Assembly: GCF_016862315.1 (NCBI RefSeq)
Contig: NZ_BOMS01000026.1
Location: 1 to 64,000 of the forward strand
Direction: 5' to 3'
Length of the DNA stretch: 64,000 nt
DNA from: Actinoplanes palleronii
GTDB taxonomy: Bacteria; Actinomycetota; Actinomycetes; Mycobacteriales; Micromonosporaceae
Shown: positions 1 to 64,000 of the stretch, piece after piece
Layout of the letters: each line of letters starts with the position of its first letter
Position numbering within the stretch: the stretch's first letter is position 1
The notes under the pieces: model-generated
The model's input: only the letters and a program-made list of their open reading frames with translations
Databases searched by the model: none
What the model was told of the DNA's origin: nothing
Translations under genes and position numbers: made by a program

Positions 1-135
1 GTGGCCAGGAGCCTGATCAGCGGAATCCGACGCAACGGCTGCTTCAGCATCGAGCAGTCGGCGAGACAGGCCAATCAACCCGGCGGTGTAACGTGGCGAC
101 GCGCTCCGAACATCAGCACAGATCGGATCACCATC

Positions 136-558
136 GTGCAAGCTCTGCAACGCGTGAATCCCACGTCCGCCCCGGCGCCGAAAGGTAAATACAGCCAGCT
201 GACCATCGTGGCGGCCGGTACCCGCACCGCGACCTTCGCCGGGCAGATCGCCACCGATGCGTCGGCCGGTGCCGCTGAGCAGACCCGCCTCGTCTTCGCC
301 GCCATCGGTGAGCTCCTGGCCTCGCAGGGTGCCACGCCCAGCGACCTGATCAAGTTGACGACGTTCGTCGTGGGACGTGACTCGCTCGCCGAGTTCAACA
401 CGGCCCGCGACAAGGTCTACCACGAGTGGTTTCCCGAGGGCGACTTCCCGGCCAACACCCTTGTCCTGGTGGCCGGGCTCGCGATCGAGTCGTCGCTGGT
501 GGAGATCGAGGGAAGCTTCGTCTGCCAGGAATCCGGCGGACAACGGCGACCCGGTTAG
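136..558 (+). CDS. RidA/YjgF family protein, atypical active site
   Basis: The 140-residue product matches the whole RidA/YjgF/YER057c fold: an N-terminal VNPTSAPAPKGKYSQ segment, the FAGQIATD turn, and a C-terminal LVEIEGSFV strand. Canonical RidA proteins hydrolyse reactive enamines and imines from PLP enzymes, using an arginine in a P-A-R motif just before the last strands. Here the equivalent stretch reads FPANTLVLV, so the arginine is an asparagine and ordinary imine deaminase activity is doubtful. The reading frame is open back to the window edge, but I chose the GTG at 136 because it gives the usual family length and starts directly before the conserved VNP segment. A longer or fused N-terminus cannot be excluded. 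Confidence 0.8.
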   Translation: MQALQRVNPTSAPAPKGKYSQLTIVAAGTRTATFAGQIATDASAGAAEQTRLVFAAIGELLASQGATPSDLIKLTTFVVGRDSLAEFNTARDKVYHEWFPEGDFPANTLVLVAGLAIESSLVEIEGSFVCQESGGQRRPG

Positions 559-604
559 GTCCCCTCCTCACCTCGCCGCGGGGCAAGGCATATCCCAGCC
601 GCGT

Positions 605-1221
605 TCACGGCCCGGTGATGGCGAATCGGCTCAGCTCCTTGCCGGAGGCGTCCAGGGCGGTGACGGTGGTCATGATGCCGCCGTCGCCGGTGACCTTCGT
701 GTTGTCGAACCAGAAGACGACGACGTCACTGTTCGCGCTCCAGATAGCCGTGGTCGCTTCCACCTGACGGCCGTCGAGATCACCAGTGATCTTGGCTGGG
801 GCGCCGACAAAGTAGCCGAAGGCCGGCTGCTGGGCGCCGTTCTCCAAGGTGGCGGCCCCCTCGACGGCGTGGAAGCCCTGGGCGAGGCTGTCTCCTTGGA
901 CCTCGTAGATGTCGAGAGCGGGTTCCAATGATCCGTCGCTCTTCTTCGCGTAGAGCGCGAATCCGAATGTCGCGTTCGGAGAGTTCTTGTTGTGGACCGC
1001 CTCGCCCTTGATCACCCACTCCCGTGATGTCCCGGCCGACATGCCGTATGAATCACGTCGCCCGGCAGTTTGGTGGTGCGACGAGAGGTAGGGGAAGAAA
1101 TCGCAGCCGGGCTCGAGCTGTCGACGACCGCCGGCGAACCTGTCGTTGCTGTCTGACCGGCGCAGCCGGTGGTCACGAGCGTCGTCGCAAAGGCCAGAAG
1201 AAGAAAGTGTGTTCTGTTCAT
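605..1221 (-). pseudogene. Lipoprotein gene with a one-base frameshift
   Basis: The ATG at 1221 follows a GGGAG ribosome site and opens a lipoprotein signal ending VTTGC, then a Ser/Thr/Pro/Ala-rich linker and the segment LPGDVIHT. The frame closes shortly after. The next frame carries on smoothly with SAGTSREWVIKGE through to FWFDNTKVTG and a stop at 605. The complete gene at 37554-38258 is a paralogue and reads IIHTGLDATAVSEWVI across the same point. Adding one G near 1040-1050 (acggcatg to acgggcatg) restores a product of the same spacing. The mature domain, about 130 residues with the motifs FGYF.G.PA.I and WSAN..V.VFWFDNT, is of unknown function. True mutation and sequencing error are both possible. 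Confidence 0.75.
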
Positions 1222-1520
1222 GGAGTTCTCCCGGAAGGATCGCCGTGGCTGAAAGAGTGAGCCCACCAGACCGAATCCGGACCGGGGGCGTTCGATGCGA
1301 TGGCTGAGGATGGACAAACGAGACGATGCCCCGGTGAAGTTATCCGTTTCCACCTGACAGGCACTTCCGGCTGGTCGCACGCCGAAGCAGAGGGAAGCAG
1401 GACACCGTCCTCCCCGGTGATCGGATTGCTGCGGCCATCCGAGGAGCCCTCAGGCAAAACGGCATCTGGGCCAGCCCGCTATCTAGCGGCCTGACCCAGA
1501 CACCTCAAACGTCAATGTTG
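1222..1520. other. Intergenic stretch, no gene seen
   Basis: This gap lies between the start of the lipoprotein gene and the 3' end of the secreted I36-type gene, both on the minus strand. Short open frames exist on both strands but none has a ribosome site together with actinomycete codon bias. It probably holds the promoter of the lipoprotein gene, though no clear promoter boxes are visible. Confidence 0.4.
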
Positions 1521-1955
1521 CTAGCACCAGTCCGGCGCCGTGCAAGGCGCAGCAATGAAACGGGCCGAAGACGCCGTGTCGTTGTAGACTCCACCGCCGG
1601 TGAAGTTGGCCCATCCACGGGGCTGGACCCGCTGCCAACGGCCGCCATAGCCGCCTTCGGCGTAGACCTCCAGCCACTGGTCGGTGTTGTTGTGGACGGA
1701 CGACGCCTGGTCGTTGAGATTCACGCCGTTGTGGAAAAGGTGATTCCAGAACTTCTGCTCGCCGGGCCCGCCCTGGGCGAGGGCGGCCAGTGTGGCCGGG
1801 CTTCCGTGGCCATTGCTGTCCTGGTAGAAGCAGACCTGTCCGTTCGGGCAGCTATAGTCCGCCAGCGCTGGCGAAGAAACCGCGAAAAGGGAGCCGATAA
1901 CGGCTACCGTGGTCCCGATTCCCGCGCCGAGAGCACGCCTGTTCAAAACCTTCAT
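1521..1955 (-). CDS. Secreted peptidase inhibitor I36 / beta-gamma-crystallin-like protein
   Basis: A 144-residue exported protein. The N-terminus KVLNRRALGAGIGTTVAVIG, followed by a hydrophobic run ending in SSPALA, is a Sec signal peptide, with cleavage likely before DYSC. The mature part has the pattern C-NGQVCFYQDSNG, a central WNHLFHNGVNLNDQASSVHN segment and GGYGG-W..V repeats, typical of the small extracellular I36 (SMPI-like) and crystallin-fold proteins of actinomycetes. Four cysteines in the mature part suggest two disulfides. The start is the ATG at 1955 because the GGGAG ribosome site lies five bases before it and inside any longer reading. Its target is unknown; members inhibit metalloproteases or are structural. 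Confidence 0.75.
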   Translation of the reverse strand: MKVLNRRALGAGIGTTVAVIGSLFAVSSPALADYSCPNGQVCFYQDSNGHGSPATLAALAQGGPGEQKFWNHLFHNGVNLNDQASSVHNNTDQWLEVYAEGGYGGRWQRVQPRGWANFTGGGVYNDTASSARFIAAPCTAPDWC

Positions 1956-2226
1956 TGAATCTCCCATCGTCTCAAAAAATCGCGCAGCGAGGACGGCAAG
2001 CGGCCGGTCCATCGCACATCTTCCTAGAAGAGGCTACTGAGATGGACTTGAGAAAATGTTTACCGCCTCTGAATCGATGCTCGGCGAAAATCCGCAGCGC
2101 GTGGCCCGTCCGCACTCCATCCCCTCAGATTCGCCGGCTCAGCTGAGGGGACACTAACCTTCGATACGGAAGATCTAGTCTTTCTCCAGAGAGGGGCACT
2201 AGGTTGTCGCGGGGAACCAAATTCAC

Positions 2227-2433
2227 ATGACACGCGTGAAACCCATCAAAGGCGTCACGGCAACACGACTGAACGGTCGATACGAAACCCGTTGTGAAGA
2301 CGTTGACCGGTCCCGCCCGACCTGTGGAGAGCTCGACGCCGGCCTGATCACGGCGTTCGAACAGCACCCGATCCACGCGGTGCTGGCCACCTGCGCCGAG
2401 ATGCGTCCGACGGTCAGCATCTCCGTCCAGTGA
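2227..2433 (+). CDS. Small hypothetical protein coupled to the MEKHLA gene
   Basis: A 68-residue frame whose stop overlaps the GTG start of the next gene in a GTGA junction, suggesting translational coupling. The second half (from about residue 27, LDAGLITAFEQHPIHAVLAT) has the strong third-position GC bias of real genes, whereas the first 26 codons are AT-richer and could be untranslated leader. I do not recognise the family. It may be a small partner of the MEKHLA protein or the remnant of an N-terminal part of that protein. Confidence 0.4.
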   Translation: MTRVKPIKGVTATRLNGRYETRCEDVDRSRPTCGELDAGLITAFEQHPIHAVLATCAEMRPTVSISVQ

Positions 2434-2861
2434 CACCCCAGCTGCTCGTGGACAGCTACCGGCGGCTCACCGGCCGGGAGCTCGTGCCTGAGGGGCTGCA
2501 CGGCGACAAGGCTGCCGAGTGGCTCGATCGGGCGCCGTTCGGCCTGCTCGCCCACGACACCGCGACCGACCCCGTGGTCATCTATGCCAATCAAAAGGCA
2601 CAGACCTTATTCGCGTACGGCGATAAAGGTCTTCTGGGTCTGCCCTCGCGCCTCGCCGCGGGCACGCAGGACCAGCAGTCGCGTCAGGCGTTCATGGAGT
2701 CGGTGCTGGACAAGGGTTACGTCGACGACTATCGCGGCCCGCGGGTCCGCAAGGACGGCACCCCGTTCTGGATCGAGGACGTCACGATCTGGAACCTCGT
2801 CGACGCCGACGGGACGCTCGCCGGTCAGGCCGCCCTGATCCGGCGCACCACACCCGCCTGA
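2430..2861 (+). CDS. MEKHLA-domain (PAS-like) protein
   Basis: The 143-residue protein starts with LLVDSYRRLTGRELVPE, the characteristic opening of bacterial MEKHLA-domain proteins, and runs through APFGLLAHDTATDPVVIYAN and WIEDVTIWNLVDADG to the end, so the single domain fills it. MEKHLA is a PAS-like fold first named from plant HD-ZIP III C-termini. Stand-alone bacterial copies are thought to be sensory or regulatory, but no ligand is established. The GTG start overlaps the stop of the short upstream frame. A strong hairpin follows at 2870-2902 before the convergent monooxygenase. Confidence 0.8.
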   Translation: MTPQLLVDSYRRLTGRELVPEGLHGDKAAEWLDRAPFGLLAHDTATDPVVIYANQKAQTLFAYGDKGLLGLPSRLAAGTQDQQSRQAFMESVLDKGYVDDYRGPRVRKDGTPFWIEDVTIWNLVDADGTLAGQAALIRRTTPA

Positions 2862-2869
2862 GAACGACC

Positions 2870-2902
2870 GGCCGCGGTCGTGTTCGCTCCACGACCGCGG
2901 CC
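2870..2902. terminator. Hairpin between convergent genes
   Basis: A perfect 13-bp stem (2870-2882 with 2890-2902) closes a 7-base loop between the stops of the MEKHLA gene and the convergent monooxygenase gene. It has no long T tract, as is common for actinomycete terminators, and could serve both strands. Confidence 0.7.
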
Positions 2903-2928
2903 CGTTCGCCGGGAGCCGGGCTCCGGGA

Positions 2929-4308
2929 TCACGAACTCAGGACCTCGACGCGACCGGCGATCGGCCGGACCGGTGCGGGGAGTCGTCTCAGCCGGGCCAG
3001 CAGGGCCCGCGCCACGACGGCGGGGGTGAACAGCGTGGCCGGGTGCTTGAGCATCTGGGTGACGTCGGCGAAGGCCGTCGCGACGAAGCAGTCGACCACG
3101 GCGGCACGCACGATCTGCCGGACTATCCACCGCCGCGCGTCCCCGGTTTCCGGCGATCGCGTGGAGATCGCCCAGGCGGCGTCGACCACCACCTTCTGCA
3201 TCGCCAGGTAGTCGCGGGCGGGAAAGTCCAGGTCAGGGGCCGACCGCAGGTACAACGACAGCGCGGAGGCGTGCAGGGCGGCCGAACTCAGTCCCTGGCC
3301 GTAGAAGGGGTTGAGCGAGGCGACCGCGTCGCCCACCGGGATCAGCCGCGCGGGAAACTGCGTGCACGCCCAGAAGTCGCGGCGCCGGCTGTCCACCAGC
3401 CGGTAGGTCACGACCTCACCGATCAGCTCGTTCTCGGCCACCCGGCCGAACGGCTCGGGCAGCAGATGCCGCAGCCGGCTCACCATGTCCTCAGCGGTGC
3501 CGCCCGGCCGGCTGTCGCCGATGCCGCCCTGCATGACCAGGTAACGATCGCCCTCCACCGACTGGAAGATCGCCCCCTCGCCGGTCGCCGGGTCAAGCGC
3601 CGCGGCCCGCCGGACCGAATCCTGCTCGGGCGGCCGCTGGAAGACGGCGGTCGCGTAGTTCACGGCGTCGCCGCCGCGCAGCATCGGCGGACGGTGCCAG
3701 CCCGCTGCGGTCAGCCAGTCAGTCACCCGGCTGCCCCGGCCCAGCGCGTCCACGACGAGCCCGGCCGGCTGACGTACGCCGGCCCCGTCCGCCTCGTAAC
3801 GGACAGCGGTGACCGCGGAACGGTCGAACTCCAGGCCGGTCACCCGGCCGGTGACCATCCGGACGTTGGGGACGGCCGCCAGCTCGGCACGGATCCGCTG
3901 CTCCAGGTAGGGGCGGGTCATCGACAACACGGCGCGATCACCGATGCTTACCTTCGGCACGCCGTTCGCGTACGACCGGGAGCTCTCCGCCGTTATCCGG
4001 ACCGCGCCCCCGGCCACGGCACGGCCGGTGAACCCGGGGAACCACCGCTCGATCTGCCGGGTGAAAGCGGCGAGCAGAACGTGCACCTGGTTGCCGTGCG
4101 GCACACCCGCGCGGGTGCCGCTCGCCGCCGGGCCGCCATCACGCTCGACGATCAGCACCGTATCGGCGTGGTCGGCCAGGACCCGGGCGGCGAGCATCCC
4201 CGCGACGCTGCCGCCCAGCACGATCGCCGTGTCCAGGCGCAGGGCCGGACCCCGCGGCGGCAGATCCGAGGCGATCCGCGCGAAAGTCGTGACTGTGGTC
4301 GCGGGCAT
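2929..4308 (-). CDS. FAD-dependent monooxygenase/hydroxylase
   Basis: A 459-residue flavoprotein of the class A hydroxylase type. The N-terminal nucleotide-binding motif GGSVAGMLAARVL (about residues 32-44) is followed by an acidic strand end LIVERD. The second FAD motif LIPVGDAVASLNPFYGQGL lies in the C-terminal half. The long middle part (YGWHRP-like substrate region and C-terminal helices) is close to the unassigned actinomycete hydroxylases annotated as FAD-dependent oxidoreductases. It should oxidise a small organic substrate with NAD(P)H and O2; the substrate is not predictable. I prefer the ATG at 4308, but an upstream ATG at 4353 in the same frame is possible. It stands alone, convergent with the MEKHLA gene. 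Confidence 0.75.
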   Translation of the reverse strand: MPATTVTTFARIASDLPPRGPALRLDTAIVLGGSVAGMLAARVLADHADTVLIVERDGGPAASGTRAGVPHGNQVHVLLAAFTRQIERWFPGFTGRAVAGGAVRITAESSRSYANGVPKVSIGDRAVLSMTRPYLEQRIRAELAAVPNVRMVTGRVTGLEFDRSAVTAVRYEADGAGVRQPAGLVVDALGRGSRVTDWLTAAGWHRPPMLRGGDAVNYATAVFQRPPEQDSVRRAAALDPATGEGAIFQSVEGDRYLVMQGGIGDSRPGGTAEDMVSRLRHLLPEPFGRVAENELIGEVVTYRLVDSRRRDFWACTQFPARLIPVGDAVASLNPFYGQGLSSAALHASALSLYLRSAPDLDFPARDYLAMQKVVVDAAWAISTRSPETGDARRWIVRQIVRAAVVDCFVATAFADVTQMLKHPATLFTPAVVARALLARLRRLPAPVRPIAGRVEVLSS

Positions 4309-4443
4309 ACGATGAATTCCATTTCGTCGATAGCGAGCATTCGAATACTTCAACGGGCGGAATCGCGGCGTTCTCGACGGCGCGGGAAATTCCTGACAGC
4401 GGCGCCCGGAGCCGCAGCCCGGGCGATTCGCCGGATCCGTCCG

Positions 4444-4485
4444 ATGAAGTCGCTGTCCAGTGAAAATCTTTCGCGCTGGTGTTGA
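4444..4485 (+). promoter_or_regulatory. Possible leader peptide upstream of a hairpin
   Basis: A 13-codon frame, MKSLSSENLSRWC, ends 43 bases before a strong intrinsic terminator on the same strand and 180 bases before the broken membrane gene at 4665. The final Arg-Trp-Cys codons resemble an attenuator leader peptide, but the ribosome site is weak, so this is only a suggestion. Confidence 0.25.
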
Positions 4486-4528
4486 CTCTCTCTCGGTCCC
4501 TCACGTCCACCGTCACCGTCAGGGGCCG

Positions 4529-4574
4529 GCGGCGACTGCCACGCAACGGCGCGGGGCAGTCGCCGCGGGTTTTC
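4529..4574 (+). terminator. Strong intrinsic terminator with no upstream gene on its strand
   Basis: A perfect 12-bp GC-rich stem (4529-4540 with 4555-4566), a 14-base loop and a following GGGTTTTCTTT tract form a textbook terminator for plus-strand transcription. The nearest upstream plus-strand gene ends at 2861 with its own hairpin, so this one probably ends a short leader transcript or acts as an attenuator for the gene at 4665. The rest of 4309-4664 shows no further gene. Confidence 0.65.
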
Positions 4575-4664
4575 TTTCGCGGGTAAAGAAGCACTCAATT
4601 TGACGTGCAGTGGCGTTCCGTAATTTCCGTCGGCGGGATAGATCACACCGGCGGAAAGGTCACC

Positions 4665-6438
4665 ATGTCAACCGACGTCTCCATTGCACCGGTCGCAGCC
4701 GAGAAGCCGGGCACCCATCGGCGGGAAAAGGAAGACGGCCGGGCAGCCACGTTTCTCGCCATCTGGCTCTACCTGGGCGGCGGGGTAGTCCTCACGGCAG
4801 GGCTCTGGCGGGATCCCGGAGGCCGGCGGGTGGCCGGAAACCCCGGGGACACCGACAATTATCAATGGTGGTTCGGCTGGATCGCGCACTCACTGCATCA
4901 CCTGAACAATCCATTCTTCACCGATGCCATGAACATGCCGGCCGGCGTGAACCTGATGTCGAACACGTCGATGCCGCTGGTGGCGCTGCTGCTGTCCTGG
5001 CTGACCCTGCTCGCGGGTCCGCTGGTGACCTAGAACGTCGTCCTCGCTCTGGCGCCCGTGGCCGACGCGACGGCGATGCTCTTCTGTCTGCGTCCGCCTG
5101 GGCCTGAGCCGGCCCGCGGCCGCGGTGGGTGGCGCGGTGTTCGGATTCGCGCCGGCGATCGTCAACTCGATGGTGGGCCACGTCTCGATGGCGACGGCCG
5201 GCCTGCTGCCCGTGATCGTGTCTCTGAACATCGCGGCGTGGACGACGACGAAGCGGCGGCGCGTGGGCATCGGGCTGGGCTTGGCGGCGCTGGCGCAGGT
5301 GCTGATCGGCGAGGAGATCCTGTTCCAGGCCGGTCTGGCGACCTTCGTCATGCTGGTCGTTCAGTTACTGAGTCGCCCGAAGACGTTCTGGTCGGCCGTT
5401 CCGGGCGCCCTTTGGGTGTACGCGTGGGCGCTCGCGGTCTTCCTCCCGCTCGCCGCCTATCCGCTCTACACCCAGCTCTTCGGGCCGATGCGATCGCAGG
5501 ATTCGCCATTCTGGATCGACTACTTCGCTGCGGACCTCACGTCGTTCACCACGCGTTCGGAGAACATCTGGAACGGGCCCGCGAACGAGATCGCGGCGCT
5601 CCCGGGCGGTGGTCCGGCCGAGCATCTGGTCTATCTCGGGCTCCCGCTGCTGCTCACCTGCCTGGCGATGATCCTGCTCCGGCAGGCCGATCCACGGGTC
5701 CGCGCGGCCGGGGCGGGTTTCGTCACCTTCGCCGTGCTCTCGATGGGCGGGACCCTCTGGGTGCATGGCGAGCAGACGAAACTGGCGATGCCCTATCACC
5801 TGCTCGGCAAGGTCCCGGTGCTGGAGCGGGCCCTGCCCAGCCGGCTGGGTGTGGTCACCGCGATGTTCGCGGCCGCCCTGCTCGCCCTGGCGCTCGACGC
5901 CCTCGCCTGCTCCGCGCGTTCCTCGGCGCGAACGCTCGCCGCAGCCGGCCTCGTCGGACTCGTCGCCGTCACGTTGCTTCCGCGGCCACTCGCGGTGGAA
6001 CCGGTGCCGGACATTCCGCGTTACTTCAGCACCGCCGCGCGGGAGTTACCCCACGGCACCAGGGCATTCGTCGTCCCTGTCGCGACGCCGCACCACACCG
6101 AGCCGATGCGGTGGCAGCAGGCGGCGGACTTCTCGTACTCGACGCCCGACGGATATTTCCTGGCCCCCTCGGGTGAGGAACGGCGGACGCTCATCGGCGT
6201 CAACCCCGGCCCGATCGAGCAGGTCTTCGTCTCCCTGGAGGAGGACGGGACCGTTCCTGCCATCACTCCCGAGCTGTCCCAGGCACTGTGGAAGCAACTG
6301 GATGACTGGGGCGTCACGACGGTGATCCTCGGCCCGAGCGTGCACTTCCAGCAGCATGCCGACCTTCTCACCCGGTTCCTCGGCGAGCCGCGGGTAGACG
6401 CCGATGGCGTAAAGGTGTGGTTCCTCGCCCCAGCATGA
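4665..6438 (+). pseudogene. Polytopic membrane protein (GT-C/YfhO-like), nonsense + frameshift
   Basis: An ATG after GGAAAGG starts a protein with a hydrophilic N-terminus, a membrane helix (WLYLGGGVVLTAGL) and the luminal-type segment NPGDTDNYQWWFGW. Translation is stopped by TAG at 5031-5033 inside GPLVT-NVVLAL. The same frame then continues for about 20 codons to CLR, after which one extra C near 5091-5094 shifts the rest (LGLSRPAAAVGGAVFGFAP) to another frame. That frame runs on through about nine more membrane helices to the stop at 6438. Correcting the TAG (probably TAC) and removing the extra base gives one product of about 590 residues. The size and topology suggest a GT-C-type glycosyltransferase or YfhO-like protein, but the family is uncertain. 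Confidence 0.75.
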
Positions 6439-6592
6439 GGTACCAAGGGCCGGACGCGGAGATCGAGTCCCCACGTCCGGTCCAGGATTCTCCCGAATTT
6501 GCATGTGACATTTATCAATGCGTGAGTATCTTCTAATTTTCCACGTTCCACCTTCCGAGCATCGACAGGTCGTAACGGGGGAATGGCCCATC

Positions 6593-8332
6593 GTGGCCGC
6601 CTGTGACGGCATGGCCATTCACAGGAATGGTGACTCAGATATTGTCGCCGCCGTGTACGACTCCACCCTGCGCATCATTGCCGGTAGATACCGCCTCGTC
6701 CGCCCGATCGGCTCCGGCGGGATGGGCCGGGTCTGGGCTGCCCGCGATGACCTGCTCGGCCGTGACGTCGCCGTCAAGGAGATGCTGCCGCCGCGCGGAG
6801 TCACCGCCTACGAGATGGACGCCTTGTGTGAACGGACCATGCGTGAGGCACGAGCGACCGCGCGTCTGACACACCCGAACGTCGTACGGGTCATCGACGT
6901 CGTCTCGGATCGGGACCTGCCCTGCATCGTGATGGAGCTGGTTCCGTCCCGCTCGCTGTTCGAGGTGGTCCGTGACGAGGGGCCGATGGACCCCGAGGAA
7001 GCGGCCCGGGTCGGGCTGGACGTTCTCTCCGCGCTCCGGGCCGCTCATCGTGAGGGTCTGCTGCATCGCGACGTGAAGCCGGCCAACGTCCTGCTCGGCC
7101 ATGACGGACGGACGGTTCTCACCGACTTCGGGCTGGTGGCGATCGCCGGTGACTCGCGGATGACGGCGACGGGAGTCGTGCTCGGGTCGCCGTCCTACCT
7201 CGCCCCGGAGCTCGCCCTCGACGGCTTTCCGGGAGAGGCCTCCGACCTCTGGTCGCTGGGCGCCACCCTGTACGCCGCGGTCGAGGGCCGGCCGCCCTAT
7301 TCGAAGTCGACGCCGGCCGCGACGCTGGCGGCGCTGGCGACCGAGTTGCCGCGGCGACCGAGACGCCCGGGTGTGCTGGCCGACGTGCTGGAGGGTCTGC
7401 TACATCGCGACCCGGAGTTCCGCATCGACGCGTCGACCACCGAGGAGTTGCTCAGGGTCGCGGCGGGTGAGCCGTCGCGGTCGCCGGTCCGGGCCGCGAT
7501 CCGGGCGGAGCGGTCCGGCGAACAGGTCTTCGGGGACCTCGACGGCATCCGGGCCCCGCTGCCGTCCGAGGCCGGTATCACCGCCGCCGTGCCCGCGACG
7601 AAGGCGTCCCGCCGCGGGCGGATCCTGCTAGCGGCCGCCGTGGTCGTCGCGCTGATCGCCGCCGCCTTCCTGGCCCGGCCCTACCTGCTGCCCGGCGACG
7701 ACCGCTCTGGCGACGCCACGAGCGGCGGTACCGAGGTCAGCGCGCGACCGGCCATCGGGGCGGGACTGGTGGCGGCGGCACCGTCGACCTCGCCGTCGAT
7801 CGCGCCGTCCGCCGCCCCGTCCACTCGGGTGAAACGATCCACAACGGCGACGCGCCGGACCAGTCCCACGGCCACCCGGACCGCCGAGGGCGGCGCGGGC
7901 AGCACCCCGGAGGCCGGCGGGGACACCGCGCCGACGCTCGTCGTGGCGTACTACGAGGCGATCGTCAACGACCGGTACGTGACCGCCGACAACGAGGGGA
8001 CGTCGCCGCTGATCGCGTTTCCCGACGCCGCCGGTGCCTGGGAGACGTGGGACGAGATCAGCCTGGGCAGCGGCAAGATCGCCCTGCGCGCGGAGATCAA
8101 CAACAAGTACGTGACGGCCGACCCGGACGGCGTCGAGCCGCTGATAGCGAGCGCCGACACCGTCGGTGACGCGGAGACCTTCAAGCTGATCAAGAACGCC
8201 GACGGGACCGTCAGTTTCCTGGCCCTGGCGAACGGCAAGTACGTGACCGCCGCGAACAGCGGGCTCGACCCGCTGATCAACACCAAGACCACTATCGGTC
8301 AGGCCGAGAAGTTCGTGCGCAGCACCCTGTGA
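6593..8332 (+). CDS. Membrane Ser/Thr protein kinase with fascin-like ectodomain
   Basis: About 579 residues. A PASTA-less Hanks-type kinase: the glycine loop GSGGMGRVW, the lysine strand VAVKE, the catalytic loop HRDVKPANVLL (about residues 157-167) and DFG (about 177). After a Ser/Pro linker there is one membrane helix (LLAAAVVVALIAAAFLA, about 345-362), then a Thr/Ser/Pro-rich stalk. The ectodomain of about 125 residues has three repeats, RYVTADNEG, KYVTADPDG and KYVTAANSG, each followed by PLI, which is the fascin-like beta-trefoil pattern. The trefoil presumably binds a carbohydrate or other ligand outside the cell and signals to the kinase. The start is uncertain: GTG 6593 has a GGGGGA site, while ATG 6611 and GTG 6653 are alternatives. 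Its 3' end overlaps the convergent BTAD gene by 34 bp. Confidence 0.9.
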   Translation: MAACDGMAIHRNGDSDIVAAVYDSTLRIIAGRYRLVRPIGSGGMGRVWAARDDLLGRDVAVKEMLPPRGVTAYEMDALCERTMREARATARLTHPNVVRVIDVVSDRDLPCIVMELVPSRSLFEVVRDEGPMDPEEAARVGLDVLSALRAAHREGLLHRDVKPANVLLGHDGRTVLTDFGLVAIAGDSRMTATGVVLGSPSYLAPELALDGFPGEASDLWSLGATLYAAVEGRPPYSKSTPAATLAALATELPRRPRRPGVLADVLEGLLHRDPEFRIDASTTEELLRVAAGEPSRSPVRAAIRAERSGEQVFGDLDGIRAPLPSEAGITAAVPATKASRRGRILLAAAVVVALIAAAFLARPYLLPGDDRSGDATSGGTEVSARPAIGAGLVAAAPSTSPSIAPSAAPSTRVKRSTTATRRTSPTATRTAEGGAGSTPEAGGDTAPTLVVAYYEAIVNDRYVTADNEGTSPLIAFPDAAGAWETWDEISLGSGKIALRAEINNKYVTADPDGVEPLIASADTVGDAETFKLIKNADGTVSFLALANGKYVTAANSGLDPLINTKTTIGQAEKFVRSTL

Positions 8333-9102
8333 TCGCCGCGCAGGCCCAGATAGGCCGCCCGCAGGTCGGGCCCGGGTCCGATGCCCAGGTCCTCGTCCAG
8401 CATCCGGGTCACCGACTGGTGGACCCGTAGGGCCTCGGCTCGACGGCCGGTGGCGGCCAGCGTCGTCATCAGGGTCGCCTGGACCAGCTCGTTGAGCGGG
8501 TCGATGGCCGCGGCACGACGCAACGGCGCCACCAGACGGGCCGGGCGGCGCAGCAGCACCGCGAGCTCGGCGGCGGCCACGACCGCCTCACAGAACTCGC
8601 CGTCGAGGGTCGTGAACAGGGTCTGCGCCGACGGCGAGTCGGCCAGGCCGTCCGCGGTGGCGCCCCGGCCCAGCCCGATCGCCTGCTCGTAGACGTCGAG
8701 CGCCCGGCCGGGCTCATGGCGATCCTCGTGGGCGCGCGCCTGCGTGACCAGGGCGCGGAACCGGATCACATCCACCTCCGCCGCGCCGGCGACGAAACGA
8801 TAGGCGTTCCCGTTCCGTACCAGACAAGCGCCTTTGATCCGGGGAGCCAGATCGGGCTCCAGCGCACGGCGAAGCGCGCCGACGTACTTGTGGATGATGT
8901 TGATCGCGCTGGGCGGGGAGTCGGCCCACATCAGCTCGGCCAGTTCGCGGACGCTGACGTCCTCCCCCGGGCGGGCCAGCAGGATGGCCAGCATGCAGCG
9001 TTGCTGCCATGGCCCCGCGTCGATCTGCTCGTCACGCCGTGAGACGCTCAGCGGACCGAGGATCCGCAGTGACAGTGCCGCGCCCGCGGTCTTCTCGATC
9101 AT
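8299..9102 (-). CDS. SARP/BTAD-family transcriptional regulator
   Basis: A 267-residue small SARP. Residues 8-100 form the OmpR-like winged helix (LRILGPLSVSR at the start; INIIHKYVGALRRALEP is the recognition region). Residues 108-255 form the bacterial transcriptional activation domain, with its TPR-like helices ending in DEDLGIGPGPDLRAAYLGL. Such proteins bind direct heptamer repeats overlapping the -35 region and activate secondary-metabolism genes. It is closely similar in its DNA-binding domain to the N-terminus of the large regulator at 21795-24776. It lies just downstream of the broken LuxR-type gene on the same strand, and its stop lies within the 3' end of the convergent kinase gene. 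Confidence 0.88.
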   Translation of the reverse strand: MIEKTAGAALSLRILGPLSVSRRDEQIDAGPWQQRCMLAILLARPGEDVSVRELAELMWADSPPSAINIIHKYVGALRRALEPDLAPRIKGACLVRNGNAYRFVAGAAEVDVIRFRALVTQARAHEDRHEPGRALDVYEQAIGLGRGATADGLADSPSAQTLFTTLDGEFCEAVVAAAELAVLLRRPARLVAPLRRAAAIDPLNELVQATLMTTLAATGRRAEALRVHQSVTRMLDEDLGIGPGPDLRAAYLGLRGDHRVLRTNFSA

Positions 9103-9136
9103 CCGCCGACGGTAGGCAGCCGGACGGCCGGTCAGG

Positions 9137-11790
9137 CTACGTCGGATGACGTAATGTCCGGGCCAGTTCGGTGCGGGAGCTGACGTTGACCTTCGGGTAG
9201 ATCCGGTACAGATGGGTGCTGATCGTGCGGGGCGAGAGGAACAGTCGCTCGCCGATCTCCCGGTTGCTCAGGCCCGCCGCGACGAGCCCGGCGATCTGCT
9301 GCTCCTGCGGGGTGAGCAGGGACAACGCGTCGATCGGCCGGCGGCGCGTCTCGCCTGTCGCCCGCAACTCCGACCTCGCCCGGTCGGCCCACGGCGTGAC
9401 GCCGAGCGAGTCGAAGGTGGCCACCGCGTCGCGCAGCAACGGCCGGCACTCGGTGATCCGGAACGCTCGGCGCAGTGCCGCGCCGTACGTGAGCTGCAGT
9501 CGCGCCCGGTCGAAGGGCCACCCGGTCAGATCCTCGGCGAGCGCCCGCTCGTAGTCGCCGGTGAGCACCGCGCGGGCGTAACCGAGTCAGACCCGCAGCG
9601 CGGGCGAACGGCTCTGCACGGCAATCGGTTCGAGCGCGGCGACCACCGGGCGCAACTCCCCCTGGAAGCCCCCGAGCACGGCCGCCTCGCTCAGGTGGCC
9701 GAGCGTGAGCAGTTGATAGTTCGGGAACCAGGCGCTGTCGTCGCGGTCGAAGATCCGCATGAGCTGCCGGAAGGCGTCCTCCGAGTGCCCCTCGGCGAGC
9801 GCGGCCACCCCCCGGATGCGCTGGGCCAGGGCCAGCATCGGCAGCCGGCCCGCCGCGCGCAGCACCTGCTCGGCGACGTCGGCCCGGGCCCGCGCGGCGG
9901 CGACCTCGCCGCCCAGCGCCTCGGCGAGCCCGGCGACCAGACTGCCGCCCAGAACCCACGCCGGCTGCCCGGTCTCGGTGGCCAGGGCGATGCTCTCGGC
10001 CGCAGCGGCAGGGCGGCCCGGGTGTCACCCAACCCGGCGGACGCCGACGCGGCCGTGCTCAGCGCCTGCGCCAGCGTGCCGATCCGGCCCTGGCCGCGCA
10101 GGTCGGCCGCCGCGGACAGCGCCAGGGACCGAGCGGTGTCCAGCGCGCCGACAGAGAAGGCGGCGATGGCCAGCTCGGACCGGCGCGTCGGCGGCAGGTC
10201 CATCCGGATCGCGAAAGCGCGTAAGCGGTCCAGCTCGGCGGCGCCCTGGTCGATCGGCGCGATGTTCAGCAGGATCTCACTGCGACGCGGGTCATCCTCG
10301 GGCAACCCGAGACCGAGCGCGACTTCGACGATCCGATCTCGCACGACCGCCGGCACATTCGCGTAGTAGGCCGCCAGCGAGATCTCGCTCATCGCCTTGA
10401 CCGCGGTGGCCGGGTCGCCGTCGCGGCGCATCGCGTCGATCAGCTCGGCGTAGATCGCCAGCCGCTTCGCTCCCGACCCGGACTGATGCAGTTAGACCTC
10501 CCGGATCCAGATCAGCCGGGCCCGATCGGCGGGTCTCAGGGCGGACTCGTCGATCTCGGCCAGCAACCGCCGTACCGTCGCGGAATCGCCTTGTTCATGG
10601 GCCAGATCGCAAGCCCAGATCTGCCGGCTGCCCCGTTCGGCGGGGTCCGCGCTGAGCTGGACCGCACGGGCGGCGGCGGCCAGCGCGACCGCGACGGCGT
10701 TCTGCTGGGCGGCGCCGAGGGCCGTGGCGAACAGCTCGCGGGCCATCTCCTCGTCCGGGCCGGGCACGGCCGAGGCCCGATGCCACAGTTGCCGGTCCGG
10801 CTGTCCGGCCAGCACCTCGGCCAGCGCGGCATGGATCTCCCGACGGGTTCCGGGGGCGGCCCGCTGACGCAGGGCCGAGCGCAGCAGCGGGTGACGGAAG
10901 CGCACGTCGTACTGCTCCCCCACCGTCACGAGCCGGGCCGTGACGGCGGGCTGGATCGCGTCGGCGGGCACCTCCGCGCCGTCCAGGACGGCCGCGACGC
11001 GCAGGATCTCGTCGAGGTCGCTGCCGTCGTCGAACGCCGCGATCGACAACAACTGCCTGCTCGCCGACGGCAGATGGGCGACCAGGTCGTTGAAACTGCG
11101 CTCCACCCGCGCGCTCAGTGGCAGCGACGAGGGCAGCAGCGCCGAGCCGCCGGAGCGGGCCACCGCGGCGGCCAACTCGACGATGCCCAGCGGATTTCCG
11201 GCGGACTCGCTCAGCACCCGCGTCCGCAACGCCTCGGGCAACCCGGGCGCGGTCCGGTCCAGTAACGTCCCGGCGTCCCCGGCTGCGAGCGACTCCAGCC
11301 GTAACTCGGGAAGTCCGGCCGCGGCCAGTCGACGATCGATGTCCTCGCCGTCGCGAACGGCCATCAGCACGGCGATCCGGTCCGACTCGACCCGGCGGCC
11401 CAGGAACGCCAGCGTCTCCCAACTCGACACGTCCAGCCAGTGCGCGTCCTCGACGGTGAGCAGGATCGGGTCGGGTGCGCCGCCGAGCCGGTCGATCAGC
11501 TCGATGGCCCGGTGGTAGGGCGACTCGGCGGCCGACGGGGCGAGCCGTAACGGCCGCAGCAGGTGGTCGAGTCCAGCGAACGAGATCTGCACTTCGGCCT
11601 GCACCCCGGTCACGCGCAAGATTCGCAGCCCGCGCTCCCGGCCGGTCCGCAAGGCGTGCTCCATCAGCGTCGACTTGCCGAGACCGGCTTCGCCGCGCAG
11701 CACCAGAGTCGCGCCGCGCCCTTGAACCGCGTCGCTCAGCAGCGTCTCGACTGCACTGATCTCGTCGGCCCGCCCGACAATCTCCGCCAT
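9137..11790 (-). pseudogene. LuxR-family large ATPase regulator (LAL), three lesions
   Basis: A complete LAL-type regulator can be read only across breaks. It starts at ATG 11790 (AEIVGRADE), has Walker A GEAGLGKST, Walker B ILLTVEDAHWLD and a long TPR-like region. It ends with an intact LuxR helix-turn-helix (LTPQEQQIAGLVAAGLSNRE to RTELARTL). Lesion 1 is an in-frame TAA at 10492-10494, after LIWIREV. Lesion 2 is a one-base loss near 10005-10012, where RAALPL should continue to AAESIALA. Lesion 3 is an in-frame TGA at 9587-9589, after SPALRV. The restored length is about 880 residues, normal for the family. With three independent lesions it is most likely a true pseudogene, although the N-terminal ATPase part alone could still be translated. 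Confidence 0.82.
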
Positions 11791-11811
11791 CACCACATCC
11801 TGCAACGACGG

Positions 11812-12563
11812 TTAGATCGACCGTGCGGTGGAGTCCGCTCCGACGGCCGCGAGCCAGGCGAACGCGGTCATCGACAGGGTGACGTGGGCATGCCACGCCC
11901 GCCAGTCCCGGACCTGATACTGGTCCAGTCCGGCGTGCTCGCGGGCCGCGCGAAGACACTGCGTCAGCCCGGGATCAGCGTGGGTGACCACGCGCAGGGG
12001 CCGGATTCCGGCATCGAGGGCCCGGGCCACCATCTGCTCGCCGATCTCCTCGTGGGTGGCGAACGTCATGCCGTCGGCGACGCCGGCTTTCCGGCATCGG
12101 TCCGGATCATCGATCCACTTCTCGGGCAGGAACAGCTGCCGATCGATCAACGTCTGGCCACGGGCGGAACGATAGGCCAGGAAGATCTCGATCTGACAGT
12201 TCTGCCGCCGTCCCGAGCCGGTGGAGTACTGGCGGCAGACTCCGGCCGACTTGATCCCCTTCTTGGCGAAGGCCGTCTCGCCGACAGTCAGCCCCCGTGC
12301 CGCTGGGCGAGATGCTCGATCGCGTAATCCCGGACGTTGTCCCGGACGCCATCCACGTCCCAGTCCGCGGAGCGCAGCAGCCGTTGCATCCCGTCCGGCG
12401 AGGCGTCGCCGGCCCAGTCGGCCAGGGTCCAACCGTTCTTGCGGGCCAGGCCGGTGAGAAGGCCGGACACGTACGCTCGGGCCCGTCGCCGGGGCTCGGC
12501 CCGGGCGAAGCGAGCCGCGATCCTGTCATGCAGCCGGTCCAGTTCGGCCTGTGGTTGCGCCAT
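11812..12563 (-). pseudogene. Decayed IS701-family transposase
   Basis: The N-terminal part (RKNGWTLADWAGDASPDGMQ, read from ATG 12563) breaks off after HLAQRHGG near 12290. The next frame continues with ETAFAKKGIKSAGVCRQYS, ENCQI-like QNCQIEIFLAYRSARG and LIDRQLFLPEKW. The sequence then jumps from the region around LRAAREHAG straight to LDQYQVRDWRAWHAHV, so the central catalytic part present in the intact copy at 16034-17182 is deleted. It is a frameshifted, internally deleted relative, not a copy, of that element. No terminal repeats were recognised. It abuts the 5' end of the broken LuxR-type gene. Confidence 0.8.
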
Positions 12564-12742
12564 TGCTCACATTCAGCCAGCAGACACTGGACGCGGAGTT
12601 GACGCGGCGATCAGATCTCGGCAAGCAACCCCCGAACCAAGGTGGGTCTTCGCCCCGCCCGCCGACCGGGCGGGCAAGCGGTCCGGACGCCCAGAGGTGA
12701 TGAGCCAGGGGTGGACTCGCCCTCCGGAGCGTCAGCTCGCCA

Positions 12743-13618
12743 TCACTCGGTGACCGGCCGCCCCCGGTTGTCAGAGAACAGCGCCTCCACGGCGTCATGG
12801 AACGCCTCCGGCTCCTCCAGATGACCGAAGTGACCACTGTTCTCGAGAATCACCAGCCGGGAGCCCTGGATACCCCGGTGCAGCATCTCCGACCAGGCCG
12901 GGCCGCAGATGAAATCGTGGCGGCCGGTGACGACCAGCGTGGGGACGGTCAGCGAAGACAGTCGCGAGCGGTAGTCGACAAGGTCGCCGGACACCTGTAC
13001 GGCCCAGGCCCGGACGTTCCTGCGCAGCAGGTCGAACTCGGCCCGGCGGCCCCAGAAGTCGGCGAAGTAGAGCGGAAGGTAGTCGCGCAGGATGGCGGTC
13101 TTCTCCGCATGCGTCACCCGGGAGTCGGGCCGGTTGAACGCCGCGGCCACGACATCGATGTCCGGAATGCCCGCATGCCGTTCGAGGTAGGTGGCGGCCT
13201 TCACCTTCACGGCCGCCCAGAATTCCCCGTCGGTGACCGGTGAGGTGCTGTAGAGGATGAGACCCGCGACGCGGTCACCCCGGCGCAGCGCGAGTCCCTG
13301 GGCGGTGAATCCGCCGTGTGAGTGGCCCAGCAGATGAATCCGCGGCACGCCCAGATGCTCGACGAGCGCGTCCAACAGGTCGACGTAGGTCTCCACAAAG
13401 GTCGCGTCCTCCGGTAACGGCCCGGACTCTCCGGTTCCGGCCGGTTCCGCGTACACCATGGTGAAGTTCTTCTCCAGACGCGTCGAACGCAGGTAGGTGT
13501 ACTCGACGCCGGGCCCGCCCGACAGGGTGATCATCACCGGGCCGGAACCGGCGACGTGATAGACCTGCCGGATCCCGTTCGCTACGAATGCGTGCGTCCC
13601 CGGCTCGAGGCTGTTCAT
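12743..13618 (-). CDS. Alpha/beta hydrolase (proline iminopeptidase-like)
   Basis: A 291-residue alpha/beta hydrolase. Visible elements are the oxyanion segment LSGGPGVEYTYLR, the nucleophile elbow GHSHGG, the acid in TGRHDFICGP and the histidine in NSGHFGHLEEP, so the catalytic triad is complete. The cap region FADFWGRRAEFDLLRRN is shared with the second hydrolase at 26754-27728, which is a paralogue lacking the serine. The start ATG is fixed by the family motif HAFVANGIRQVYHVAGSGP just after it. It is followed on the same strand, 64 bp upstream, by a GNAT acetyltransferase gene; the two may be co-transcribed. The substrate is unknown; the family includes amino-terminal peptidases and small-ester hydrolases. 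Confidence 0.85.
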   Translation of the reverse strand: MNSLEPGTHAFVANGIRQVYHVAGSGPVMITLSGGPGVEYTYLRSTRLEKNFTMVYAEPAGTGESGPLPEDATFVETYVDLLDALVEHLGVPRIHLLGHSHGGFTAQGLALRRGDRVAGLILYSTSPVTDGEFWAAVKVKAATYLERHAGIPDIDVVAAAFNRPDSRVTHAEKTAILRDYLPLYFADFWGRRAEFDLLRRNVRAWAVQVSGDLVDYRSRLSSLTVPTLVVTGRHDFICGPAWSEMLHRGIQGSRLVILENSGHFGHLEEPEAFHDAVEALFSDNRGRPVTE

Positions 13619-13682
13619 GGATCGGTCCCTTTCGAGAGGCGGTCATCACAGCGAAGATGCCGCCTGCCCCTCGAAAGTTCGG

Positions 13683-14378
13683 TCAGGACCTGGGCGCGGT
13701 AAACAGACTCCAGGATTCGACGTGCCGAAAGCCCATCGATTCGTACAACGCGAGGCCCGATCCGGAAGCGTGCAGATAGGCGAACTCGGCACCGGCGGCG
13801 AAACCGTCCCGCATCACCCGGACGGTCAGCGCACGGCCGAGTCCTCTGCCCCGCGCCCGGGGGGTGACAGCGATGTTGTAGACGCCGATCGCTCCGGGAC
13901 CGGCGATGCCGAAGGCGGTGCCCTCGGCGAAGCCGGGCGGTCCGGCCAGGTAACCGGTCAACCGGTCCAGCACCGCTCCGCCCATCAACGGTCCGAGCGA
14001 CTCGGCCGGAAACTCGAAGCCCGCGGCGAGGGCGGCGGTGTACTCGCCGGCCTCGGCCGAGGTGACCTGCCTGATCGTGGCGAGGTGCTGAGGCTGCGCG
14101 GTCAGCATCGCCTCACCGGCCGGACAGGCCATCACGTTGATGGCGCCACGGTCGGTCAAGCCGTACCGGCCGGCGACCTTCGAAGCCATCGTGTCGAGCG
14201 CGCCGAGGTCGGGGCTCGTAGAAAGGCTGACCGCCAGGTTCAGCGAGGGAAGACCGCTCTGGCTGACCAGCGCCGTCGCATCACTCTGCTCGGCGTGCCA
14301 GCCGAGTGGAGTCGCCCGGACGAGTCGAACATTCGCGTCCAGCCACGCGGCCGCGATCCGGTCGGCTTCGACCTTCAT
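13683..14378 (-). CDS. GNAT-family N-acetyltransferase
   Basis: A 231-residue protein whose C-terminal half has the GNAT core: a beta-strand IGVYNIAVTP, the acetyl-CoA pyrophosphate loop RARGRGLGRALT and the terminal ALYESMGFRHVESW segment. The N-terminal half (WLDANVRLVRATPLGWHAEQ) resembles the incomplete first lobe of tandem GNAT proteins. It should move an acetyl group from acetyl-CoA to a small amine or protein; the acceptor is unknown. I chose ATG 14378 over an ATG six codons upstream because the longer start leaves the ribosome site GGAAC within the coding part. It precedes the alpha/beta hydrolase on the same strand. Confidence 0.8.
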   Translation of the reverse strand: MKVEADRIAAAWLDANVRLVRATPLGWHAEQSDATALVSQSGLPSLNLAVSLSTSPDLGALDTMASKVAGRYGLTDRGAINVMACPAGEAMLTAQPQHLATIRQVTSAEAGEYTAALAAGFEFPAESLGPLMGGAVLDRLTGYLAGPPGFAEGTAFGIAGPGAIGVYNIAVTPRARGRGLGRALTVRVMRDGFAAGAEFAYLHASGSGLALYESMGFRHVESWSLFTAPRS

Positions 14379-14589
14379 CGGGGTTCCTTCTCTCATCTCC
14401 GAAGCAGGCGAACGGAGCCGCCTTGCCTCAGCGACAACGTATTTCCTCTGAGTTGACGCCCTCTTGACGGTGACTGGAACGCTGCGGCGGCCGGATCTCC
14501 AGGCTCATCACGCGGTGATCGCCGTACCCGGTGAATGGGTTGTGAAAGGGATCCAGTCCCTGTTCAGTGCACGCCGCAAGGATTCGACC

Positions 14590-15852
14590 ATGCGTAACCG
14601 GGCGTTCGAAAAACAGTGCACGGCTGAAGAGAGCCGGCACACCACCGCGACCAAGCCGATCCGGCACACCGGGCTGACGCTGTTCGCACTCGCCCTAGGC
14701 ACCTTCGCCATCGGCACCGGCGAGTTCGGCAGCAACGGCATCATCCAGCTCTTCTCGTCCAGTCTGGGAGTCTCCATCCCCGTCGCCACCTACGCGATCA
14801 CCGCGTACGCCTTCGGGGTGATGTTCGGTTCGCCGGCGATCACCATCCTGGCCGCGCGGATGAACCGGCGGACCCTGCTGCTCGGCCTGATGGTGCTGTT
14901 CCTGATCGGCAACATGCTGTCGGCCATCGCGCCGAACATCGCCATGCTGATCGTCTTCCGATTTATCACCGGCTGCGTGCAGGGGGCCTACTTCGGGGCC
15001 GGCGCCGTGGTGGCGGCCTACGTCTACGGGCCGGGCAAGGGCGGCAAGGCGTTCGCCACCGTGATGGGTGGCCTGACGATCGCCACCATCTTCGGCTCAC
15101 CCCTGGGCACGTTCATCGGCCAGTCGGCGAGCTGGCGGGTCACTTACTGGACCGTCGTCGGGGTCGGCGTCCTGGCCACCCTCGCGCTGTTCGCCTGGCT
15201 CCCGCGTACCGACGAACTACGCGGCGGATCGGTCACCAGCGAGCTCGGCGCCCTTCGCCGGGTCAGCGTGTGGCTGATGGTCGCGGTCGCCGCCCTCGGC
15301 ATCTCCAGCATCTTCGCCGTCTACACCTTCATCGGGCCGTTCGTGACCGACGCCGCGCACCGCAGCCCGTCGGTCATCCCGTTCGCGCTGGCCGTCTTCG
15401 GCCTCGGCATGGCGGCCGGCAACTTTCTCGGCGGCCGGGTCGCCGACCGTCACGAGAGCCGCGGCCTGACCTGGGGCTTCGGCGGCGTCCTGGTGCTGCT
15501 CGTCGTGATCGGGGTCGCGGGGAGCAACCTCGCGGTGCTGATGCCGGCGCTGTTCGGGGTGGGCGCCACCATGATGTTCGCGATTCCCACCATCCAGGTC
15601 CGGCTGACCAACGCGGCGCCCGACGCGCCGACCCTGATGGGCGCGCTCAACCTGGCGGCGCTCAACCTGGCCAACTCGCTGGGCGCGATCGGTGGCGCCT
15701 TCACCCTCGACGCTGGCTGGGGCACCCTGTCCACGGTGTGGGCCGGGCTCGCCCTGACCAGCGCCGGGCTCCTGCTGTTCGCCGCAGTGGTGCTCAGGGC
15801 CAAGCCGGCCCCCGCCGTGGCGGAGGCCGTCGCGGCTGGGGCCGGGGTCTAA
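14590..15852 (+). CDS. MFS transporter, DHA1 (AraJ/Cmx-like)
   Basis: A 420-residue, 12-helix major facilitator. The first helix reads LFALALGTFAIGTGEFGSNG, and the loop 2-3 signature appears as ARMNRRTLLLGLMVLFLIGN, typical of AraJ/YdhP/chloramphenicol-type DHA1 exporters. It probably expels a drug or sugar-like compound with proton antiport. The start ATG has AAGGA eight bases upstream; longer frames back to 14464 lack such a site. The stop TAA at 15850-15852 is part of the CTAA target duplication of the adjacent IS701-family insertion, so the element landed exactly behind this gene without damaging it. Confidence 0.88.
   Translation: MRNRAFEKQCTAEESRHTTATKPIRHTGLTLFALALGTFAIGTGEFGSNGIIQLFSSSLGVSIPVATYAITAYAFGVMFGSPAITILAARMNRRTLLLGLMVLFLIGNMLSAIAPNIAMLIVFRFITGCVQGAYFGAGAVVAAYVYGPGKGGKAFATVMGGLTIATIFGSPLGTFIGQSASWRVTYWTVVGVGVLATLALFAWLPRTDELRGGSVTSELGALRRVSVWLMVAVAALGISSIFAVYTFIGPFVTDAAHRSPSVIPFALAVFGLGMAAGNFLGGRVADRHESRGLTWGFGGVLVLLVVIGVAGSNLAVLMPALFGVGATMMFAIPTIQVRLTNAAPDAPTLMGALNLAALNLANSLGAIGGAFTLDAGWGTLSTVWAGLALTSAGLLLFAAVVLRAKPAPAVAEAVAAGAGV
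15849..15852. repeat. Left target-site duplication of the IS701 element (CTAA)
   Basis: CTAA directly before the left end of the element matches CTAA at 17234-17237 directly after the right end. IS701-family elements make 4-bp duplications of YTAR type. Confidence 0.85.
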
Positions 15853-17233
15853 TACTGCTACGACGGTTCGTACCCTTCGAGGCGTTCGAGTCGTTTGCGG
15901 TAATGAGAATCGCGGGCCCGTTGGATGCAGAGCCGTCGAAAGTTTGACCAGGCAAGCACGTGTTTGGCGGCGTGCTCGACGGTCAGGATGAGTTTGGCGA
16001 ACAGGCGCCTGATCTCGTTGCTGCTCAGCGGGATCAGGCTGTCTTCGTCTGCTTGCTCGATGGCTTGCCGGTGACAGCCTCGGCGGTGCGGATGATGGTC
16101 AGGAATGCGGCGGCGGCCATGGCCATGGTGATGTGTGCGTACCAGGCGTCGTAGCGACGGACCTGGTACTGGTCCATCCCGACCTCGTTCTTGGCCGTCT
16201 GGAAACTCTCCTCGACCGCCCACCTCGCGCCCGCCGTGCTGACGAGGGTGCGTAGCCGGGTGCCTCGCGGCCCGAAACACACGTAATAGGCCAGCTCACC
16301 GGTGCTGATGCTGCGGCGGGCCAGGACCCAGCCGCGGCGGCCGTGCGGAAACTCGGCACGGACCGGGACGCTGACCCAGTCGTGTACGCGCGGCCCGTGG
16401 GCACCGTCACCACAGGACATCCGCCGCCACGCTCCCGCTCTCACCTTGGCGATCAGCTGGTCGACACGGGTGACGGTGTGCAGCCCGGACGGCGCCTCGT
16501 GATCCTTACGGGTGGCCATCACATAGGCGATGTCTCGTTCTTCGCACCATTCCCGCAGTTTGCGGTGCTGCCCATAGGCCTCGTCAGCGGTGAACCAGGC
16601 GAACGGCACCTTCGCCTGCACCGCGCGTTCCAGCATGGACTGCGCTTGTTCGGGCTTGGTGGCGAACGCGACGTCGTCAGGAATGTGCGCTCGGCCGCAG
16701 CGGTCGCGGTCGGCGGTCCAGGACTGCGGCAGATACAACTCGCGGTCGATCAACGCCCGTCCGTACCGGGTGTGATACGCCAGGAAGACCCCGATCTGAC
16801 AGTTGTCGATCTTACCGCTGGTGCCGGTGTACTGCCGCTGGACCCCGGCCGAGCCCTTGCCTTTCTTGATGAACCCGGTCTCGTCGGCGACCAGTACCCC
16901 GCCCTCGTCACCGATCGCCTCGACCAGGCCGGCCCGGATCTCGTCGCGGACCGCGTCCCGGTCGAAACACGGACTGCACAGCAACGCCTGCATCGAGTCC
17001 GGAGTGTCATCCCCGGCCTGTTCGGCGAGGGTCCAGCCATTACGCCGTCCAAGAGGCGCCATCAATCCACGCAGATATTTACGGGCCTGCCAGCGGGTCT
17101 CCACTCGCCCGAAATGATGCGAGAAACCCAGGAAGTACTCCTGGAACGCGTCATCCCAGCCTACCTGCTCAACCGTCACCACGCCTGACAAACGACCCAG
17201 AACTACTCGAAGTAGTGATCCGCCGTAGCAGTA
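15853..17233. mobile_element. Complete IS701-family insertion sequence
   Basis: A 1381-bp element bounded by terminal inverted repeats TACTGCTACGACGG (15853-15866) and its near complement at 17220-17233 (13 of 14 bases match), flanked by CTAA duplications. It carries one full transposase gene on the minus strand. The intact ends, repeats and open gene show a recent insertion that could still be mobile. The element sits between the stop codons of two convergent MFS genes. About 180 bp between the transposase stop and the left end hold no gene. Confidence 0.92.
16034..17182 (-). CDS. IS701-family transposase
   Basis: A full-length transposase of about 382 residues. Motifs in order: RRNGWTLAEQAGDDTPDSMQ; VADETGFIKKGKGSAGVQRQ (first catalytic Asp); NCQIGVFLAYHTRYGRALIDR; WFTADEAYGQHRKLR (second Asp); and the C-terminal ARWAVEESFQTAKNEVGMDQ with the catalytic Glu, then YQVRRYDAWYAHITMAM. 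All DDE positions are present. A GTG at 17182 or a TTG at 17191 are the possible starts. Related decayed transposase pieces lie at 11812-12563 and 58735-58950. The gene is the only cargo of the element. Confidence 0.93.
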   Translation of the reverse strand: MVTVEQVGWDDAFQEYFLGFSHHFGRVETRWQARKYLRGLMAPLGRRNGWTLAEQAGDDTPDSMQALLCSPCFDRDAVRDEIRAGLVEAIGDEGGVLVADETGFIKKGKGSAGVQRQYTGTSGKIDNCQIGVFLAYHTRYGRALIDRELYLPQSWTADRDRCGRAHIPDDVAFATKPEQAQSMLERAVQAKVPFAWFTADEAYGQHRKLREWCEERDIAYVMATRKDHEAPSGLHTVTRVDQLIAKVRAGAWRRMSCGDGAHGPRVHDWVSVPVRAEFPHGRRGWVLARRSISTGELAYYVCFGPRGTRLRTLVSTAGARWAVEESFQTAKNEVGMDQYQVRRYDAWYAHITMAMAAAAFLTIIRTAEAVTGKPSSKQTKTA

Positions 17234-17237
17234 CTAA
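17234..17237. repeat. Right target-site duplication of the IS701 element (CTAA)
   Basis: CTAA immediately after the right terminal repeat equals the left flank at 15849-15852; it directly precedes the stop of the convergent MFS gene. Confidence 0.85.
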
Positions 17238-18545
17238 CTAATCCACCGCTGCCGGCTGGGCGGCGAGCGCGGGGGCCCGGTCGGCCGGGTTCCCCCGCTC
17301 GCCGCTCGCCCGCCACCACTGCCCGGCCGGCAGCAGCGCGAACAGCGCCGCGGCCACCCCGAGAACCGCGATGGCGACGGCAGGCGTGATCAGGTCGCCG
17401 AGCACCCCGGCGGCGAGTGCTCCGAGACCCTGCGCCGCGGTGTTCACCGAACCGGCGATGCCCATGCCACGGCCGCGCTGCGCGTCGGGCAGCAGCCCGG
17501 CGAAGGAGGACGCCGCGATTACCGTCATGATCGCCCAGAACGCCTCGCCCAATCCGATCAGCACCAGAACGGCCACGGGTTCACGCACCCCGGCCAGCGC
17601 GATCAGCGGCAGACCAGCCGCCGCCGCGGCCACCGGGAAAACCCAGCCCGACCGTTCAGCCCCGGCGAACCTGCCGAAGATCGCGAGCCCGACGATCGCC
17701 CCGGCCGCGCCCGCCGCCATGATGAACCCGACCCATCGCGATGGAAGGCCCAGGCCGGCGGCGAGCGGGGCAGCCAGTGCCAGCGGCGCCGCGAGGAACA
17801 ACCCGGTGAACGTGGACAGGAAGGCGGCGCGTCTTCCGGCCGTACCCCAGACCAGATCGAACACCCCTGCCCCGGGCCGCCGAGCCGGGCCGGACCGCGC
17901 CGCCGGACGCCGCACGACCCGGTGAACGATGATCGACGCCGCCAGGGCGAAAGTCGCGCTGTCGAGCCACAGGCAGGCGGCCGGACTCAGTGCCGAGGCA
18001 AGCAGGCCGCCCAGTGCCAGGCCCAAGAACTGGCTGCCGTTGGACAGCATTCCTCGCAGTGCCATGCCCGTGCCGTACTGTTCCGCCGGCAGGACGTCAC
18101 GCAGCAGTGCCAGGTTGGCCGCCGCGTACGGTCCGGTCAGAAACGACGAGACAGCAACCAGACCGCACAGCAGAGACAGCGGCAAGCCCGGTACGGCCAT
18201 GACCGCGACGAGGGCGGCGCGGACCACGTTGACCGCTACCATCACGTCGCGGCGTGGGTGTCGGTCCGCGATTCCGGACAACAGGAAGCCGCCGGCGACC
18301 GCGGGCAGCAGGGTCAGCGCGATGGCGAAACCGCTGAGCCCGGCCGAACCGGTCCGGGTGAAGACGAGCACCGCCAGCGCCACCCGGGACAGGAAATCAC
18401 CGAAGACGGAGAGGGTCTCGGTCGACACCATCGCCCGGAACTCGCGGTTGCGCAGAACCAGTCCGAACAAGAGGAGACTCCTAAGAATGAAGGCCGGGTT
18501 TGCCACCGCGGAACCGTTTTCCGTCACTCTGAACGGCGGTCTCAT
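17238..18545 (-). CDS. MFS transporter
   Basis: A major facilitator of about 435 residues. The start region LRNREFRAMVSTETLSVFGDFLSRVALAV, the inter-helix motif SGIADRHPRRDVMVAVNVVRAALVA, and a GRGMGIAGSVNTAAQGLGALAAGV segment match the large actinomycete group of DHA-type permeases with 12 helices. The substrate is unknown. The start is unclear: ATG 18545 is used here, a GTG at 18506 and a TTG at 18470 with an AGGAG site are alternatives, and the latter would place the first helix normally. The gene was originally convergent with the MFS gene at 14590, about one codon apart, before the insertion sequence entered. Confidence 0.82.
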   Translation of the reverse strand: MRPPFRVTENGSAVANPAFILRSLLLFGLVLRNREFRAMVSTETLSVFGDFLSRVALAVLVFTRTGSAGLSGFAIALTLLPAVAGGFLLSGIADRHPRRDVMVAVNVVRAALVAVMAVPGLPLSLLCGLVAVSSFLTGPYAAANLALLRDVLPAEQYGTGMALRGMLSNGSQFLGLALGGLLASALSPAACLWLDSATFALAASIIVHRVVRRPAARSGPARRPGAGVFDLVWGTAGRRAAFLSTFTGLFLAAPLALAAPLAAGLGLPSRWVGFIMAAGAAGAIVGLAIFGRFAGAERSGWVFPVAAAAAGLPLIALAGVREPVAVLVLIGLGEAFWAIMTVIAASSFAGLLPDAQRGRGMGIAGSVNTAAQGLGALAAGVLGDLITPAVAIAVLGVAAALFALLPAGQWWRASGERGNPADRAPALAAQPAAVD

Positions 18546-18743
18546 CTGCGAGTGGAGCCGGTCCGATCGGGTATCCCGACCGGACCGGCAGGGTGGCGAC
18601 AGACGCACGATGCGATGCGCGATCTGTGCCCATTCACCGGAGCCGGGCACGCCGGTGGGCGCTCCTCGTGCTCGGATGAACGGCAGCCCGGCACCGGGAC
18701 ACGCCTGAACCGGTACCGGGCCTCAACTTCCCCGAGACGAAAC

Positions 18744-19688
18744 CTACCGACGGTGACTTGACGCCGAGTTGATCAACAAGGAAGCCGTGGAGACGTCCAC
18801 CAGTTCGTCGACTGACGATCCGAAGCCGCCTGAGTCCCGGGCGGTGTCGACGGCGTGACGGATCGCGGCATCCAGCTCAGCGTGCTGCGCCTCGGTGGTC
18901 ACGCCGCCCGCCTGCGCCGTCCGGTCCAGGCCGTGCAGCGACTCCCGCAGCAGAGCCCCCGCGGCCGCGACACGAGTCCGATTCGGTCCACTGTGGCTGG
19001 CGTCGTCGAGGGCTCCCCGCGCCATCCCGAGCAGCACCGCGGCGCCGCGCGCAGCGAATGCCGTTGCCGCGGGCAGGCGGTAGGCCCGTCGGGAGTTCCG
19101 CTCCGGGGTAAGGGATTTCAACAGCATGCCGACCTTCACGGTCGTGCGCTGCGCCACCACTGTCTCACCGTCGTCGAGCACCGAGACCGCCGATCGGGGA
19201 ACGAGACACCATCGCCGGTCGGCATCACCAACTGGCGACGCGGCCAGCAAAAACCAATCGGCGGTGCCGGCGGCGCTGACCACTTTCCAGCGGCCGGAGA
19301 GCACGTAGCCACGGAGCCGGCCGAGCTGTCCTGAGGTCACGATGAGCGGATCCGGCCCGTCGCCCCAGACGCGGCTCGTCGCGCCGGATCCGAGGCAAAC
19401 GGCGAGATGGCCGAGGTTGGCGTTCATCATCGTCCAGGCGGTCGGACCGTCGATCCGGGCCACCTGTTCGAGCACCGCACTGATCACGGACGGCGTTGCT
19501 TCGAAGCCGCCGAGCTCTCGCGGCGTGCTCAGCCGGAAGGCACCCAGCAGGCGCAGGATCTCGACCAGAGCGTCGTCGACCCGGCCGAGCGAGGTGCAAC
19601 GCCCGCGATACCTCTCGATCGCGGGACGAAGCACCTCGGGCAACTCCGCAGGCGTCACCGACCTCCGCGGATAGGTCAGAGCGATCAT
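18744..19688 (-). CDS. Acyl-CoA dehydrogenase-fold flavoprotein
   Basis: A 314-residue protein of the acyl-CoA dehydrogenase / group D monooxygenase fold (DszC- or HpaB-like branch). It has the N-terminal helical segment LLGAFRLSTPRELGGFEATP, then ARIDGPTAWTMMNANLGHLAVCL, and a middle beta-domain strand GYVLSGRWKVVSAAGTADWFLLAA. Family members have about 380 residues; this one ends early after DVSTASLLINSASSHRR, so the last helices of the C-terminal bundle are missing or divergent. It starts five bases after the stop of the GNAT gene and is the third gene of an operon with the acyl-AMP ligase, pointing to a modification of an activated acyl group. Confidence 0.72.
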   Translation of the reverse strand: MIALTYPRRSVTPAELPEVLRPAIERYRGRCTSLGRVDDALVEILRLLGAFRLSTPRELGGFEATPSVISAVLEQVARIDGPTAWTMMNANLGHLAVCLGSGATSRVWGDGPDPLIVTSGQLGRLRGYVLSGRWKVVSAAGTADWFLLAASPVGDADRRWCLVPRSAVSVLDDGETVVAQRTTVKVGMLLKSLTPERNSRRAYRLPAATAFAARGAAVLLGMARGALDDASHSGPNRTRVAAAGALLRESLHGLDRTAQAGGVTTEAQHAELDAAIRHAVDTARDSGGFGSSVDELVDVSTASLLINSASSHRR

Positions 19689-19692
19689 CGCC

Positions 19693-20169
19693 CTATGCGG
19701 CCAGACTGTAGTGCACGTACTGGTCGCTGCGGCTCGCCTCGAGCCTGTCCGCGACCACCGCCCGGACCAGGCGGTGCGCCGCCGAGTTCTCGCCGAGGAC
19801 GTACGCATTGACCCGGCGTTCCCCCGCCGCCGCCTCCCCGAGCAGGAAACGCACCAGGCCCGCGCCCACCCCCCGGCGCTGCCACGCGTCGACGATCACC
19901 ACTGCCAGCTCGACGTCCCCGGTGGCGTCCGGCCACGACTCCGCCCAGCCGATCACCTGCTCGCCGTCGAGCGCGACGACAATCAGGACCCGGTCGTCGG
20001 CCGAATGCTGCTCGATCATTTGGATGTACGCCCTCGGCAGTGACGCGGTGCCGACGCCGAAGCGACCGAACAGGCTCTGCGTCGAGAGCCCGCCGGCCGC
20101 CTCGACGATCCGTCCGGCGTCGCCGTCGCGCCAGGCCCGGATCCGGATCGACCGCTCGGGGCCGGTCAT
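19693..20169 (-). CDS. GNAT-family N-acetyltransferase
   Basis: A 158-residue single-domain GNAT. The central strand DVELAVVIVDAWQRRGVGAG carries the acetyl-CoA binding Q/R-x-x-G-x-G/A loop as QRRGVGAG. The start (MTGPERSIRIRAW) is a classic GNAT N-terminus and its ATG overlaps the stop of the acyl-AMP ligase gene (ATGA), so the two are translationally coupled. The position between a ligase and an acyl-CoA dehydrogenase-like gene suggests that it may transfer the activated acyl group rather than acetate, but this is inference. Confidence 0.82.
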   Translation of the reverse strand: MTGPERSIRIRAWRDGDAGRIVEAAGGLSTQSLFGRFGVGTASLPRAYIQMIEQHSADDRVLIVVALDGEQVIGWAESWPDATGDVELAVVIVDAWQRRGVGAGLVRFLLGEAAAGERRVNAYVLGENSAAHRLVRAVVADRLEASRSDQYVHYSLAA

Positions 20170-21716
20170 CGGGCCAGCTCCCGCTTCAGCGCCTTGCCAG
20201 TCGCGGAGAGCGGAATCTCGTCGACGAACGTGACGATCCGCGGGTATTTGTAGGCCGCCAGCCGCAGGCGGCTCCACGCGATCAGTTCGTTCTCGGTGAG
20301 CCAGGCGCCCGGTTTGGCGACGACCACGGCCTTGACCTCTTCACCGAGAGCCTGATCGGGAACTCCGATGACCGCCGCCAGCGAGACCGCCTCGTGGGTC
20401 ATGAGGACGTCCTCGACCTCTCGGGGGTAGACGTTGTAGCCGCCGCGAATGATGAGGTCCTTGACCCGGTCGACGATGTAATACCAGCCGTCCTCGTCGC
20501 GGCGTCCCAGGTCGCCGGTGTGCAACCAGCCGTCGCGCAGGACCTCCGCGGTCTCCTCCGGCCGGTTGTGGTAGCCGCGCATGACGTTGTGCCCGCGCAC
20601 CAGGATCTCGCCGACCCGGTCCGGGCCATCGATGGTGTCGCCGTTGTCGTCGACCAGTTTGACGTCGACGCCCCAGATCGGCACTCCGGCCGAACCCGGG
20701 CGGGCGGCCGAGCCGGGCTTGCTGAACGTGATCGTCGGGGAGGCCTCGGTCATGCCGTACCCCTCAAGGATCGTGACCCCGAAGTTCCTCCCGAAGCCCT
20801 CGATTATCGGGACGGGCAGCGCCGCACCGGCCGACAGAGCGCGCCGCATGCTGCCCGCGATCCGCGCGACGTCGGTCGCGTCGGTCATCGCGTTGAGCAG
20901 GCTCCAGTAGATGGTCGGCACGCCGGCGAGGAAGGTGATGCGTCCGGTCTCCATGATCCGCAGCGCGACACGGGGGTCGAACCGGGGAAGAAGCACCAGG
21001 GTCGACGCCGAGGCGAAGCCCGCGTGCATGTTCACGGTCGCCGCGAACACGTGCGACAGCGGCAGGACCACGAGGTGGGTGTCGCCGAGGTCGGTGCTGC
21101 CGAGCATCTGGTTGCCGGTGGCCGCGTGCAGCAGCAGGTTGGAATGCGTCAGGACGGCACCCTTGGGCCTCCCGGTTGTGCCGCTGGTGTAGAGGATCGC
21201 CGCCGGATCGGTCTCCTGGCGCATCACCGTCTCAAAGATCGGAGCGCGGCCACTCAGCGCCTGTTCGAGGGTCTCCGCTCCGACGATCGGTGATGCCGCC
21301 TCAGACGCCGCTGTGATCAGGAAGAACTGTTCGCAGCCGGAGGTGCTGAGGAATGCCGAGAACCCTTGTTCACCGATGGGCATTTCCGGGGTTCCGGCGA
21401 AGCAGAAGAACGCCTTCGCCCCGGAATCGGCCAGGAAGTATTCGACCTCCGCGCGGGTGGCAAGCACGTTCATCGGAACGACGACCGCACCCGCTTTGAC
21501 AATCCCGTAGTAGATGATTGGGAACCATTGTAGGTTCGGGCATGACAGCGCCACGCGGTCTCCCGGTGCGATGCCGCGGCCGGCCAGCAGGGCCGCAACC
21601 CGGCGGGCTTCGGCGTCGATGTCGGCGTAGGTCCAGTTCCTTGAGTCGAGGACCACGGCGGTTTGTTCGGGGTGGTTGCGGGCGCTGTCTTCGAGAAGCA
21701 TCGCGAGATTCAACAT
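20166..21716 (-). CDS. Acyl-CoA synthetase (AMP-forming)
   Basis: A 516-residue ANL-superfamily ligase. Motifs: A3 ILYTSGTTGRPKGAVLTH, A5 LEGYGMTEASP, A7/A8 GWLHTGDLGRRDEDGWYYIV with VDRVKDLIIRGGYNVYP, and the terminal catalytic lysine in LSATGKALKRELAR. It lacks carrier or condensation domains, so it should activate a free carboxylic acid, probably a medium or long fatty acid, to the acyl-AMP and acyl-CoA. It heads an operon with a GNAT gene (4-bp overlap) and an acyl-CoA dehydrogenase-like gene. The large AfsR-like regulator gene lies upstream on the same strand, 78 bp away. Confidence 0.88.
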   Translation of the reverse strand: MLNLAMLLEDSARNHPEQTAVVLDSRNWTYADIDAEARRVAALLAGRGIAPGDRVALSCPNLQWFPIIYYGIVKAGAVVVPMNVLATRAEVEYFLADSGAKAFFCFAGTPEMPIGEQGFSAFLSTSGCEQFFLITAASEAASPIVGAETLEQALSGRAPIFETVMRQETDPAAILYTSGTTGRPKGAVLTHSNLLLHAATGNQMLGSTDLGDTHLVVLPLSHVFAATVNMHAGFASASTLVLLPRFDPRVALRIMETGRITFLAGVPTIYWSLLNAMTDATDVARIAGSMRRALSAGAALPVPIIEGFGRNFGVTILEGYGMTEASPTITFSKPGSAARPGSAGVPIWGVDVKLVDDNGDTIDGPDRVGEILVRGHNVMRGYHNRPEETAEVLRDGWLHTGDLGRRDEDGWYYIVDRVKDLIIRGGYNVYPREVEDVLMTHEAVSLAAVIGVPDQALGEEVKAVVVAKPGAWLTENELIAWSRLRLAAYKYPRIVTFVDEIPLSATGKALKRELAR

Positions 21717-21794
21717 CGGAATCGATGCTATTGACGCACTCTGGAAACTGAGTGGAGGAAGACTTCCGGACGTATTCCACCGGACGCGTTCGCG

Positions 21795-24776
21795 TCATGA
21801 GGTGCAATCAGCGGGATGCTCCGAAAGCTGAAGGTCGGCCGTACCCGATCGGTCTTGTCCGGAATGGACCTGGGAGATCTTCTCGGCGAGGGCGGCGAAG
21901 GCGGCGCGCATGTTCTCTGTGCCACCGTCATGCAATTGCTGGAGTACGCCATCAGCGCGTTCCAAGGCCTGCTCGGCGCCGATGATGTCACCAGCCGAGA
22001 TCAGCATCTCGGTCAACTGCCGCAGCGCATCGAACCGCATCGGGCGATCACCGGCTCGCTGCGATATCTCGGCCGAGAGCTCGAGCTGTTCGGCCGCTTC
22101 CTCGATGCGGCCGTTCTCCGCCAGATTGCGTGCAATCGCGGTCCGGATCTCACGCTCGTCGAGGCTGCGCCCGCTCTCCTGGGCGAGCTTCAACGCCTCG
22201 CTCAGCGCATCATCCGAGGCGCTGAACCGTCCCAGGGCGGCCAGTGACTTGCCGATGAACAGCAGGCTGAGAAGCTCTCCCCGACGGTTGTTCAGGAGCC
22301 GGAACAACCACAGGGCCGTCGCGCTGCGCTCGAGCGCCAGGTCGTGCCGGCCCATCGCGTAGTACAGGCGGTAGTAGTTGGTGTGCACCAAGGCTTCTTC
22401 CAGGCGCATGCCCTGTTCCTCGAAGATGCGCAGGGCCTCGGCGAGCAGGACGATCGCCTCCTGGGTGGCACCCAGCGAATGGCGAGCGCCGGCGAGGCTA
22501 CGCAGCACGTGCGCCTCACCGATCGCGTCGTGGCTCTGCCTGGCCGCGTGCAGAGCCACCCGCATGATGTCCTCCCAATCCTGGTAGTAGCCCGCCCACT
22601 GCAGGTATTGCTGCATGGTGATGGCCAGCTGCCAGGGAACGATGCCGAATTCGGCGTCGGCTGCCAGTCGTACCGCTTCCTTGAGCGCCTCCCGCTGGCT
22701 CACGAACCAGGCGATGGCCTCGTCGTAGCTGGCCGGCCGTTCGGGGACGACGCCGGGCAACGCCGCAGGCGGGGCGATCGGCGTGCGGTTCGGCTCCAGC
22801 ACCACCTGCGCATTGAAGCTGCTGTGCAGGTAGTACTGGAGCAGGCGACTGATCGCCGCCTCCCGTTCGGTCACCGATTCCCCGGTGTGGAAGAGCTCTT
22901 CCGCGTACGCCTTGACCAGCAGATGTGAGGTAAAGCGCCCGTCCTCGTGCTCGGTGACCAGCGCGACCTCGGTGAGTTCGGCCAGCTCGGCCCGGGTCTC
23001 GTCGGCGCTGCGGCCGGACAGGCTCACGCAGGCCCCGGCGGTGACGCCCGAAGACAGAGCGACCGACAGTAGCCGGAACAGCCGGGCCGCGCCGGGACTG
23101 AGCTGCCGGTATGACCAGGAGAAAGCGGTACGGGGATCGCTCAGACCGCGACCGCCGGGAAATGCCTCCAGCCGTCGGGCGCCGTCACGCAGCTCGGCGG
23201 CCACGGTGACCAGCGACAGGTGCGGACGGGCGGCGATCCGGGCGGCCAGGATCGCCAGCGCCAGCGGGAGCCGGCCGCACAGTTCGATGATCTCATCGAC
23301 GACCCGTGCGTCACCGGCGGCGTCGGGCGTCCTGGCCGACAGCCCGGCCAGCCGGCGTTCCAGCAGCGCGCGGGCGCCCGGAAGATCGGGCACATCGATC
23401 CGGAGAAGGTGGGCTCCGTCGAACGCGGCCAGACCGGCCAGGGACCGGCGGCTGGTGATGAGCACGAGACTCGCCGACGAATTCGGCAGCAGCGGGCGTA
23501 CCTGTGAGGCGTCGCGCACGTTATCCAGCAGGACCAGTATCTGTCGTGACGCCGTCAGGCTGCGGTACATGCCGACACGCGCGTCGAACGTGTCCGGCAC
23601 GTCGGCCGCCGGCACGCCCAGCGCGTACAGCAGAGAACGTAGAGCATCGCCGGCCGGAACGCTCTCCTCCTCGCCGAGGTGACCCTGAAGATCGAGATAC
23701 AGTTGCCCGTCGGTGAAGTCGTCGCTCACCAGGTGCGCAAAGCGCGTGGCCAGCGTCGACTTGCCCACGCCTCCCATCCCGTCCATCGCGATGACCAGCG
23801 GGCTGGTCCGGCCGGCATCTCGCATCCCGTCCACGAAGCTGTGCAGACCGGTCAACTCGGCGTCGCGGCCGACGAACAGCGGGATGTCGGGTGGGAGCTG
23901 CGCCGGCCGCACCAGGGGAATCGGCCGGGCCGGCGTCGAAACTCGAACCGGATTCTCCGGTTCCGCGGGCGGCATCGTCGCCTGGGTGAGCGCCCGCCGC
24001 TGAGCGCTCTGTAGTTCATGACCTGGGTCGATGCCCAATTCGTCGGCGAGACGTGTCCGAATCGCGCTGTAGACCGCCAGCGCCTCGGCCTGGTGGCCGG
24101 CGGCGGCGAGCGTCGACACCAGGCTGGCGTGGACGGGCTCGTTCAGCCGGCTCATCTGCGCCGCCAGCCGCAGCGGGCCGATCATCCGCTTCGGCTGACG
24201 TACCTGGACGGCCACGTCGGCCGCAGCGGTCACGGCGTCGAAGAACTCGCCGTCGATGCTGGCAAAGGCCGCGGCGGCGTCGGCGCTGTCCGCGAGCGTG
24301 TCACCCGCCGGCCCGTGACACAGCCGCAGACCGTCAAGGTAGTGATCAAGCGCCTGGCCGAGCTCCCCGCAGCCCTGACTCGACTTCGCCTCGGCGATGT
24401 GCAAGCGGAACCTGACGAGGTCGAGCGTCTTCTGGCCCGCGGCGAAGCGGTATCCGGTCCCGTGTCGCAGCAGGTAGGAGCCGGAGGTGCGCCGGACCAG
24501 GTCGGGCTCCAGCAATCGGCGCAACGCTCCGACGTACTTGTGGATGACGTTCACCGCGCTGGCCGGCGCATCCGGGCCCCAGATCAGGTCGATCAGGTCG
24601 TTGGTGTTGACCGGCCGTCCCTCGCGGGCCAGGAGAACCGCCAGTAGGCAGCGCTGTTGACGAGGGCCACCGTCGAGCTCGACTCCTCCTCGCCACAGTC
24701 GTAGCGGCCCCATGATCTGTAGACGCAACGTATCGTCCACCCCGCCTGGCGAGGCGTCGAAGTGCGAACCAGTCAT
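21795..24776 (-). CDS. AfsR-like SARP regulator with NB-ARC and TPR domains
   Basis: A 993-residue regulator. Residues 15-105 form the winged-helix DNA-binding domain, 112-260 the BTAD domain, and about 300-560 an NB-ARC/AP-ATPase module with Walker A GMGGVGKST (333-341) and RNBS/Walker B ILVLLDNVRDASQVRPLLP. About 590-700 is a winged-helix linker, and from 720 on there are TPR-like helices. The architecture is that of AfsR of Streptomyces, an ATP-dependent activator of secondary metabolism, though the TPR part is only loosely similar. The order next to the acyl-AMP ligase operon on the same strand suggests it controls that operon. No cognate kinase is adjacent. Confidence 0.9.
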   Translation of the reverse strand: MTGSHFDASPGGVDDTLRLQIMGPLRLWRGGVELDGGPRQQRCLLAVLLAREGRPVNTNDLIDLIWGPDAPASAVNVIHKYVGALRRLLEPDLVRRTSGSYLLRHGTGYRFAAGQKTLDLVRFRLHIAEAKSSQGCGELGQALDHYLDGLRLCHGPAGDTLADSADAAAAFASIDGEFFDAVTAAADVAVQVRQPKRMIGPLRLAAQMSRLNEPVHASLVSTLAAAGHQAEALAVYSAIRTRLADELGIDPGHELQSAQRRALTQATMPPAEPENPVRVSTPARPIPLVRPAQLPPDIPLFVGRDAELTGLHSFVDGMRDAGRTSPLVIAMDGMGGVGKSTLATRFAHLVSDDFTDGQLYLDLQGHLGEEESVPAGDALRSLLYALGVPAADVPDTFDARVGMYRSLTASRQILVLLDNVRDASQVRPLLPNSSASLVLITSRRSLAGLAAFDGAHLLRIDVPDLPGARALLERRLAGLSARTPDAAGDARVVDEIIELCGRLPLALAILAARIAARPHLSLVTVAAELRDGARRLEAFPGGRGLSDPRTAFSWSYRQLSPGAARLFRLLSVALSSGVTAGACVSLSGRSADETRAELAELTEVALVTEHEDGRFTSHLLVKAYAEELFHTGESVTEREAAISRLLQYYLHSSFNAQVVLEPNRTPIAPPAALPGVVPERPASYDEAIAWFVSQREALKEAVRLAADAEFGIVPWQLAITMQQYLQWAGYYQDWEDIMRVALHAARQSHDAIGEAHVLRSLAGARHSLGATQEAIVLLAEALRIFEEQGMRLEEALVHTNYYRLYYAMGRHDLALERSATALWLFRLLNNRRGELLSLLFIGKSLAALGRFSASDDALSEALKLAQESGRSLDEREIRTAIARNLAENGRIEEAAEQLELSAEISQRAGDRPMRFDALRQLTEMLISAGDIIGAEQALERADGVLQQLHDGGTENMRAAFAALAEKISQVHSGQDRSGTADLQLSEHPADCTS

Positions 24777-25010
24777 GCTGTCGCCCCCTCTTTCCCGGTC
24801 GTCGCCGATGCCGTACTCCTCGCCGTTGCGGCCCGCAAGTCACGGCGCAGACTAGAGAAGGGCTCTGGACAAGTACTTGACCGGTTGTGAACCGAACGGG
24901 CGGAGATCCGCGTGGTGTGGGTGCGCATGCTTTGCTGATGCACGCTTTCGGCGGAAAGTTCGACCCGGGCGAGAAAGAATTTCTTCACCCGCCGGAGCTA
25001 CTGTCCGTAC

Positions 25011-26015
25011 ATGCTTCTCAGAACCACCGGACCGGTGTCAGCCAGCGAAACGGAGGAAATCGTTCACGCCGCCCAACAGGGCGACTCGCGTAGCTTCGCG
25101 CTGCTGTTCCAACTGCACTATCCGGGCATGCTGGCCACGGCGTACCAGTTGCTGGGCCACGTACCCGACGCGGAGGACGCCTGCCAGGATGCCGCCATCA
25201 CCGCATTCGGCCGGCTCGGCGATCTGAGAGATCCTTCCGCCGTACGGCCGTGGCTGCACTCCATCGTGCGCAACAACTGCCGCGCATTCCTGCGCGCCCG
25301 CCGGCCCATCCCGGTCGGTGTGGCCGGCGAGGATGTGCTTGCCTCAGCAGAGGACGACCCGGTCACCCGCATCGAGCGCAGCGCCCAGCGCGACTGGATC
25401 TGGCACGCCCTGAGGCAGTTGACCCCCGCGGCGCAGATCGTGGCGATGCTGCGCTACTTCACCGAGAACAACTCGTACGACCAGATCGCGGCGCTCTGCG
25501 GGATCCCGGTCGGTACCGTGCGCAGCCGACTGAGCGAGGCTAGGCGACAACTGTCCGTCACCCTTTCCCTCACCGGCGACGAACGCCACGAGGCCACCGC
25601 CGCGCTGAACGCCGAGCGCCGCGAGGAGGCCGTCTCGGTGCTGGCCGCGGTCGCGGACAGTGTGCCGCTGAGCCGCGTGGCGCAGCGCTGGGCGAAGGAT
25701 CTGAGCTTCCACTGGCCGGACGGGACCCGGACGACGGGACTACAACCGCTCATCGACATCATCCGGCTGGACTACGACGCCGGTGTCGGCCACGAGATCA
25801 CCGGGGTGGTCGCCGGCGTTGGCATCACGATCTGGGAAAACGCGTTCATCAACCCGCCGGAGGACCCGTTCCACTGCCCGCCCGGTGCCACCTGGCTGCT
25901 TCGCGAGAATGGCGGCCTGGTGACCGAGGTGCGATTCATGCGCACGCCACGACCGGCACTGCCGGAAGCCGACGGCTCTGAGGATCGAACTTTCTCCGGC
26001 CATGGCGACTCCTGA
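25011..26015 (+). CDS. ECF sigma factor with C-terminal SnoaL-like domain
   Basis: A 334-residue sigma factor of the extended ECF type (SigJ/ECF41-like architecture). Region 2 is DAEDACQDAAITAFGRLGDL with RPWLHSIVRNNCRAFLR, region 4 is YDQIAALCGIPVGTVRSRLS, and a C-terminal domain of about 110 residues (from LSRVAQRWAKDLSFHWPDG) has an NTF2/SnoaL look. In such factors the extra domain modulates activity in place of an anti-sigma factor, and none is encoded next to it. Its 3' end overlaps the region just before a GNAT gene start, so the two are likely co-transcribed. The target promoters are unknown. Confidence 0.85.
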   Translation: MLLRTTGPVSASETEEIVHAAQQGDSRSFALLFQLHYPGMLATAYQLLGHVPDAEDACQDAAITAFGRLGDLRDPSAVRPWLHSIVRNNCRAFLRARRPIPVGVAGEDVLASAEDDPVTRIERSAQRDWIWHALRQLTPAAQIVAMLRYFTENNSYDQIAALCGIPVGTVRSRLSEARRQLSVTLSLTGDERHEATAALNAERREEAVSVLAAVADSVPLSRVAQRWAKDLSFHWPDGTRTTGLQPLIDIIRLDYDAGVGHEITGVVAGVGITIWENAFINPPEDPFHCPPGATWLLRENGGLVTEVRFMRTPRPALPEADGSEDRTFSGHGDS

Positions 26016-26025
26016 GGGTATGACC

Positions 26026-26772
26026 ATGAAATCCATCCACGATCTGGAGCCGCAACTCGCGGCCAACCGCCGCTACTGGGGCGGCTGGGACGGCGACACA
26101 CTCGACGACGACCTGCCGATCTATCGGACCGACATCCCGCACATCCTGCTCAACGGGGTGCTGCGGGTCCGGAACCGGCCGATCGAGGACGCGATCGCGG
26201 AGGCCAAGGAGCGGCTGACCGGTTCCCGTTGGAGCTGGTGGGTCCAGCGGGACAGCGACGAGGGTACGGCCGAGAGCCTGCTGGCGCACGGCGCGAAGCA
26301 GATCAGCCACACGCCGATCATGGCGGTGGACGTCACCACGGTCGCCGCGCCGGTAGTTCCGGAAGGCTTGAGCATTCGCCTCGCCGTAGAACCGGCCGAG
26401 ATCGAGCGGTACGTCGGGACCTGGGCCGGTCCGCTCGGTGTCACCGGCGACCTCGGCATCGTCGTCGAGCGGGAGCTGAACTTCTACCCCGACATGGTGC
26501 GGCTCGCGGGCGTCGTCGACGGCAAGACCGTGGGCACGTGCACACTCTCCCTCGGCACCGCGGACGTCGGCGGCCTCTACACCATCGCCACCGACCCCGA
26601 CTATCGCCGGCGCGGCATCGCGTCCGCGCTGACCCTGGAGGCGTTGCGGATCACCCGGGAAACCGGCCGACGATTCGCCACCCTCCAGTCCAGCAGTGAC
26701 GGCCTTCCGGTCTACGAGAAGATCGGCTTCCAGACCGTGGCCCACTACGACCTTTACCAGCTGCCCGAGTGA
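26026..26772 (+). CDS. GNAT-family N-acetyltransferase
   Basis: A 248-residue GNAT protein. The C-terminal half has ADVGGLYTIATDPDYRRRGI with the acetyl-CoA loop RRRGIASALT, and ends in the common LPVYEKIGFQTVAHYDLYQ. The N-terminal part (KSIHDLEPQLAANRRYWGGW) is typical of the long two-lobed type. The ATG at 26026 is seven bases after a GAGGG site which overlaps the stop region of the sigma factor gene; in-frame ATGs at 26002 and 26020 are less well placed. Its last 19 bp overlap the 3' end of the convergent hydrolase gene. The acceptor substrate is unknown. Confidence 0.85.
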   Translation: MKSIHDLEPQLAANRRYWGGWDGDTLDDDLPIYRTDIPHILLNGVLRVRNRPIEDAIAEAKERLTGSRWSWWVQRDSDEGTAESLLAHGAKQISHTPIMAVDVTTVAAPVVPEGLSIRLAVEPAEIERYVGTWAGPLGVTGDLGIVVERELNFYPDMVRLAGVVDGKTVGTCTLSLGTADVGGLYTIATDPDYRRRGIASALTLEALRITRETGRRFATLQSSSDGLPVYEKIGFQTVAHYDLYQLPE

Positions 26773-27728
26773 TCCCGCGCGAGTCGCTCGGCCGGACCCA
26801 TCCGGCCGGGCGGCGTCGCGTCGGGCGCCGCCGAGGCGTAAGTGGCCGGCTGCCCCTTGACCCGGCCGGGACGGACGAACTCGCCCGAGGCCCCATCGGA
26901 AACCCTCCGGGCGAACTCCATCACGACGTAGCTGAAACGCTCGGCCTCCTCGATGTGAGCGAAGTGCCCACTTTCCCGGAAACCTGCCGCGTACGCGTCA
27001 GGAATGCCCGAGCGCAGCAGCTGGGCCGCCTCGTCGCCGAACTCGAAGTCGTGTTTTCCCCAGATGACCATGGTCGGCGCGGTGATCGCACTCAGCTCGG
27101 CACGGAAGTCGAACTCGGCGGCGGGCCGCGGCCAGCACGGCAACGCGCCGAGCAGCGGAGCGAATTCCAGGCGCCGCCGCCAGTAATCGGCGAAGAAGGC
27201 CGGCAGGATCCCCCACAGCCGGGCCGTCGTCTCGTGCACCGAGCGGTCCGCGGGCCGGTCGTACGCGGCGATCATCGCCTCGGGATCGGCCCGGTCTGCG
27301 TTCGCCCAGGCGAATCGCCCCAGCCGCTCGCGGGCCGCGGTCCGGGTGTGCCCGTCGGCGACCGGTGAAGTCGCGTACAGAATCAGCCCGGCGACCCGGC
27401 TCGGATTGCGCATCGCGTACCGCTGGGCGACGAAGCCGCCGTGCCCGTGCCCGAGAACGAACACCGGCTCCGAGGAGAACTCGGCGACCACCGCGTCCAG
27501 ATGATCGGCGTAGGTGTCCAGGTCGTAACGCCCACCGCGAGGCAGCCCGCCGGAGGCGCCGGTACCGACCGGCTCGAGATAGACCATCGTAAGGTCCCGC
27601 TCGAGCAGCGGCATCCGCAGGTAATCCGCCAGCAGCCCCGGGCCTCCGGGATGGACGACACACAACGGACCACGACCACGGACGTGGCAGACCAGGGAGA
27701 CATCACCCACCCGTATCGTGCGCGTCAT
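26754..27728 (-). CDS. Alpha/beta hydrolase homologue lacking the nucleophile serine
   Basis: A 324-residue alpha/beta hydrolase fold protein, paralogous to 12743-13618 (shared patterns HPGGPG, Y.EP.GTG.SG, AFFADYWRRRLEFAPL). The acid (WGKHDFEFGDEA) and histidine (ESGHFAHIEEAE) positions are kept, but the elbow reads LGHGHGGFVAQ: the serine of G-x-S-x-G is a glycine encoded by GGG. Unless another residue takes over, ordinary ester or peptide hydrolysis is not expected. It could be a catalytically dead binding protein or use a serine-independent mechanism. The C-terminus is longer than in the paralogue by about 30 residues. It starts at ATG 27728; a GTG-free longer frame to 27773 is less likely. 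Confidence 0.8.
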   Translation of the reverse strand: MTRTIRVGDVSLVCHVRGRGPLCVVHPGGPGLLADYLRMPLLERDLTMVYLEPVGTGASGGLPRGGRYDLDTYADHLDAVVAEFSSEPVFVLGHGHGGFVAQRYAMRNPSRVAGLILYATSPVADGHTRTAARERLGRFAWANADRADPEAMIAAYDRPADRSVHETTARLWGILPAFFADYWRRRLEFAPLLGALPCWPRPAAEFDFRAELSAITAPTMVIWGKHDFEFGDEAAQLLRSGIPDAYAAGFRESGHFAHIEEAERFSYVVMEFARRVSDGASGEFVRPGRVKGQPATYASAAPDATPPGRMGPAERLARDHSGSW

Positions 27729-27921
27729 TTCCGATCTGGTTGTCAAGGCGTCTGCCCGCCCACCCCATGTCATACCGTGAGCATGTCGGAACGCAGTTGA
27801 TTTCTACTGACCGGAACCCGACAAAGGCAATCGACGGGCGCCGATACATTTTATTCAACTCCGCGTCAAGTGGCCCAAAATACGCTCCCACCATTCCTTC
27901 TTCCACAGGGATGGTGCAGAC

Positions 27922-28455
27922 GTGCTCGAAACACCGGTACGCCGGCCGGACCGTACTCGCGCGGATCAGCTCGCCGACCTGTACGCCCTTCATGGGCCGC
28001 CGATCCGCAATTTCCTCACCCGCCTCGCCGGTGGGTCCGTCGAACAGGCCGAGGATCTGCTCCAGGAGACGATGATGCGGGCCTGGCGCCACCTCGACTC
28101 GGTCCCGCGCGACGACGAGGAGGCCCGGCGCTGGCTCTATACGGTCGCGCGGCGGATCACGGTCGACGCAGTCCGCAGGCGCAAGAATCGCCCGGTCGAG
28201 GTCTTCCTCTCCGACCTGGAGAAGACACCGCACTACGACGACACCGCGGACGAGGTGATCGCCTCCACCGCCCTGAACCACGCATTCACGATGCTCACTG
28301 ACCCGCATCGCGAGGTGCTGCGCGAACTGCACTTAAGGGGCCGATCGATGGAGGAGACCGCCCGGCGGCTCGACGTACCGATGGGCACCATCCGGTCGCG
28401 TGCCTACTACGCGATCCGTGCCCTGCGCGCCGGTCTGAACAGTCACGACCACTAG
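27922..28455 (+). CDS. ECF sigma factor (SigL-like)
   Basis: A 177-residue minimal ECF sigma factor. Region 2: FLTRLAGGSVEQAEDLLQET with MMRAWRHLDSVP and RRWLYTVARRITVDAVRRRK. Region 4: LTDPHREVLRELHLRGRSME with ARRLDVPMGTIRSRAYYAI. It resembles the group that includes mycobacterial SigL and SigM. Those are normally paired with a membrane anti-sigma factor with a zinc-binding HXXXCXXC motif, but no such gene follows; the next gene is convergent. It starts with GTG about ten bases after AGGGA. A possible separate anti-sigma partner would have to lie outside the window. Confidence 0.85.
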   Translation: MLETPVRRPDRTRADQLADLYALHGPPIRNFLTRLAGGSVEQAEDLLQETMMRAWRHLDSVPRDDEEARRWLYTVARRITVDAVRRRKNRPVEVFLSDLEKTPHYDDTADEVIASTALNHAFTMLTDPHREVLRELHLRGRSMEETARRLDVPMGTIRSRAYYAIRALRAGLNSHDH

Positions 28456-28570
28456 CTTGTTCTGGCGCCGGCCGATACGGGTGCGGCGCTCGGGCGTTGA
28501 GGGCGCCGACCTCCCCCACCACCGTCGTACGCCGGAATGTTCTCTGTCTTCCTTCAACGCGGAAATGAAC

Positions 28571-28616
28571 GGGCGGCCGGCACCCTGGGACGTCATGCCC
28601 CGGGTGCCGGCCGCCC
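28571..28616. terminator. Hairpin between convergent genes
   Basis: A perfect 15-bp GC stem (28571-28585 with 28602-28616) with a 16-base loop sits between the end of the ECF sigma gene and the convergent acyl-CoA ligase gene; it can terminate both transcripts. Confidence 0.7.
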
Positions 28617-28626
28617 GCCGGGACAC

Positions 28627-30435
28627 TCAGCGAGTCCGCACGCGCCACTGGAACGGATAGGTGCCGAGCGCCGAGCGAACCACGTCGGCCTCGGCCACCG
28701 CGACGACCACCTCGGCCACAGGAGTGCCGTCCTCGATGCCGACCGACACCTCGGCACCGGACAAATCCGCGGCGAGCACGCGGCGGATGGTCTCGGCCCG
28801 CAACGCCGGCTTGAACTCCTTGCCGACCGCCGTGACCGGAATCTCGTCGATGATGTGGACCGCCTTGGGCGCCATCGCCGGCTCGGGCACCCGTCCGGCC
28901 GCCCACGCGACGAGTTGTTCTTCGGTCAGTTCGGCGCCCGGCCGCAGGGTGACGAAACCGACCGGCACCTCGCCGGCATGCTCGTCGGGACGGCCGACGG
29001 CCGAGGCCGCGGTCACGTCGGGGTGGATCAGCAACGCCTCCTCGATCACCACCGGATCGATGTTGTGGCCACCCCGGATGATGACGTCCTTCTTGCGGCC
29101 GGTGATGAACAGGAAGCCGTCGGCATCGACATATCCGAGGTCGCCCGTGTCGAGCCAGCCGTCGTTCACCAGCCCCCGCTGGTCGAGGCCGGTGGGCGTG
29201 ACATAACCCGGGAACACCGCGGGTCCGCTGATCTCGAGGACCCCAGTCGTCCCCGTCGGCAGCGGCCTGCCCTCCGGGTCGACGGCACGGACCTGCTGGT
29301 ACGGCATTCGCAGGCCGACCGAGCCTCGCCGGGGCCGGCCGGGTTGGATGCCGGCGACGGCGCAGGTGGCCTCGGTGAGGCCGTACCCGTCGCAGATCGG
29401 AACGCCGGTGTGCGACTCGAATCGGTCGCGGATCTGGGCCGGCAGCACGGCCGATCCGCTGACGATGAACTTCATCGAGGACAGATCCGCGTCGACAGGC
29501 AGCTGACACAGCCGCCCGAGGACCGTCGGAACCGCGGCGACGGTGGTCACCTGGTAGCGCTCGATCAGCCGCCACAGCCCGGCCATGAGCTCCGGATCGC
29601 GGAAACCGAGCGGACCCGCCCACACCACCCGGGCCCCGATGAACATGGGCGCCAGCACCGAGGTCATCACCCCGTTCACGTGGAACAGCGGTAGCCCGCA
29701 CAGCACCGTGACGTCATCGAAGGAACTGACCATCGACGACGCACACCACGCGGTGAATACCTCGTTGTGGTGGGTGTGCGCGGCCAGCTTGGGCGTGCCC
29801 GTGGTGCCCCCGGTGTGAAAGTACGCGGCGAGGTCGTCCGGACCGGGTGGGAGAGCCACGAGCTGATCGGCGCTCTCAACGGCCGCCCACTCCTCGAGGT
29901 AGGCGACCGGAACGGCCTTCTCTCCCAGCGACGGCCCCGGCCCTCGCGCACCGTCGGGGCGCAGCGCCAGCACCGCTTTCAGCCCGAGCCGCTCACCGAG
30001 GACGGTCGCCAGATTCCACACTCGCGGATGGACCTCCGGGCCGGCCGCGATCAGCACCCGTGCCCCGGAGACCGCGAGCATCGCGCCGATCGCCTCGGGC
30101 GCGAGCATCGGGTTGATCGGCAGAATGACCCCGGCAGCCTGGACCCCCAGGATCGCCGCGAGCATCTCACCGTTGTTCGGACTCGGCATCGCCACCGCGT
30201 CGCCCCGGCCGACCCCCAGCCGGGTCAGGGCGTTGGCGATGCGAGTGACCTGCTGGAACAGCTCCGGGTAGGTGAAACTGTCCGGGGCGTCACCGAGTGT
30301 CCCGAGCAGGACGACCGCCTCACGGTCGGGAAAGCTCTTGGCCGTCTGCTCCAGCAGGGCGTACGTGCTGGCGGGCAGTCCTCGCTCGGCGAGTGGGACC
30401 TTCTCCATCGCCACGGGGTCCACAAACGGGTTCAT
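28627..30435 (-). CDS. Acyl-CoA synthetase (AMP-forming)
   Basis: A 602-residue ANL ligase with motifs A3 YFHTGGTTGTPKLAAHTH, A5 CDGYGLTEATCAV, A7 GWLDTGDLGYVDADGFLFIT, A8 GRKKDVIIRGGHNIDP and the terminal lysine in PVTAVGKEFKPALR. The usual A3 serine is replaced by a glycine/threonine run (GGTTG), which is seen in some acyl-CoA ligases. A C-terminal extension of about 60 residues (GAEVSVGIEDGTPVAEVVVA) follows the standard fold and is not explained. The start ATG overlaps the stop of the FAAL gene (ATGA). A pair of different AMP ligases in one operon suggests two activation routes for one acid or two substrates. Confidence 0.86.
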   Translation of the reverse strand: MNPFVDPVAMEKVPLAERGLPASTYALLEQTAKSFPDREAVVLLGTLGDAPDSFTYPELFQQVTRIANALTRLGVGRGDAVAMPSPNNGEMLAAILGVQAAGVILPINPMLAPEAIGAMLAVSGARVLIAAGPEVHPRVWNLATVLGERLGLKAVLALRPDGARGPGPSLGEKAVPVAYLEEWAAVESADQLVALPPGPDDLAAYFHTGGTTGTPKLAAHTHHNEVFTAWCASSMVSSFDDVTVLCGLPLFHVNGVMTSVLAPMFIGARVVWAGPLGFRDPELMAGLWRLIERYQVTTVAAVPTVLGRLCQLPVDADLSSMKFIVSGSAVLPAQIRDRFESHTGVPICDGYGLTEATCAVAGIQPGRPRRGSVGLRMPYQQVRAVDPEGRPLPTGTTGVLEISGPAVFPGYVTPTGLDQRGLVNDGWLDTGDLGYVDADGFLFITGRKKDVIIRGGHNIDPVVIEEALLIHPDVTAASAVGRPDEHAGEVPVGFVTLRPGAELTEEQLVAWAAGRVPEPAMAPKAVHIIDEIPVTAVGKEFKPALRAETIRRVLAADLSGAEVSVGIEDGTPVAEVVVAVAEADVVRSALGTYPFQWRVRTR

Positions 30436-32045
30436 CGGATGTCGCCTCTCTGATTCGCGGCGAGCAGAGCACGGGTTTTCGCGCGCTGCACCTTGCCGCT
30501 CGTGGTCACCGGGATGGAACCGGTGGGCAGCAGCTCAATCTCGGAAATCTCGATGCCGTGCTCGTTGCCGACCGCAGCGCGGACCATGGCCTCGATCTGC
30601 ACGCGGAGGCCCGGGTCCAGGGGCAGAGGCATGCGAACCTCGGCCACCAGCGCGAGCCGATCTCCCTTGTCGCCCAAGGGCACGACAGCGCAGCGCCGGC
30701 CGTGCAGCAGGTCGACACTGCGCTCGACGGTGTGCTCGACGTCCTCCGGGTGGAACAACCAGCCATCGAGCTGGATCAGGTCGGCCAGCCGGCCGGTGAC
30801 GAACAGCTCGTCCTCGAACAGGAATCCCCGGTCCCCGGTACGCAGGTACGGCTGCTCGTCGAAGCCGTCGATCCGGGCCTGGAACGAGGCCGCGGTACTC
30901 CCCTCGTCCTGCCAGTAGCCGCGTCCCACGCTCGGCCCGTGCACCCAGATCTCGCCCATCTCACCGGCCGGCATCTCGGCCGAGGTGACCGGGTCGACGA
31001 TGCGCACGGCGAGGCCCTCGGGGCGGCGCCCGCAGCTGACCAGCGGGCGCCCGGCTCCGGGCTGCTCCACGGCCGTGCCGCTGCGCAGCGACTCCCTATG
31101 GAAACGCACCGTGCGCGGTGTGCCGCCATACCTGAGCCCGCTGACCAGCACGGTGCCCTCAGCGAGCCCGTAACAGGGCGCGAACGCGTGAGGCTTGAAA
31201 CCGGCCGGGCCGAAGTGATCCGCGAATCGCAGCAGCGTGTCCTCGCGTACCGGCTCGGCCCCGTTGAGCACGATCGCCAGCGACCCGAGGTCCAGGCGTG
31301 CCGCCTCCTCCGCGGGGACACGGCGCACGCACAGGTCGAAGGCGAAGTTCGGCGCGACGGAGAAGTTCCCGCCGATCTCGGAGATCGTGCGCAACCAGAC
31401 GCCCGGATCGCCCACGAACGCCTGCGGCGGGATCACCGTCGCGGTTCCGCCGCGGAAGGCGGTGAACATCAGCACCGCGAGTCCCATGTCGTGATAGACC
31501 GGCAGCCAGGAGACTGCGCGCAGATCCTCGATCCCCGGGGCGACGGAGCGGGTGAACTCGTCGACCATGCGTAGGTTCTGCATGTAGTTGTGGTGCGAGA
31601 CCAGCACCCCCTTGGGAGCGCCGGTGGAACCCGAGGTGTACTGCACGAGGGCCGTCTCGTAGGCGACCGCGACCGGCTCGGCGGTCAACCCGGCGGCCAC
31701 CGCTCTCTCGACGTCCTCGGCGACCAGGATCACCGGGGCTCCGGTGTGCCGGGCCGCTGCCTGAGCCGCCTTTCCCGGCGGGACCGGAACAGCCACGGCG
31801 CCGGCGTACCAACTTCCGAAGAGAGCGGGCAGGAAGTCCAGGCTGGTTCCGAACGAGAGAACGACCCGGTCACCGACGGTGACCTGGCCGCTCAGCGATC
31901 CGGCCACCGCCCGTGCCCGCGCGTCAAGCTCGGCCCAGGTGAGCATTCCCTGGTCGGCGATCCGTACGGCCGGCTGATCGGCGAATCCGATCGCGTTGCG
32001 GCGAAGCAGCTGCATCACATCGGCCGGGCTTCCGGGGTTTTGCAT
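30432..32045 (-). CDS. Fatty acyl-AMP ligase (FAAL, FadD32-like)
   Basis: A 537-residue ANL protein with the marks of FAALs rather than acyl-CoA ligases: LVQYTSGSTGAPKGVLVSHH, VSWLPVYHDMGLAVLM, YGLAEGTVLVSG, VSCGRRPEGLAVRIVDP, then RTGDRGFLFEDELFVTGRLAD and a C-terminal SIPVTTSGKVQRAKTR. FAALs form acyl-AMP and pass it to a carrier domain of a PKS, an NRPS or a free ACP. No carrier protein gene is adjacent, which leaves the acceptor open. ATG 32045 is preceded by AGGA. The downstream acyl-CoA synthetase gene overlaps by four bases, so they are translated together. The FAAL heads the operon. Confidence 0.86.
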   Translation of the reverse strand: MQNPGSPADVMQLLRRNAIGFADQPAVRIADQGMLTWAELDARARAVAGSLSGQVTVGDRVVLSFGTSLDFLPALFGSWYAGAVAVPVPPGKAAQAAARHTGAPVILVAEDVERAVAAGLTAEPVAVAYETALVQYTSGSTGAPKGVLVSHHNYMQNLRMVDEFTRSVAPGIEDLRAVSWLPVYHDMGLAVLMFTAFRGGTATVIPPQAFVGDPGVWLRTISEIGGNFSVAPNFAFDLCVRRVPAEEAARLDLGSLAIVLNGAEPVREDTLLRFADHFGPAGFKPHAFAPCYGLAEGTVLVSGLRYGGTPRTVRFHRESLRSGTAVEQPGAGRPLVSCGRRPEGLAVRIVDPVTSAEMPAGEMGEIWVHGPSVGRGYWQDEGSTAASFQARIDGFDEQPYLRTGDRGFLFEDELFVTGRLADLIQLDGWLFHPEDVEHTVERSVDLLHGRRCAVVPLGDKGDRLALVAEVRMPLPLDPGLRVQIEAMVRAAVGNEHGIEISEIELLPTGSIPVTTSGKVQRAKTRALLAANQRGDIR

Positions 32046-32671
32046 TGTTTTTTCCTGTCGTCCGGTGGGCCCGCGAACGATCATGGTCAAACCGGAAACG
32101 AACCCCCAGGCGCTCCAGCAATCCGCGCTGGAGCGCCCGCGCCGGCCGTTCACGCGGCTACGGGGTGAACCTGCGTAAAGGCACTGCGGACAGGCGGTTC
32201 TCGCCTTCGGGGTCTTACTGGATTAACGTTCGCCGGAGCCCAATTCTCAATACTGACGATCTAGTTCTCCGCGGAACTGACGATCCTGATTTCCGCGGGC
32301 GCAGGGCAGTGCGTCACCGGTTATCGGAAGTGACGCCGAGGCCGCGCGGGGTCGTGTGCGCCGGAGCGGCCACGGCAAGCGGTGGCTCCGACCGCGGCCA
32401 CCGCCACGACGGCGAGGTTGGTGCGCTTGGACAAAACAGTTCCCTCCGGTGGTGCTTGCCGGAGGAAAAGTACGGTCTCGCAGTGAGTTGTCTCTTGACT
32501 CGCGAGAGCCGCCAGTCCAGTCGATCTTCAGTAGGTGTCGCGAGGCGACGTCGATCCAACGCTCCACCGGGCCGGGAACAGGGTGCCCCGGGCGACGATA
32601 ATCGAGGGCAGTTGACAGACTCTTCCGTCTCCGGAAATCCGTTCTCCAGTGTCCTGATCAACGATTCCGGT
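32046..32671. other. Divergent intergenic region
   Basis: This 626-bp region separates the FAAL operon from the DUF3311/symporter operon and must hold both promoters. The part at 32170-32290 is relatively AT-rich, which fits promoters. The only coding-like signal is the short frameshifted secreted peptide at 32314-32434. Confidence 0.5.
32314..32434 (-). pseudogene. Possible short secreted peptide with a frameshift
   Basis: A TTG at 32434 follows GGAGGGA at good distance and opens SKRTNLAVVAVAAVGATA, a perfect-looking signal peptide start. The frame then becomes basic and Arg-rich. The neighbouring frame continues LAVAAPAHTTPRGLGVTSDN and stops at 32314. One extra base near 32385 would join them into a peptide of about 40 residues with an AxA cleavage site. 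The evidence is thin, and the function is unknown. Confidence 0.3.
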
Positions 32672-32872
32672 ATGAAATCGTCCCACCCTCGCAGTCGCTG
32701 GAACTGGCTGCTTCCGATCCCGATCGTGCTGCCGCTGGCCACGTTCCTCTTCAACGCCGACGGCCCCCGGCTGGCCGGCTTCCCGTTGTTCTACTGGCTC
32801 CAGCTGGCGTTCGTCGGGCTCGTGGTCGTCGTGACCACGCTGGTTTACCAGCTCACGAAGCAGGAACGGTGA
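32672..32872 (+). CDS. DUF3311 small membrane protein
   Basis: A 66-residue protein with two membrane helices (LLPIPIVLPLATFLFN and LQLAFVGLVVVVTTLVYQLT). DUF3311 proteins are nearly always encoded directly before a sodium:solute symporter of the MctC type and are thought to be its small subunit. Here the stop overlaps the GTG of the symporter gene (GTGA), confirming the pairing. The ATG at 32672 is the only start that gives the usual family length. Confidence 0.85.
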   Translation: MKSSHPRSRWNWLLPIPIVLPLATFLFNADGPRLAGFPLFYWLQLAFVGLVVVVTTLVYQLTKQER

Positions 32873-34491
32873 CTCCCGTGTGGCGTGATCACCTGACTCA
32901 GATCATCGTTTTCGCCGTGCTGTTCCTCGGCGTCAGCGCCCTCGGCTTCTTCGCTGCCCGCTGGCGGCGTACCGGGTCACTCGACCACCTGGACGAGTGG
33001 GGCCTGGGAGGCCGCCGTTTCGGCACGTGGATCACCTGGTTCCTGCTCGGCGGCGACATCTACACGGCGTACACGTTCGTCGCCGTACCGGCGCTGCTGT
33101 TCGCCGCCGGCGCGACCGGGTTCTACGCGGTGCCGTACACGGTCATCATGTACCCGCTGGTGATGATCGCGCTCGTCCGGCTCTGGTCGGTCTCCTACAA
33201 GCACGGCCTGGTGACCCCGGCCGACTTCGTACGCAAGCGCTTCCAATCACGGACACTCGCGCTGCTCGTGGCGATCACCGGCATCGTGGCGACCATGCCC
33301 TACATCGCACTGCAGCTGGTGGGCATCGAGGCCGCGCTCAAGACGATGGGACTGGTCGGCGCCAGCGGCTTCACCCGGCACCTGCCGATCCTGATCGCGT
33401 TCGCGATCCTCGCCGCGTACACATATTCCAGCGGTCTGCGCGCCCCGGCGCTGATCTCGTTCGTCAAGGACGCCCTGATCTACCTGGTGATCATCGTCGC
33501 GGTGATCTACCTGCCGATCAAGCTGGGCGGCTGGGGGCACATCTTCAACGCCGCCGCGGCCAAGTTCGAGGCCACCCCGGCGCCCGGTGACGGAATCCTG
33601 CTCAACGCCAACAACCAGCTCAACTACGTCACCCTGGCGCTCGGCTCGGCGCTCGCGCTCTTCCTCTACCCGCACACCGCGACCGGGGTGCTGGCCAGCC
33701 GCGACCGCGGGGTCATCAAGCGGAATATGGCGGCGCTGCCCGCCTACTCCCTCGCCCTCGGGCTGATCGCCCTTCTCGGGTACGGGGCGATCGCCGCTCA
33801 CGTCACGCCGGTGCTCAAGGACAACAACACCGTCGTCCCGGCCCTGTTCGACGGCCTGTTCCCGCAGTGGTTCGCCGGTGTCGCCTTCGCCGCGATCGGG
33901 ATCGGCGCGCTGGTGCCGGCCGCCATCATGTCGATCGCCGCGGCGAACCTGTTCACCCGCAACATCTACGTCGAGTACTTCGACAAGGGTGCGAGCCCGG
34001 CCCGCGAGGCCAAGGTGTCGAAGATCGTCTCGCTCGTGGTCAAATTCGGCGCCCTGCTGTTCGTGGTGGCGGTCAGCCCGCAGTTCTCGATCGACCTCCA
34101 GCTGATCGGCGGCGTGATCATCCTTCAGACGCTGCCGTCGGTCGGTGTCGGCCTCTACACGCGGTGGTTCCACCGCACCGCGCTGATCAGCGGCTGGGTC
34201 GCCGGCATGGCTGCGGGCCTGTGGATGCTCTACCAGATCCCGAACCCGGCCACCAACCACCTGCACTTCGGTGGCTCGGCCATCGCGCTGACCAAACTCG
34301 GCCTGGACTCACCGAAGACGCTGTACGTCGGTTTCCTCGCGGTCGCGGTCAACCTGATCGTCGCCACGCTGGTCACCCTGGCGCTGCGGGCGGCCAAGGT
34401 CCGCGACGGCGGCGACGGCACCTCACCGGAGGACTACCAGACCGACCGTTCCGACACCACGCCGGACAAGAAGGATCCCGCGCTCGTCTGA
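32869..34491 (+). CDS. Sodium:solute symporter (MctC-like)
   Basis: A 540-residue SSS-family symporter with about 13 helices. Landmarks: GLGGRRFGTWITWFLLGGDI near the N-terminus, VTPADFVRKRFQSRTLALLV, ALFLYPHTATGVLASRDRGV and the C-terminal AIGIGALVPAAIMSIAAANL. This is the pattern of the monocarboxylate transporter MctC and of ActP-like acetate/pyruvate carriers, so a short organic acid is the likely substrate. The paired DUF3311 gene precedes it with a 4-bp overlap. A 14-bp hairpin follows at 34504-34534. Confidence 0.9.
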   Translation: MTPVWRDHLTQIIVFAVLFLGVSALGFFAARWRRTGSLDHLDEWGLGGRRFGTWITWFLLGGDIYTAYTFVAVPALLFAAGATGFYAVPYTVIMYPLVMIALVRLWSVSYKHGLVTPADFVRKRFQSRTLALLVAITGIVATMPYIALQLVGIEAALKTMGLVGASGFTRHLPILIAFAILAAYTYSSGLRAPALISFVKDALIYLVIIVAVIYLPIKLGGWGHIFNAAAAKFEATPAPGDGILLNANNQLNYVTLALGSALALFLYPHTATGVLASRDRGVIKRNMAALPAYSLALGLIALLGYGAIAAHVTPVLKDNNTVVPALFDGLFPQWFAGVAFAAIGIGALVPAAIMSIAAANLFTRNIYVEYFDKGASPAREAKVSKIVSLVVKFGALLFVVAVSPQFSIDLQLIGGVIILQTLPSVGVGLYTRWFHRTALISGWVAGMAAGLWMLYQIPNPATNHLHFGGSAIALTKLGLDSPKTLYVGFLAVAVNLIVATLVTLALRAAKVRDGGDGTSPEDYQTDRSDTTPDKKDPALV

Positions 34492-34503
34492 TCGGGCCTA
34501 CGA

Positions 34504-34534
34504 GGAAGGGGCGGTCATGATGACCGCCCCTTCC
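34504..34534 (+). terminator. Terminator after the symporter gene
   Basis: A perfect 14-bp stem (34504-34517 with 34521-34534) with a TGA loop lies 12 bases after the symporter stop. There is no T tract, so it works as an actinomycete-type I-shaped terminator. Confidence 0.8.
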
Positions 34535-34633
34535 TGCTGTCCACCCGACTCGTGCTCGGCCGCGCCGCCGGAAGCCTCTCCCCGCTGGGCCGCCCGACTG
34601 GCATCCACGAGTCCTTCAGGAGTAACCGAGCCG

Positions 34634-35017
34634 TCAGACCCGAGACCACCAGATGGCCATGCAAGCGAACCACGGCAGCAACGCGATCGTCAGGCCCGCG
34701 AGCCACACCAGGGCGCCCGCCATCGCCGGTGGCTTGAGCCGGTGAGCGGTGCTGTTGACACCGGCGAAAACAGCACCGATCAACAGGCCTGCCATCACGA
34801 GCAGCATCGCCGCGCCGCCGACCTCGTCCGAGTCCACCTCGAACGGCGGGTGGTGGCCGAAAATCGTCACATAGGAGTGGTGGGCCTCGCCGAACGACGG
34901 GCTGGTCACGTTCACCAGAAGTGAGAAGAGAAGGGCGAGCGGCAAAGCCGCCAGTATGCCGACGAAGAAGTTTCCCACCACGAGAACAGCGGTGAACTGC
35001 GATCGGTCTACGCCCAC
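34634..35017 (-). CDS. Small membrane protein, unknown function
   Basis: A 127-residue protein with an N-terminal helix (VLVVGNFFVGILAALPLALL), an extracytoplasmic acidic loop (GHHPPFEVDSDEVGG), and two further helices (AAMLLVMAGLLIGAVFAG and ALVWLAGLTIALLPWFACMA). No family was recognised. It lies downstream of the broken sigma-factor partner on the same strand but is separated from it by a T-tracted terminator, so it probably has its own promoter. Confidence 0.6.
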   Translation of the reverse strand: MGVDRSQFTAVLVVGNFFVGILAALPLALLFSLLVNVTSPSFGEAHHSYVTIFGHHPPFEVDSDEVGGAAMLLVMAGLLIGAVFAGVNSTAHRLKPPAMAGALVWLAGLTIALLPWFACMAIWWSRV

Positions 35018-35033
35018 GTCAACACCTTCTCAG

Positions 35034-35097
35034 AAAAAAAAGGGCCGGTCGCCGCGTTCCGAGTCCTGGGGAGAATTAGGAGATAGCGGCGACCGGC
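35034..35097 (-). terminator. Terminator of the SigE-like operon
   Basis: On the minus strand a 12-bp stem (35086-35097 with 35044-35055, loop about 30 bases) is followed by eight T (35034-35041). The first arm lies inside the last codons of the broken anti-sigma-like gene. Confidence 0.75.
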
Positions 35098-35515
35098 TGA
35101 GTGTCTGGCTCGTAGCCTCGTCCCAGACGCTCACCCTGGATAACGGCTCCAGCCCGGCCGTTCTCAAACGCGGTGAAATTCTTTGCCCGGAAGTTCCCTC
35201 CGGCCGGGGCCGCGACGATCGTGCACGTGAAGAGCGGCACGTCGACGGCCTTTGTACTTCGGCTCACTCAGGCCGGCAGCCAGGGCAGTCGCACCATTGG
35301 CCGTGCCCTGTGTCGAGGGCACTGTCGATAACCTCGGAATCACCGCGACCGCCACCCCGGTGACCGCCACTACGGCTCCGGGTCATCGCGAGACTCCGAC
35401 GGACCGTAAGACGGCGGCGCTCGATCCGGCCCTGCTCCATGATCTCATCGATGCTGGCCGTTGCCGGCGGCAGATCGCCCACCGCGTCCACGAACAACTG
35501 ACGCATGCTGTTCAT
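35076..35515 (-). pseudogene. Membrane partner of the SigE-like factor, two frameshifts
   Basis: The ATG at 35515 overlaps the sigma stop (ATGA) and starts NSMRQLFVDAVGDLPPATAS, a short cytoplasmic part with ERRRLTVRRSLAMT. One extra base near 35388 breaks the frame; the next frame gives a membrane helix VVAVTGVAVAVIPRL and LSEPKYK. A second extra base near 35243 (tacaaaggcc, expected tacaaggcc) shifts into AVDVPLFTCTIVAAP and on to the stop at 35076. Joined, this is a single-pass protein of about 146 residues with a cytoplasmic N-terminus, as expected of a regulator for SigE-like sigma factors, but no known anti-sigma motif is visible. Confidence 0.65.
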
Positions 35516-36033
35516 CGTTCTCTCTCTTCGAACTGGAAAATGGGCAGGGCATCCTGCTCGGTGAGCAGATTCCGTAGGTTGGCTAGGCCATGGGCGGTTT
35601 GGCTTTCGACGGTTACCGCACTTTTGTGGAGAATTCCGGCGACCTCGTCGACGCTGAATTCGCCGTAGAAGCGGAGCACCAGCACGGCACGCTGCCCGGA
35701 GGGAAGCCGCCGAAGAGCGTTGCCGACGTCCAGCGACTCGCTGTGTCGGTCCACGCTGTTCACCTCGGGCCGGTCCAGCGCTTCCGCGCTGGCCACCCAC
35801 TCCCGCCGCCACGGCCGGCGCGACTCGTCCATCACGCTGCTTATGACGACCCGGCACGCGTAACGGTGCGGGGAGGTCACCTTTCTCCAATTCACATACA
35901 GCTTCGTGAGCGCTGTGGACGCGGCATCCTCAGCCTTCTGCCAATCGCCGCAGGCCAGATAAGCCAAACCCCGCAGGTCGTCCAGCCGTGCCACCGCGAA
36001 CTGGCGGAACTCGTCCTCGTCATGCTGGTCCAC
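35512..36033 (-). CDS. SigE-family ECF sigma factor
   Basis: A 173-residue sigma factor of the actinomycete SigE-type family. Region 2: FAVARLDDLRGLAYLACGDW, then KAEDAASTALTKLYVNWRKV and PHRYACRVVISSVMDESRRP. Region 4: LRRLPSGQRAVLVLRFYGEF with VDEVAGILHKSAVTVESQTA. A GTG at 36033 is the likely start, since homologues begin close to DEDEFRQFA. It is translationally coupled to a frameshifted membrane partner downstream and divergent from an MFS gene 175 bp away. If the partner is truly broken, the sigma factor may be unregulated. Confidence 0.85.
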   Translation of the reverse strand: MDQHDEDEFRQFAVARLDDLRGLAYLACGDWQKAEDAASTALTKLYVNWRKVTSPHRYACRVVISSVMDESRRPWRREWVASAEALDRPEVNSVDRHSESLDVGNALRRLPSGQRAVLVLRFYGEFSVDEVAGILHKSAVTVESQTAHGLANLRNLLTEQDALPIFQFEERER

Positions 36034-36207
36034 CCGACATGGCTCCCTTCCGTCGGGACAAAGACGAAAGATAATCGCCGGCCGGTTGCACCAACGGAAC
36101 GACCTTTTTCTGCTAAACCCGGCAAAGAACGCTGAATCAAGTATTCGTCCAGTTTTCGTCAAGTCCGGACGGGCCCGAAAGAAAGGGCACTCTGCGATTC
36201 TCATCGA

Positions 36208-37488
36208 ATGACATCGAGTAGGGAACCGGAAGCCGAGCCGACGCTGGTAAATATGACGCCACTGGAGCTGACGCTGCTGGAGGAGAGACCGGGCCTTCCG
36301 CGCCGCTGGTGGATCTTGGGGGTTCTCGGCACGGTCGCCTTCATGATCGAGTTCGAACTATTCGCGGTCGCGGTCGCCGTTCCCTCGATCGCAGGCGAGT
36401 TCACCGGCGCGAGCCTGGCCGCGGTTGCCTGCGTCCTGGGCGCCTACATGATGGTGTCCGCCGCACTCACGGTGCCGTGCGCCCGCCTGACCGATCGCTT
36501 CGGCCTGCGCCCCATGCTGCTGGCGGGCTTGGCCGTATTCCTCACGGGTTCGGCGCTCGGCGGCGTCGCCCCCTCTATCCCGGTGCTGGTGGCCGGTCGT
36601 GTCGTGCAAGCGGTCGGTGCGGCCGTGATCGCGCCCACCCTGCTGGGCCTGCTGCTCCCGTCGTTCGCGAAGAGCCGCCGCGCTCTGGTGATCAGCCTGT
36701 GGGCGGCAGTGACCGCCGCCGCGACGACGACCGGACCGGTGATCGGCGGCCTGCTGGCCGCTGCCGACTGGCGCTGGATCCTCCTGAGCAAACTGCCGAT
36801 CGGCGCCGCCATGATCGCTCTCGGATTCTGGTGCCTTCCCCAGATCCCGCGAACGGCTACCCGGACTCCGAGGGCGGCGACACTGCTGCGCGACCGGGAG
36901 TTCACCTCGGCTGCCGCCGGCCTCTTCGTCCACTCCGTATCCTTCGTCGCCTGGTTGCTGGTCGCGGTGTTGCTACTTCAAGAGCTGTGGCACTACGGCG
37001 TTGTGCGGGCCGGCCTGGTCTTGACGGTTCCAGCCCTGTCGACCGCCCTGATCTCGATGAACACGGGTCGACTGACCGGACGACGCGGGCGAGTGCTGTG
37101 GCCGGTGGCGGGGCTGCTGATCACCGCCGGCGGCTGGGTCGCCGCCCTGACCGCGGTGCCGGGCGACCACCAGTCCCGGCTGTCCCTCGTTCTCTTCCTG
37201 GCTTCGGGAGCGGCGGCCGGCCTCGTCCAGGCGCCGCTGCTCGCTTCGGCCCCGACGGGCACCGCAACGCTGAACACCGTGCGACTGCTCGGAGCCGCGG
37301 TGGGCGTGACGGTCACCGCATGGCTGCTGTCGGGCAGCGACCTGTCAGCCTCCCTCACGGCGTACCGGCCGGCCATGTGGCTTCCCACAATCGCGTCCGC
37401 CGCCGGCGCGGTTCTGCTGCTCGCGCTCCGTTCCTCATCCTTTCACCGCGGACCGCGGGTAAAGAAGGCATCAATTACCGATCAGTAG
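36208..37488 (+). CDS. MFS drug-efflux transporter (EmrB/QacA-like)
   Basis: A 426-residue major facilitator. The first helix is ILGVLGTVAFMIEFELFAVA, followed by the DHA2-like AVPSIAGEFTGASLAAVACV, motif A ARLTDRFGLRPMLLAGLAV, and motif C AAATTTGPVIGGLLAAADWR, a mark of drug:proton antiporters. With 12 or so helices it is shorter than typical 14-helix QacA. The ATG at 36208 is the first in the frame; the divergent SigE-like gene begins 175 bp away. Sixty-five bases downstream begins the lipoprotein gene at 37554, and the two may be co-transcribed. Confidence 0.85.
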   Translation: MTSSREPEAEPTLVNMTPLELTLLEERPGLPRRWWILGVLGTVAFMIEFELFAVAVAVPSIAGEFTGASLAAVACVLGAYMMVSAALTVPCARLTDRFGLRPMLLAGLAVFLTGSALGGVAPSIPVLVAGRVVQAVGAAVIAPTLLGLLLPSFAKSRRALVISLWAAVTAAATTTGPVIGGLLAAADWRWILLSKLPIGAAMIALGFWCLPQIPRTATRTPRAATLLRDREFTSAAAGLFVHSVSFVAWLLVAVLLLQELWHYGVVRAGLVLTVPALSTALISMNTGRLTGRRGRVLWPVAGLLITAGGWVAALTAVPGDHQSRLSLVLFLASGAAAGLVQAPLLASAPTGTATLNTVRLLGAAVGVTVTAWLLSGSDLSASLTAYRPAMWLPTIASAAGAVLLLALRSSSFHRGPRVKKASITDQ

Positions 37489-37553
37489 TTTCGTCGTTTG
37501 CGTGCCTGTTGCCGGCAGCCGCGGCAAAGACTCGACCGGCCGAAAGGAATATC

Positions 37554-38258
37554 ATGTCTGTCGCTCGCACCATTCTGTTGACCGTCGCCATCGCCGCCAC
37601 CGTCGCCATCGCCGGCTGCGACCCCGACCAGAATGTCAGCGCTCCGCCGAATGCCGGAGAATCGGCGGCGCCGTCAGTGGAAGCATCGACCGCGGCGGCC
37701 AGCCCGGCCCCGGTCCAGGCACCGGTCCAGACGCCGATCGCGGCCCCCGCGACCAAGACCACTGCCGCCACTCCCCGCCGGACCACCAAGACCACTGCCG
37801 CCAAGCCGGCGGACGGGCGGCTCGGCGAGATCATCCACACCGGTCTCGACGCGACCGCCGTCAGCGAATGGGTGATCTACGGTGTGCCGGCCTCCGGCGG
37901 CAGCACAGCCTTTGCGTTCCGGCTCAGCGAACTGCAGAACAACGGCATCCTCGCCAGGACCGTGGACATCACCGAGACGACCGGGTCGCCGCTGGCCGCT
38001 GGTTTCCACGCCCTCGAACCGGCGAGCGAACTGGAAGGCGGCCGGAAGACGCCCGCCTTCGGCTACTTCGCCGGGACGCCGGCGACGATCTTCGGCATCG
38101 CCGGAAGCAAGAAGGTCGCCGCACGTACCGCGCCGTGGAGCGCGAACACGTCGGTCACCGTCTTCTGGTTCGACAACACCCAGGTCACCCCCGACACCGC
38201 GCTCACCGGCGTCACCGCTCTCGACGTCAACGGCAAGACCATCGCGGTCGCCCGCTGA
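37554..38258 (+). CDS. Lipoprotein with Ala/Thr/Pro-rich stalk, unknown domain
   Basis: A 234-residue lipoprotein. The signal peptide ends VAIAGC, with the lipid-modified cysteine at residue 22. Residues 30-85 are a low-complexity stalk of Ala, Pro, Thr and Lys. The rest is a compact domain of about 135 residues with ALEPASELEGGRKTPAFGYF and FWFDNTQVTPDTALTGVTAL. The gene at 605-1221 is a frameshifted paralogue with the same layout. AAAGGAA precedes the ATG. Function unknown; the stalk implies display at the cell surface. A 16-bp hairpin follows at 38356. Confidence 0.8.
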   Translation: MSVARTILLTVAIAATVAIAGCDPDQNVSAPPNAGESAAPSVEASTAAASPAPVQAPVQTPIAAPATKTTAATPRRTTKTTAAKPADGRLGEIIHTGLDATAVSEWVIYGVPASGGSTAFAFRLSELQNNGILARTVDITETTGSPLAAGFHALEPASELEGGRKTPAFGYFAGTPATIFGIAGSKKVAARTAPWSANTSVTVFWFDNTQVTPDTALTGVTALDVNGKTIAVAR

Positions 38259-38355
38259 CCCGCGACGAAGCCTCCAGTTCTGGCGCGACTTGATCCAGCA
38301 CATCCGGGGGTTTCCCGTCGAGGCGGGCCACACGGTTGCGGCCGCGACCACAAAA

Positions 38356-38390
38356 TGGAAAGGCCCGTCCATACTGGACGGGCCTTTCCA
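38356..38390. terminator. 16-bp perfect hairpin between convergent genes
   Basis: The arms 38356-38371 and 38375-38390 pair perfectly over 16 bp around a TAC loop. It lies between the lipoprotein gene and the convergent DUF3455 gene and should terminate both. Confidence 0.8.
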
Positions 38391-38403
38391 TCAGAAAGCC
38401 GGA

Positions 38404-38991
38404 TCAGGCCGCCGGAGCGTCCCAGAAGACGTAGACCGCCTTGTACGGAACGCTGACAGTCTCACCCGCAGCGCAGGCACTGGTGGGTGCCACACCTCCG
38501 GAGGTGGCAAGCCGGTTGATGTAGTCGGCACGGGACAGGATGCCCGAGCCGGAATGGGTGGCCACCTGCAGCAACAGCTCAGGAATCGTTCCCGTGCGAG
38601 CATTGGCGGCGGTCTTCGTGGCAGTCACCAATGAACCGTCGCGCTCGGACTGCCAACTCGGGCCGGCGAAGTGATGAATACGGCCGGGCCTACCGGTCAG
38701 CCGGGCCTCGGGCACCGAGGCGCCGGTGTACGCGCCGGTCGTCGCGCCCGACGCGACGACACAGGTGTAGGTCTGAGTTCCGGAAGCCACGACGAACGAA
38801 CCGATCTGCCGGGAACCCGCAGGCGGCCTGATCACGTCCGCGATGGCCGGAACCGGGACGGCCCGCGCGTCCGAGGCGGGAGACACCTCGGAGGCCGAGG
38901 CATAGTAGGTGACCGATCCCAGACCAGCCACCACGGCAACCATGCCCGCCACCCACACGGCACGCACGCGCGACCGAGTCGTCCTACGCAT
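38404..38991 (-). CDS. DUF3455 exported protein
   Basis: A 195-residue protein with an uncleaved or cleaved N-terminal helix (AVWVAGMVAVVAGLGSVTYY). The rest matches DUF3455: IRPPAGSRQIGSFVVASGTQ, TYTCVVASG, then GRPGRIHHFAGPSWQSERDG with SLVTATKTAA, IPELLLQVATHSGSGILSRA and a final VPYKAVYVFWDA. Members are secreted proteins of bacteria and fungi without an established role. Two cysteines may form a disulfide. It is convergent with the lipoprotein gene and ends just after the shared hairpin. Confidence 0.88.
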   Translation of the reverse strand: MRRTTRSRVRAVWVAGMVAVVAGLGSVTYYASASEVSPASDARAVPVPAIADVIRPPAGSRQIGSFVVASGTQTYTCVVASGATTGAYTGASVPEARLTGRPGRIHHFAGPSWQSERDGSLVTATKTAANARTGTIPELLLQVATHSGSGILSRADYINRLATSGGVAPTSACAAGETVSVPYKAVYVFWDAPAA

Positions 38992-39149
38992 CTATTTCTC
39001 CCTACGCACTCGGGTGGGCACGTCGCCCGCCGACCCGATTAACGGGCGAAGTGCCATCGCTGTTCACGGCCATCCGGACTTTCTTCCACCGTGGACGCGA
39101 GGCGGCTCACGGCACCGCACAAGGATCTCGAGGATGATCGGCAGCAGAC
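38992..39149. other. Intergenic region before the ISAs1 remnant
   Basis: No gene is recognised. It contains the upstream region of the DUF3455 gene, which has no clear promoter boxes, and grades into transposase-derived sequence at about 39150. Confidence 0.4.
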
Positions 39150-39445
39150 CACTCGTGTCACTGCCCGCCGGGCAAGCCGTGGCCCGCGGACCTGCAGACC
39201 TCGGTCCGCGGGCACCGGCACATCCAGAACCGCCTCCGCCACGTCCGCGACGTGAAGTTCCGAGAAGATTTCCAGCAAGCCCGCACCGGCACTGGACCGC
39301 CGTCATCGCGACCCTGTGTAACACCGCGATCGGCTGGCACCGCACCACCGGCGCGACCACCATCGCACGCGCCACCCACCACGCCAACCGCCGCTCACAC
39401 GGTCTCATCACCGCCGTGACCAGCAGTTACACGACAACGCAATGA
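39150..39445 (+). pseudogene. 3' remnant of an ISAs1-family transposase
   Basis: Three frames together show the C-terminal part of an ISAs1-type transposase: RGHRHIQNRLRHVRDVKFRE, then QQARTGTGP, and after a one-base loss near 39297 AVIATLCNTAIGWHRTTGAT, ending ANRRSHGLITAVTSS. The pattern RGHW-IEN-LHHVRDVTF-ED-RTGTGP-VMATLRN is the family's C-terminal signature. The 5' part is missing and the frame is broken at least twice. No terminal repeats are seen. The remnant ends about 140 bp before the fascin-like gene. Confidence 0.7.
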
Positions 39446-39584
39446 CTCTGGTTACCGCTCCGGCACCAGTTCCGGATCGAATCCAGAAAAAAGTCAGAGC
39501 TAAACCATTGCGCCCCGCTAGCGTCACCGCTCGAAAGGTGCCAGGCATGGCATCCGAAACGATTTTCGCATGAAGGGGTGCCTG

Positions 39585-40151
39585 ATGCAGGGTCGCACAA
39601 TGGGAAATGGTGTACTGCACCGAGGAGCTATCTTTCTCGTTCTCATTCTGGCCGCGTTCGGGGTCGCACCGGCTGCGGCCGCGAACGCAGGACTGGCCTG
39701 TTTCTACGGGCAGCTGAGGTCGAAGGCCCACGACAAATATTACGTCAGTGTCGAGCTGGATTACACGGGCTCCAGCTATGGAATGCTCCGCGCGCGTTCG
39801 TTCGACGGCAAGGGTGAATGGGAACAGCTCGAGATGTGCCGCCTGGGCGGCAACAAGGTCGCTTTCCATTCCACCGCCAACGGCAAATATGTCAGCGCGG
39901 AGCGCGACTACGTCGGCACGAACATGGGGATGCTACGAGCGCGAGCAACGTCGATCGGGGACTGGGAGACATTCTACGAAGAATGCAACGCTCCTGGCGC
40001 CGATGATTGGTGTGCTTACAAGTCGAAGGCCACTGGATATTACGTCAGTGCCGAGATTCAGAACACCGGCAGCAATTACGGCATGCTGCGCGCTCGCGGA
40101 ATCAGCATCGCCGACTGGGAGATGTTCCATTATTATTACGGGAAACCGTAA
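39585..40151 (+). CDS. Secreted fascin-like (beta-trefoil) protein
   Basis: A 188-residue exported protein. The signal peptide has the core FLVLILAAFGVAPAAA. The mature part has three repeats: DKYYVSVELDYTGSSYGMLR, then GKYVSAERDYVGTNMGMLRA, and GYYVSAEIQNTGSNYGMLRA, each followed by a W-E-F/L-E element, which is the fascin/actin-crosslinking-like trefoil. The kinase at 6593-8332 carries a related trefoil. Such domains in actinomycetes often bind carbohydrates. Two ATG codons (39570, 39600) are alternatives; 39585 has AGGGG six bases upstream. A hairpin at 40161 ends the transcript. Confidence 0.85.
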   Translation: MQGRTMGNGVLHRGAIFLVLILAAFGVAPAAAANAGLACFYGQLRSKAHDKYYVSVELDYTGSSYGMLRARSFDGKGEWEQLEMCRLGGNKVAFHSTANGKYVSAERDYVGTNMGMLRARATSIGDWETFYEECNAPGADDWCAYKSKATGYYVSAEIQNTGSNYGMLRARGISIADWEMFHYYYGKP

Positions 40152-40160
40152 TAGCCTGAA

Positions 40161-40201
40161 AACGGGCTGTGCTGACGGCAGTGTCGTCGACACAGCCCGT
40201 T
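40161..40201 (+). terminator. Terminator after the fascin-like gene
   Basis: An 11-bp stem (40161-40171 with 40191-40201), loop 19 bases with further internal pairing, starts nine bases after the stop codon. Confidence 0.7.
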
Positions 40202-40242
40202 CCCAGTTCGTCATGGCATTGAGGCTTCCGGGTAATTGCCAG

Positions 40243-40315
40243 GGTCGGGTCGCCCGGAGGGTTTGGCTCCGGGCTCCCCCGAAACGGAGCGTGACAGTCT
40301 CCCGTCACTCCGCTC
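40243..40315 (-). ncRNA. Group II intron 3' end: domains V and VI
   Basis: Read on the minus strand, 40315-40282 fits intron domain V at every position: 34 nt, made of a 9-nt arm GAGCGGAGT with the catalytic AGC triad, a 5-bp upper stem GACGG/CTGTC, a GAGA (GNRA) tetraloop, the two-base AC bulge, and the 9-nt closing arm GCTCCGTTT. It is followed by a domain VI hairpin (8-bp core GCCCGGAG/CTCCGGGC, then GA opposite and CCC) that leaves an unpaired A about seven bases before CCCGACC, the usual 3' end of such introns. No reverse transcriptase gene or domains I-III are present upstream, so only the 3' end remains. Confidence 0.8.
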
Positions 40316-40397
40316 TTACCACCCTGGCCGTCATCGGCACACAATTCGGACTAACCCGCGAAGGCCAGCCCTCACCGCCGCCAGCCCTCGTTCGTGG

Positions 40398-41474
40398 TTA
40401 GTCGTACTCGCCGATCAGAACATCGCCAGCAGAATCGAGCACCGGCAGGTTTCCTGGCAACGCCAACGGGTGCGGCTCTCCGGTAAGCCCGGACAGGGCC
40501 GTCGCGATCTCCTGCAAGGTCGCCTTCACGTAACGGGCCGTGGTCCCGGCGTCGTTCGGGGTTTCGGCGTGACCGGCGTAGGCGAGCGCAACGGCGTAGC
40601 CGTAGACGCGTTCGACCCAGGTAAGGGTCGTATGCCGGAGCCAGTGCGCGGAGATCATCTGCACCCGGACCCACGGCAACAGCTCGCCGACGCGAGTGAA
40701 CAGGTAGTCGTAGCTGCGCCGGCCGACCGGCTTACCGCTGCGATACCGCAACAGCACCTCGTCGGCCGGGGAGCCGCGCTCACGGCAGTGCTGCTGCAGG
40801 AACGCCATCAACGTCGGTGACACCGGCTGCCACCGGAACGTCTCCCCCTTCTCCCGCAACAACACCAGGCACTGCTCGACATCCAGGTCCATCGGGCGTA
40901 GTCCGAGCAGGCCACCGCGACGGCAGGCCGTCTCGATGTGGAAACGCAGGATCAGCGAGTCGAGCTCCGGATCATTGCCCGACGAACCGGCCGCCGCGGT
41001 CAGCTCCGCGAGACGGTCGTCGGCCAGCGCGGACCGGGTCGAGGTGAGCCGGGCCGGTTTCGGCACTTTCCGGGCCGGATTAGCGCCCTCGGCGATGTGC
41101 CCGTCAGCGACCGCCCGTTTGTAGAAGCAGCGCATCGCCGAGATGAAATGCTCCGCCGCGCTCCTGCCACCCCGGTTGTTGCGCCGGCGTAGGGCGGTGG
41201 CCTGGATCTCGCGCATCGCGGCCTCGATCTCGGACGGGATCACCGAGTCGATGCGCCGGTCCGCCCACCGGTCGACAGCCTTGGCCCAATAGGTGCTGTA
41301 CATGCGCTGCGATCCCGGGCCGACGGCCGCGGCGACGATCGGCACGTACTGCGCGAACGTCGGCACCGGCACCCCGGATGCGGTCGTGTTCAGCAGATCC
41401 TCAGGAGTGATCCCCATCTGCCGCAGCAGCATCATGGCCGCCTGCATCACCTCAGGCTTACCGGCCCCGCTCAC
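40398..41474 (-). CDS. Tyrosine site-specific integrase
   Basis: A 358-residue phage-type integrase. The N-terminal SAM-like part (FAQYVPIVAAAVGPGSQRMY) is followed by the catalytic domain with the first Arg in ETACRRGGLLGLRPMDLDVE, the H-x-x-R box in SAHWLRHTTLTWVERVYGYA, the third-box GHAETPND and the nucleophile Tyr in TARYVKATLQEIA. All catalytic residues appear present. Its GTG overlaps the stop of the AbrB-like gene (GTGA). The mobile module also has the group II intron remnant downstream. No flanking tRNA gene was seen, so the attachment site is unknown. Confidence 0.88.
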   Translation of the reverse strand: MSGAGKPEVMQAAMMLLRQMGITPEDLLNTTASGVPVPTFAQYVPIVAAAVGPGSQRMYSTYWAKAVDRWADRRIDSVIPSEIEAAMREIQATALRRRNNRGGRSAAEHFISAMRCFYKRAVADGHIAEGANPARKVPKPARLTSTRSALADDRLAELTAAAGSSGNDPELDSLILRFHIETACRRGGLLGLRPMDLDVEQCLVLLREKGETFRWQPVSPTLMAFLQQHCRERGSPADEVLLRYRSGKPVGRRSYDYLFTRVGELLPWVRVQMISAHWLRHTTLTWVERVYGYAVALAYAGHAETPNDAGTTARYVKATLQEIATALSGLTGEPHPLALPGNLPVLDSAGDVLIGEYD

Positions 41475-41908
41475 GCACCACCGCCCAGCATAGCGGCGTG
41501 CAACAGTGCGGTGAGATGCCCGACCAGGGCGGCCGGATGCACCAGCAACAACTGCCGGCGCGGGAAGGCCGCCAGCAAGACCCGTTCCGGATTATCGATC
41601 CGGCAGGCCTGACGTACCCGTGCCGGAACGTTCAGGTGCCCGAGCCGGTCGATGGCGCGCAGCCGCTGCCCGGCGCCGGGTGCGATCACGATCACGCCTT
41701 CCCGGATGGCGAAGCCGACCTGAAGCCCGGGCTTCCAGCCGAGACTTGCCATGATGGGCTTGTCGACGATCCGGCCGGTGCGATCCATCGACGACAGGCC
41801 GAAGACGACATCGCGGCGCGGCAGCTCCGCAACCGTCGGCAACGGCAACGGCTTGCGCAGCAGCGGGCCTCGGCCGGCCTCCCGGCGCTGACCTTGCCGG
41901 TCCGGCAT
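41471..41908 (-). CDS. AbrB/MazE/SpoVT-like protein coupled to the integrase
   Basis: About 145 residues. The core ELPRRDVVFGLSSMDRTGRI with ASLGWKPGLQVGFAIREGVI and a second half LGHLNVPARVRQACRIDNPE plus RVLLAAFPRRQLLLVHPA resembles two swapped-hairpin AbrB/MazE elements found in proteins encoded directly before tyrosine integrases in actinomycetes. It probably binds DNA and acts with the integrase. Start taken at the ATG giving MPDRQGQRR; a longer frame reaches 42007 without a ribosome site. It overlaps the integrase start by four bases. Confidence 0.65.
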   Translation of the reverse strand: MPDRQGQRREAGRGPLLRKPLPLPTVAELPRRDVVFGLSSMDRTGRIVDKPIMASLGWKPGLQVGFAIREGVIVIAPGAGQRLRAIDRLGHLNVPARVRQACRIDNPERVLLAAFPRRQLLLVHPAALVGHLTALLHAAMLGGGA

Positions 41909-42050
41909 GGTCAGCCGAGGAACCAGCGGCGGCAGCGGAACCGACCTCACCACGCCCACCACCAGCCAAAACGCCGGGCCGCCGAGCAACGCACGGATGC
42001 TGTGCACGCGTGCTCTAGTGCGACTCTGTTACCAAAAGGTGCATAGTGTG

Positions 42051-43437
42051 TCAGATACGCCATATGGGGGTGAGAGTCCCCCTCCGGACACAAACGTTTT
42101 CCCCACGGTGTGCGCCAAGATCGACTGAGGCGCACACCGTTTTCATTTCCGGCTCGTAGACCAGTTTCAGGTTGAGCTGCCGGTAGATCTCGGCCTTGTC
42201 CTCCGGTTGAGCGGCGCGGATCACCGCCTTGATGTCGCCGACCGCGGTGACGAGCTCCCGGATCTCTTCCGCAGTCATCCGCGGTTGCCCGGTCGGTGTC
42301 TTGATGATCTGCCGTTGCAGCCGGGCCCGTTCGGCCCTTGTCTCGGCGATCCAGCCGGTGACGACGGCCGGGTCGGCTCCGGCATCGAGGGCGGCCCGAT
42401 ACTGCTTGAGTTTGCCGTCACATACCACGATCGCCCGCTGCGCCTCACCCTTCTGCTTCGCGGTCAGGTCAGCCGGCTGGGCGTCGGTCATCACGGTGAT
42501 GGTGTGCTCGATGTTCGTCGGCGAGAACGCGGAGGCGAGCCAGTCGTCGACCGGGCCGACAAGCGCGTCCTCACGCAGGTACACGTTGCCGGGATGCTCG
42601 ATCCGGTTCGCGGCCGCGTACTCCGCCGGGTACCGGCAGCGGTAGTACGGCGCGCCGTGGTTGATCTGGCTCTGCATCCGGCGTTCACACACTCCGCAGA
42701 ACAGACAGCCCCGGAAAACGTACGGATGCCGGGTGCGGTGCTGCCGGTGCGGCGCCCCATAGCGGGCCCGATGCCGCATCACCTCCTGCACCTGCTCGAA
42801 AACCTCCTTGTCGACGATCGCCTCATGGCTCGGCGCCTTCGACATGATCCACTTCTCGGCCGGGTTCCAGCGCGCCAGGTTGGTGTGCCCGAGTGCGACG
42901 TCGTTGACATCGAGCAGCACCTCGTCGGTGCGCTGCTTGTTCCACACCTGATAACCGGTGTACCGCGGATTCATCAGGATGGTGCGCACTGCCACCGCGG
43001 TCCACGCCACCCCGCTGCGGTGGCGGTTACGCGCCCGGTCCTGCGCGGACGGGCAGGGGATCTTCGCCGCGGTGAGCCGTTCCGCGATGATGGCGTCGTT
43101 GAGGATGTCCCAGACCGTGGACGCGGCGACTTCTACCCCGAGAACGAGTAGTTCGCCGTGGATACGCCGGTAGCCCCAGCCGCTGTTCTCCGACGCCAGG
43201 CGCAATACCAGCGCACGGATCGACCGGATCGTTCGTGGCCGCCCGACCCGGCGGGGCCGGGAACTCCCGGCATGCCTGCGGGCGATCAGATCACGGTGCC
43301 GGCGCAACACCGTGTCCGGGCGTACGAGCAGCCGCAGCTGGTGCAGCGCCGTTCGGGGTAGCGGGTGCAGCAGAGCGGCTAGCCAGGCCCGGTCTGCCGG
43401 GTTGAACCGGACCCGTTCGCCATCAACGAACTACGCG
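42051..43437 (-). pseudogene. Chimera: IS3-type transposase fragment fused to serine-recombinase C-terminus
   Basis: One open frame joins two unrelated parts. From about 43437 (just after a TAG) to about 43100 it reads as the N-terminal part of an integrase-core transposase: ADRAWLAALLHPLPRTALHQ, RPDTVLRRHRDLIARRHAGS, RIHGELLVLGVEVAASTVWD. From there it turns abruptly into the recombinase domain of a large serine recombinase: AKIPCPSAQDRARNRHRSGV, VAVRTILMNPRYTGYQVWNK, the zinc-ribbon region YVFRGCLFCGVCERRMQSQI and the coiled-coil tail. The resolvase catalytic domain with its serine is absent, so it cannot recombine DNA. The join looks like a deletion between two mobile elements; a GTG at 43310 or 43313 could start a product. 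Confidence 0.78.
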
Positions 43438-43520
43438 AGCCCCCTCGACCCTGAGACGATGCTCGACCACCTCTCCCGCCTCCGGGCGGCGGCCATCGGC
43501 CTGCGGCCGAGCCCGGCTTC

Positions 43521-45257
43521 TCAGGACGTCAGCGTGGCGTAGTGGCCGCCGATCATCATCAGGCGGTCGTGGGTGCCGACCTCCAGGATCCGGCCGTCGC
43601 CCATGACGACGATCTGGTGGGCGTTGCGGATCGTGGACAGCCTGTGGGCGATGGTGACAGTGGTACGGCCGCGAGCGAGGGCGTCCAAGGCGGTCTGCAC
43701 CGCCCGCTCCGTCGAGTTGTCCAGCGCGCTGGTCGCCTCGTCCAGCACCAGGATCGGCGGGTCGCGCAGCAGTGTCCGGGCGATCGCGATCCGCTGTTTC
43801 TCCCCGCCGGAGAACCGGTGACCACGCGAGCCCACCATCGTGTCGTAGCCCTTCGGCAGCGCCATGATCACGTCGTGTACCTGTGCCGTCCGGGCGGCCC
43901 ACTCCACCTGCTCGTCGGTGGCGTCCGGCCGCGCGTACCGCAGATTCTCCCGGACCGAGGCGTGCAGCAGGTACGTCTCCTGCCCGACCATGCTGATCAC
44001 CCCGACCAGCTCGTTGAGCCGCAGCGCCCGCAGGTCGAACCCGTCGACGGTGATCCGGCCCGCGGTCGGGTCGTAGAGCCGCATGATCAACGCGGCCACC
44101 GTGCTCTTCCCCGAACCGGTCTCGCCGACCAGGGCCAGCGACGAACCGGGCGGCACGTCCAGGGTGATGTCACTGATCGCGGGCTTCTCGTTGTCCGGAT
44201 AGGTGAAACCGACGTGCTCGAACCGCAGGTGGCCGCGCACCGGCAGGGGCAGGCTGACCGGCAGGATCGGGTCGTCGACCTCGACCGGCAGGTCCAGGTA
44301 TTCGAAGATCCGCGCGAACAGCGCTGTCGAACTGCTCCAGGTGACGCCGACGTCGAGCAGGCTGGTCATCGGCTGGAACAGCCGGCCCTGCAGGGCGGTG
44401 AAGGCCACCACCGTGCCGATGGTCAGGTCGGCGGCACTCGGCACGATCCCCGCGCTCAGGTAGATGAGCGCCGGAATGGTAGCGAACATGATGTTCATCG
44501 TGGCGCCCCGCCAGCGCCCGGCGAGCTGCGAACGCAGTTGTAGCTCGACGAGACGAGACGACGACCCGGCGAAGCGTTCGATCAGGGCCGGGCCGGTTCC
44601 CATGATCTTGCTGAGCTGCACGCCGCTGATCGACAGGCTCTCCTCGACGATCACGTTGAGGTCGGCGAGTTCCCGCTGGCGTTTGCCGGTGATCTCCTTG
44701 CGCAGCCGGGCCATCCGGCGGGCCAGCAGCAGCGCGGGCGGCAGCGCCAGCATCGACACCAGGAACAGCTGCCAGTTCAGGGCGAGCATCGCGATCGACG
44801 TGGCGACAGCGGTGGTCACGTTCGACGCGATCGAGGTGGCTGTCGAGGTGACCACCGCCTGCATGCCGCCGATGTCGTTGGTGATGCGCGACTGGATCTC
44901 ACCGGCCCGGGTGCGGGTGAAGAACGCCACCGACTGGCGGTGCAGGTGGGTGAAGACGTCCACCCGCAGCGTGTGCATGACCCGCTGGCCGGTCCCGGTG
45001 GCGATCCAGGTCTGGGTGATGCCGAACACCGCCGTCAGGACGGCGACCATGATCAGGCCGCCGACCAGCCAGCCGAGCAACCGCACGTTCCCGGTGGGCA
45101 ACGCACGGTCGATGATCTCCCGTACCAGGAACGGGGTGGCCATGTTCGTCAGCGACGACGCGACGATGATGGCCATGACCGCACTCAGCCGCCGCCAGTG
45201 CGGTTTGAACAGCAGCGCGATACGGCGCGGCGAGACGTCGGTGGAGCTAGACGACAC
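43521..45257 (-). CDS. ABC exporter, fused membrane and ATPase domains
   Basis: A 578-residue half-size ABC exporter. Six membrane helices lie at about residues 20-310 (for example AVMAIIVASSLTNMATPFLV). The ATPase domain has Walker A LVGETGSGKSTVAALIMRLY, signature FSGGEKQRIAIARTLL, Walker B ILVLDEATSALD and the H-loop TVTIAHRLSTIR. It belongs to the MsbA/lipid and peptide exporter type. The GTG at 45257 overlaps the sulfotransferase stop by 11 bp, so it is the last gene of the NRPS operon and most likely exports the NRPS product. The chimeric recombinase gene lies just downstream. Confidence 0.9.
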   Translation of the reverse strand: MSSSSTDVSPRRIALLFKPHWRRLSAVMAIIVASSLTNMATPFLVREIIDRALPTGNVRLLGWLVGGLIMVAVLTAVFGITQTWIATGTGQRVMHTLRVDVFTHLHRQSVAFFTRTRAGEIQSRITNDIGGMQAVVTSTATSIASNVTTAVATSIAMLALNWQLFLVSMLALPPALLLARRMARLRKEITGKRQRELADLNVIVEESLSISGVQLSKIMGTGPALIERFAGSSSRLVELQLRSQLAGRWRGATMNIMFATIPALIYLSAGIVPSAADLTIGTVVAFTALQGRLFQPMTSLLDVGVTWSSSTALFARIFEYLDLPVEVDDPILPVSLPLPVRGHLRFEHVGFTYPDNEKPAISDITLDVPPGSSLALVGETGSGKSTVAALIMRLYDPTAGRITVDGFDLRALRLNELVGVISMVGQETYLLHASVRENLRYARPDATDEQVEWAARTAQVHDVIMALPKGYDTMVGSRGHRFSGGEKQRIAIARTLLRDPPILVLDEATSALDNSTERAVQTALDALARGRTTVTIAHRLSTIRNAHQIVVMGDGRILEVGTHDRLMMIGGHYATLTS

Positions 45258-45966
45258 TGCGGGCCCACTTGCGCAGTACGTTGTAGTCCGGCCGATGATG
45301 CCAGTAGCAGTCGTACAGGAACCTGTCGTTCTCGGTGGTGGACCGGTAGGCACGCTCGGAACGGGTGAAGCCGGTGCTGCCGGCCGCGTCCCGGTGCCAC
45401 TGCGAGGTACGGCTCCAGACCTCCTGATCGCCGGCCTGCCAGGACAGCGACGACGCCAGGAACGGGATACCGGCGCCCCGGCAGTACCGTTCGATCGCAC
45501 CCGCGGCGTCGGTCAGCAACTCCTCGGCCTCCACCACGTACGGCTGTTCCCCGGTCACCTCCCGGACCCGCCGCGCCATCTCCACCTGATGTCCGTAACC
45601 GATCTCCTCGCAGACCATGTCCGCGTTCATCGCGTAGTGCGACGGGATGACCCGCCGCGGATCACGGATGATGAAGGTGTGCCGCCCCACCTGCGGGATC
45701 CGCTCCCCGCCGTTGCCGAGATAGTCGTACTCGGTGGTCTCCTTGACGAACACCGGATGGTCCATGGCCCGGTCCTCGAGATGTTTCAGCAGCTCGTCGT
45801 GGCTGGTCACGGTGTGGTCGCCGACCTCGATCCGGCCCTGCACGACGATGCTGGAGAACGGTTCGTGGAAGACCTCGTGGTCACCGCGTTCCAGCATCAT
45901 CCGCAGGAACGCCGTCGACATCGACCGCGGGGTACCCCAGAGGAACAGCAGGTCCGGGCCCGTCAC
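45247..45966 (-). CDS. Sulfotransferase-like protein in the NRPS operon
   Basis: A 239-residue protein of the P-loop sulfotransferase superfamily. The 5'-phosphosulfate loop is LFLWGTPRSMSTAFLRMMLE, and the 3'-phosphate region is TFIIRDPRRVIPSHYAMNAD, so PAPS binding is likely. The residues HEPFSSIVVQGRIEVG in between belong to the substrate side. The GTG overlaps the MbtH stop by four bases and its 3' end overlaps the ABC gene by 11 bp, so all four genes are one transcript. It could transfer sulfate to the phenol of a tyrosine unit of the NRPS product; this is inference from context. Confidence 0.8.
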   Translation of the reverse strand: MTGPDLLFLWGTPRSMSTAFLRMMLERGDHEVFHEPFSSIVVQGRIEVGDHTVTSHDELLKHLEDRAMDHPVFVKETTEYDYLGNGGERIPQVGRHTFIIRDPRRVIPSHYAMNADMVCEEIGYGHQVEMARRVREVTGEQPYVVEAEELLTDAAGAIERYCRGAGIPFLASSLSWQAGDQEVWSRTSQWHRDAAGSTGFTRSERAYRSTTENDRFLYDCYWHHRPDYNVLRKWARSVV

Positions 45967-46169
45967 GCCGTCCGCCCGATCAGGCTCGCCGGGCGGATGT
46001 CCCACCAGGACTCCTCGACGTAGGCCAGGCACTCGTCGCGGCTCTGCGGCCCGAAGACCTTGCGCCAGCCAGCCGGTACGTCGATCACCTCCGGCCACAG
46101 CGAGTGCTGTCCCTCATCGTTGACGAGCACGAAGAACTCGATGTCGGTACGTTCGAACGGATTGGTCAT
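45963..46169 (-). CDS. MbtH-like protein
   Basis: A 68-residue MbtH protein. The family signature is complete: [20 protein letters not shown] with [20 protein letters not shown] and EESWWDIRP. MbtH proteins bind and activate adenylation domains of NRPSs. Its ATG overlaps the NRPS stop by four bases (ATGA). The gene sits between NRPS and sulfotransferase, confirming that the NRPS depends on it. Confidence 0.95.
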
Positions 46170-49100
46170 GCCGTCGGCCCTTCGGTAGGAGTGAGGCGCA
46201 GGTGCTCGGACACCCGCGCGCCGATGATCTGCAGCACCTCGGCCCGAGCGAGCTGCCGGTGCTTGTAGTCGAGGGCCATCACGTCGACCGCGCCGGAGAC
46301 GTACGGGAGCCACATCGGTGCGAAGTGGTGCTCCTGCGGCCGGGCCGCGACCGCCTCGACGAACAGGATGTCGCCCTGGAAGACCGAGAACCGGTGACTG
46401 TCGGCGATCTTGATCAGGTTCTCGTAGAAGTCGACGGTGGCCCGGCCCTTCTGCCGCATCAGGAACGAATAGGGCCCCTGCCGCTCACGCAGGTGCTCGT
46501 ACAGGATGTCGCCGGTCAGGTGCGGGCGCTCAGAAGCGGGAAGGTTGAGGTCGAAGTGGTGTGCGAGGGCGTTCAGCCGCTCGACCAGGGTCACCGGGCG
46601 ATGCGGCGTCGGACGGGCGTCGAGCATCGCGACCAGGGCCACCTCGTGACCGGCACGCTGCAGCTGCACACCCATCTCGTGGGCGATCTCCCCGCCGGTG
46701 CTCAGGCCGAGCAGGTGGTAGGGCCCCTCCGGCTGGACGAGGCGGATCTGCTGGACGTAGTCGGCGGCCAGCGCGGCCATGGTCGCGGGCAGTTCCTCAC
46801 CCGGGTCCAGTCCGCGGGCTTGAACCCCGTACACGCCGAAGGTCTTCGGAATGGCGTTGACCAGCGGATAGTAGAGCCAGCTGAGTCCGCCCAGCGGGTG
46901 GACGCAGAACAGCGAGACAGGGCTCGACCCGGTGCGCAGCGGCACCACCACGTCGAGGGTCGCCTCCTCGGGCTCGTCGGCGAGCCACGTCGCCAGGTCC
47001 TTCGCGGTCGGCACCGCGGAGACCACCAGCGGGTTGACGGCCACCCCGAACTCGACCTCGATCGCCCTGGTGAGCGCCTCAACGGTCTCCCGGCCGCCGC
47101 CGAGGTCGAAGAGGTTGTCCTCGGCGGCCACCGAGTCGACGCCCAGGGCCTGCGCGACCAGGGCACGCATCCGGTCCTCGGCCGAGGTCCGTTCCGGAGA
47201 CGCGTCCGGCAACGGGGGCAGCTCGCCGACACGGTCGGCCAGATCGGCGAGTGTCAGGCTCTCGAAGACGTACCGGAAGGGCAGTTCCACCCGCATCAGC
47301 GTCCGGACCTCGTTGACCATCTGCATCGCCAGCAGCGAGTGGCCGCCGAGTGCGAAGAAGTTGTCGTCACGGCCCACCCGGTCGACGCCGAGCAGGCTGC
47401 GCCACACCTCGGCCAGGGACTCCTCGACCGGGCCGGCCGGCGGCACGTGGGCCCGTTCGCGGTCGGCCGTGCCGGGGTCGGGCAGCCGGCGGCGGTCGAC
47501 CTTGCCGTTGACGGTGACCGGGAAGGCCTCCATGGCCACAAACGCCGACGGCACCAGGTGTGCGGGCACGACCGCGGGCATCTGCCGCCGCAGCCGGACC
47601 GGGTCGGGGTCGAAGCCGGTGACGTACGCGACGAGGCGTTTGTCCACACCGTCGCCGTGCACCATCGCGACCGCCTGCTCGACACCGTGCAGTCCGAGCA
47701 GCGCGGCCTCCACCTCGCCCAGTTCGACCCGTACGCCGCGGATCTTGACCTGTTCGTCGTCGCGGCCGAGGAACTCGATCGCGCCGTCGGACCGGCGGCG
47801 GGCCCGGTCACCGGTGCGGTACATCCGCTCGCCTGGCGTGAACGGGTCGGCGACGAACCGCTGCGCGGTCAGGGCCGGTCGGTTCAGGTAGCCGCGGGCC
47901 AGCGGGCGCCCGGCGATGTAGATCTCGCCGGGCATGCCGAGCGGCACATGGTCCAGGTCCGGGCCGAGCACGTAGACCCGTGCGTTGGCGATCGGGACGC
48001 CGATCGGCGCGCTGCGGCCCTCGTCGTCGTCACCGCACAGCCAGCTGGTCACCCCGATGGCAGCCTCGGTCGGCCCGTACAGGTTGTGGATCAGCGTCTC
48101 GGGCAGCGCCTCGGCGAAGCGGCGGCGCAGGCTGTGGGTCAGGGTCTCGCCACCGGCGATGATGTGGCGCAGGCTGGTGCAGCCGACGGCGCCGGGTTCG
48201 CGCAGGAACATCTCCAGCATCGACGGGACGAAGTCGACGAAGGTGACCTGTTCGCGCTGGATGAGGTCGACCAGGTAGCGGGGGTCGCGGTGCCCGTCGG
48301 GCCGGGCCATCACCAGGGTCGCCCCGTTGGTCAGCGCCCAGAGCAGCTCCCACACCGAGGTGTCGAAGGTGACAGGCGACTTCTGCAGCACCCGGCCCTC
48401 GGCGCCGAGGGTGAACCTGTCGTCCATCCAGGCGATCCGGTTGCTGACCGCCGCGTGGACGTTCACCACGCCCTTCGGGGTGCCCGTCGACCCGGAGGTG
48501 TAGATCGCGTACATCGCGTCCTCGCCGTCCACCGCCACACCGGGGTCGTACACCGGCTCGTTCGCGGCATCGCCGACGTCGAGCAGCAGGTGGTCGTGAC
48601 CGGACAGCCGGTCCCGGGTGGCAGCGTGTGTCACGACGACCTGGACGCCGGTGTCGGCGATCATCGAGGCCAGACGGGCGGGCGGCAGGTCCGGGTCGAG
48701 CGGGACGAACGCACCACCCGACTTACCGATCGCGAGGACCGCCACGACCAGGTCGAAACTCCGTTCCACGCTCACGCCGACCAGCACGTCACGGCCCACG
48801 CCGAGCGCGATCAGGCGATGCGCCAGCCGGTTGGCGCGGCGGTTCAGTTCCCGGTACGACAGGCCGGCGCCCTCGAAACGTACCGCTGTCGCGTACGGTT
48901 TCCGGCGGGCCTGTTCCCGGATCAGCTCGTGCGGCCAGCGCCGGTCGCCCCGGTCGCGGACCTCTCCGGCGCTCATCGCCTCGACGGCGAGCCGTTCCGG
49001 CCCGCTCATCAACGGCAGGACACTGATCGGTACGCCGGGTCGCGCCACCGCCTCGGTCAGCAGCCGGCCGAGCATGGCGACCATCCGCTCGGCGGTGTCG

Positions 49101-52099
49101 TGGTCGAACAGGTCACCGGCGTACATCACCTCACCGCCGATACCGACCGGCCGACCGGCCTCATCGAGGAACTCGACGAACTGGATGCTCAGGTCGAACT
49201 TCGCCGACCCGGATCCCACACCGACCCGCTCCGAACGCACCCCGTCCAGACCGAATCGCGCCGACTTGCCGACCTGCGAGGCGACCATCACCTGGAACAG
49301 CGGATGCCGGCCCGGTACACGGGGCGGGTTCAGCTCCTCGACGACACTCTCGAAGGGCACGTCCTGGTTGCCGAACGCCAGCAGATCCTGCTCCCGTACC
49401 CGGTCGATGAGCTGGTCGAACGACGGATCCCCGGACAGGTCGGCCCGCAGCACCAGGGTGTTGACGAAGAAACCGACCAGATCCTCCAGGGCCTCGTCGA
49501 CCCGGCCGGACACCGGCCACCCGAGCGGGATGTCGGTACCGGCACCGAGACGGAACAGCACCGCGGCCACCGCCGACTGCAACACCATGAAAGTGGTGGC
49601 ACCGTGCCGCCGCGCCACCTCGGCTACCCGCTCGTGCGTCTCAGCGGGCAGCGACACCGGCACCGGCCGGCCGCGATACGTCGGTTCGGCAGGCCTGCCC
49701 CGGTCGACGGGCAGCGCGATCTCGTCGGGAACACCGCCGAGCAGCTCCTGCCAGTACGCGATCTGCGGCCGCGCCAGCCGAACCAGGTCACGCTGCCAGA
49801 CCGCGAAGTCGGCGTACTGCACCGGCAGCTCGGTCCACCGCGGCGGATGCCCGGCCCGGCGTTGCTCGTACGCCTCGGACAGGTCACGCATCAGCGGTTT
49901 CATCGACCCACCGTCAGCGGCGACGTGGTGCACGACCAGAACCAGGACGAAGTCCTCCGGCCCGACCTCCAGCAGTCGCACCCGCAGCGGGATCCGCGCC
50001 GTCAGGTCGAAGCTCTCGCGGACCATGCGCGTGACGGTGTCCTGCCAGCCGGTCTCCGCGATCGACTCGCGAACCAGCAGCTCGCCCAGCTCGGCCATCG
50101 GCACCACCTGCTGGTACGGCTGCCCGTCCAGCACCGGGAACCGGGTACGCAACGGCTCGTGCCGCCGGACCACATCGGTCACCGCAGCCCGCAGAGCAGC
50201 CTCGTCCAGGCCGTCGGCAAGCCGGACCACCACCGGGATGTGATACGCCCCGTCGCCACCACGCAACTGCGCGGTCAACCACATCCGCTGCTGCGGGTAC
50301 GACAGCGGCACCCGTTCCGAACGCACCTGACGCCGCAGCACCGGCCGGACACCGGTCTTCAACACCGACACCCGCCGGGCCAGGTCAGCCAGCGTCGACG
50401 TCTCGAACAGGTCCCGGACCGGCAACTCCACGTTCATCACCGACCGGACCCGGTTCACCAGCTGCGTCGCCAGCAGCGAATGACCGCCGAGCCGGTAGAA
50501 CTCGTCGGTACGGCCGACCCGGGTCACCCCGAGGATCTCCTCCCACAACCGGGCCAGGCTCTGCTCCACCGCGCCGACCGGAGCGACGTAGTCGCGCTGC
50601 CCCGACTCGGCCCCCGGATCCGGCAGCGCCTTCCGGTCGACCTTGCCGTTCACCGTCACCGGCAGCACGTCGAGTTTCACCAGCACCGACGGCACCAGAT
50701 GCTCCGGCACCAGCCCGGCCAGATCCCGGCGCAGTGCGGCCGGTTCCGGACCGCCGTCGTCGGTCACCACGTAGGCGACCAGCCTGCGGTCCGCGCCGTC
50801 GCCGTGCGGCACGACCACCGCCTGGTCCACTCCCGGCAGGCTCATCAGCGCCGACTCGATCTCACCCGGTTCCACCCGGACACCCCGGATCTTGACCTGG
50901 TCGTCGGCGCGGCCCCGGTACTCCAGCTGCCCGTCGGGCCGCCGCATCACCACGTCACCGGTGCGGTACATCCGCTCACCGGGCGCCCCGAACGGGTCCG
51001 CGACGAAACGATGGGCGGTCAGCCCGGTCTGCCCGGCATACCCACGGGCCACCCCGGCCCCCGCCAGGTACAGCTCACCAGTTGTCTGTTCCCGCAGCAG
51101 GTCGTCCAGCACGTACGCCCGCACGTTGGGCAACGGCCGCCCGATCGGCGGCACCCCGTCACCGGCCAGCGGGTCACTCACGGTCGCCGCCACGGTGCCC
51201 TCGGTCGGCCCGTACGCGTTGAACATGCGCCGTTGGCGACACCAGCGAGCCGCCACCGCCGGCGGGCACGCCTCCCCCGCCACGATCAGCGTCACCGACT
51301 CCGGCAGTCCCCCGGCATCCTCCACCACGGACAGCAGCGACGGCGGCAGCGTCACGTGGGTGACCCCACGGCTGCGTACCAGCTCCACCAGTTCCGGGCC
51401 GGGCACCAGCCGGGACCGGTCCGTCACCACCAGGGCCGCACCGGACAACAGCGTCGTCCACACCTCGGACACCGAAGCGTCGAAACTGACCGACGCGAAC
51501 TGCAGCCGCCGGCAGCCCGGCCCCAGCCCGAAGATCTCCGTCTGCGACCGCACCAGGTTCCGAGCACTCGCATGGGTCACTACGACGCCTTTCGGTACGC
51601 CCGTCGACCCTGACGTGTAAATCAGGTAGGCGGCGTGGTCCGGCAGCAGCGCCTCGTGCCGGTCGGCGTCCGTCACGGCGCCACCGTCCAACCCGGAAAG
51701 CTCGCCCGCGGTCTTCGGGTCGTCGAGCACCACCTCGGTGATCGCGGAAGACGCTTCCAGGCGCGCGCCGGCGGTCGTGACCACGCATCGGGCCCGCGCG
51801 TCGGCCATCATGAACTCTGCCCGCACGGCCGGGTAGGCCACGTCCACCGGCACGTACGCCCCGCCGGCCTTCGACACCGCGAGGGCGGCCACCACGAACT
51901 CGACTCCGCGGGGCATCCGCAGCGCCACCACTACCTCGGGGCCGACCCCCTGGTCGATCAGCAGCCGGGCTAATCGGTTGGATCGCTCGTCCAGCTCCGC
52001 GAACGAGACCGTCGCGTCGTCACACACCACGGCGGTCTCATCGGCGCCGCGCTCCACCTGCGCGGCGAACATCTCCGGCAACGTCCACGGATCGCTCAC
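46166..52099 (-). CDS. Two-module nonribosomal peptide synthetase with thioesterase
   Basis: 1977 residues: A1 (1-500), PCP1 (Ser about 539 in [10 protein letters not shown]), C (about 600-1035, HHVAADGG near 725), A2 (1060-1545), PCP2 (Ser about 1586 in [10 protein letters not shown]), a third carrier-like domain (about 1650-1710) and TE (Ser about 1799 in GLSTGGE, Asp in MLDARPTP, His in [10 protein letters not shown]). The third carrier reads [13 protein letters not shown], with no serine for phosphopantetheine. Aligned by hand with GrsA, A1 gives the code D-A-S-T-I-A-A-V-A-K, close to tyrosine or beta-hydroxytyrosine, and A2 gives D-T-W-D-I-G-L-I-G-K, which I cannot assign. There is no C domain before A1, so synthesis starts at A1 and yields a dipeptide or, by iteration, a multimer. 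GTG start with GAGGAGG upstream. Confidence 0.93.
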
Positions 52100-52358
52100 A
52101 ACGGCCTCCTCGGATGGGCGCCCGGGACCCCGGCGCCGTTGACAAGTACGACGATCTTCAAGGTCGCGAACCGACCGCCACTGTGGAGGAAAGCCACAGA
52201 AGCAGCAAGATGACTAACATCATCACGATCGCGGTACACAAAATGGACCTCAGCCGCGTCGCCTCTCTTCGAGAGGCAGACGCTGGCGCACATCATCAAG
52301 CAGGCATTTGCCTATTAAACCGATAGGTATTGCGTAATACCGTCTCGACTAACGAAGG

Positions 52359-52732
52359 TCAGGAGACACCGAACGGCGCGGACCCTTCGATGCCGAGGTC
52401 CTTGCAGTCGTAGCCGCTACCTTCGCCGTGATACATCCAGCCCTTGCCAATGAACTGACGCAGGTACCAACCGTCACCAACGGTGGTGGCTGTGCTCACC
52501 CGGGAGGCCGCCGCCAACCCCTCGGCGCACTCCATCGAACCGAGCGACCAGCCCTTGAGCAGGTCAAACAGCCCTTCGAGGTCCTTCCGCTCAGGGCAGG
52601 CGGCTATCCCGGCAACGTCAGTCGACGGCGCGGGAGCAGCCGCTCCGGGGCGGACGAAACCGGGGCGGCGCAAGCGGAAAGCGCGAACAGAACAACGGCA
52701 GCGGGCAGCACCTGACGGTGACGTACAAACAT
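52359..52732 (-). pseudogene. Small lipoprotein with a frameshift
   Basis: An ATG with GAGGAG upstream opens FVRHRQVLPAAVVLFALSAC, a lipoprotein signal. After about ten more residues one base is missing in the CCCC run near 52660. The neighbouring frame continues AAAPAPSTDVAGIAACPERK and DLEGLFDLLKGWSLGSMECA through WYLRQFIGKGWMYHGEGSGY to the stop at 52359. Joined, it is a lipoprotein of about 125 residues with a Cys-containing domain of unknown function. Homopolymer error or real mutation cannot be told apart here. It lies upstream of the NRPS operon on the same strand, 260 bp away. Confidence 0.6.
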
Positions 52733-53159
52733 TTCAGGCTCCTCAGAATCGCGACAGGCGCGCGGCGGCGAGATGAATCCTCGGCCGCCGGCGCAGTCCG
52801 CGATATCCCGCTTCTGTGCCATCATCCACAGTGCCTGCCGACTGGTAGCCATTCACCTCGGTCTTTCATTTGGGTGCCAGACAGCCGCGCCCGCTCAGGA
52901 CCACCTGAATGGCGAATCCGAGTCCGCCGAGAATCCCCCGGGCAGGGCGATTGCGTAGTCGGTTGAGGAGTGCTTGAGCTGGTGTTTTGTGCGGGAGCTG
53001 GCGGCAGCCGGGGGTCCATGTAGGACGGGTGCGGCGCCTGCTGGTGATCATGAGTTTGCGAAGACCATGAGCCAGAACAGGACCGCACCCGCTGATGTCA
53101 GCAGTACTGACCGAGATCGTGCTGCCGCAACGACCACCGCACCTGCCGCGCCCGACCAC

Positions 53160-53867
53160 GGTCACCGATGGTGACCGGCAGAGCTTGTTCGTCGCGTTGG
53201 CGGCGGTCGAGACGCCCGCACGTTCGCCAACATCGCCAGTGCCGCAGGCAGCCGCGACGGAACGATCCCCTCGGGCACCCTGTCCCCGCTGATGCGGCAA
53301 CTCACCGACGACAAACAGGTCCTGACCGCCGACCAGCCACTGTCGACCAGAAGCGGCAAACCCGCCCTCTACCGGGTCGCCGACAGCAACCTGCGCCTCT
53401 ACCTCGCCATCCTCCGCGATGTTCACAACCTGACCCGGCGCGGCCGGCCCGACGCCGGCTACACCCTGTTCCAGAACCGATGGACCAGCTGGCGCGGCCG
53501 GGCCGTGGAACCGCTCATCCGCACCTCGCTCGAACAAGCCGCCATCAACGGATCCCTGCCGTGGCCCGATGCCCACGCCGTCGGCGGCTGGTAGAACCGG
53601 CAGTTCAACCCGGAGGTCGACCTGGTCGGCGCCGACCGGACACCCGTCGCCGCACACATCTACTTCTGCGGGTCACTGAAGTGGCTGGGGACAGCGTTCG
53701 ACACTCGCGACCTGCACACCCTCCAGGAGGGCGCTCGCCAGATTCCCGGCTTCGACGCGTCGCACACCGGCCTGATCGTTGTCACTCGCTCCGGGGCGGA
53801 GTTACCCACCGATGTAGTTGACGTCATCTGGGGCCCCGACGATGTCGTTGGCGCCTGGCGAACCTGA
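53160..53867 (+). pseudogene. Remnant of an AAA-type ATPase with DUF234-like C-terminus
   Basis: Only the 3' part of the gene is left. DGDRQSLFVALAAVETPARS appears in one frame, then after a shift near 53215 FANIASAAGSRDGTIPSGTL and SPLMRQLTDDKQVLTADQPL, LYRVADSNLRLYLAILRDVH and RRGRPDAGYTLFQNRWTSWR. A TAG at 53592-53594 replaces a tryptophan codon in GGW-W-NRQFNPEVDLVGADR, and the rest runs to 53867. The ATPase core (Walker motifs) is missing, so it is a dead gene. Such ATPases are often found near mobile elements. Confidence 0.65.
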
Positions 53868-54482
53868 CCTATTACCCCCTCATCGCCAAGACGGAGACGA
53901 AGGCATCAGGGAACGACCGCACAAACTTCCGCCGGGGCCAACTCCGTGCCTGAACGACGCGATCGTCGTCACCCGCTCCGCCACCGGCAAATCGGCACGA
54001 TTCCTCCAGAGGGGTTGTGCCCATGGCTTCGGACACCGTTCGACGTCGCGTCGCGCTGTCGTGACCGGGTCGAACACCCGGGCCGGCGAACTCGTGCTTG
54101 TCGGAGTCGCCCCGCACGGGGGTATCGCACCGACACGGGCAAAACTGCCATCGATCGGTGGCACGCCGAGTGCATTGTGGCCAGATCCCGGCCTGCCCCG
54201 GTCATCGTCGGCAACACCGGCTCGAGCCCTCACGTACCGGCGAAGGCTTGGTACCGCAGCAGCACTGGGTTCGCTTTTCGCCGTCGGTGGCAATGCCGTG
54301 CTCGCCACCGACGGCGTCCAGGCGTGACCGGGTGATGGCGTGGTGGTTGTCGGGGAGACGTGGGCGGGGCGAGGGTCTGCCAGGGATCCGCAGCAGGCCC
54401 TCGTGAATCGCGCTGTCGATGACCGAGCGGGTCGGCGCCTGGGGATCTCAGGAGAGTCGCTACTGCTGCCGATGCCGGCGCG
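53868..54482. other. Non-coding, decayed stretch
   Basis: Several short overlapping frames exist on both strands but none shows a start with ribosome site, family motif or steady codon bias across its length. It looks like degenerate former coding DNA between the ATPase remnant and the amidohydrolase gene. I see no repeat or RNA gene. Confidence 0.45.
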
Positions 54483-55643
54483 TCACTTCACGGGTACTTT
54501 CATTTTGAACAGTTTCTCCGCGTTTCGGAAAGCAATCTTTTCCTTGTCTTCGCGTGGCAGATCGACTCCGCGGAACCAGTCGGTCTGCTCCTTTATGTCC
54601 GCGAACGGATAGTCGGTTGCGAACATCACTCGATCCACGCTTATGTGCTTCAGCAGGAGAGTGAGCAGATGGGTCTGGGGGAATGCGCTGGTGGTGATCC
54701 AGAAGTTGTCCTGGAAGTATTGCGCGAAGGGCTTCTTGAGCGAGCTTTCGGTCGGCTCGCCCATGTCATTGACGATCCGCTCGTAGTAGAAGGGAAGACC
54801 TTCGCCCATGTGGCCGATGATGATCTTCAGTGTGGGAAATCTGTCGAAGACCCCGTACGTGATCATCCGAATGCACTGGGTCAGCACCTCCTGGTGCCAG
54901 CCATATCCGGATCCACTGAAAATGTAGGGTTGGAACTCTTTCGTGTACTGAGAGCGCGTGGTGTCGTAAAGGATCTTGAAGATCTCGTCAGCTGGATAGC
55001 CGGGGTGCAGGTAGATCGGCACATCGAGAGCAACGGCACGTGCCAACACCGGCTCGAAATCAGGATGATCGAGATACTTCTTAGTGATGTGTCCGTTGGT
55101 AAGTGCGCCCAAGAAGCCATCTTCCTTAACCGAGCGTTCCAGTTCGTCCGCCGCCGCCTCCGGGCTCTGCAAGGGCAGGGTGGCGAAAGCCTTGAAGCGG
55201 CCCGGATGTTTGGCGATCGGCCCTTCTGCAAGTAGCCGGTTGAGACGATAGGCAAAGTCGACGCCCTTCTTCCCAGGGACATTTTGTACTGACGGCGTAT
55301 GGGCAGAGAGGATTTGAACGTTGAGTCCCCCCGTGTCCATGTCGTCGATGCGGCGTTGCCCTAGATCCGCAAGACCAATCTCCGCAAGGAACGCGATATG
55401 ATCCGCATTGATGGAGTTCAGCTTCAACAACTCGGGAGTTGAAAATGTCTCCTCCGCGCCGATGAAGGGCAGGTCCCGGTCTCGCTGGTAGATGTCCGCG
55501 GTACTGTCCGCGTTCTGGTCCGGAGCCTTTTTCGGATTCTTGTCGTCGCTCACTGCCGAGGTGATGGCATGTGTGGACACGCCGGCGCCGATACCGAGTG
55601 CTGTGGCTGCGGCCAGGAAGCTACGGCGTCCCATGGAGTTCAT
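54483..55643 (-). CDS. Exported (Tat) amidohydrolase / decarboxylase-like protein
   Basis: A 386-residue protein. The start MGRRSFLAAATALGIGAG is a twin-arginine signal. The mature part is of the amidohydrolase_2 type (ACMSD, gamma-resorcylate decarboxylase and relatives): VPIYLHPGYPADEIFKILYD, IIGHMGEGLPFYYERIVNDM and RVMFATDYPFADIKEQTDWF contain the metal-binding His and the catalytic Asp of this family. The usual N-terminal metal H-x-H is not obvious after the signal. The base composition is visibly lower in GC than that of the neighbours, suggesting acquisition from elsewhere. It is divergent from the MMPL exporter with the 49-bp inverted repeat between them. Confidence 0.8.
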   Translation of the reverse strand: MNSMGRRSFLAAATALGIGAGVSTHAITSAVSDDKNPKKAPDQNADSTADIYQRDRDLPFIGAEETFSTPELLKLNSINADHIAFLAEIGLADLGQRRIDDMDTGGLNVQILSAHTPSVQNVPGKKGVDFAYRLNRLLAEGPIAKHPGRFKAFATLPLQSPEAAADELERSVKEDGFLGALTNGHITKKYLDHPDFEPVLARAVALDVPIYLHPGYPADEIFKILYDTTRSQYTKEFQPYIFSGSGYGWHQEVLTQCIRMITYGVFDRFPTLKIIIGHMGEGLPFYYERIVNDMGEPTESSLKKPFAQYFQDNFWITTSAFPQTHLLTLLLKHISVDRVMFATDYPFADIKEQTDWFRGVDLPREDKEKIAFRNAEKLFKMKVPVK

Positions 55644-55929
55644 GTCAGTCTCTCTTCCGGTTTTGTGTGGTGCGGTGTCCGTGCGGCATCCGTCGGCAAG
55701 ATGCGTCAGATCGAGCCTTCGTCGCCCAGGTCTCCACCCGAGCCGTGCCCACCGACGACCTCGGCGCCCGGTCCCACTGAAGCGGTGCCGGCCGGGACCC
55801 ACAGGCGGCGACCGGGTACGCCGTCGCCAGAGTCACGGTGAACGCTCCGAATCGGATAGACCGGGTCGCGCTTTCCCTGACGCCGCCGCATCCACTGTCA
55901 TCACCAGCTTCTTGTCGACGGATCACCTC

Positions 55930-55978
55930 GCCTGTCTGACGCCGAATTCGTACCTAGTGAATCTGAGACGAACGTTAG
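55930..55978 (+). repeat. Left arm of 49-bp imperfect inverted repeat
   Basis: This 49-bp segment (core AGTGAATCTGAGACGA, 55956-55971) recurs in inverted orientation at 56492-56540 with 42 of 49 bases identical. It lies between the amidohydrolase gene and a transposase fragment. It may be an operator/promoter copy or the end of a lost element. Confidence 0.75.
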
Positions 55979-56124
55979 AAGTGCTCAGGTCGGTCGTCCG
56001 AGCCAGCCGGGGCGCCCCGGCGCATGCGTCCGCGTGTTGGACTTCTACGCCTGCCCGACCGCGCGAGTACGGGCCGTTGCGTTCTCGCTCTGCGAACCGG
56101 TGAGTTGCGATGATGCGCGGTGAT

Positions 56125-56240
56125 CGGCCCAGATGGCTGTTCGAGCTCACCGATGCGGGCGGCTGCCGCGGCGCGCGGGCGGCTGGTCCTGGCCGTGGAC
56201 GTCAGTGCCCGGCTGCGCCTGGACGCCTACGACACACAGT
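56125..56240 (+). pseudogene. Fragment of a transposase gene
   Basis: A short segment spread over two frames reads FELTDAGGCRGARAA and GRLVLAVDVSARLRLDA. The pattern RRAAGRLVLAVDVSxWLRPDAxTSPxR is common in one group of actinomycete transposases. No more than about 35 residues are left. It sits between the two arms of the 49-bp inverted repeat; the remaining DNA of 55644-56491 has no other recognised gene. Confidence 0.45.
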
Positions 56241-56491
56241 CGCGGCGCGCCTGCTGCGGCCCACTCGGGACCACATCGCCCTGATGCTGTCCGACCCGGA
56301 CGTCGTGACCGCGGCCACCCGGTCGGCGGACCTGCTGCGGAAGGTGCGCGCACTCCTGCCGGGCCTCGTCGACCACGCGGTTGCAGCCGCGTCGACCGCA
56401 CGGGTCAAGACCGTCACCGCCCGCACGGACCGGTCGACGTCGACGTCGTCCTCATCCGACCCAGCGGCTGTCAACCGGTCTGAGCAGCACA

Positions 56492-56540
56492 TTAATGATC
56501 GTCTCAGATTCACTCGGTACGAAGTCGGCGTCGGACAAGC
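56492..56540 (-). repeat. Right arm of 49-bp imperfect inverted repeat
   Basis: This is the inverted partner of 55930-55978. It ends 26 bp before the ATG of the MMPL exporter gene, so it overlaps its promoter or leader and could carry a repressor operator. Confidence 0.75.
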
Positions 56541-56566
56541 GTGGTAACGCTGGCGTAGGAGGAAAG

Positions 56567-58720
56567 ATGGCAGTCAACGTAGCTCCGCCCGAGGAAACGC
56601 CGCCCGGCCGGGTACCGAGCCGGTGGGTACCGTGGCTGGTGATCGGCTTGTGGGTGGCGCTGGCGGCGGTCATGGTGCCGCTGAGCGGGAAGCTGAGCTC
56701 GGTGACCAAAGACAGGGCCGTGGACGCCCTGCCCGCCAGTGCCGACTCCACCAAGGTGGCGGCACTGGAGGACAAGTTGCCCGGCGGTGAGGAAAACACG
56801 TTCGTCTTCGTGTACCACCGTGCCAGCGGTGTCACCGCCGACGACCGTACGGCGGTCGAGCGTCATTACAACACCATGGCCACGCGCTACCCGCCGAAGG
56901 TGACGCCGCCGGCTGGCGAGAACGACGAGGGCCCGCCGACGCAAATCTCCAACGACGGCAAGGCCATGATGTTCACCCTCAACGTGAGCACGAGCTACGG
57001 CGAACCGGCGGTCCTCACCGGCCCGATGCGTGACATCGCGAAGGACCGCCCCGCCGGGCTGGACCTCGACGTGACCGGCCCGGCAGGGATCGACGCCGAT
57101 ATGGACGCTGTCTTCGACGGCATCGACGTGCAGGTCTTCATCACCACCGTCATCGTCGTCACCATCCTGCTCATCCTCACCTACCGCAGCCCGGTGTTGT
57201 GGTTCATTCCGCTGGTGGCGGTGGGTGTGGCCGCGCTGACCTCGATGGCGACCGTCTACCTGCTCGTCAAGGGCTTCGGCCTCGTGATCAACAGCCAGAA
57301 CTCGGCGCTGCTGACGATTCTGGTGTTCGGCGTCGGCACGGACTACGCGCTGTTGCTCATCGCCCGATATCGGGAGGCACTGCACCAACACGAAAACGTC
57401 CGAGTCGCGATGCTCCACGCACTACGCGGCGCGGCACCGGCCATCGTCGCATCTGCGGCCACTGTCATCGGCGGCCTGCTCTGCCTGCTCGCCGCGGACC
57501 TGAACGAAACCCGCGGGCTGGGCCCGATCGGTGCGGCCGGCGTCCTGTGCGCCCTGGTGGCCATGCTGACCCTGTTCCCGGCGGTGCTCGTGGTGCTCGG
57601 CCGGCGGATCTTCTGGCCGGCCATCCCCCGGTTCGGCACGGCCATGCAGCAGAAGCCCGGGCTGTGGGGACGCCTCGGCGCCGCCATCAGCCGCCGCCGT
57701 TGGGTGGCGACGCTCGCTTCGCTGGGAGTCCTCGGCGTGCTCACCGTCGGGCTGACGGGCAACACCAGCATCCTGCGGGAGCAGGACCAGTTCCTGTCCA
57801 CGCCGGAATCGGTCACCGGCTTCACCGTTCTGCGCGAGCACTTCCCGGAGCTCGGGGGCCAGCCGATGACGGTCTTCACGCGGGCGGCATACCAGGAGCA
57901 GGTTCTCGACGTCGTCAAGCACACCCCCGGCGTGGCACAGGTCGAAACGGGTGAGACCAAGGAGGGCTGGGTCGACATCTCCGTGTTCCCGAAGGACGCG
58001 CCGGACACCACTGCGGAGTACGACACGATCAGGCGGGTACGCACCGCCGTGCACACGGTGAACGGGGCGGAAGCGCTCGTTGGCGGGCCGAGCGCAGAGC
58101 ACCTCGACACTGACGTGACCACCAGGCGCGATCAGAAGGTGGTGATCCCGCTGGTACTCGCCGTCGTCCTGATCATCCTCGGGCTACTACTGCGCGCAAT
58201 CGTGGCCCCGCTGATGCTGATGGCCACCGTGATCGTCTCCTTCGCCGCAGCCTTCGGCGGCAGCGTGTTCATCTTCGAGACGGTCCTCGGGTTCAAGGGC
58301 ATCGACTACTCGGTGCCTCTGCTGGCCTTCATGTTCCTAGTGGCGCTCGGCGTCGACTACAACATCTTCCTGACCCACCGGGCCCGGGAAGAGACCGTGC
58401 GCCTTGGCACCAGAGACGGCATCCTCAAGGCACTCTCCGCCACCGGCGGCGTCATCACCTCGGCCGGCCTGGTCCTGGCGGCCACGTTCGCGGTCCTCGT
58501 CTCACTTCCGCTGGTGATGCTGGTCGAGCTCGGATTCTTGGTCGCCTTCGGTGTGCTGCTCGACGCCCTGCTGGTGCGGTCGGTCCTGGTGCCCGCCCTC
58601 ACCCTGCTGATCGGCCGCCGGATCTGGTGGCCCAGCCGGCTGTCCCGGCCAGCGGCGGAGACGCCGCCGACAGCACGGCACTCGCTCGCCGACGACCAGG
58701 AGCCCGTACTGCAACGGTGA
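56567..58720 (+). CDS. MMPL-family RND exporter
   Basis: A 717-residue transporter with two copies of a six-helix block, each preceded by an extracytoplasmic domain. First block: VFITTVIVVTILLILTYRSP, then FGVGTDYALLLIARYREALH. Second block: KVVIPLVLAVVLIILGLLLR and FLVALGVDYNIFLTHRAREE. The G-x-D-Y motifs with their Asp-Tyr pairs are the proton-relay signature of actinomycete MMPL/MmpL and SCO-type lipid or antibiotic exporters. AGGAGG precedes the ATG by four bases. The right arm of the inverted repeat is located in its upstream region, and control by a repressor is likely. No TetR gene is next to it. Confidence 0.92.
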   Translation: MAVNVAPPEETPPGRVPSRWVPWLVIGLWVALAAVMVPLSGKLSSVTKDRAVDALPASADSTKVAALEDKLPGGEENTFVFVYHRASGVTADDRTAVERHYNTMATRYPPKVTPPAGENDEGPPTQISNDGKAMMFTLNVSTSYGEPAVLTGPMRDIAKDRPAGLDLDVTGPAGIDADMDAVFDGIDVQVFITTVIVVTILLILTYRSPVLWFIPLVAVGVAALTSMATVYLLVKGFGLVINSQNSALLTILVFGVGTDYALLLIARYREALHQHENVRVAMLHALRGAAPAIVASAATVIGGLLCLLAADLNETRGLGPIGAAGVLCALVAMLTLFPAVLVVLGRRIFWPAIPRFGTAMQQKPGLWGRLGAAISRRRWVATLASLGVLGVLTVGLTGNTSILREQDQFLSTPESVTGFTVLREHFPELGGQPMTVFTRAAYQEQVLDVVKHTPGVAQVETGETKEGWVDISVFPKDAPDTTAEYDTIRRVRTAVHTVNGAEALVGGPSAEHLDTDVTTRRDQKVVIPLVLAVVLIILGLLLRAIVAPLMLMATVIVSFAAAFGGSVFIFETVLGFKGIDYSVPLLAFMFLVALGVDYNIFLTHRAREETVRLGTRDGILKALSATGGVITSAGLVLAATFAVLVSLPLVMLVELGFLVAFGVLLDALLVRSVLVPALTLLIGRRIWWPSRLSRPAAETPPTARHSLADDQEPVLQR

Positions 58721-58734
58721 ACGCGCCGGCACGG

Positions 58735-58950
58735 ACGAGATCCGGGACGGGTAGCCAGCCCGTCCCGCGTCTTCTCCCGTCCCCGGCGTGGGTCTGCCCA
58801 GAACGACGCCGATCTGGCAGTTCTCGATCCGCCTCGCGGCCCCGGAATACTGCCGGGCCACCCCGGCGGGGTGCATCCCGTCTGGTGACAGGTCGCCGGC
58901 CTGCTCGGTGAAGGTCCAGCCGTCGTGCATCCGTGAGCACGGCAAAGCGG
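58735..58950 (-). pseudogene. Remnant of an IS701-type transposase
   Basis: The minus strand reads DGWTFTEQAGDLSPDGM and, after an internal deletion, AGVARQYSGAARRIENCQIG. These match NGWTLAEQAGDDTPDSM and AGVQRQYTGTSGKIDNCQIG of the intact transposase at 16034-17182. Only these two N-terminal pieces are left. No terminal repeats are recognised. Confidence 0.75.
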
Positions 58951-59026
58951 CAGCGTCTTTAATACTGACCTCAGGTTGATCGGGGAGGATGAGCGTCGAA
59001 GGCATCGATCAGAGGGGTGGGCGGGC

Positions 59027-59719
59027 GTGCGGATCATGATCGCGGATGATGAGGCGGCCATCCGTGAGTCGCTGGAGCGGGTGCTCCAGGTCGAGGGGTA
59101 TGACACCAGCACCGTCGCCAACGGTCTCGCCGTACTCGACGGGGTCGCCGGGGCCGGCGGTGACACGCTGGATCTGCTGATCCTGGACGTGATGATGCCC
59201 CGCCTCGGCGGGTTGGAGACCTGCCGGCGGTTGCGGGCGGCGGGCCGGGATCTGCCGGTGTTGATGCTGACCGCCCGGGATCAGGTCTCCGACCGGGTCG
59301 CGGGCCTGGACGCGGGCGCGGACGACTATCTGCCCAAGCCGTTCGCCACCGAGGAGTTGCTGGCCCGGGTGCGGGCCCTGCTGCGCCGGCGCGCGCCGGC
59401 CGGCGGGGAGTCGCCGGTCCTGTCGTTCGCCGACGTGCGGCTCGATCCCGACCGGTTCGAGGCGTGGCGTGGCGGGCGGTCGCTGCGCCTGACCCGGACC
59501 GAGTTCTCCCTCCTGGAGGTCCTGGTGCGCAACGCGACCCGGGTGCTGAGCCGCGACGCGCTGTTCGAGGCGATCTGGGGTTTCGACATGAGCACCACCG
59601 CCAACAACCTCCAGGTGTACGTGAGCTATCTGCGCCGCAAGATGGAGGCCGAGGGTGAGCCCCGGTTGATCTACACGCTGCGCGGACTGGGATACACGTT
59701 GCGGGAGACTCCTCCGTGA
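59027..59719 (+). CDS. OmpR/PhoB-type response regulator
   Basis: A 230-residue two-component regulator. The receiver domain has the acidic pair in [15 protein letters not shown], the phosphoacceptor Asp in [13 protein letters not shown] (about residue 54), the Thr in VLMLTARDQ and the Lys in [17 protein letters not shown]. The C-terminal winged helix is marked by [20 protein letters not shown] and [20 protein letters not shown] with [20 protein letters not shown]. It resembles MprA/TrcR-type regulators. A GTG at 59027 after AGAGGGG is the start. It overlaps the histidine kinase start (GTGA). Confidence 0.92.
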
Positions 59720-61164
59720 CCAGGTCCGGGGGCCGGGGGCCGCGTCGGTGGATCCGGTGGTGGCGCCGGCAGTCCTTGCGGACCAGGATGACGGTGATCG
59801 CGGCGACCGCCATCGCGGTCAGTGTGTTCGTGTCCTTCCAGGTGGCCAGCGAGCTGATGGACCGCAAGCTACGGGCCACCGCCGCGGATCAGCTGTACGC
59901 CGACTCCCGCGTCCTGGCAGCCAACGCGGAGCGCGCCGGTCTGGCGCAGGTCCCGCTGCCGCCGTACCCGGGATCCGGCAGGCTGGTGCGGGTCATCCTG
60001 CCCGACGGTTCGACCCGGACGCCGGTCGGCCAGCCGGCGCTGCCCCCGGTCAGCGAGGACGCCCGGCGCGTGGCGCAAGGCGCGGCTACCGACCTGCTGG
60101 AGTCGACCGACTGGAACGACGGCTACCGCGTCTACACGCTGCGGTCGGGCGACGGCGCGGTTCAGGTGGCCGACCTTGCCGACGACAGCCCGATAAACGA
60201 GTTCGGGTTCGGCATGCTGTTGATCGGGCTGTTCTGCGTGGCCGGTGGCGCCCTGGTCGGGCGGGCCGTGGCCCGGACCGGGCTGGCACCGATCGACCGG
60301 CTGACCGCCGCCGCGGTACATGTCGCGCAGACCCGGGATCTCGACGCCGACATCCCGGACGAGGGCGGCGGGGAGATCCGGCGGCTGACCCAGTCGATCA
60401 ACAACATGCTCACCGCGCTGCGGGACTCCCGGCAGGCCCAGCGGCTGCTCGCCGAGGACGCCGCGCACGAGCTCAAGACCCCGCTCACCAGCCTGCGCCT
60501 CAACGTCGAGCTGCTGATCCGGCTCGATCGGCGCGGCACCCTGGACAGCGCGCTGCCGGCGGAGAGCCGGACCCGGCTGCTCCACGATCTCGGCGCCCAG
60601 CTGGCCGAGCTGAGCACCCTCGCCGCCGAGTTGACCGAGGTGGCCCGCGGCGATGTCAGCGACGAGAGCACCGAGCTGATCGACCTCGCCGACGTGGTGG
60701 TGGCCGCCGCGACCCGGGCCCGTTCGCGCATGCCCGACATCGAGGTCACACTCGACGTGAGCTCCGTGTGGGTGAGTGGGCGGCCCGCGGCGCTGCAGCG
60801 GGCTGTGCTCAACCTCATCGACAACGCCGGCAAGTGGTCCCCCGCGGACCAGCCGGTCCAGGTCCGGCTCTTCGCCGAGGGCGCGTGGGCGGTGCTCGAG
60901 GTCGACGACGGCGGCCCGGGTATCGACGCCGCCGACGTACCGCGGGTTTTCGACCGGTTCTACCGTGCCGACAGCGCCCGGGCGTTGCCGGGATCTGGTC
61001 TCGGACTGTCGATCGTGCAGCGGGTCGTCGACGCCCACGGCGGCCGGGCCGGCGCCGCCCGCTCCGCACGCGGTGGCGCGCTGCTTCAGGTCGGCCTTCC
61101 GGCCGCCTCCCCGCCCACCGCGAGCGAGTGGTTGACCGCCGGGGAGGACACCGCGGTGCGCTGA
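59716..61164 (+). CDS. Sensor histidine kinase
   Basis: A 482-residue membrane kinase, partner of the response regulator before it. Two membrane helices ([20 protein letters not shown] and [20 protein letters not shown]) bracket an extracytoplasmic sensor of about 110 residues. A HAMP linker ([20 protein letters not shown]) leads to HisKA with the phosphoacceptor His in [20 protein letters not shown] (about residue 251). The ATP-binding domain has [34 protein letters not shown] and [18 protein letters not shown]. It is of MprB/TcrY class. The ligand is unknown. Confidence 0.93.
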
Positions 61165-61460
61165 TGCGCCTCCGGGGTGCGGAGGGCGCGGCCGCCGACC
61201 GGCCGCGGAGGTCGTCGGCGCCGGTGTCCTACGGGTCGCTGCCGGCCTGCCCGGGACGCCGCACGAGACTGTGCCGCCGGGTGCTGCCCGGCCTTTGAAC
61301 CTGCGCTGGCGGCAGGCCCCGGAAGAGACAAGGATGCCGGCTTCGACGCGGCGCCTTGCCTGCGTCGCCGGGGGTGCCGCGCGCTTTGACGGTCGATCAA
61401 GGACAGGAGCGGACGCGCGGGTCTCGCGGTCTCGAGATGGCAAAGCCCGCCTCGGTGTGG
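61165..61460. other. Intergenic stretch between convergent genes
   Basis: The 296 bp between the kinase stop and the convergent SDR stop hold no frame with family motifs or a ribosome site, and I see no hairpin as long as the other terminators in this window. Confidence 0.4.
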
Positions 61461-62222
61461 TCAGGCCTGCGGTGTCGGCAGAGCGATCACCTGGCGCAGG
61501 TTGACGTGGCGCGGCCGGGAGACGACGTACCCGATGAGGTCGGCGATATCGCCCGCACTCAGCGCGGGCATCGCCTGGAACATCGCCCCCAGCTGGGCGG
61601 AGAGCTCGGTGTTGTCGACGTGTCCGCCCAGCTCGGTGTCGGTCAGGCCGGGCTCGATGTTGGTGACCCGGACCGCCTCCGCGCCCAGCTCCGTGCGCAG
61701 CGAGGCGGAGAGGTGGGTGAGCGCCGCTTTGGTGGCGGAGTAGACGGCGTACTGCGGGAAGAGGGCGTGCGCGCCGATGGAGGAAATGTTGACCAGGTCG
61801 GCGGTGCCGCCGGCGGCCGCGGCGGCGCGCAGCCCGGGCAGGAAGGCGCGGATGACGCGCAGCGCGCCGGTCAGGTTGGTGTCGATCATGCGGTTCCACT
61901 CGTCCTCGCGGCCGTCGCCGATCGGGTTCGGCAGCATCACCCCGGCGGCGTTGACCACCAGGTCCGCCCGGCCGTAGGCGGCCTCCACGGTGGCGGCCGC
62001 GGCCGCCACCGAGACCGTGTCGGTGACATCGACGGGTACGGCCAGCGCACTCCCGCCACCAGCGGTGATCTTGGCGGCCACCTCGTCCAGGCGGTCCCGG
62101 CGACGGGCGAGCAGGGCGACCCGGGCTCCGCCGGCGGCGAGCAGGAGTGCGGTCGCCTCGCCCATGCCGCTGGCGGCTCCGGTGATCACGGCGGTCCGGT
62201 CGTGCAGCTCGTAGTTGTTCAT
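61461..62222 (-). CDS. Short-chain dehydrogenase/reductase
   Basis: A 253-residue classical SDR. The cofactor motif is TGAASGMGEATALLLAAGGA, the structural NAAG is in VVNAAGVMLPNPIG, the catalytic Ser is in LVNISSIGAHALFPQ, and the YSATKAALTHLSASLRTELG box gives the Y-x-x-x-K pair. After the second strand ALLARRRDRL, with Arg residues, NADP(H) is likely. The product of similar genes reduces small ketones or aldehydes. It is divergent from the MmyB-like regulator gene, an arrangement seen often in actinomycetes where the regulator controls the SDR. The ATG at 62222 or GTG 62228 can be the start. Confidence 0.9.
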   Translation of the reverse strand: MNNYELHDRTAVITGAASGMGEATALLLAAGGARVALLARRRDRLDEVAAKITAGGGSALAVPVDVTDTVSVAAAAATVEAAYGRADLVVNAAGVMLPNPIGDGREDEWNRMIDTNLTGALRVIRAFLPGLRAAAAAGGTADLVNISSIGAHALFPQYAVYSATKAALTHLSASLRTELGAEAVRVTNIEPGLTDTELGGHVDNTELSAQLGAMFQAMPALSAGDIADLIGYVVSRPRHVNLRQVIALPTPQA

Positions 62223-62270
62223 GGCCACAGCGTCTGCCGGTCCGGGATCCGGCGGCAGGGCTGCGCGTTA

Positions 62271-62291
62271 CCTAGGTCTGGCAGAACCAGG
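62271..62291. promoter_or_regulatory. Imperfect palindrome in the divergent SDR/regulator promoter
   Basis: The 21-bp sequence CCTAGGTCTGGCAGAACCAG plus a final G has 8 of 10 complementary pairs around its centre. It is located between the divergent starts and is the best candidate operator for the helix-turn-helix regulator. Confidence 0.45.
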
Positions 62292-62323
62292 ATCCGGTTC
62301 GGGGCACAGGGCAGACTGTGGCC

Positions 62324-63235
62324 ATGACAGCGTCCCCTGCACCAGGCCGCGAGACGGACATCGGCGCGTTCCTGCGTGCGCGGCGCGCTGGCGTCCGGCC
62401 GGAGGAGTTCGGGCTGCCGGTGCTGGGCCGCCGCCGGGTGCCCGGCCTGCGCCGTGAGGAACTGGCTCAATTGGCCGGGGTGAGCCCCGATTATTACGTC
62501 CGGCTGGAGCAGGGTCGTAGCCATCACGTGTCGGAGTCGGTTCTGGACGCCGTGGCCCGGGTGCTGCGCCTCGACGGCACTGAACGCGAACACCTGATCA
62601 ACCTGGCCCGGTCCGCCGGCGCCCGGTCGCGTCCGGCCGGGGCGCCTCGCCAGCGGATCCGTCCCGGCGTACGGGTGCTGCTCGACATGATGCAGACGGT
62701 GCCGGCCTTCGTTCTCGGCCGGCGCCTGGACGTGCTCGCCTGGAATCCGCTCGGCGACGCGGTCAACGGCTTCAGTACCTGGCCGGCCGGGCAGCGCAAC
62801 GTCGTCTGGCGTACGTTCCTGGACCCGCGGGCCCGGACGTTCTATCGGCAGTGGAACACCGTCGCCGCCGAGACGGTCGCCTTCCTTCGTCTCGACAGCG
62901 GGCGCCACCCCGGCGACCCGCAGCTGACCGCGCTGGTCGGCGAACTCTGCGTCACCAGCCCGGAGTTCGCCCGGCTGTGGGCGGCCCAGCAGGTCAAGGA
63001 CAAGACATCCGGCGCGAAGCTGCTGCACCACTCGCTCGTCGGTGATCTGGACCTCGCCTTCGAGACGCTCACGTTGCCGGGCGAGCCCGACCAGATGCTC
63101 GTCACCTACACGGCGCCACCCGGCAGCCCGGCCGGGGAGCGGCTGCAACTTCTGGCGAACTGGACGGTGCCGGGCACCTTGGTGGCGAAGTCATCGGCGC
63201 CGAGCACCGGTGATGGCGCCGATGCGAGCCTCTAG
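62324..63235 (+). CDS. MmyB-like helix-turn-helix transcriptional regulator
   Basis: A 303-residue regulator. The N-terminal XRE-type helix-turn-helix is FLRARRAGVRPEEFGLPVLG with [20 protein letters not shown] and DYYVRLEQGRSHHVSESVLD. The rest is the MmyB-like ligand-binding region (PAFVLGRRLDVLAWNPLGDA, NVVWRTFLDPRARTFYRQWN, LTLPGEPDQMLVTYTAPPGS), which adopts a PAS-like fold and is thought to bind fatty acids or similar ligands. It is divergent from the SDR gene and probably represses or activates it through the shared 62229-62323 promoter region. Confidence 0.92.
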   Translation: MTASPAPGRETDIGAFLRARRAGVRPEEFGLPVLGRRRVPGLRREELAQLAGVSPDYYVRLEQGRSHHVSESVLDAVARVLRLDGTEREHLINLARSAGARSRPAGAPRQRIRPGVRVLLDMMQTVPAFVLGRRLDVLAWNPLGDAVNGFSTWPAGQRNVVWRTFLDPRARTFYRQWNTVAAETVAFLRLDSGRHPGDPQLTALVGELCVTSPEFARLWAAQQVKDKTSGAKLLHHSLVGDLDLAFETLTLPGEPDQMLVTYTAPPGSPAGERLQLLANWTVPGTLVAKSSAPSTGDGADASL

Positions 63236-63359
63236 ACATTGATGAAGGTGTGCAATGAGGTGCTTTTGTCGTTGATGGCCTGAATGTATTTCGTGCCGTT
63301 GTGGGCGAAAGCGCCCGCTCCATACTTCCGGAGGACGTGACGGGCTTACGGTCGGTGGT

Positions 63360-64000
63360 ATGGCCGGAATCACACCAGCGCCCCCGCGGGACGACGTCGA
63401 GCGGCCGCGGGCCGAGCCCCTGGTAGGCAGGGGGATGATCCCCCTCTTCATCGCCCTGATCGGCTGTTTCACGGCTTGGGGCATCGCGCAGGACCTCACC
63501 ACGCCGATGGTGGCCGGCTTCCAGCGGATCTTCGACATGAGCACGTTCCAGGCGTCGCTCGTCCAGCTCGCCTATTTCGGGGCGTACTTCCTGCTGGCGT
63601 TGCCCGCTGCGCTGATCAACCAGCGGTTCGGTTACAAGACCGGGATTCTTACCGGCCTCGGACTCGCGGCGCTCGGCGCCTTCCTCTTCTACCCGGCCAG
63701 CAAGATCATGACGTACGAGGCCTTCCTCGTCGCGTTGTTCGCGATGGCCGCCGGCTGCTCGATCCTGGAGACGTCCGCCAATCCGTATGTGATGTCGCTC
63801 GGACCGGAGGGGACCGCGACCCGGCGGCTGAACCTCGCACAGGCCTTCAACCCGCTGGGGACGGTCATCGGCGTTCTGCTCGCCTCCACGCTGATCCTGC
63901 CCAAGCTGGTCGACCCCGTGGACGTTGCGACGCTGACACCGGAACAGGTGCACGCCATCCGCGCGGGTGAGCTGGGCGCCGTGATGGGGCCGTACCTCGG
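63360..64000 (+). CDS. Sugar MFS transporter (FucP-like), 3' end cut by window
   Basis: The first 213 residues of a major facilitator of the fucose/galactose/glucose:proton symporter family. The helix-one motif IPLFIALIGCFTAWGIAQDL, the loop after helix 2 LINQRFGYKTGILTGLGLAA, and the ETSANPYVMSLGPEGTATRR segment with AQAFNPLGTVIGVLLAS are family signatures. The gene runs off at 64000 with the frame open, so about half of the protein (about 410-430 residues usually) is missing. The ATG at 63360 is the likely start, although no strong ribosome site is next to it. Confidence 0.88.
   Translation, partial: MAGITPAPPRDDVERPRAEPLVGRGMIPLFIALIGCFTAWGIAQDLTTPMVAGFQRIFDMSTFQASLVQLAYFGAYFLLALPAALINQRFGYKTGILTGLGLAALGAFLFYPASKIMTYEAFLVALFAMAAGCSILETSANPYVMSLGPEGTATRRLNLAQAFNPLGTVIGVLLASTLILPKLVDPVDVATLTPEQVHAIRAGELGAVMGPYL

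Follow-up and report, generated by a model that had tools for sequence, protein, structure and literature searches.

A four-gene NRPS and sulfotransferase unit shared by Actinoplanes palleronii and seven related genomes is a candidate source of an exported sulfated dipeptide

What might a very short run of NRPS, tailoring and export genes produce, and did it reach Actinoplanes palleronii with the integrase and recombinase genes that adjoin it? The window analyzed here, a 64,000-nucleotide stretch of contig NZ_BOMS01000026.1, carries on its minus strand, from 52099 to 43521, genes for a two-module NRPS, an MbtH-like protein, a PAPS-type sulfotransferase and an ABC exporter, in that order. Open reading frames and Pfam searches agreed with the preliminary description on gene content, coordinates, the single strand and the successive overlaps of 4, 4 and 11 bp, and its operon logic held for the source genome. 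The start codons are inferred, and the MbtH, sulfotransferase and ABC genes also have longer open reading frames. The genes and the NRPS domains are as follows.

46166-52099, minus strand: two-module NRPS, A1-T1-C-A2-T2-T3*-TE, 1977 aa
50600-52099, minus strand: A1 adenylation domain, code DASTIAAVAK, aromatic, probably Tyr; motif-anchored
50345-50575, minus strand: T1 carrier, LGGHSL, serine present
49004-50317, minus strand: condensation domain, HHxxxDG motif
47465-48949, minus strand: A2 adenylation domain, code DTWDIGLIGK
47225-47449, minus strand: T2 carrier, LGGHSL, serine present
46955-47194, minus strand: T3* carrier-fold domain, LGGGR, phosphopantetheine serine absent
46169-46945, minus strand: terminal thioesterase (TE), GLSTGG, Asp 27 residues after the nucleophile, His present
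45963-46169, minus strand: MbtH-like protein, 68 aa (Pfam)
45247-45966, minus strand: PAPS-type sulfotransferase (PF19798), 239 aa (Pfam, motifs, predicted fold)
43521-45257, minus strand: ABC exporter, permease-ATPase half-transporter, 578 aa (Pfam, NCBIfam)

Pfam matches well above the cut-offs were obtained for AMP-binding (two), Condensation (one), PP-binding (three), Thioesterase, MbtH (PF03621, 96.1 bits against a cut-off of 27), Sulfotransfer_5, and ABC_membrane with ABC_tran; the best NCBIfam score of the ABC protein was to MsbA, under the cut-off of that family. The NRPS has the A, T, C and TE domains of a type I modular synthetase with their catalytic motifs, T3* being the exception. 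The two modules reported earlier were confirmed, while the domain list that accompanied them had overlooked this third carrier, which lies between T2 and the TE and has lost its phosphopantetheine serine in all eight copies of the unit that were compared. T3* is under stronger constraint than the active T2. Since it cannot carry a substrate in the usual way, a structural role or a docking surface is suggested. Structure prediction for T2-T3*-TE, made from six sequences, was of low quality (mean pLDDT 53.5), the carrier parts alone being moderate, and a literature search on inactive carrier domains returned nothing that evidently matched T3*.

The eight copies comprise that of the source genome and those of seven related genomes, and DNA similarity among the compared copies ends at or near the edges of the unit. 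In three of the eight, the ABC gene is found on the opposite strand, and the four genes therefore cannot all be co-transcribed in every copy. The dN/dS ratios of the parts were at most 0.62, the exceptions, in a near-identical pair, being 1.28 for the sulfotransferase and one undefined ratio; conservation in seven further genomes with purifying selection places the unit far beyond chance. Identity to one relative was 98.4% over the operon versus 92.7% over the rpoB region, which makes horizontal movement of the unit between Actinoplanes-type soil bacteria very probable, and discordance between the trees likewise favors transfer. The proposal that the module is mobile was thus borne out as to movement, but not as to the vehicle: the integrase, the recombinase and the open reading frame between them had no relatives (best E value 0.11) within 20-kb stretches surrounding the other seven copies, and are unlikely to have carried it. 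The same integrase does not accompany every copy, as it would in an integrative mobile element, and no catalytic resolvase domain was detected in the neighboring "recombinase".

The A1 code reads DAST[IV]AAVAK across all eight copies, a single I/V exchange, and DTWDIGLIG of the A2 code is kept in all eight. The aromatic, Tyr-like character first assigned to the A1 code was upheld, and the substrate of A1 is probably aromatic and probably Tyr; the likeness is to code tables, in which the close DASTVAAVCK is a Tyr or beta-hydroxy-Tyr code. The A2 code resembles those for Arg, Lys and Gln only in its D278/G301 pair. None of twelve code strings searched to place A2 was found in the literature; DASTVAAVC, a published code, was missing too, so a zero for such strings means little.

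As the preliminary description held, the third gene appears to encode a PAPS-dependent sulfotransferase, judged from Pfam, the PAPS motifs and the predicted fold. Residues R14, S17, T18, E35, K75, R101 and S109 were invariant in all 42 rows of the alignment, and we take these conserved motifs to be the 5' and 3' PAPS motifs. The structure was predicted with a pLDDT of 94.8. Its Foldseek matches were weak overall (query TM about 0.37-0.54 among the 50 listed) and covered many sulfotransferases, including the CurM and olefin-synthase domains, tyrosylprotein sulfotransferase and Teg12; the two best matches, above the sulfotransferases, were to the Fap7 kinase fold. By sequence, the PDB gave no meaningful match, two hits at E values up to 1 being taken as chance. 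A match to the APS kinase family above its cut-off was present elsewhere in the genome.

We propose, with about even confidence, that this is a self-contained, horizontally transferred unit that makes and exports a Tyr-X dipeptide O-sulfated most likely at the Tyr phenol. A1 would charge T1 with an aromatic amino acid, L-Tyr being the likeliest, and the C domain would couple it to the A2 residue, probably polar or basic in its side chain, held on T2; the MbtH protein would support the A domains. The TE would free the dipeptide by hydrolysis or cyclization. Using host PAPS, the sulfotransferase would sulfate the dipeptide, while still carrier-bound or once it has been freed, and the ABC protein would export it, with T3* serving as a structural or docking surface. 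A more specific version is speculative and rather unlikely: T3* would be a conserved docking module that brings in the sulfotransferase or acts as a gate for the TE, sulfation of the dipeptide thereby taking place on the assembly line, ahead of its release. The logic of such a module would be comparable to that of the X domain of glycopeptide synthetases.

No cluster with this four-gene content was described in the papers searched. The nearest sulfotransferases beside a complete NRPS are those of loci L076 (Streptomyces hyaluromycini) and L078 (Actinoplanes lutulentus), 53% and 50% identical to the present one. In both, the gene directly follows an NRPS that ends in a TE; a quick tree placed the last A domain of this NRPS with A1 (99%). 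These synthetases differ from ours in having a Gly-type first A domain followed by one with the code DAG[FL][ST]GGIAK, so the kinship with A1 need not mean a shared Tyr; L076 also has further genes, for example APH-like and P450 genes. Neither locus is known to have a described product. Family 3 (natural product) encapsulin operons have a sulfotransferase about 40% identical to the present one, in a neighboring clade, with a nearby A domain of similar code. There an A-T-reductase replaces C and TE (L114), and this, the aldo/keto reductase and the encapsulin shell are absent from the present unit; no encapsulin shell gene (NF041188) was among the NCBIfam matches listed, up to 25 each for the NRPS and the ABC protein, for the four genes and six neighboring open reading frames. 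Sulfotransferases are described as common in these operons (PMC8346489). Cyanobacterial aeruginosin clusters with AerL likewise combine an NRPS, a sulfotransferase and an ABC transporter, and the presence of aerL tracks sulfate on the phenolic Hpla or on Choi (PMC10744761). The likeness to AerL is by description, and the aeruginosins are tetrapeptides of another phylum with many tailoring genes.

The position of the sulfate is where the evidence points both ways, the nearest sulfotransferases favoring the phenol and the wider family seeming to favor residue 2. That the enzyme modifies a side-chain hydroxyl or amine of the A2-loaded residue instead of tyrosine is a real though lesser possibility. 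An A domain with D278 and G301, as in A2, was found in 60 of the 70 loci of the wider family with a full A domain and in 64 of 90 A domains, as compared with 9 of 56 in NRPS stretches chosen by T-TE. A first background gave none among the 30 top-scoring A domains but was biased to Ser and Thr domains, and the second was therefore drawn; of its 20 stretches, 19 had full A domains and one was too short, only domains of at least 420 aa were counted, and it is weighted to apparent catechol siderophore clusters. Counted by locus, this control gave 8 of 19, and the per-domain figures therefore overstate the excess. The tree and the locus counts excluded A domains shorter than 420 aa as well as loci L032, L033 and L035-L039, which belong to genomes of named loci or to the near-copy G016; further same-genome pairs were retained. 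The counts contain near-copies and genomes present in two collections, and reflect mostly one conserved operon type. The codes DTWDIGLIGK, DSWD[VIL]G[GTA]IGK and DVFDFGGVTK form separate branches of the quick A-domain tree, which suits modification of residue 2, whereas the nearest relatives, L076, L077 and L078, lack a code of the D278/G301 type.

Other fates of the sulfate, or of the unit itself, seem less probable. Sulfate might act as a leaving group in a CurM-type decarboxylative elimination and leave a sulfate-free product, since CurM and the olefin-synthase domains were among the highest sulfotransferase matches of the model; we consider this improbable, for those matches are weak and spread over many sulfotransferases, the TE triad is ordinary, and the conserved unit has no second enzyme evidently using a leaving group. 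Aziridine-type sulfate chemistry was also weighed, and the literature search gave nothing. Six copies have Ser as the TE nucleophile and two have Cys (GLCAGG), the latter paralleling the Cys thioesterase of the sulfazecin cluster (SulM, SulN), which, like the present unit, pairs a small NRPS product with a PAPS sulfotransferase (PMC11298585). An N-sulfonated monobactam would follow if the sulfotransferase acted on carrier-bound diaminopropionate and a special TE closed the beta-lactam, and the unit does contain an NRPS, a sulfotransferase and a TE. That source, however, gives a position-II Asp and a Gln-Cys-Asn (QCN) motif as marks of the TE; ours lacks both, its Asp being, as we read it, at position I. 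With two modules instead of three, no diaminopropionate gene among the four and Ser in most copies, this product is extremely improbable, and beta-lactam formation, considered because of the Cys thioesterases, was dropped on the TE features. A decaying, productless cluster remnant is also very improbable: the dead T3* and the "recombinase" without a catalytic-domain match would fit it, but the dN/dS ratios, the intact state of the remaining catalytic motifs inspected and the recent transfer of the whole unit argue against it.

The proposed sulfated Tyr-X dipeptide would come from an NRPS unit that is very small and looks complete, sulfation and export included, with four genes in eight genomes, clear edges and one near-invariant code pair. 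These features make expression in a clean host straightforward, with the answer readable by mass spectrometry. Such work would yield a bacterial sulfated dipeptide and a characterized member of an NRPS-linked family of sulfotransferases, one represented in Family 3 encapsulin clusters as well, and would probe the role of a conserved dead carrier domain; docking by T3*, if true, would be a new NRPS route for recruiting a tailoring enzyme in trans.

The four genes lie on the minus strand of the window, in an assembly of 11.17 Mb:

52099-46166, minus strand: NRPS (Pfam: two AMP-binding, one condensation, three PP-binding and one thioesterase domain)
46169-45963, minus strand: MbtH-like protein (Pfam MbtH)
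45966-45247, minus strand: sulfotransferase (Pfam Sulfotransfer_5, PF19798)
45257-43521, minus strand: ABC half-transporter (Pfam ABC_membrane and ABC_tran)

Successive overlaps are 4, 4 and 11 bp. These coordinates and domains bear out the single-strand, overlapping arrangement of the preliminary description; that observation is confirmed, and its interpretation was borne out in part.

The four-gene unit is real and delimited. A sulfotransferase of at least 64% identity was found in 8 of 67 genomes of the genus (this one and seven others), where the next was 50% identical, and in a sample of 300 family genomes, some of them from the genus itself, no further sulfotransferase exceeded 46%. All seven other genomes carry the genes for an A1-T1-C-A2-T2-T3-TE NRPS (A, adenylation; T, carrier; TE, thioesterase), MbtH, sulfotransferase and ABC protein together, with the ABC gene on the opposite strand in three of the eight copies (genomes G024, G021 and G041). 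The sulfotransferase alignment was also run against 84,980 species genomes, a set from which the window's own genome and very close ones may be missing. It yielded 64 loci, among which only five records were four-gene copies, all matching genomes already found; L-numbers below mark loci of the unit and of the wider sulfotransferase family. In pairwise blastn among the copies, similarity stops at or near the unit edges, with about 700 bp extra upstream shared by the window and G016, about 1 kb beyond the unit shared by G004 and G057, and smaller extensions among other copies; a single 326-bp match connects unrelated places of G041 and G004.

The NRPS-MbtH-sulfotransferase DNA is 98.4% identical between the window genome and G016, versus 92.7% for the rpoB region (about 4.8 kb including edges), whereas G016 and G013 share 96.3% in rpoB and 90.4% in the operon. 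The operon nearest to that of G004 is in G057 (84.6%; rpoB 90.0%), while its nearest rpoB is that of G024 (94.6%). Without transfer it is hard to see how two genomes could differ less in the operon than in rpoB, and these sequence comparisons argue that the unit moves between genomes. The mobility originally proposed thus stands as to transfer, but probably not as to the adjoining integrase and recombinase genes as vehicle. When the 20 kb surrounding each of the seven other copies was searched, the integrase, the recombinase and the ORF between them had no relative there (best E 0.11), and left-flank DNA matches are located elsewhere in those genomes (E up to 1e-40). Profile models found no catalytic resolvase domain in the recombinase-type ORF:

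42051-43430, minus strand: recombinase-type ORF (Recombinase and zinc-ribbon model matches)

For these reasons the integrase region beside the operon is probably not the vehicle of transfer. In its first third (43093-43423) this ORF resembles a sequence of about 330 bp that is listed seven times for G016 and once for G013, suggesting a fusion of mobile-element fragments.

To the right of the operon, the main stretches of the flank at 54.4-62 kb match DNA of G024, G021, G041, G004 and G057 at 75-90%, but that of G016 and G013 at only about 70%. Pieces orthologous to 54400-62000 sit at separate places in the five relatives, so this region has been rearranged. Five ORFs scanned in the flanks of L032 and L033 comprised a hydrolase, an acyltransferase, an MFS transporter, a luciferase-like oxidase and one without a match.

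Core-motif anchoring, whose positions we take to correspond to those of GrsA, gave the code DASTIAAVAK for A1 and DTWDIGLIGK for A2. The A2 code is invariant in the eight copies over the nine positions compared. The A1 code is near DASTVAAVCK, a code for Tyr or beta-hydroxy-Tyr, and the resemblance noted at first reading is kept in all eight copies but for one I/V exchange at a single position. A2 clusters with Ser-type domains (96%, quick tree), its pocket differs from theirs, and its D278 and G301 seem to us reminiscent of Arg, Lys and Gln codes.

The sulfotransferase was modeled with a pLDDT of 94.8. Foldseek (E about 1e-5, query TM about 0.4-0.5) returned Fap7 as the first two matches, followed by CurM and olefin-synthase sulfotransferase domains, a further Fap7 entry, retinol dehydratase, tyrosylprotein sulfotransferase, SULT7A1 and Teg12. 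All 42 alignment rows share R14, S17, T18, E35, K75, R101 and S109; the motifs are presumably of the PAPS-binding kind, and the Glu may serve as a base. Apart from a three-member outgroup, the family tree divides into three. One part joins the four-gene copies to L076, L077 and L078 (85/78, not starred; 100/100 for the six four-gene rows by themselves), and another clade is in part NRPS-linked (97/96). The third clade (99/99) has an A domain some 4 kb upstream of the sulfotransferase, and profiles run on two of its loci, L082 and L114, showed a Family 3 encapsulin in both. This last arrangement (L081-L128 and others) is a conserved operon type with the code DSWD[VIL]G[GTA]IGK, an aldo/keto reductase as well as the encapsulin in those two loci and an A-T-reductase in L114; judged by A-domain spacing, it is widespread in Actinomycetota and occurs in Ramlibacter and Trinickia. 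An A domain with the code DVFDFGGVTK or DVGDFGGVTK recurs together with a related sulfotransferase, within one stretch, in L040, L041, L043, L052, L057, L058, L066, L067, L071, L098, L124 and L133. In L076 and L078 an NRPS with Gly-type and DAG[FL][ST]GGIAK A domains is directly followed by a 50-53% identical sulfotransferase, and L076 also carries an APH-like gene and a P450.

Two lines of genomic context disagree on the position of the sulfate. L076 and L078, the closest relatives whose NRPS is complete, share with the unit the A-domain lineage of A1 (99%, quick tree), which favors the A1 residue, whereas in the wider sulfotransferase family an A domain with D278 and G301, as in A2, occurs in 60 of the 70 loci having a full A domain (control, 9 of 56 A domains, or by locus 8 of 19; the counts lack independence). 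A phenol is a standard sulfate acceptor. Together with the precedent of aeruginosin AerL, whose presence PMC10744761 correlates with sulfate on the phenolic Hpla or on Choi, this would make the tyrosine phenol the first-choice site, with modest confidence.

Six copies have Ser (GLSTGG) as the TE nucleophile; the other two, whose operons are closest to one another, have Cys (GLCAGG). An Asp 27 residues past the nucleophile and a His near the end are present in all eight. Besides a sulfotransferase gene and a last A domain of the Dap type, PMC11298585 asks of a SulM-type system two of three arginines, a position-II Asp and a Gln-Cys-Asn motif in the TE; the operon TE has neither that Asp nor that motif. 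For L037 and L038 the natural Ser-to-Cys difference of the TE nucleophile lies between orthologues of one synthetase, which offers a ready pair for probing the effect of a Ser/Cys swap.

The NRPS contains one further domain of interest:

Between T2 and TE: third PP-binding domain, T3* (LGGHSL changed to LGGGR)

Its serine is replaced by Arg in all eight copies and is present in 19 of 19 comparison T-TE pairs from other NRPSs. In the predicted model, moderate in its carrier parts, T3* keeps the carrier helix pattern, and the second helix starts at the lost-serine site. Its dN/dS (0.00-0.52) is lower than that of T2 (0.23-0.62) in seven of seven non-independent comparisons, each made against the window. 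With no serine in T3*, T2 would have to hand the dipeptide to the TE, and we infer that T3* is retained for a purpose other than carrying. A carrier domain that is invariant and constrained, yet unable to carry, should surprise specialists.

No described cluster of this kind was found among the open-licence papers listed on Actinoplanes sulfotransferase, MbtH and NRPS, on sulfated NRPS dipeptides or on tyrosine sulfate with NRPS, nor a two-module Micromonosporaceae one in the available part of PMC3364876; to that extent the search agrees with the preliminary description, which knew of no cluster with only these four genes. As far as searched, the unit belongs to a minimal, sulfotransferase-bearing NRPS family that is uncharacterised and has spread horizontally, and its predicted product is most likely a sulfated aromatic dipeptide.
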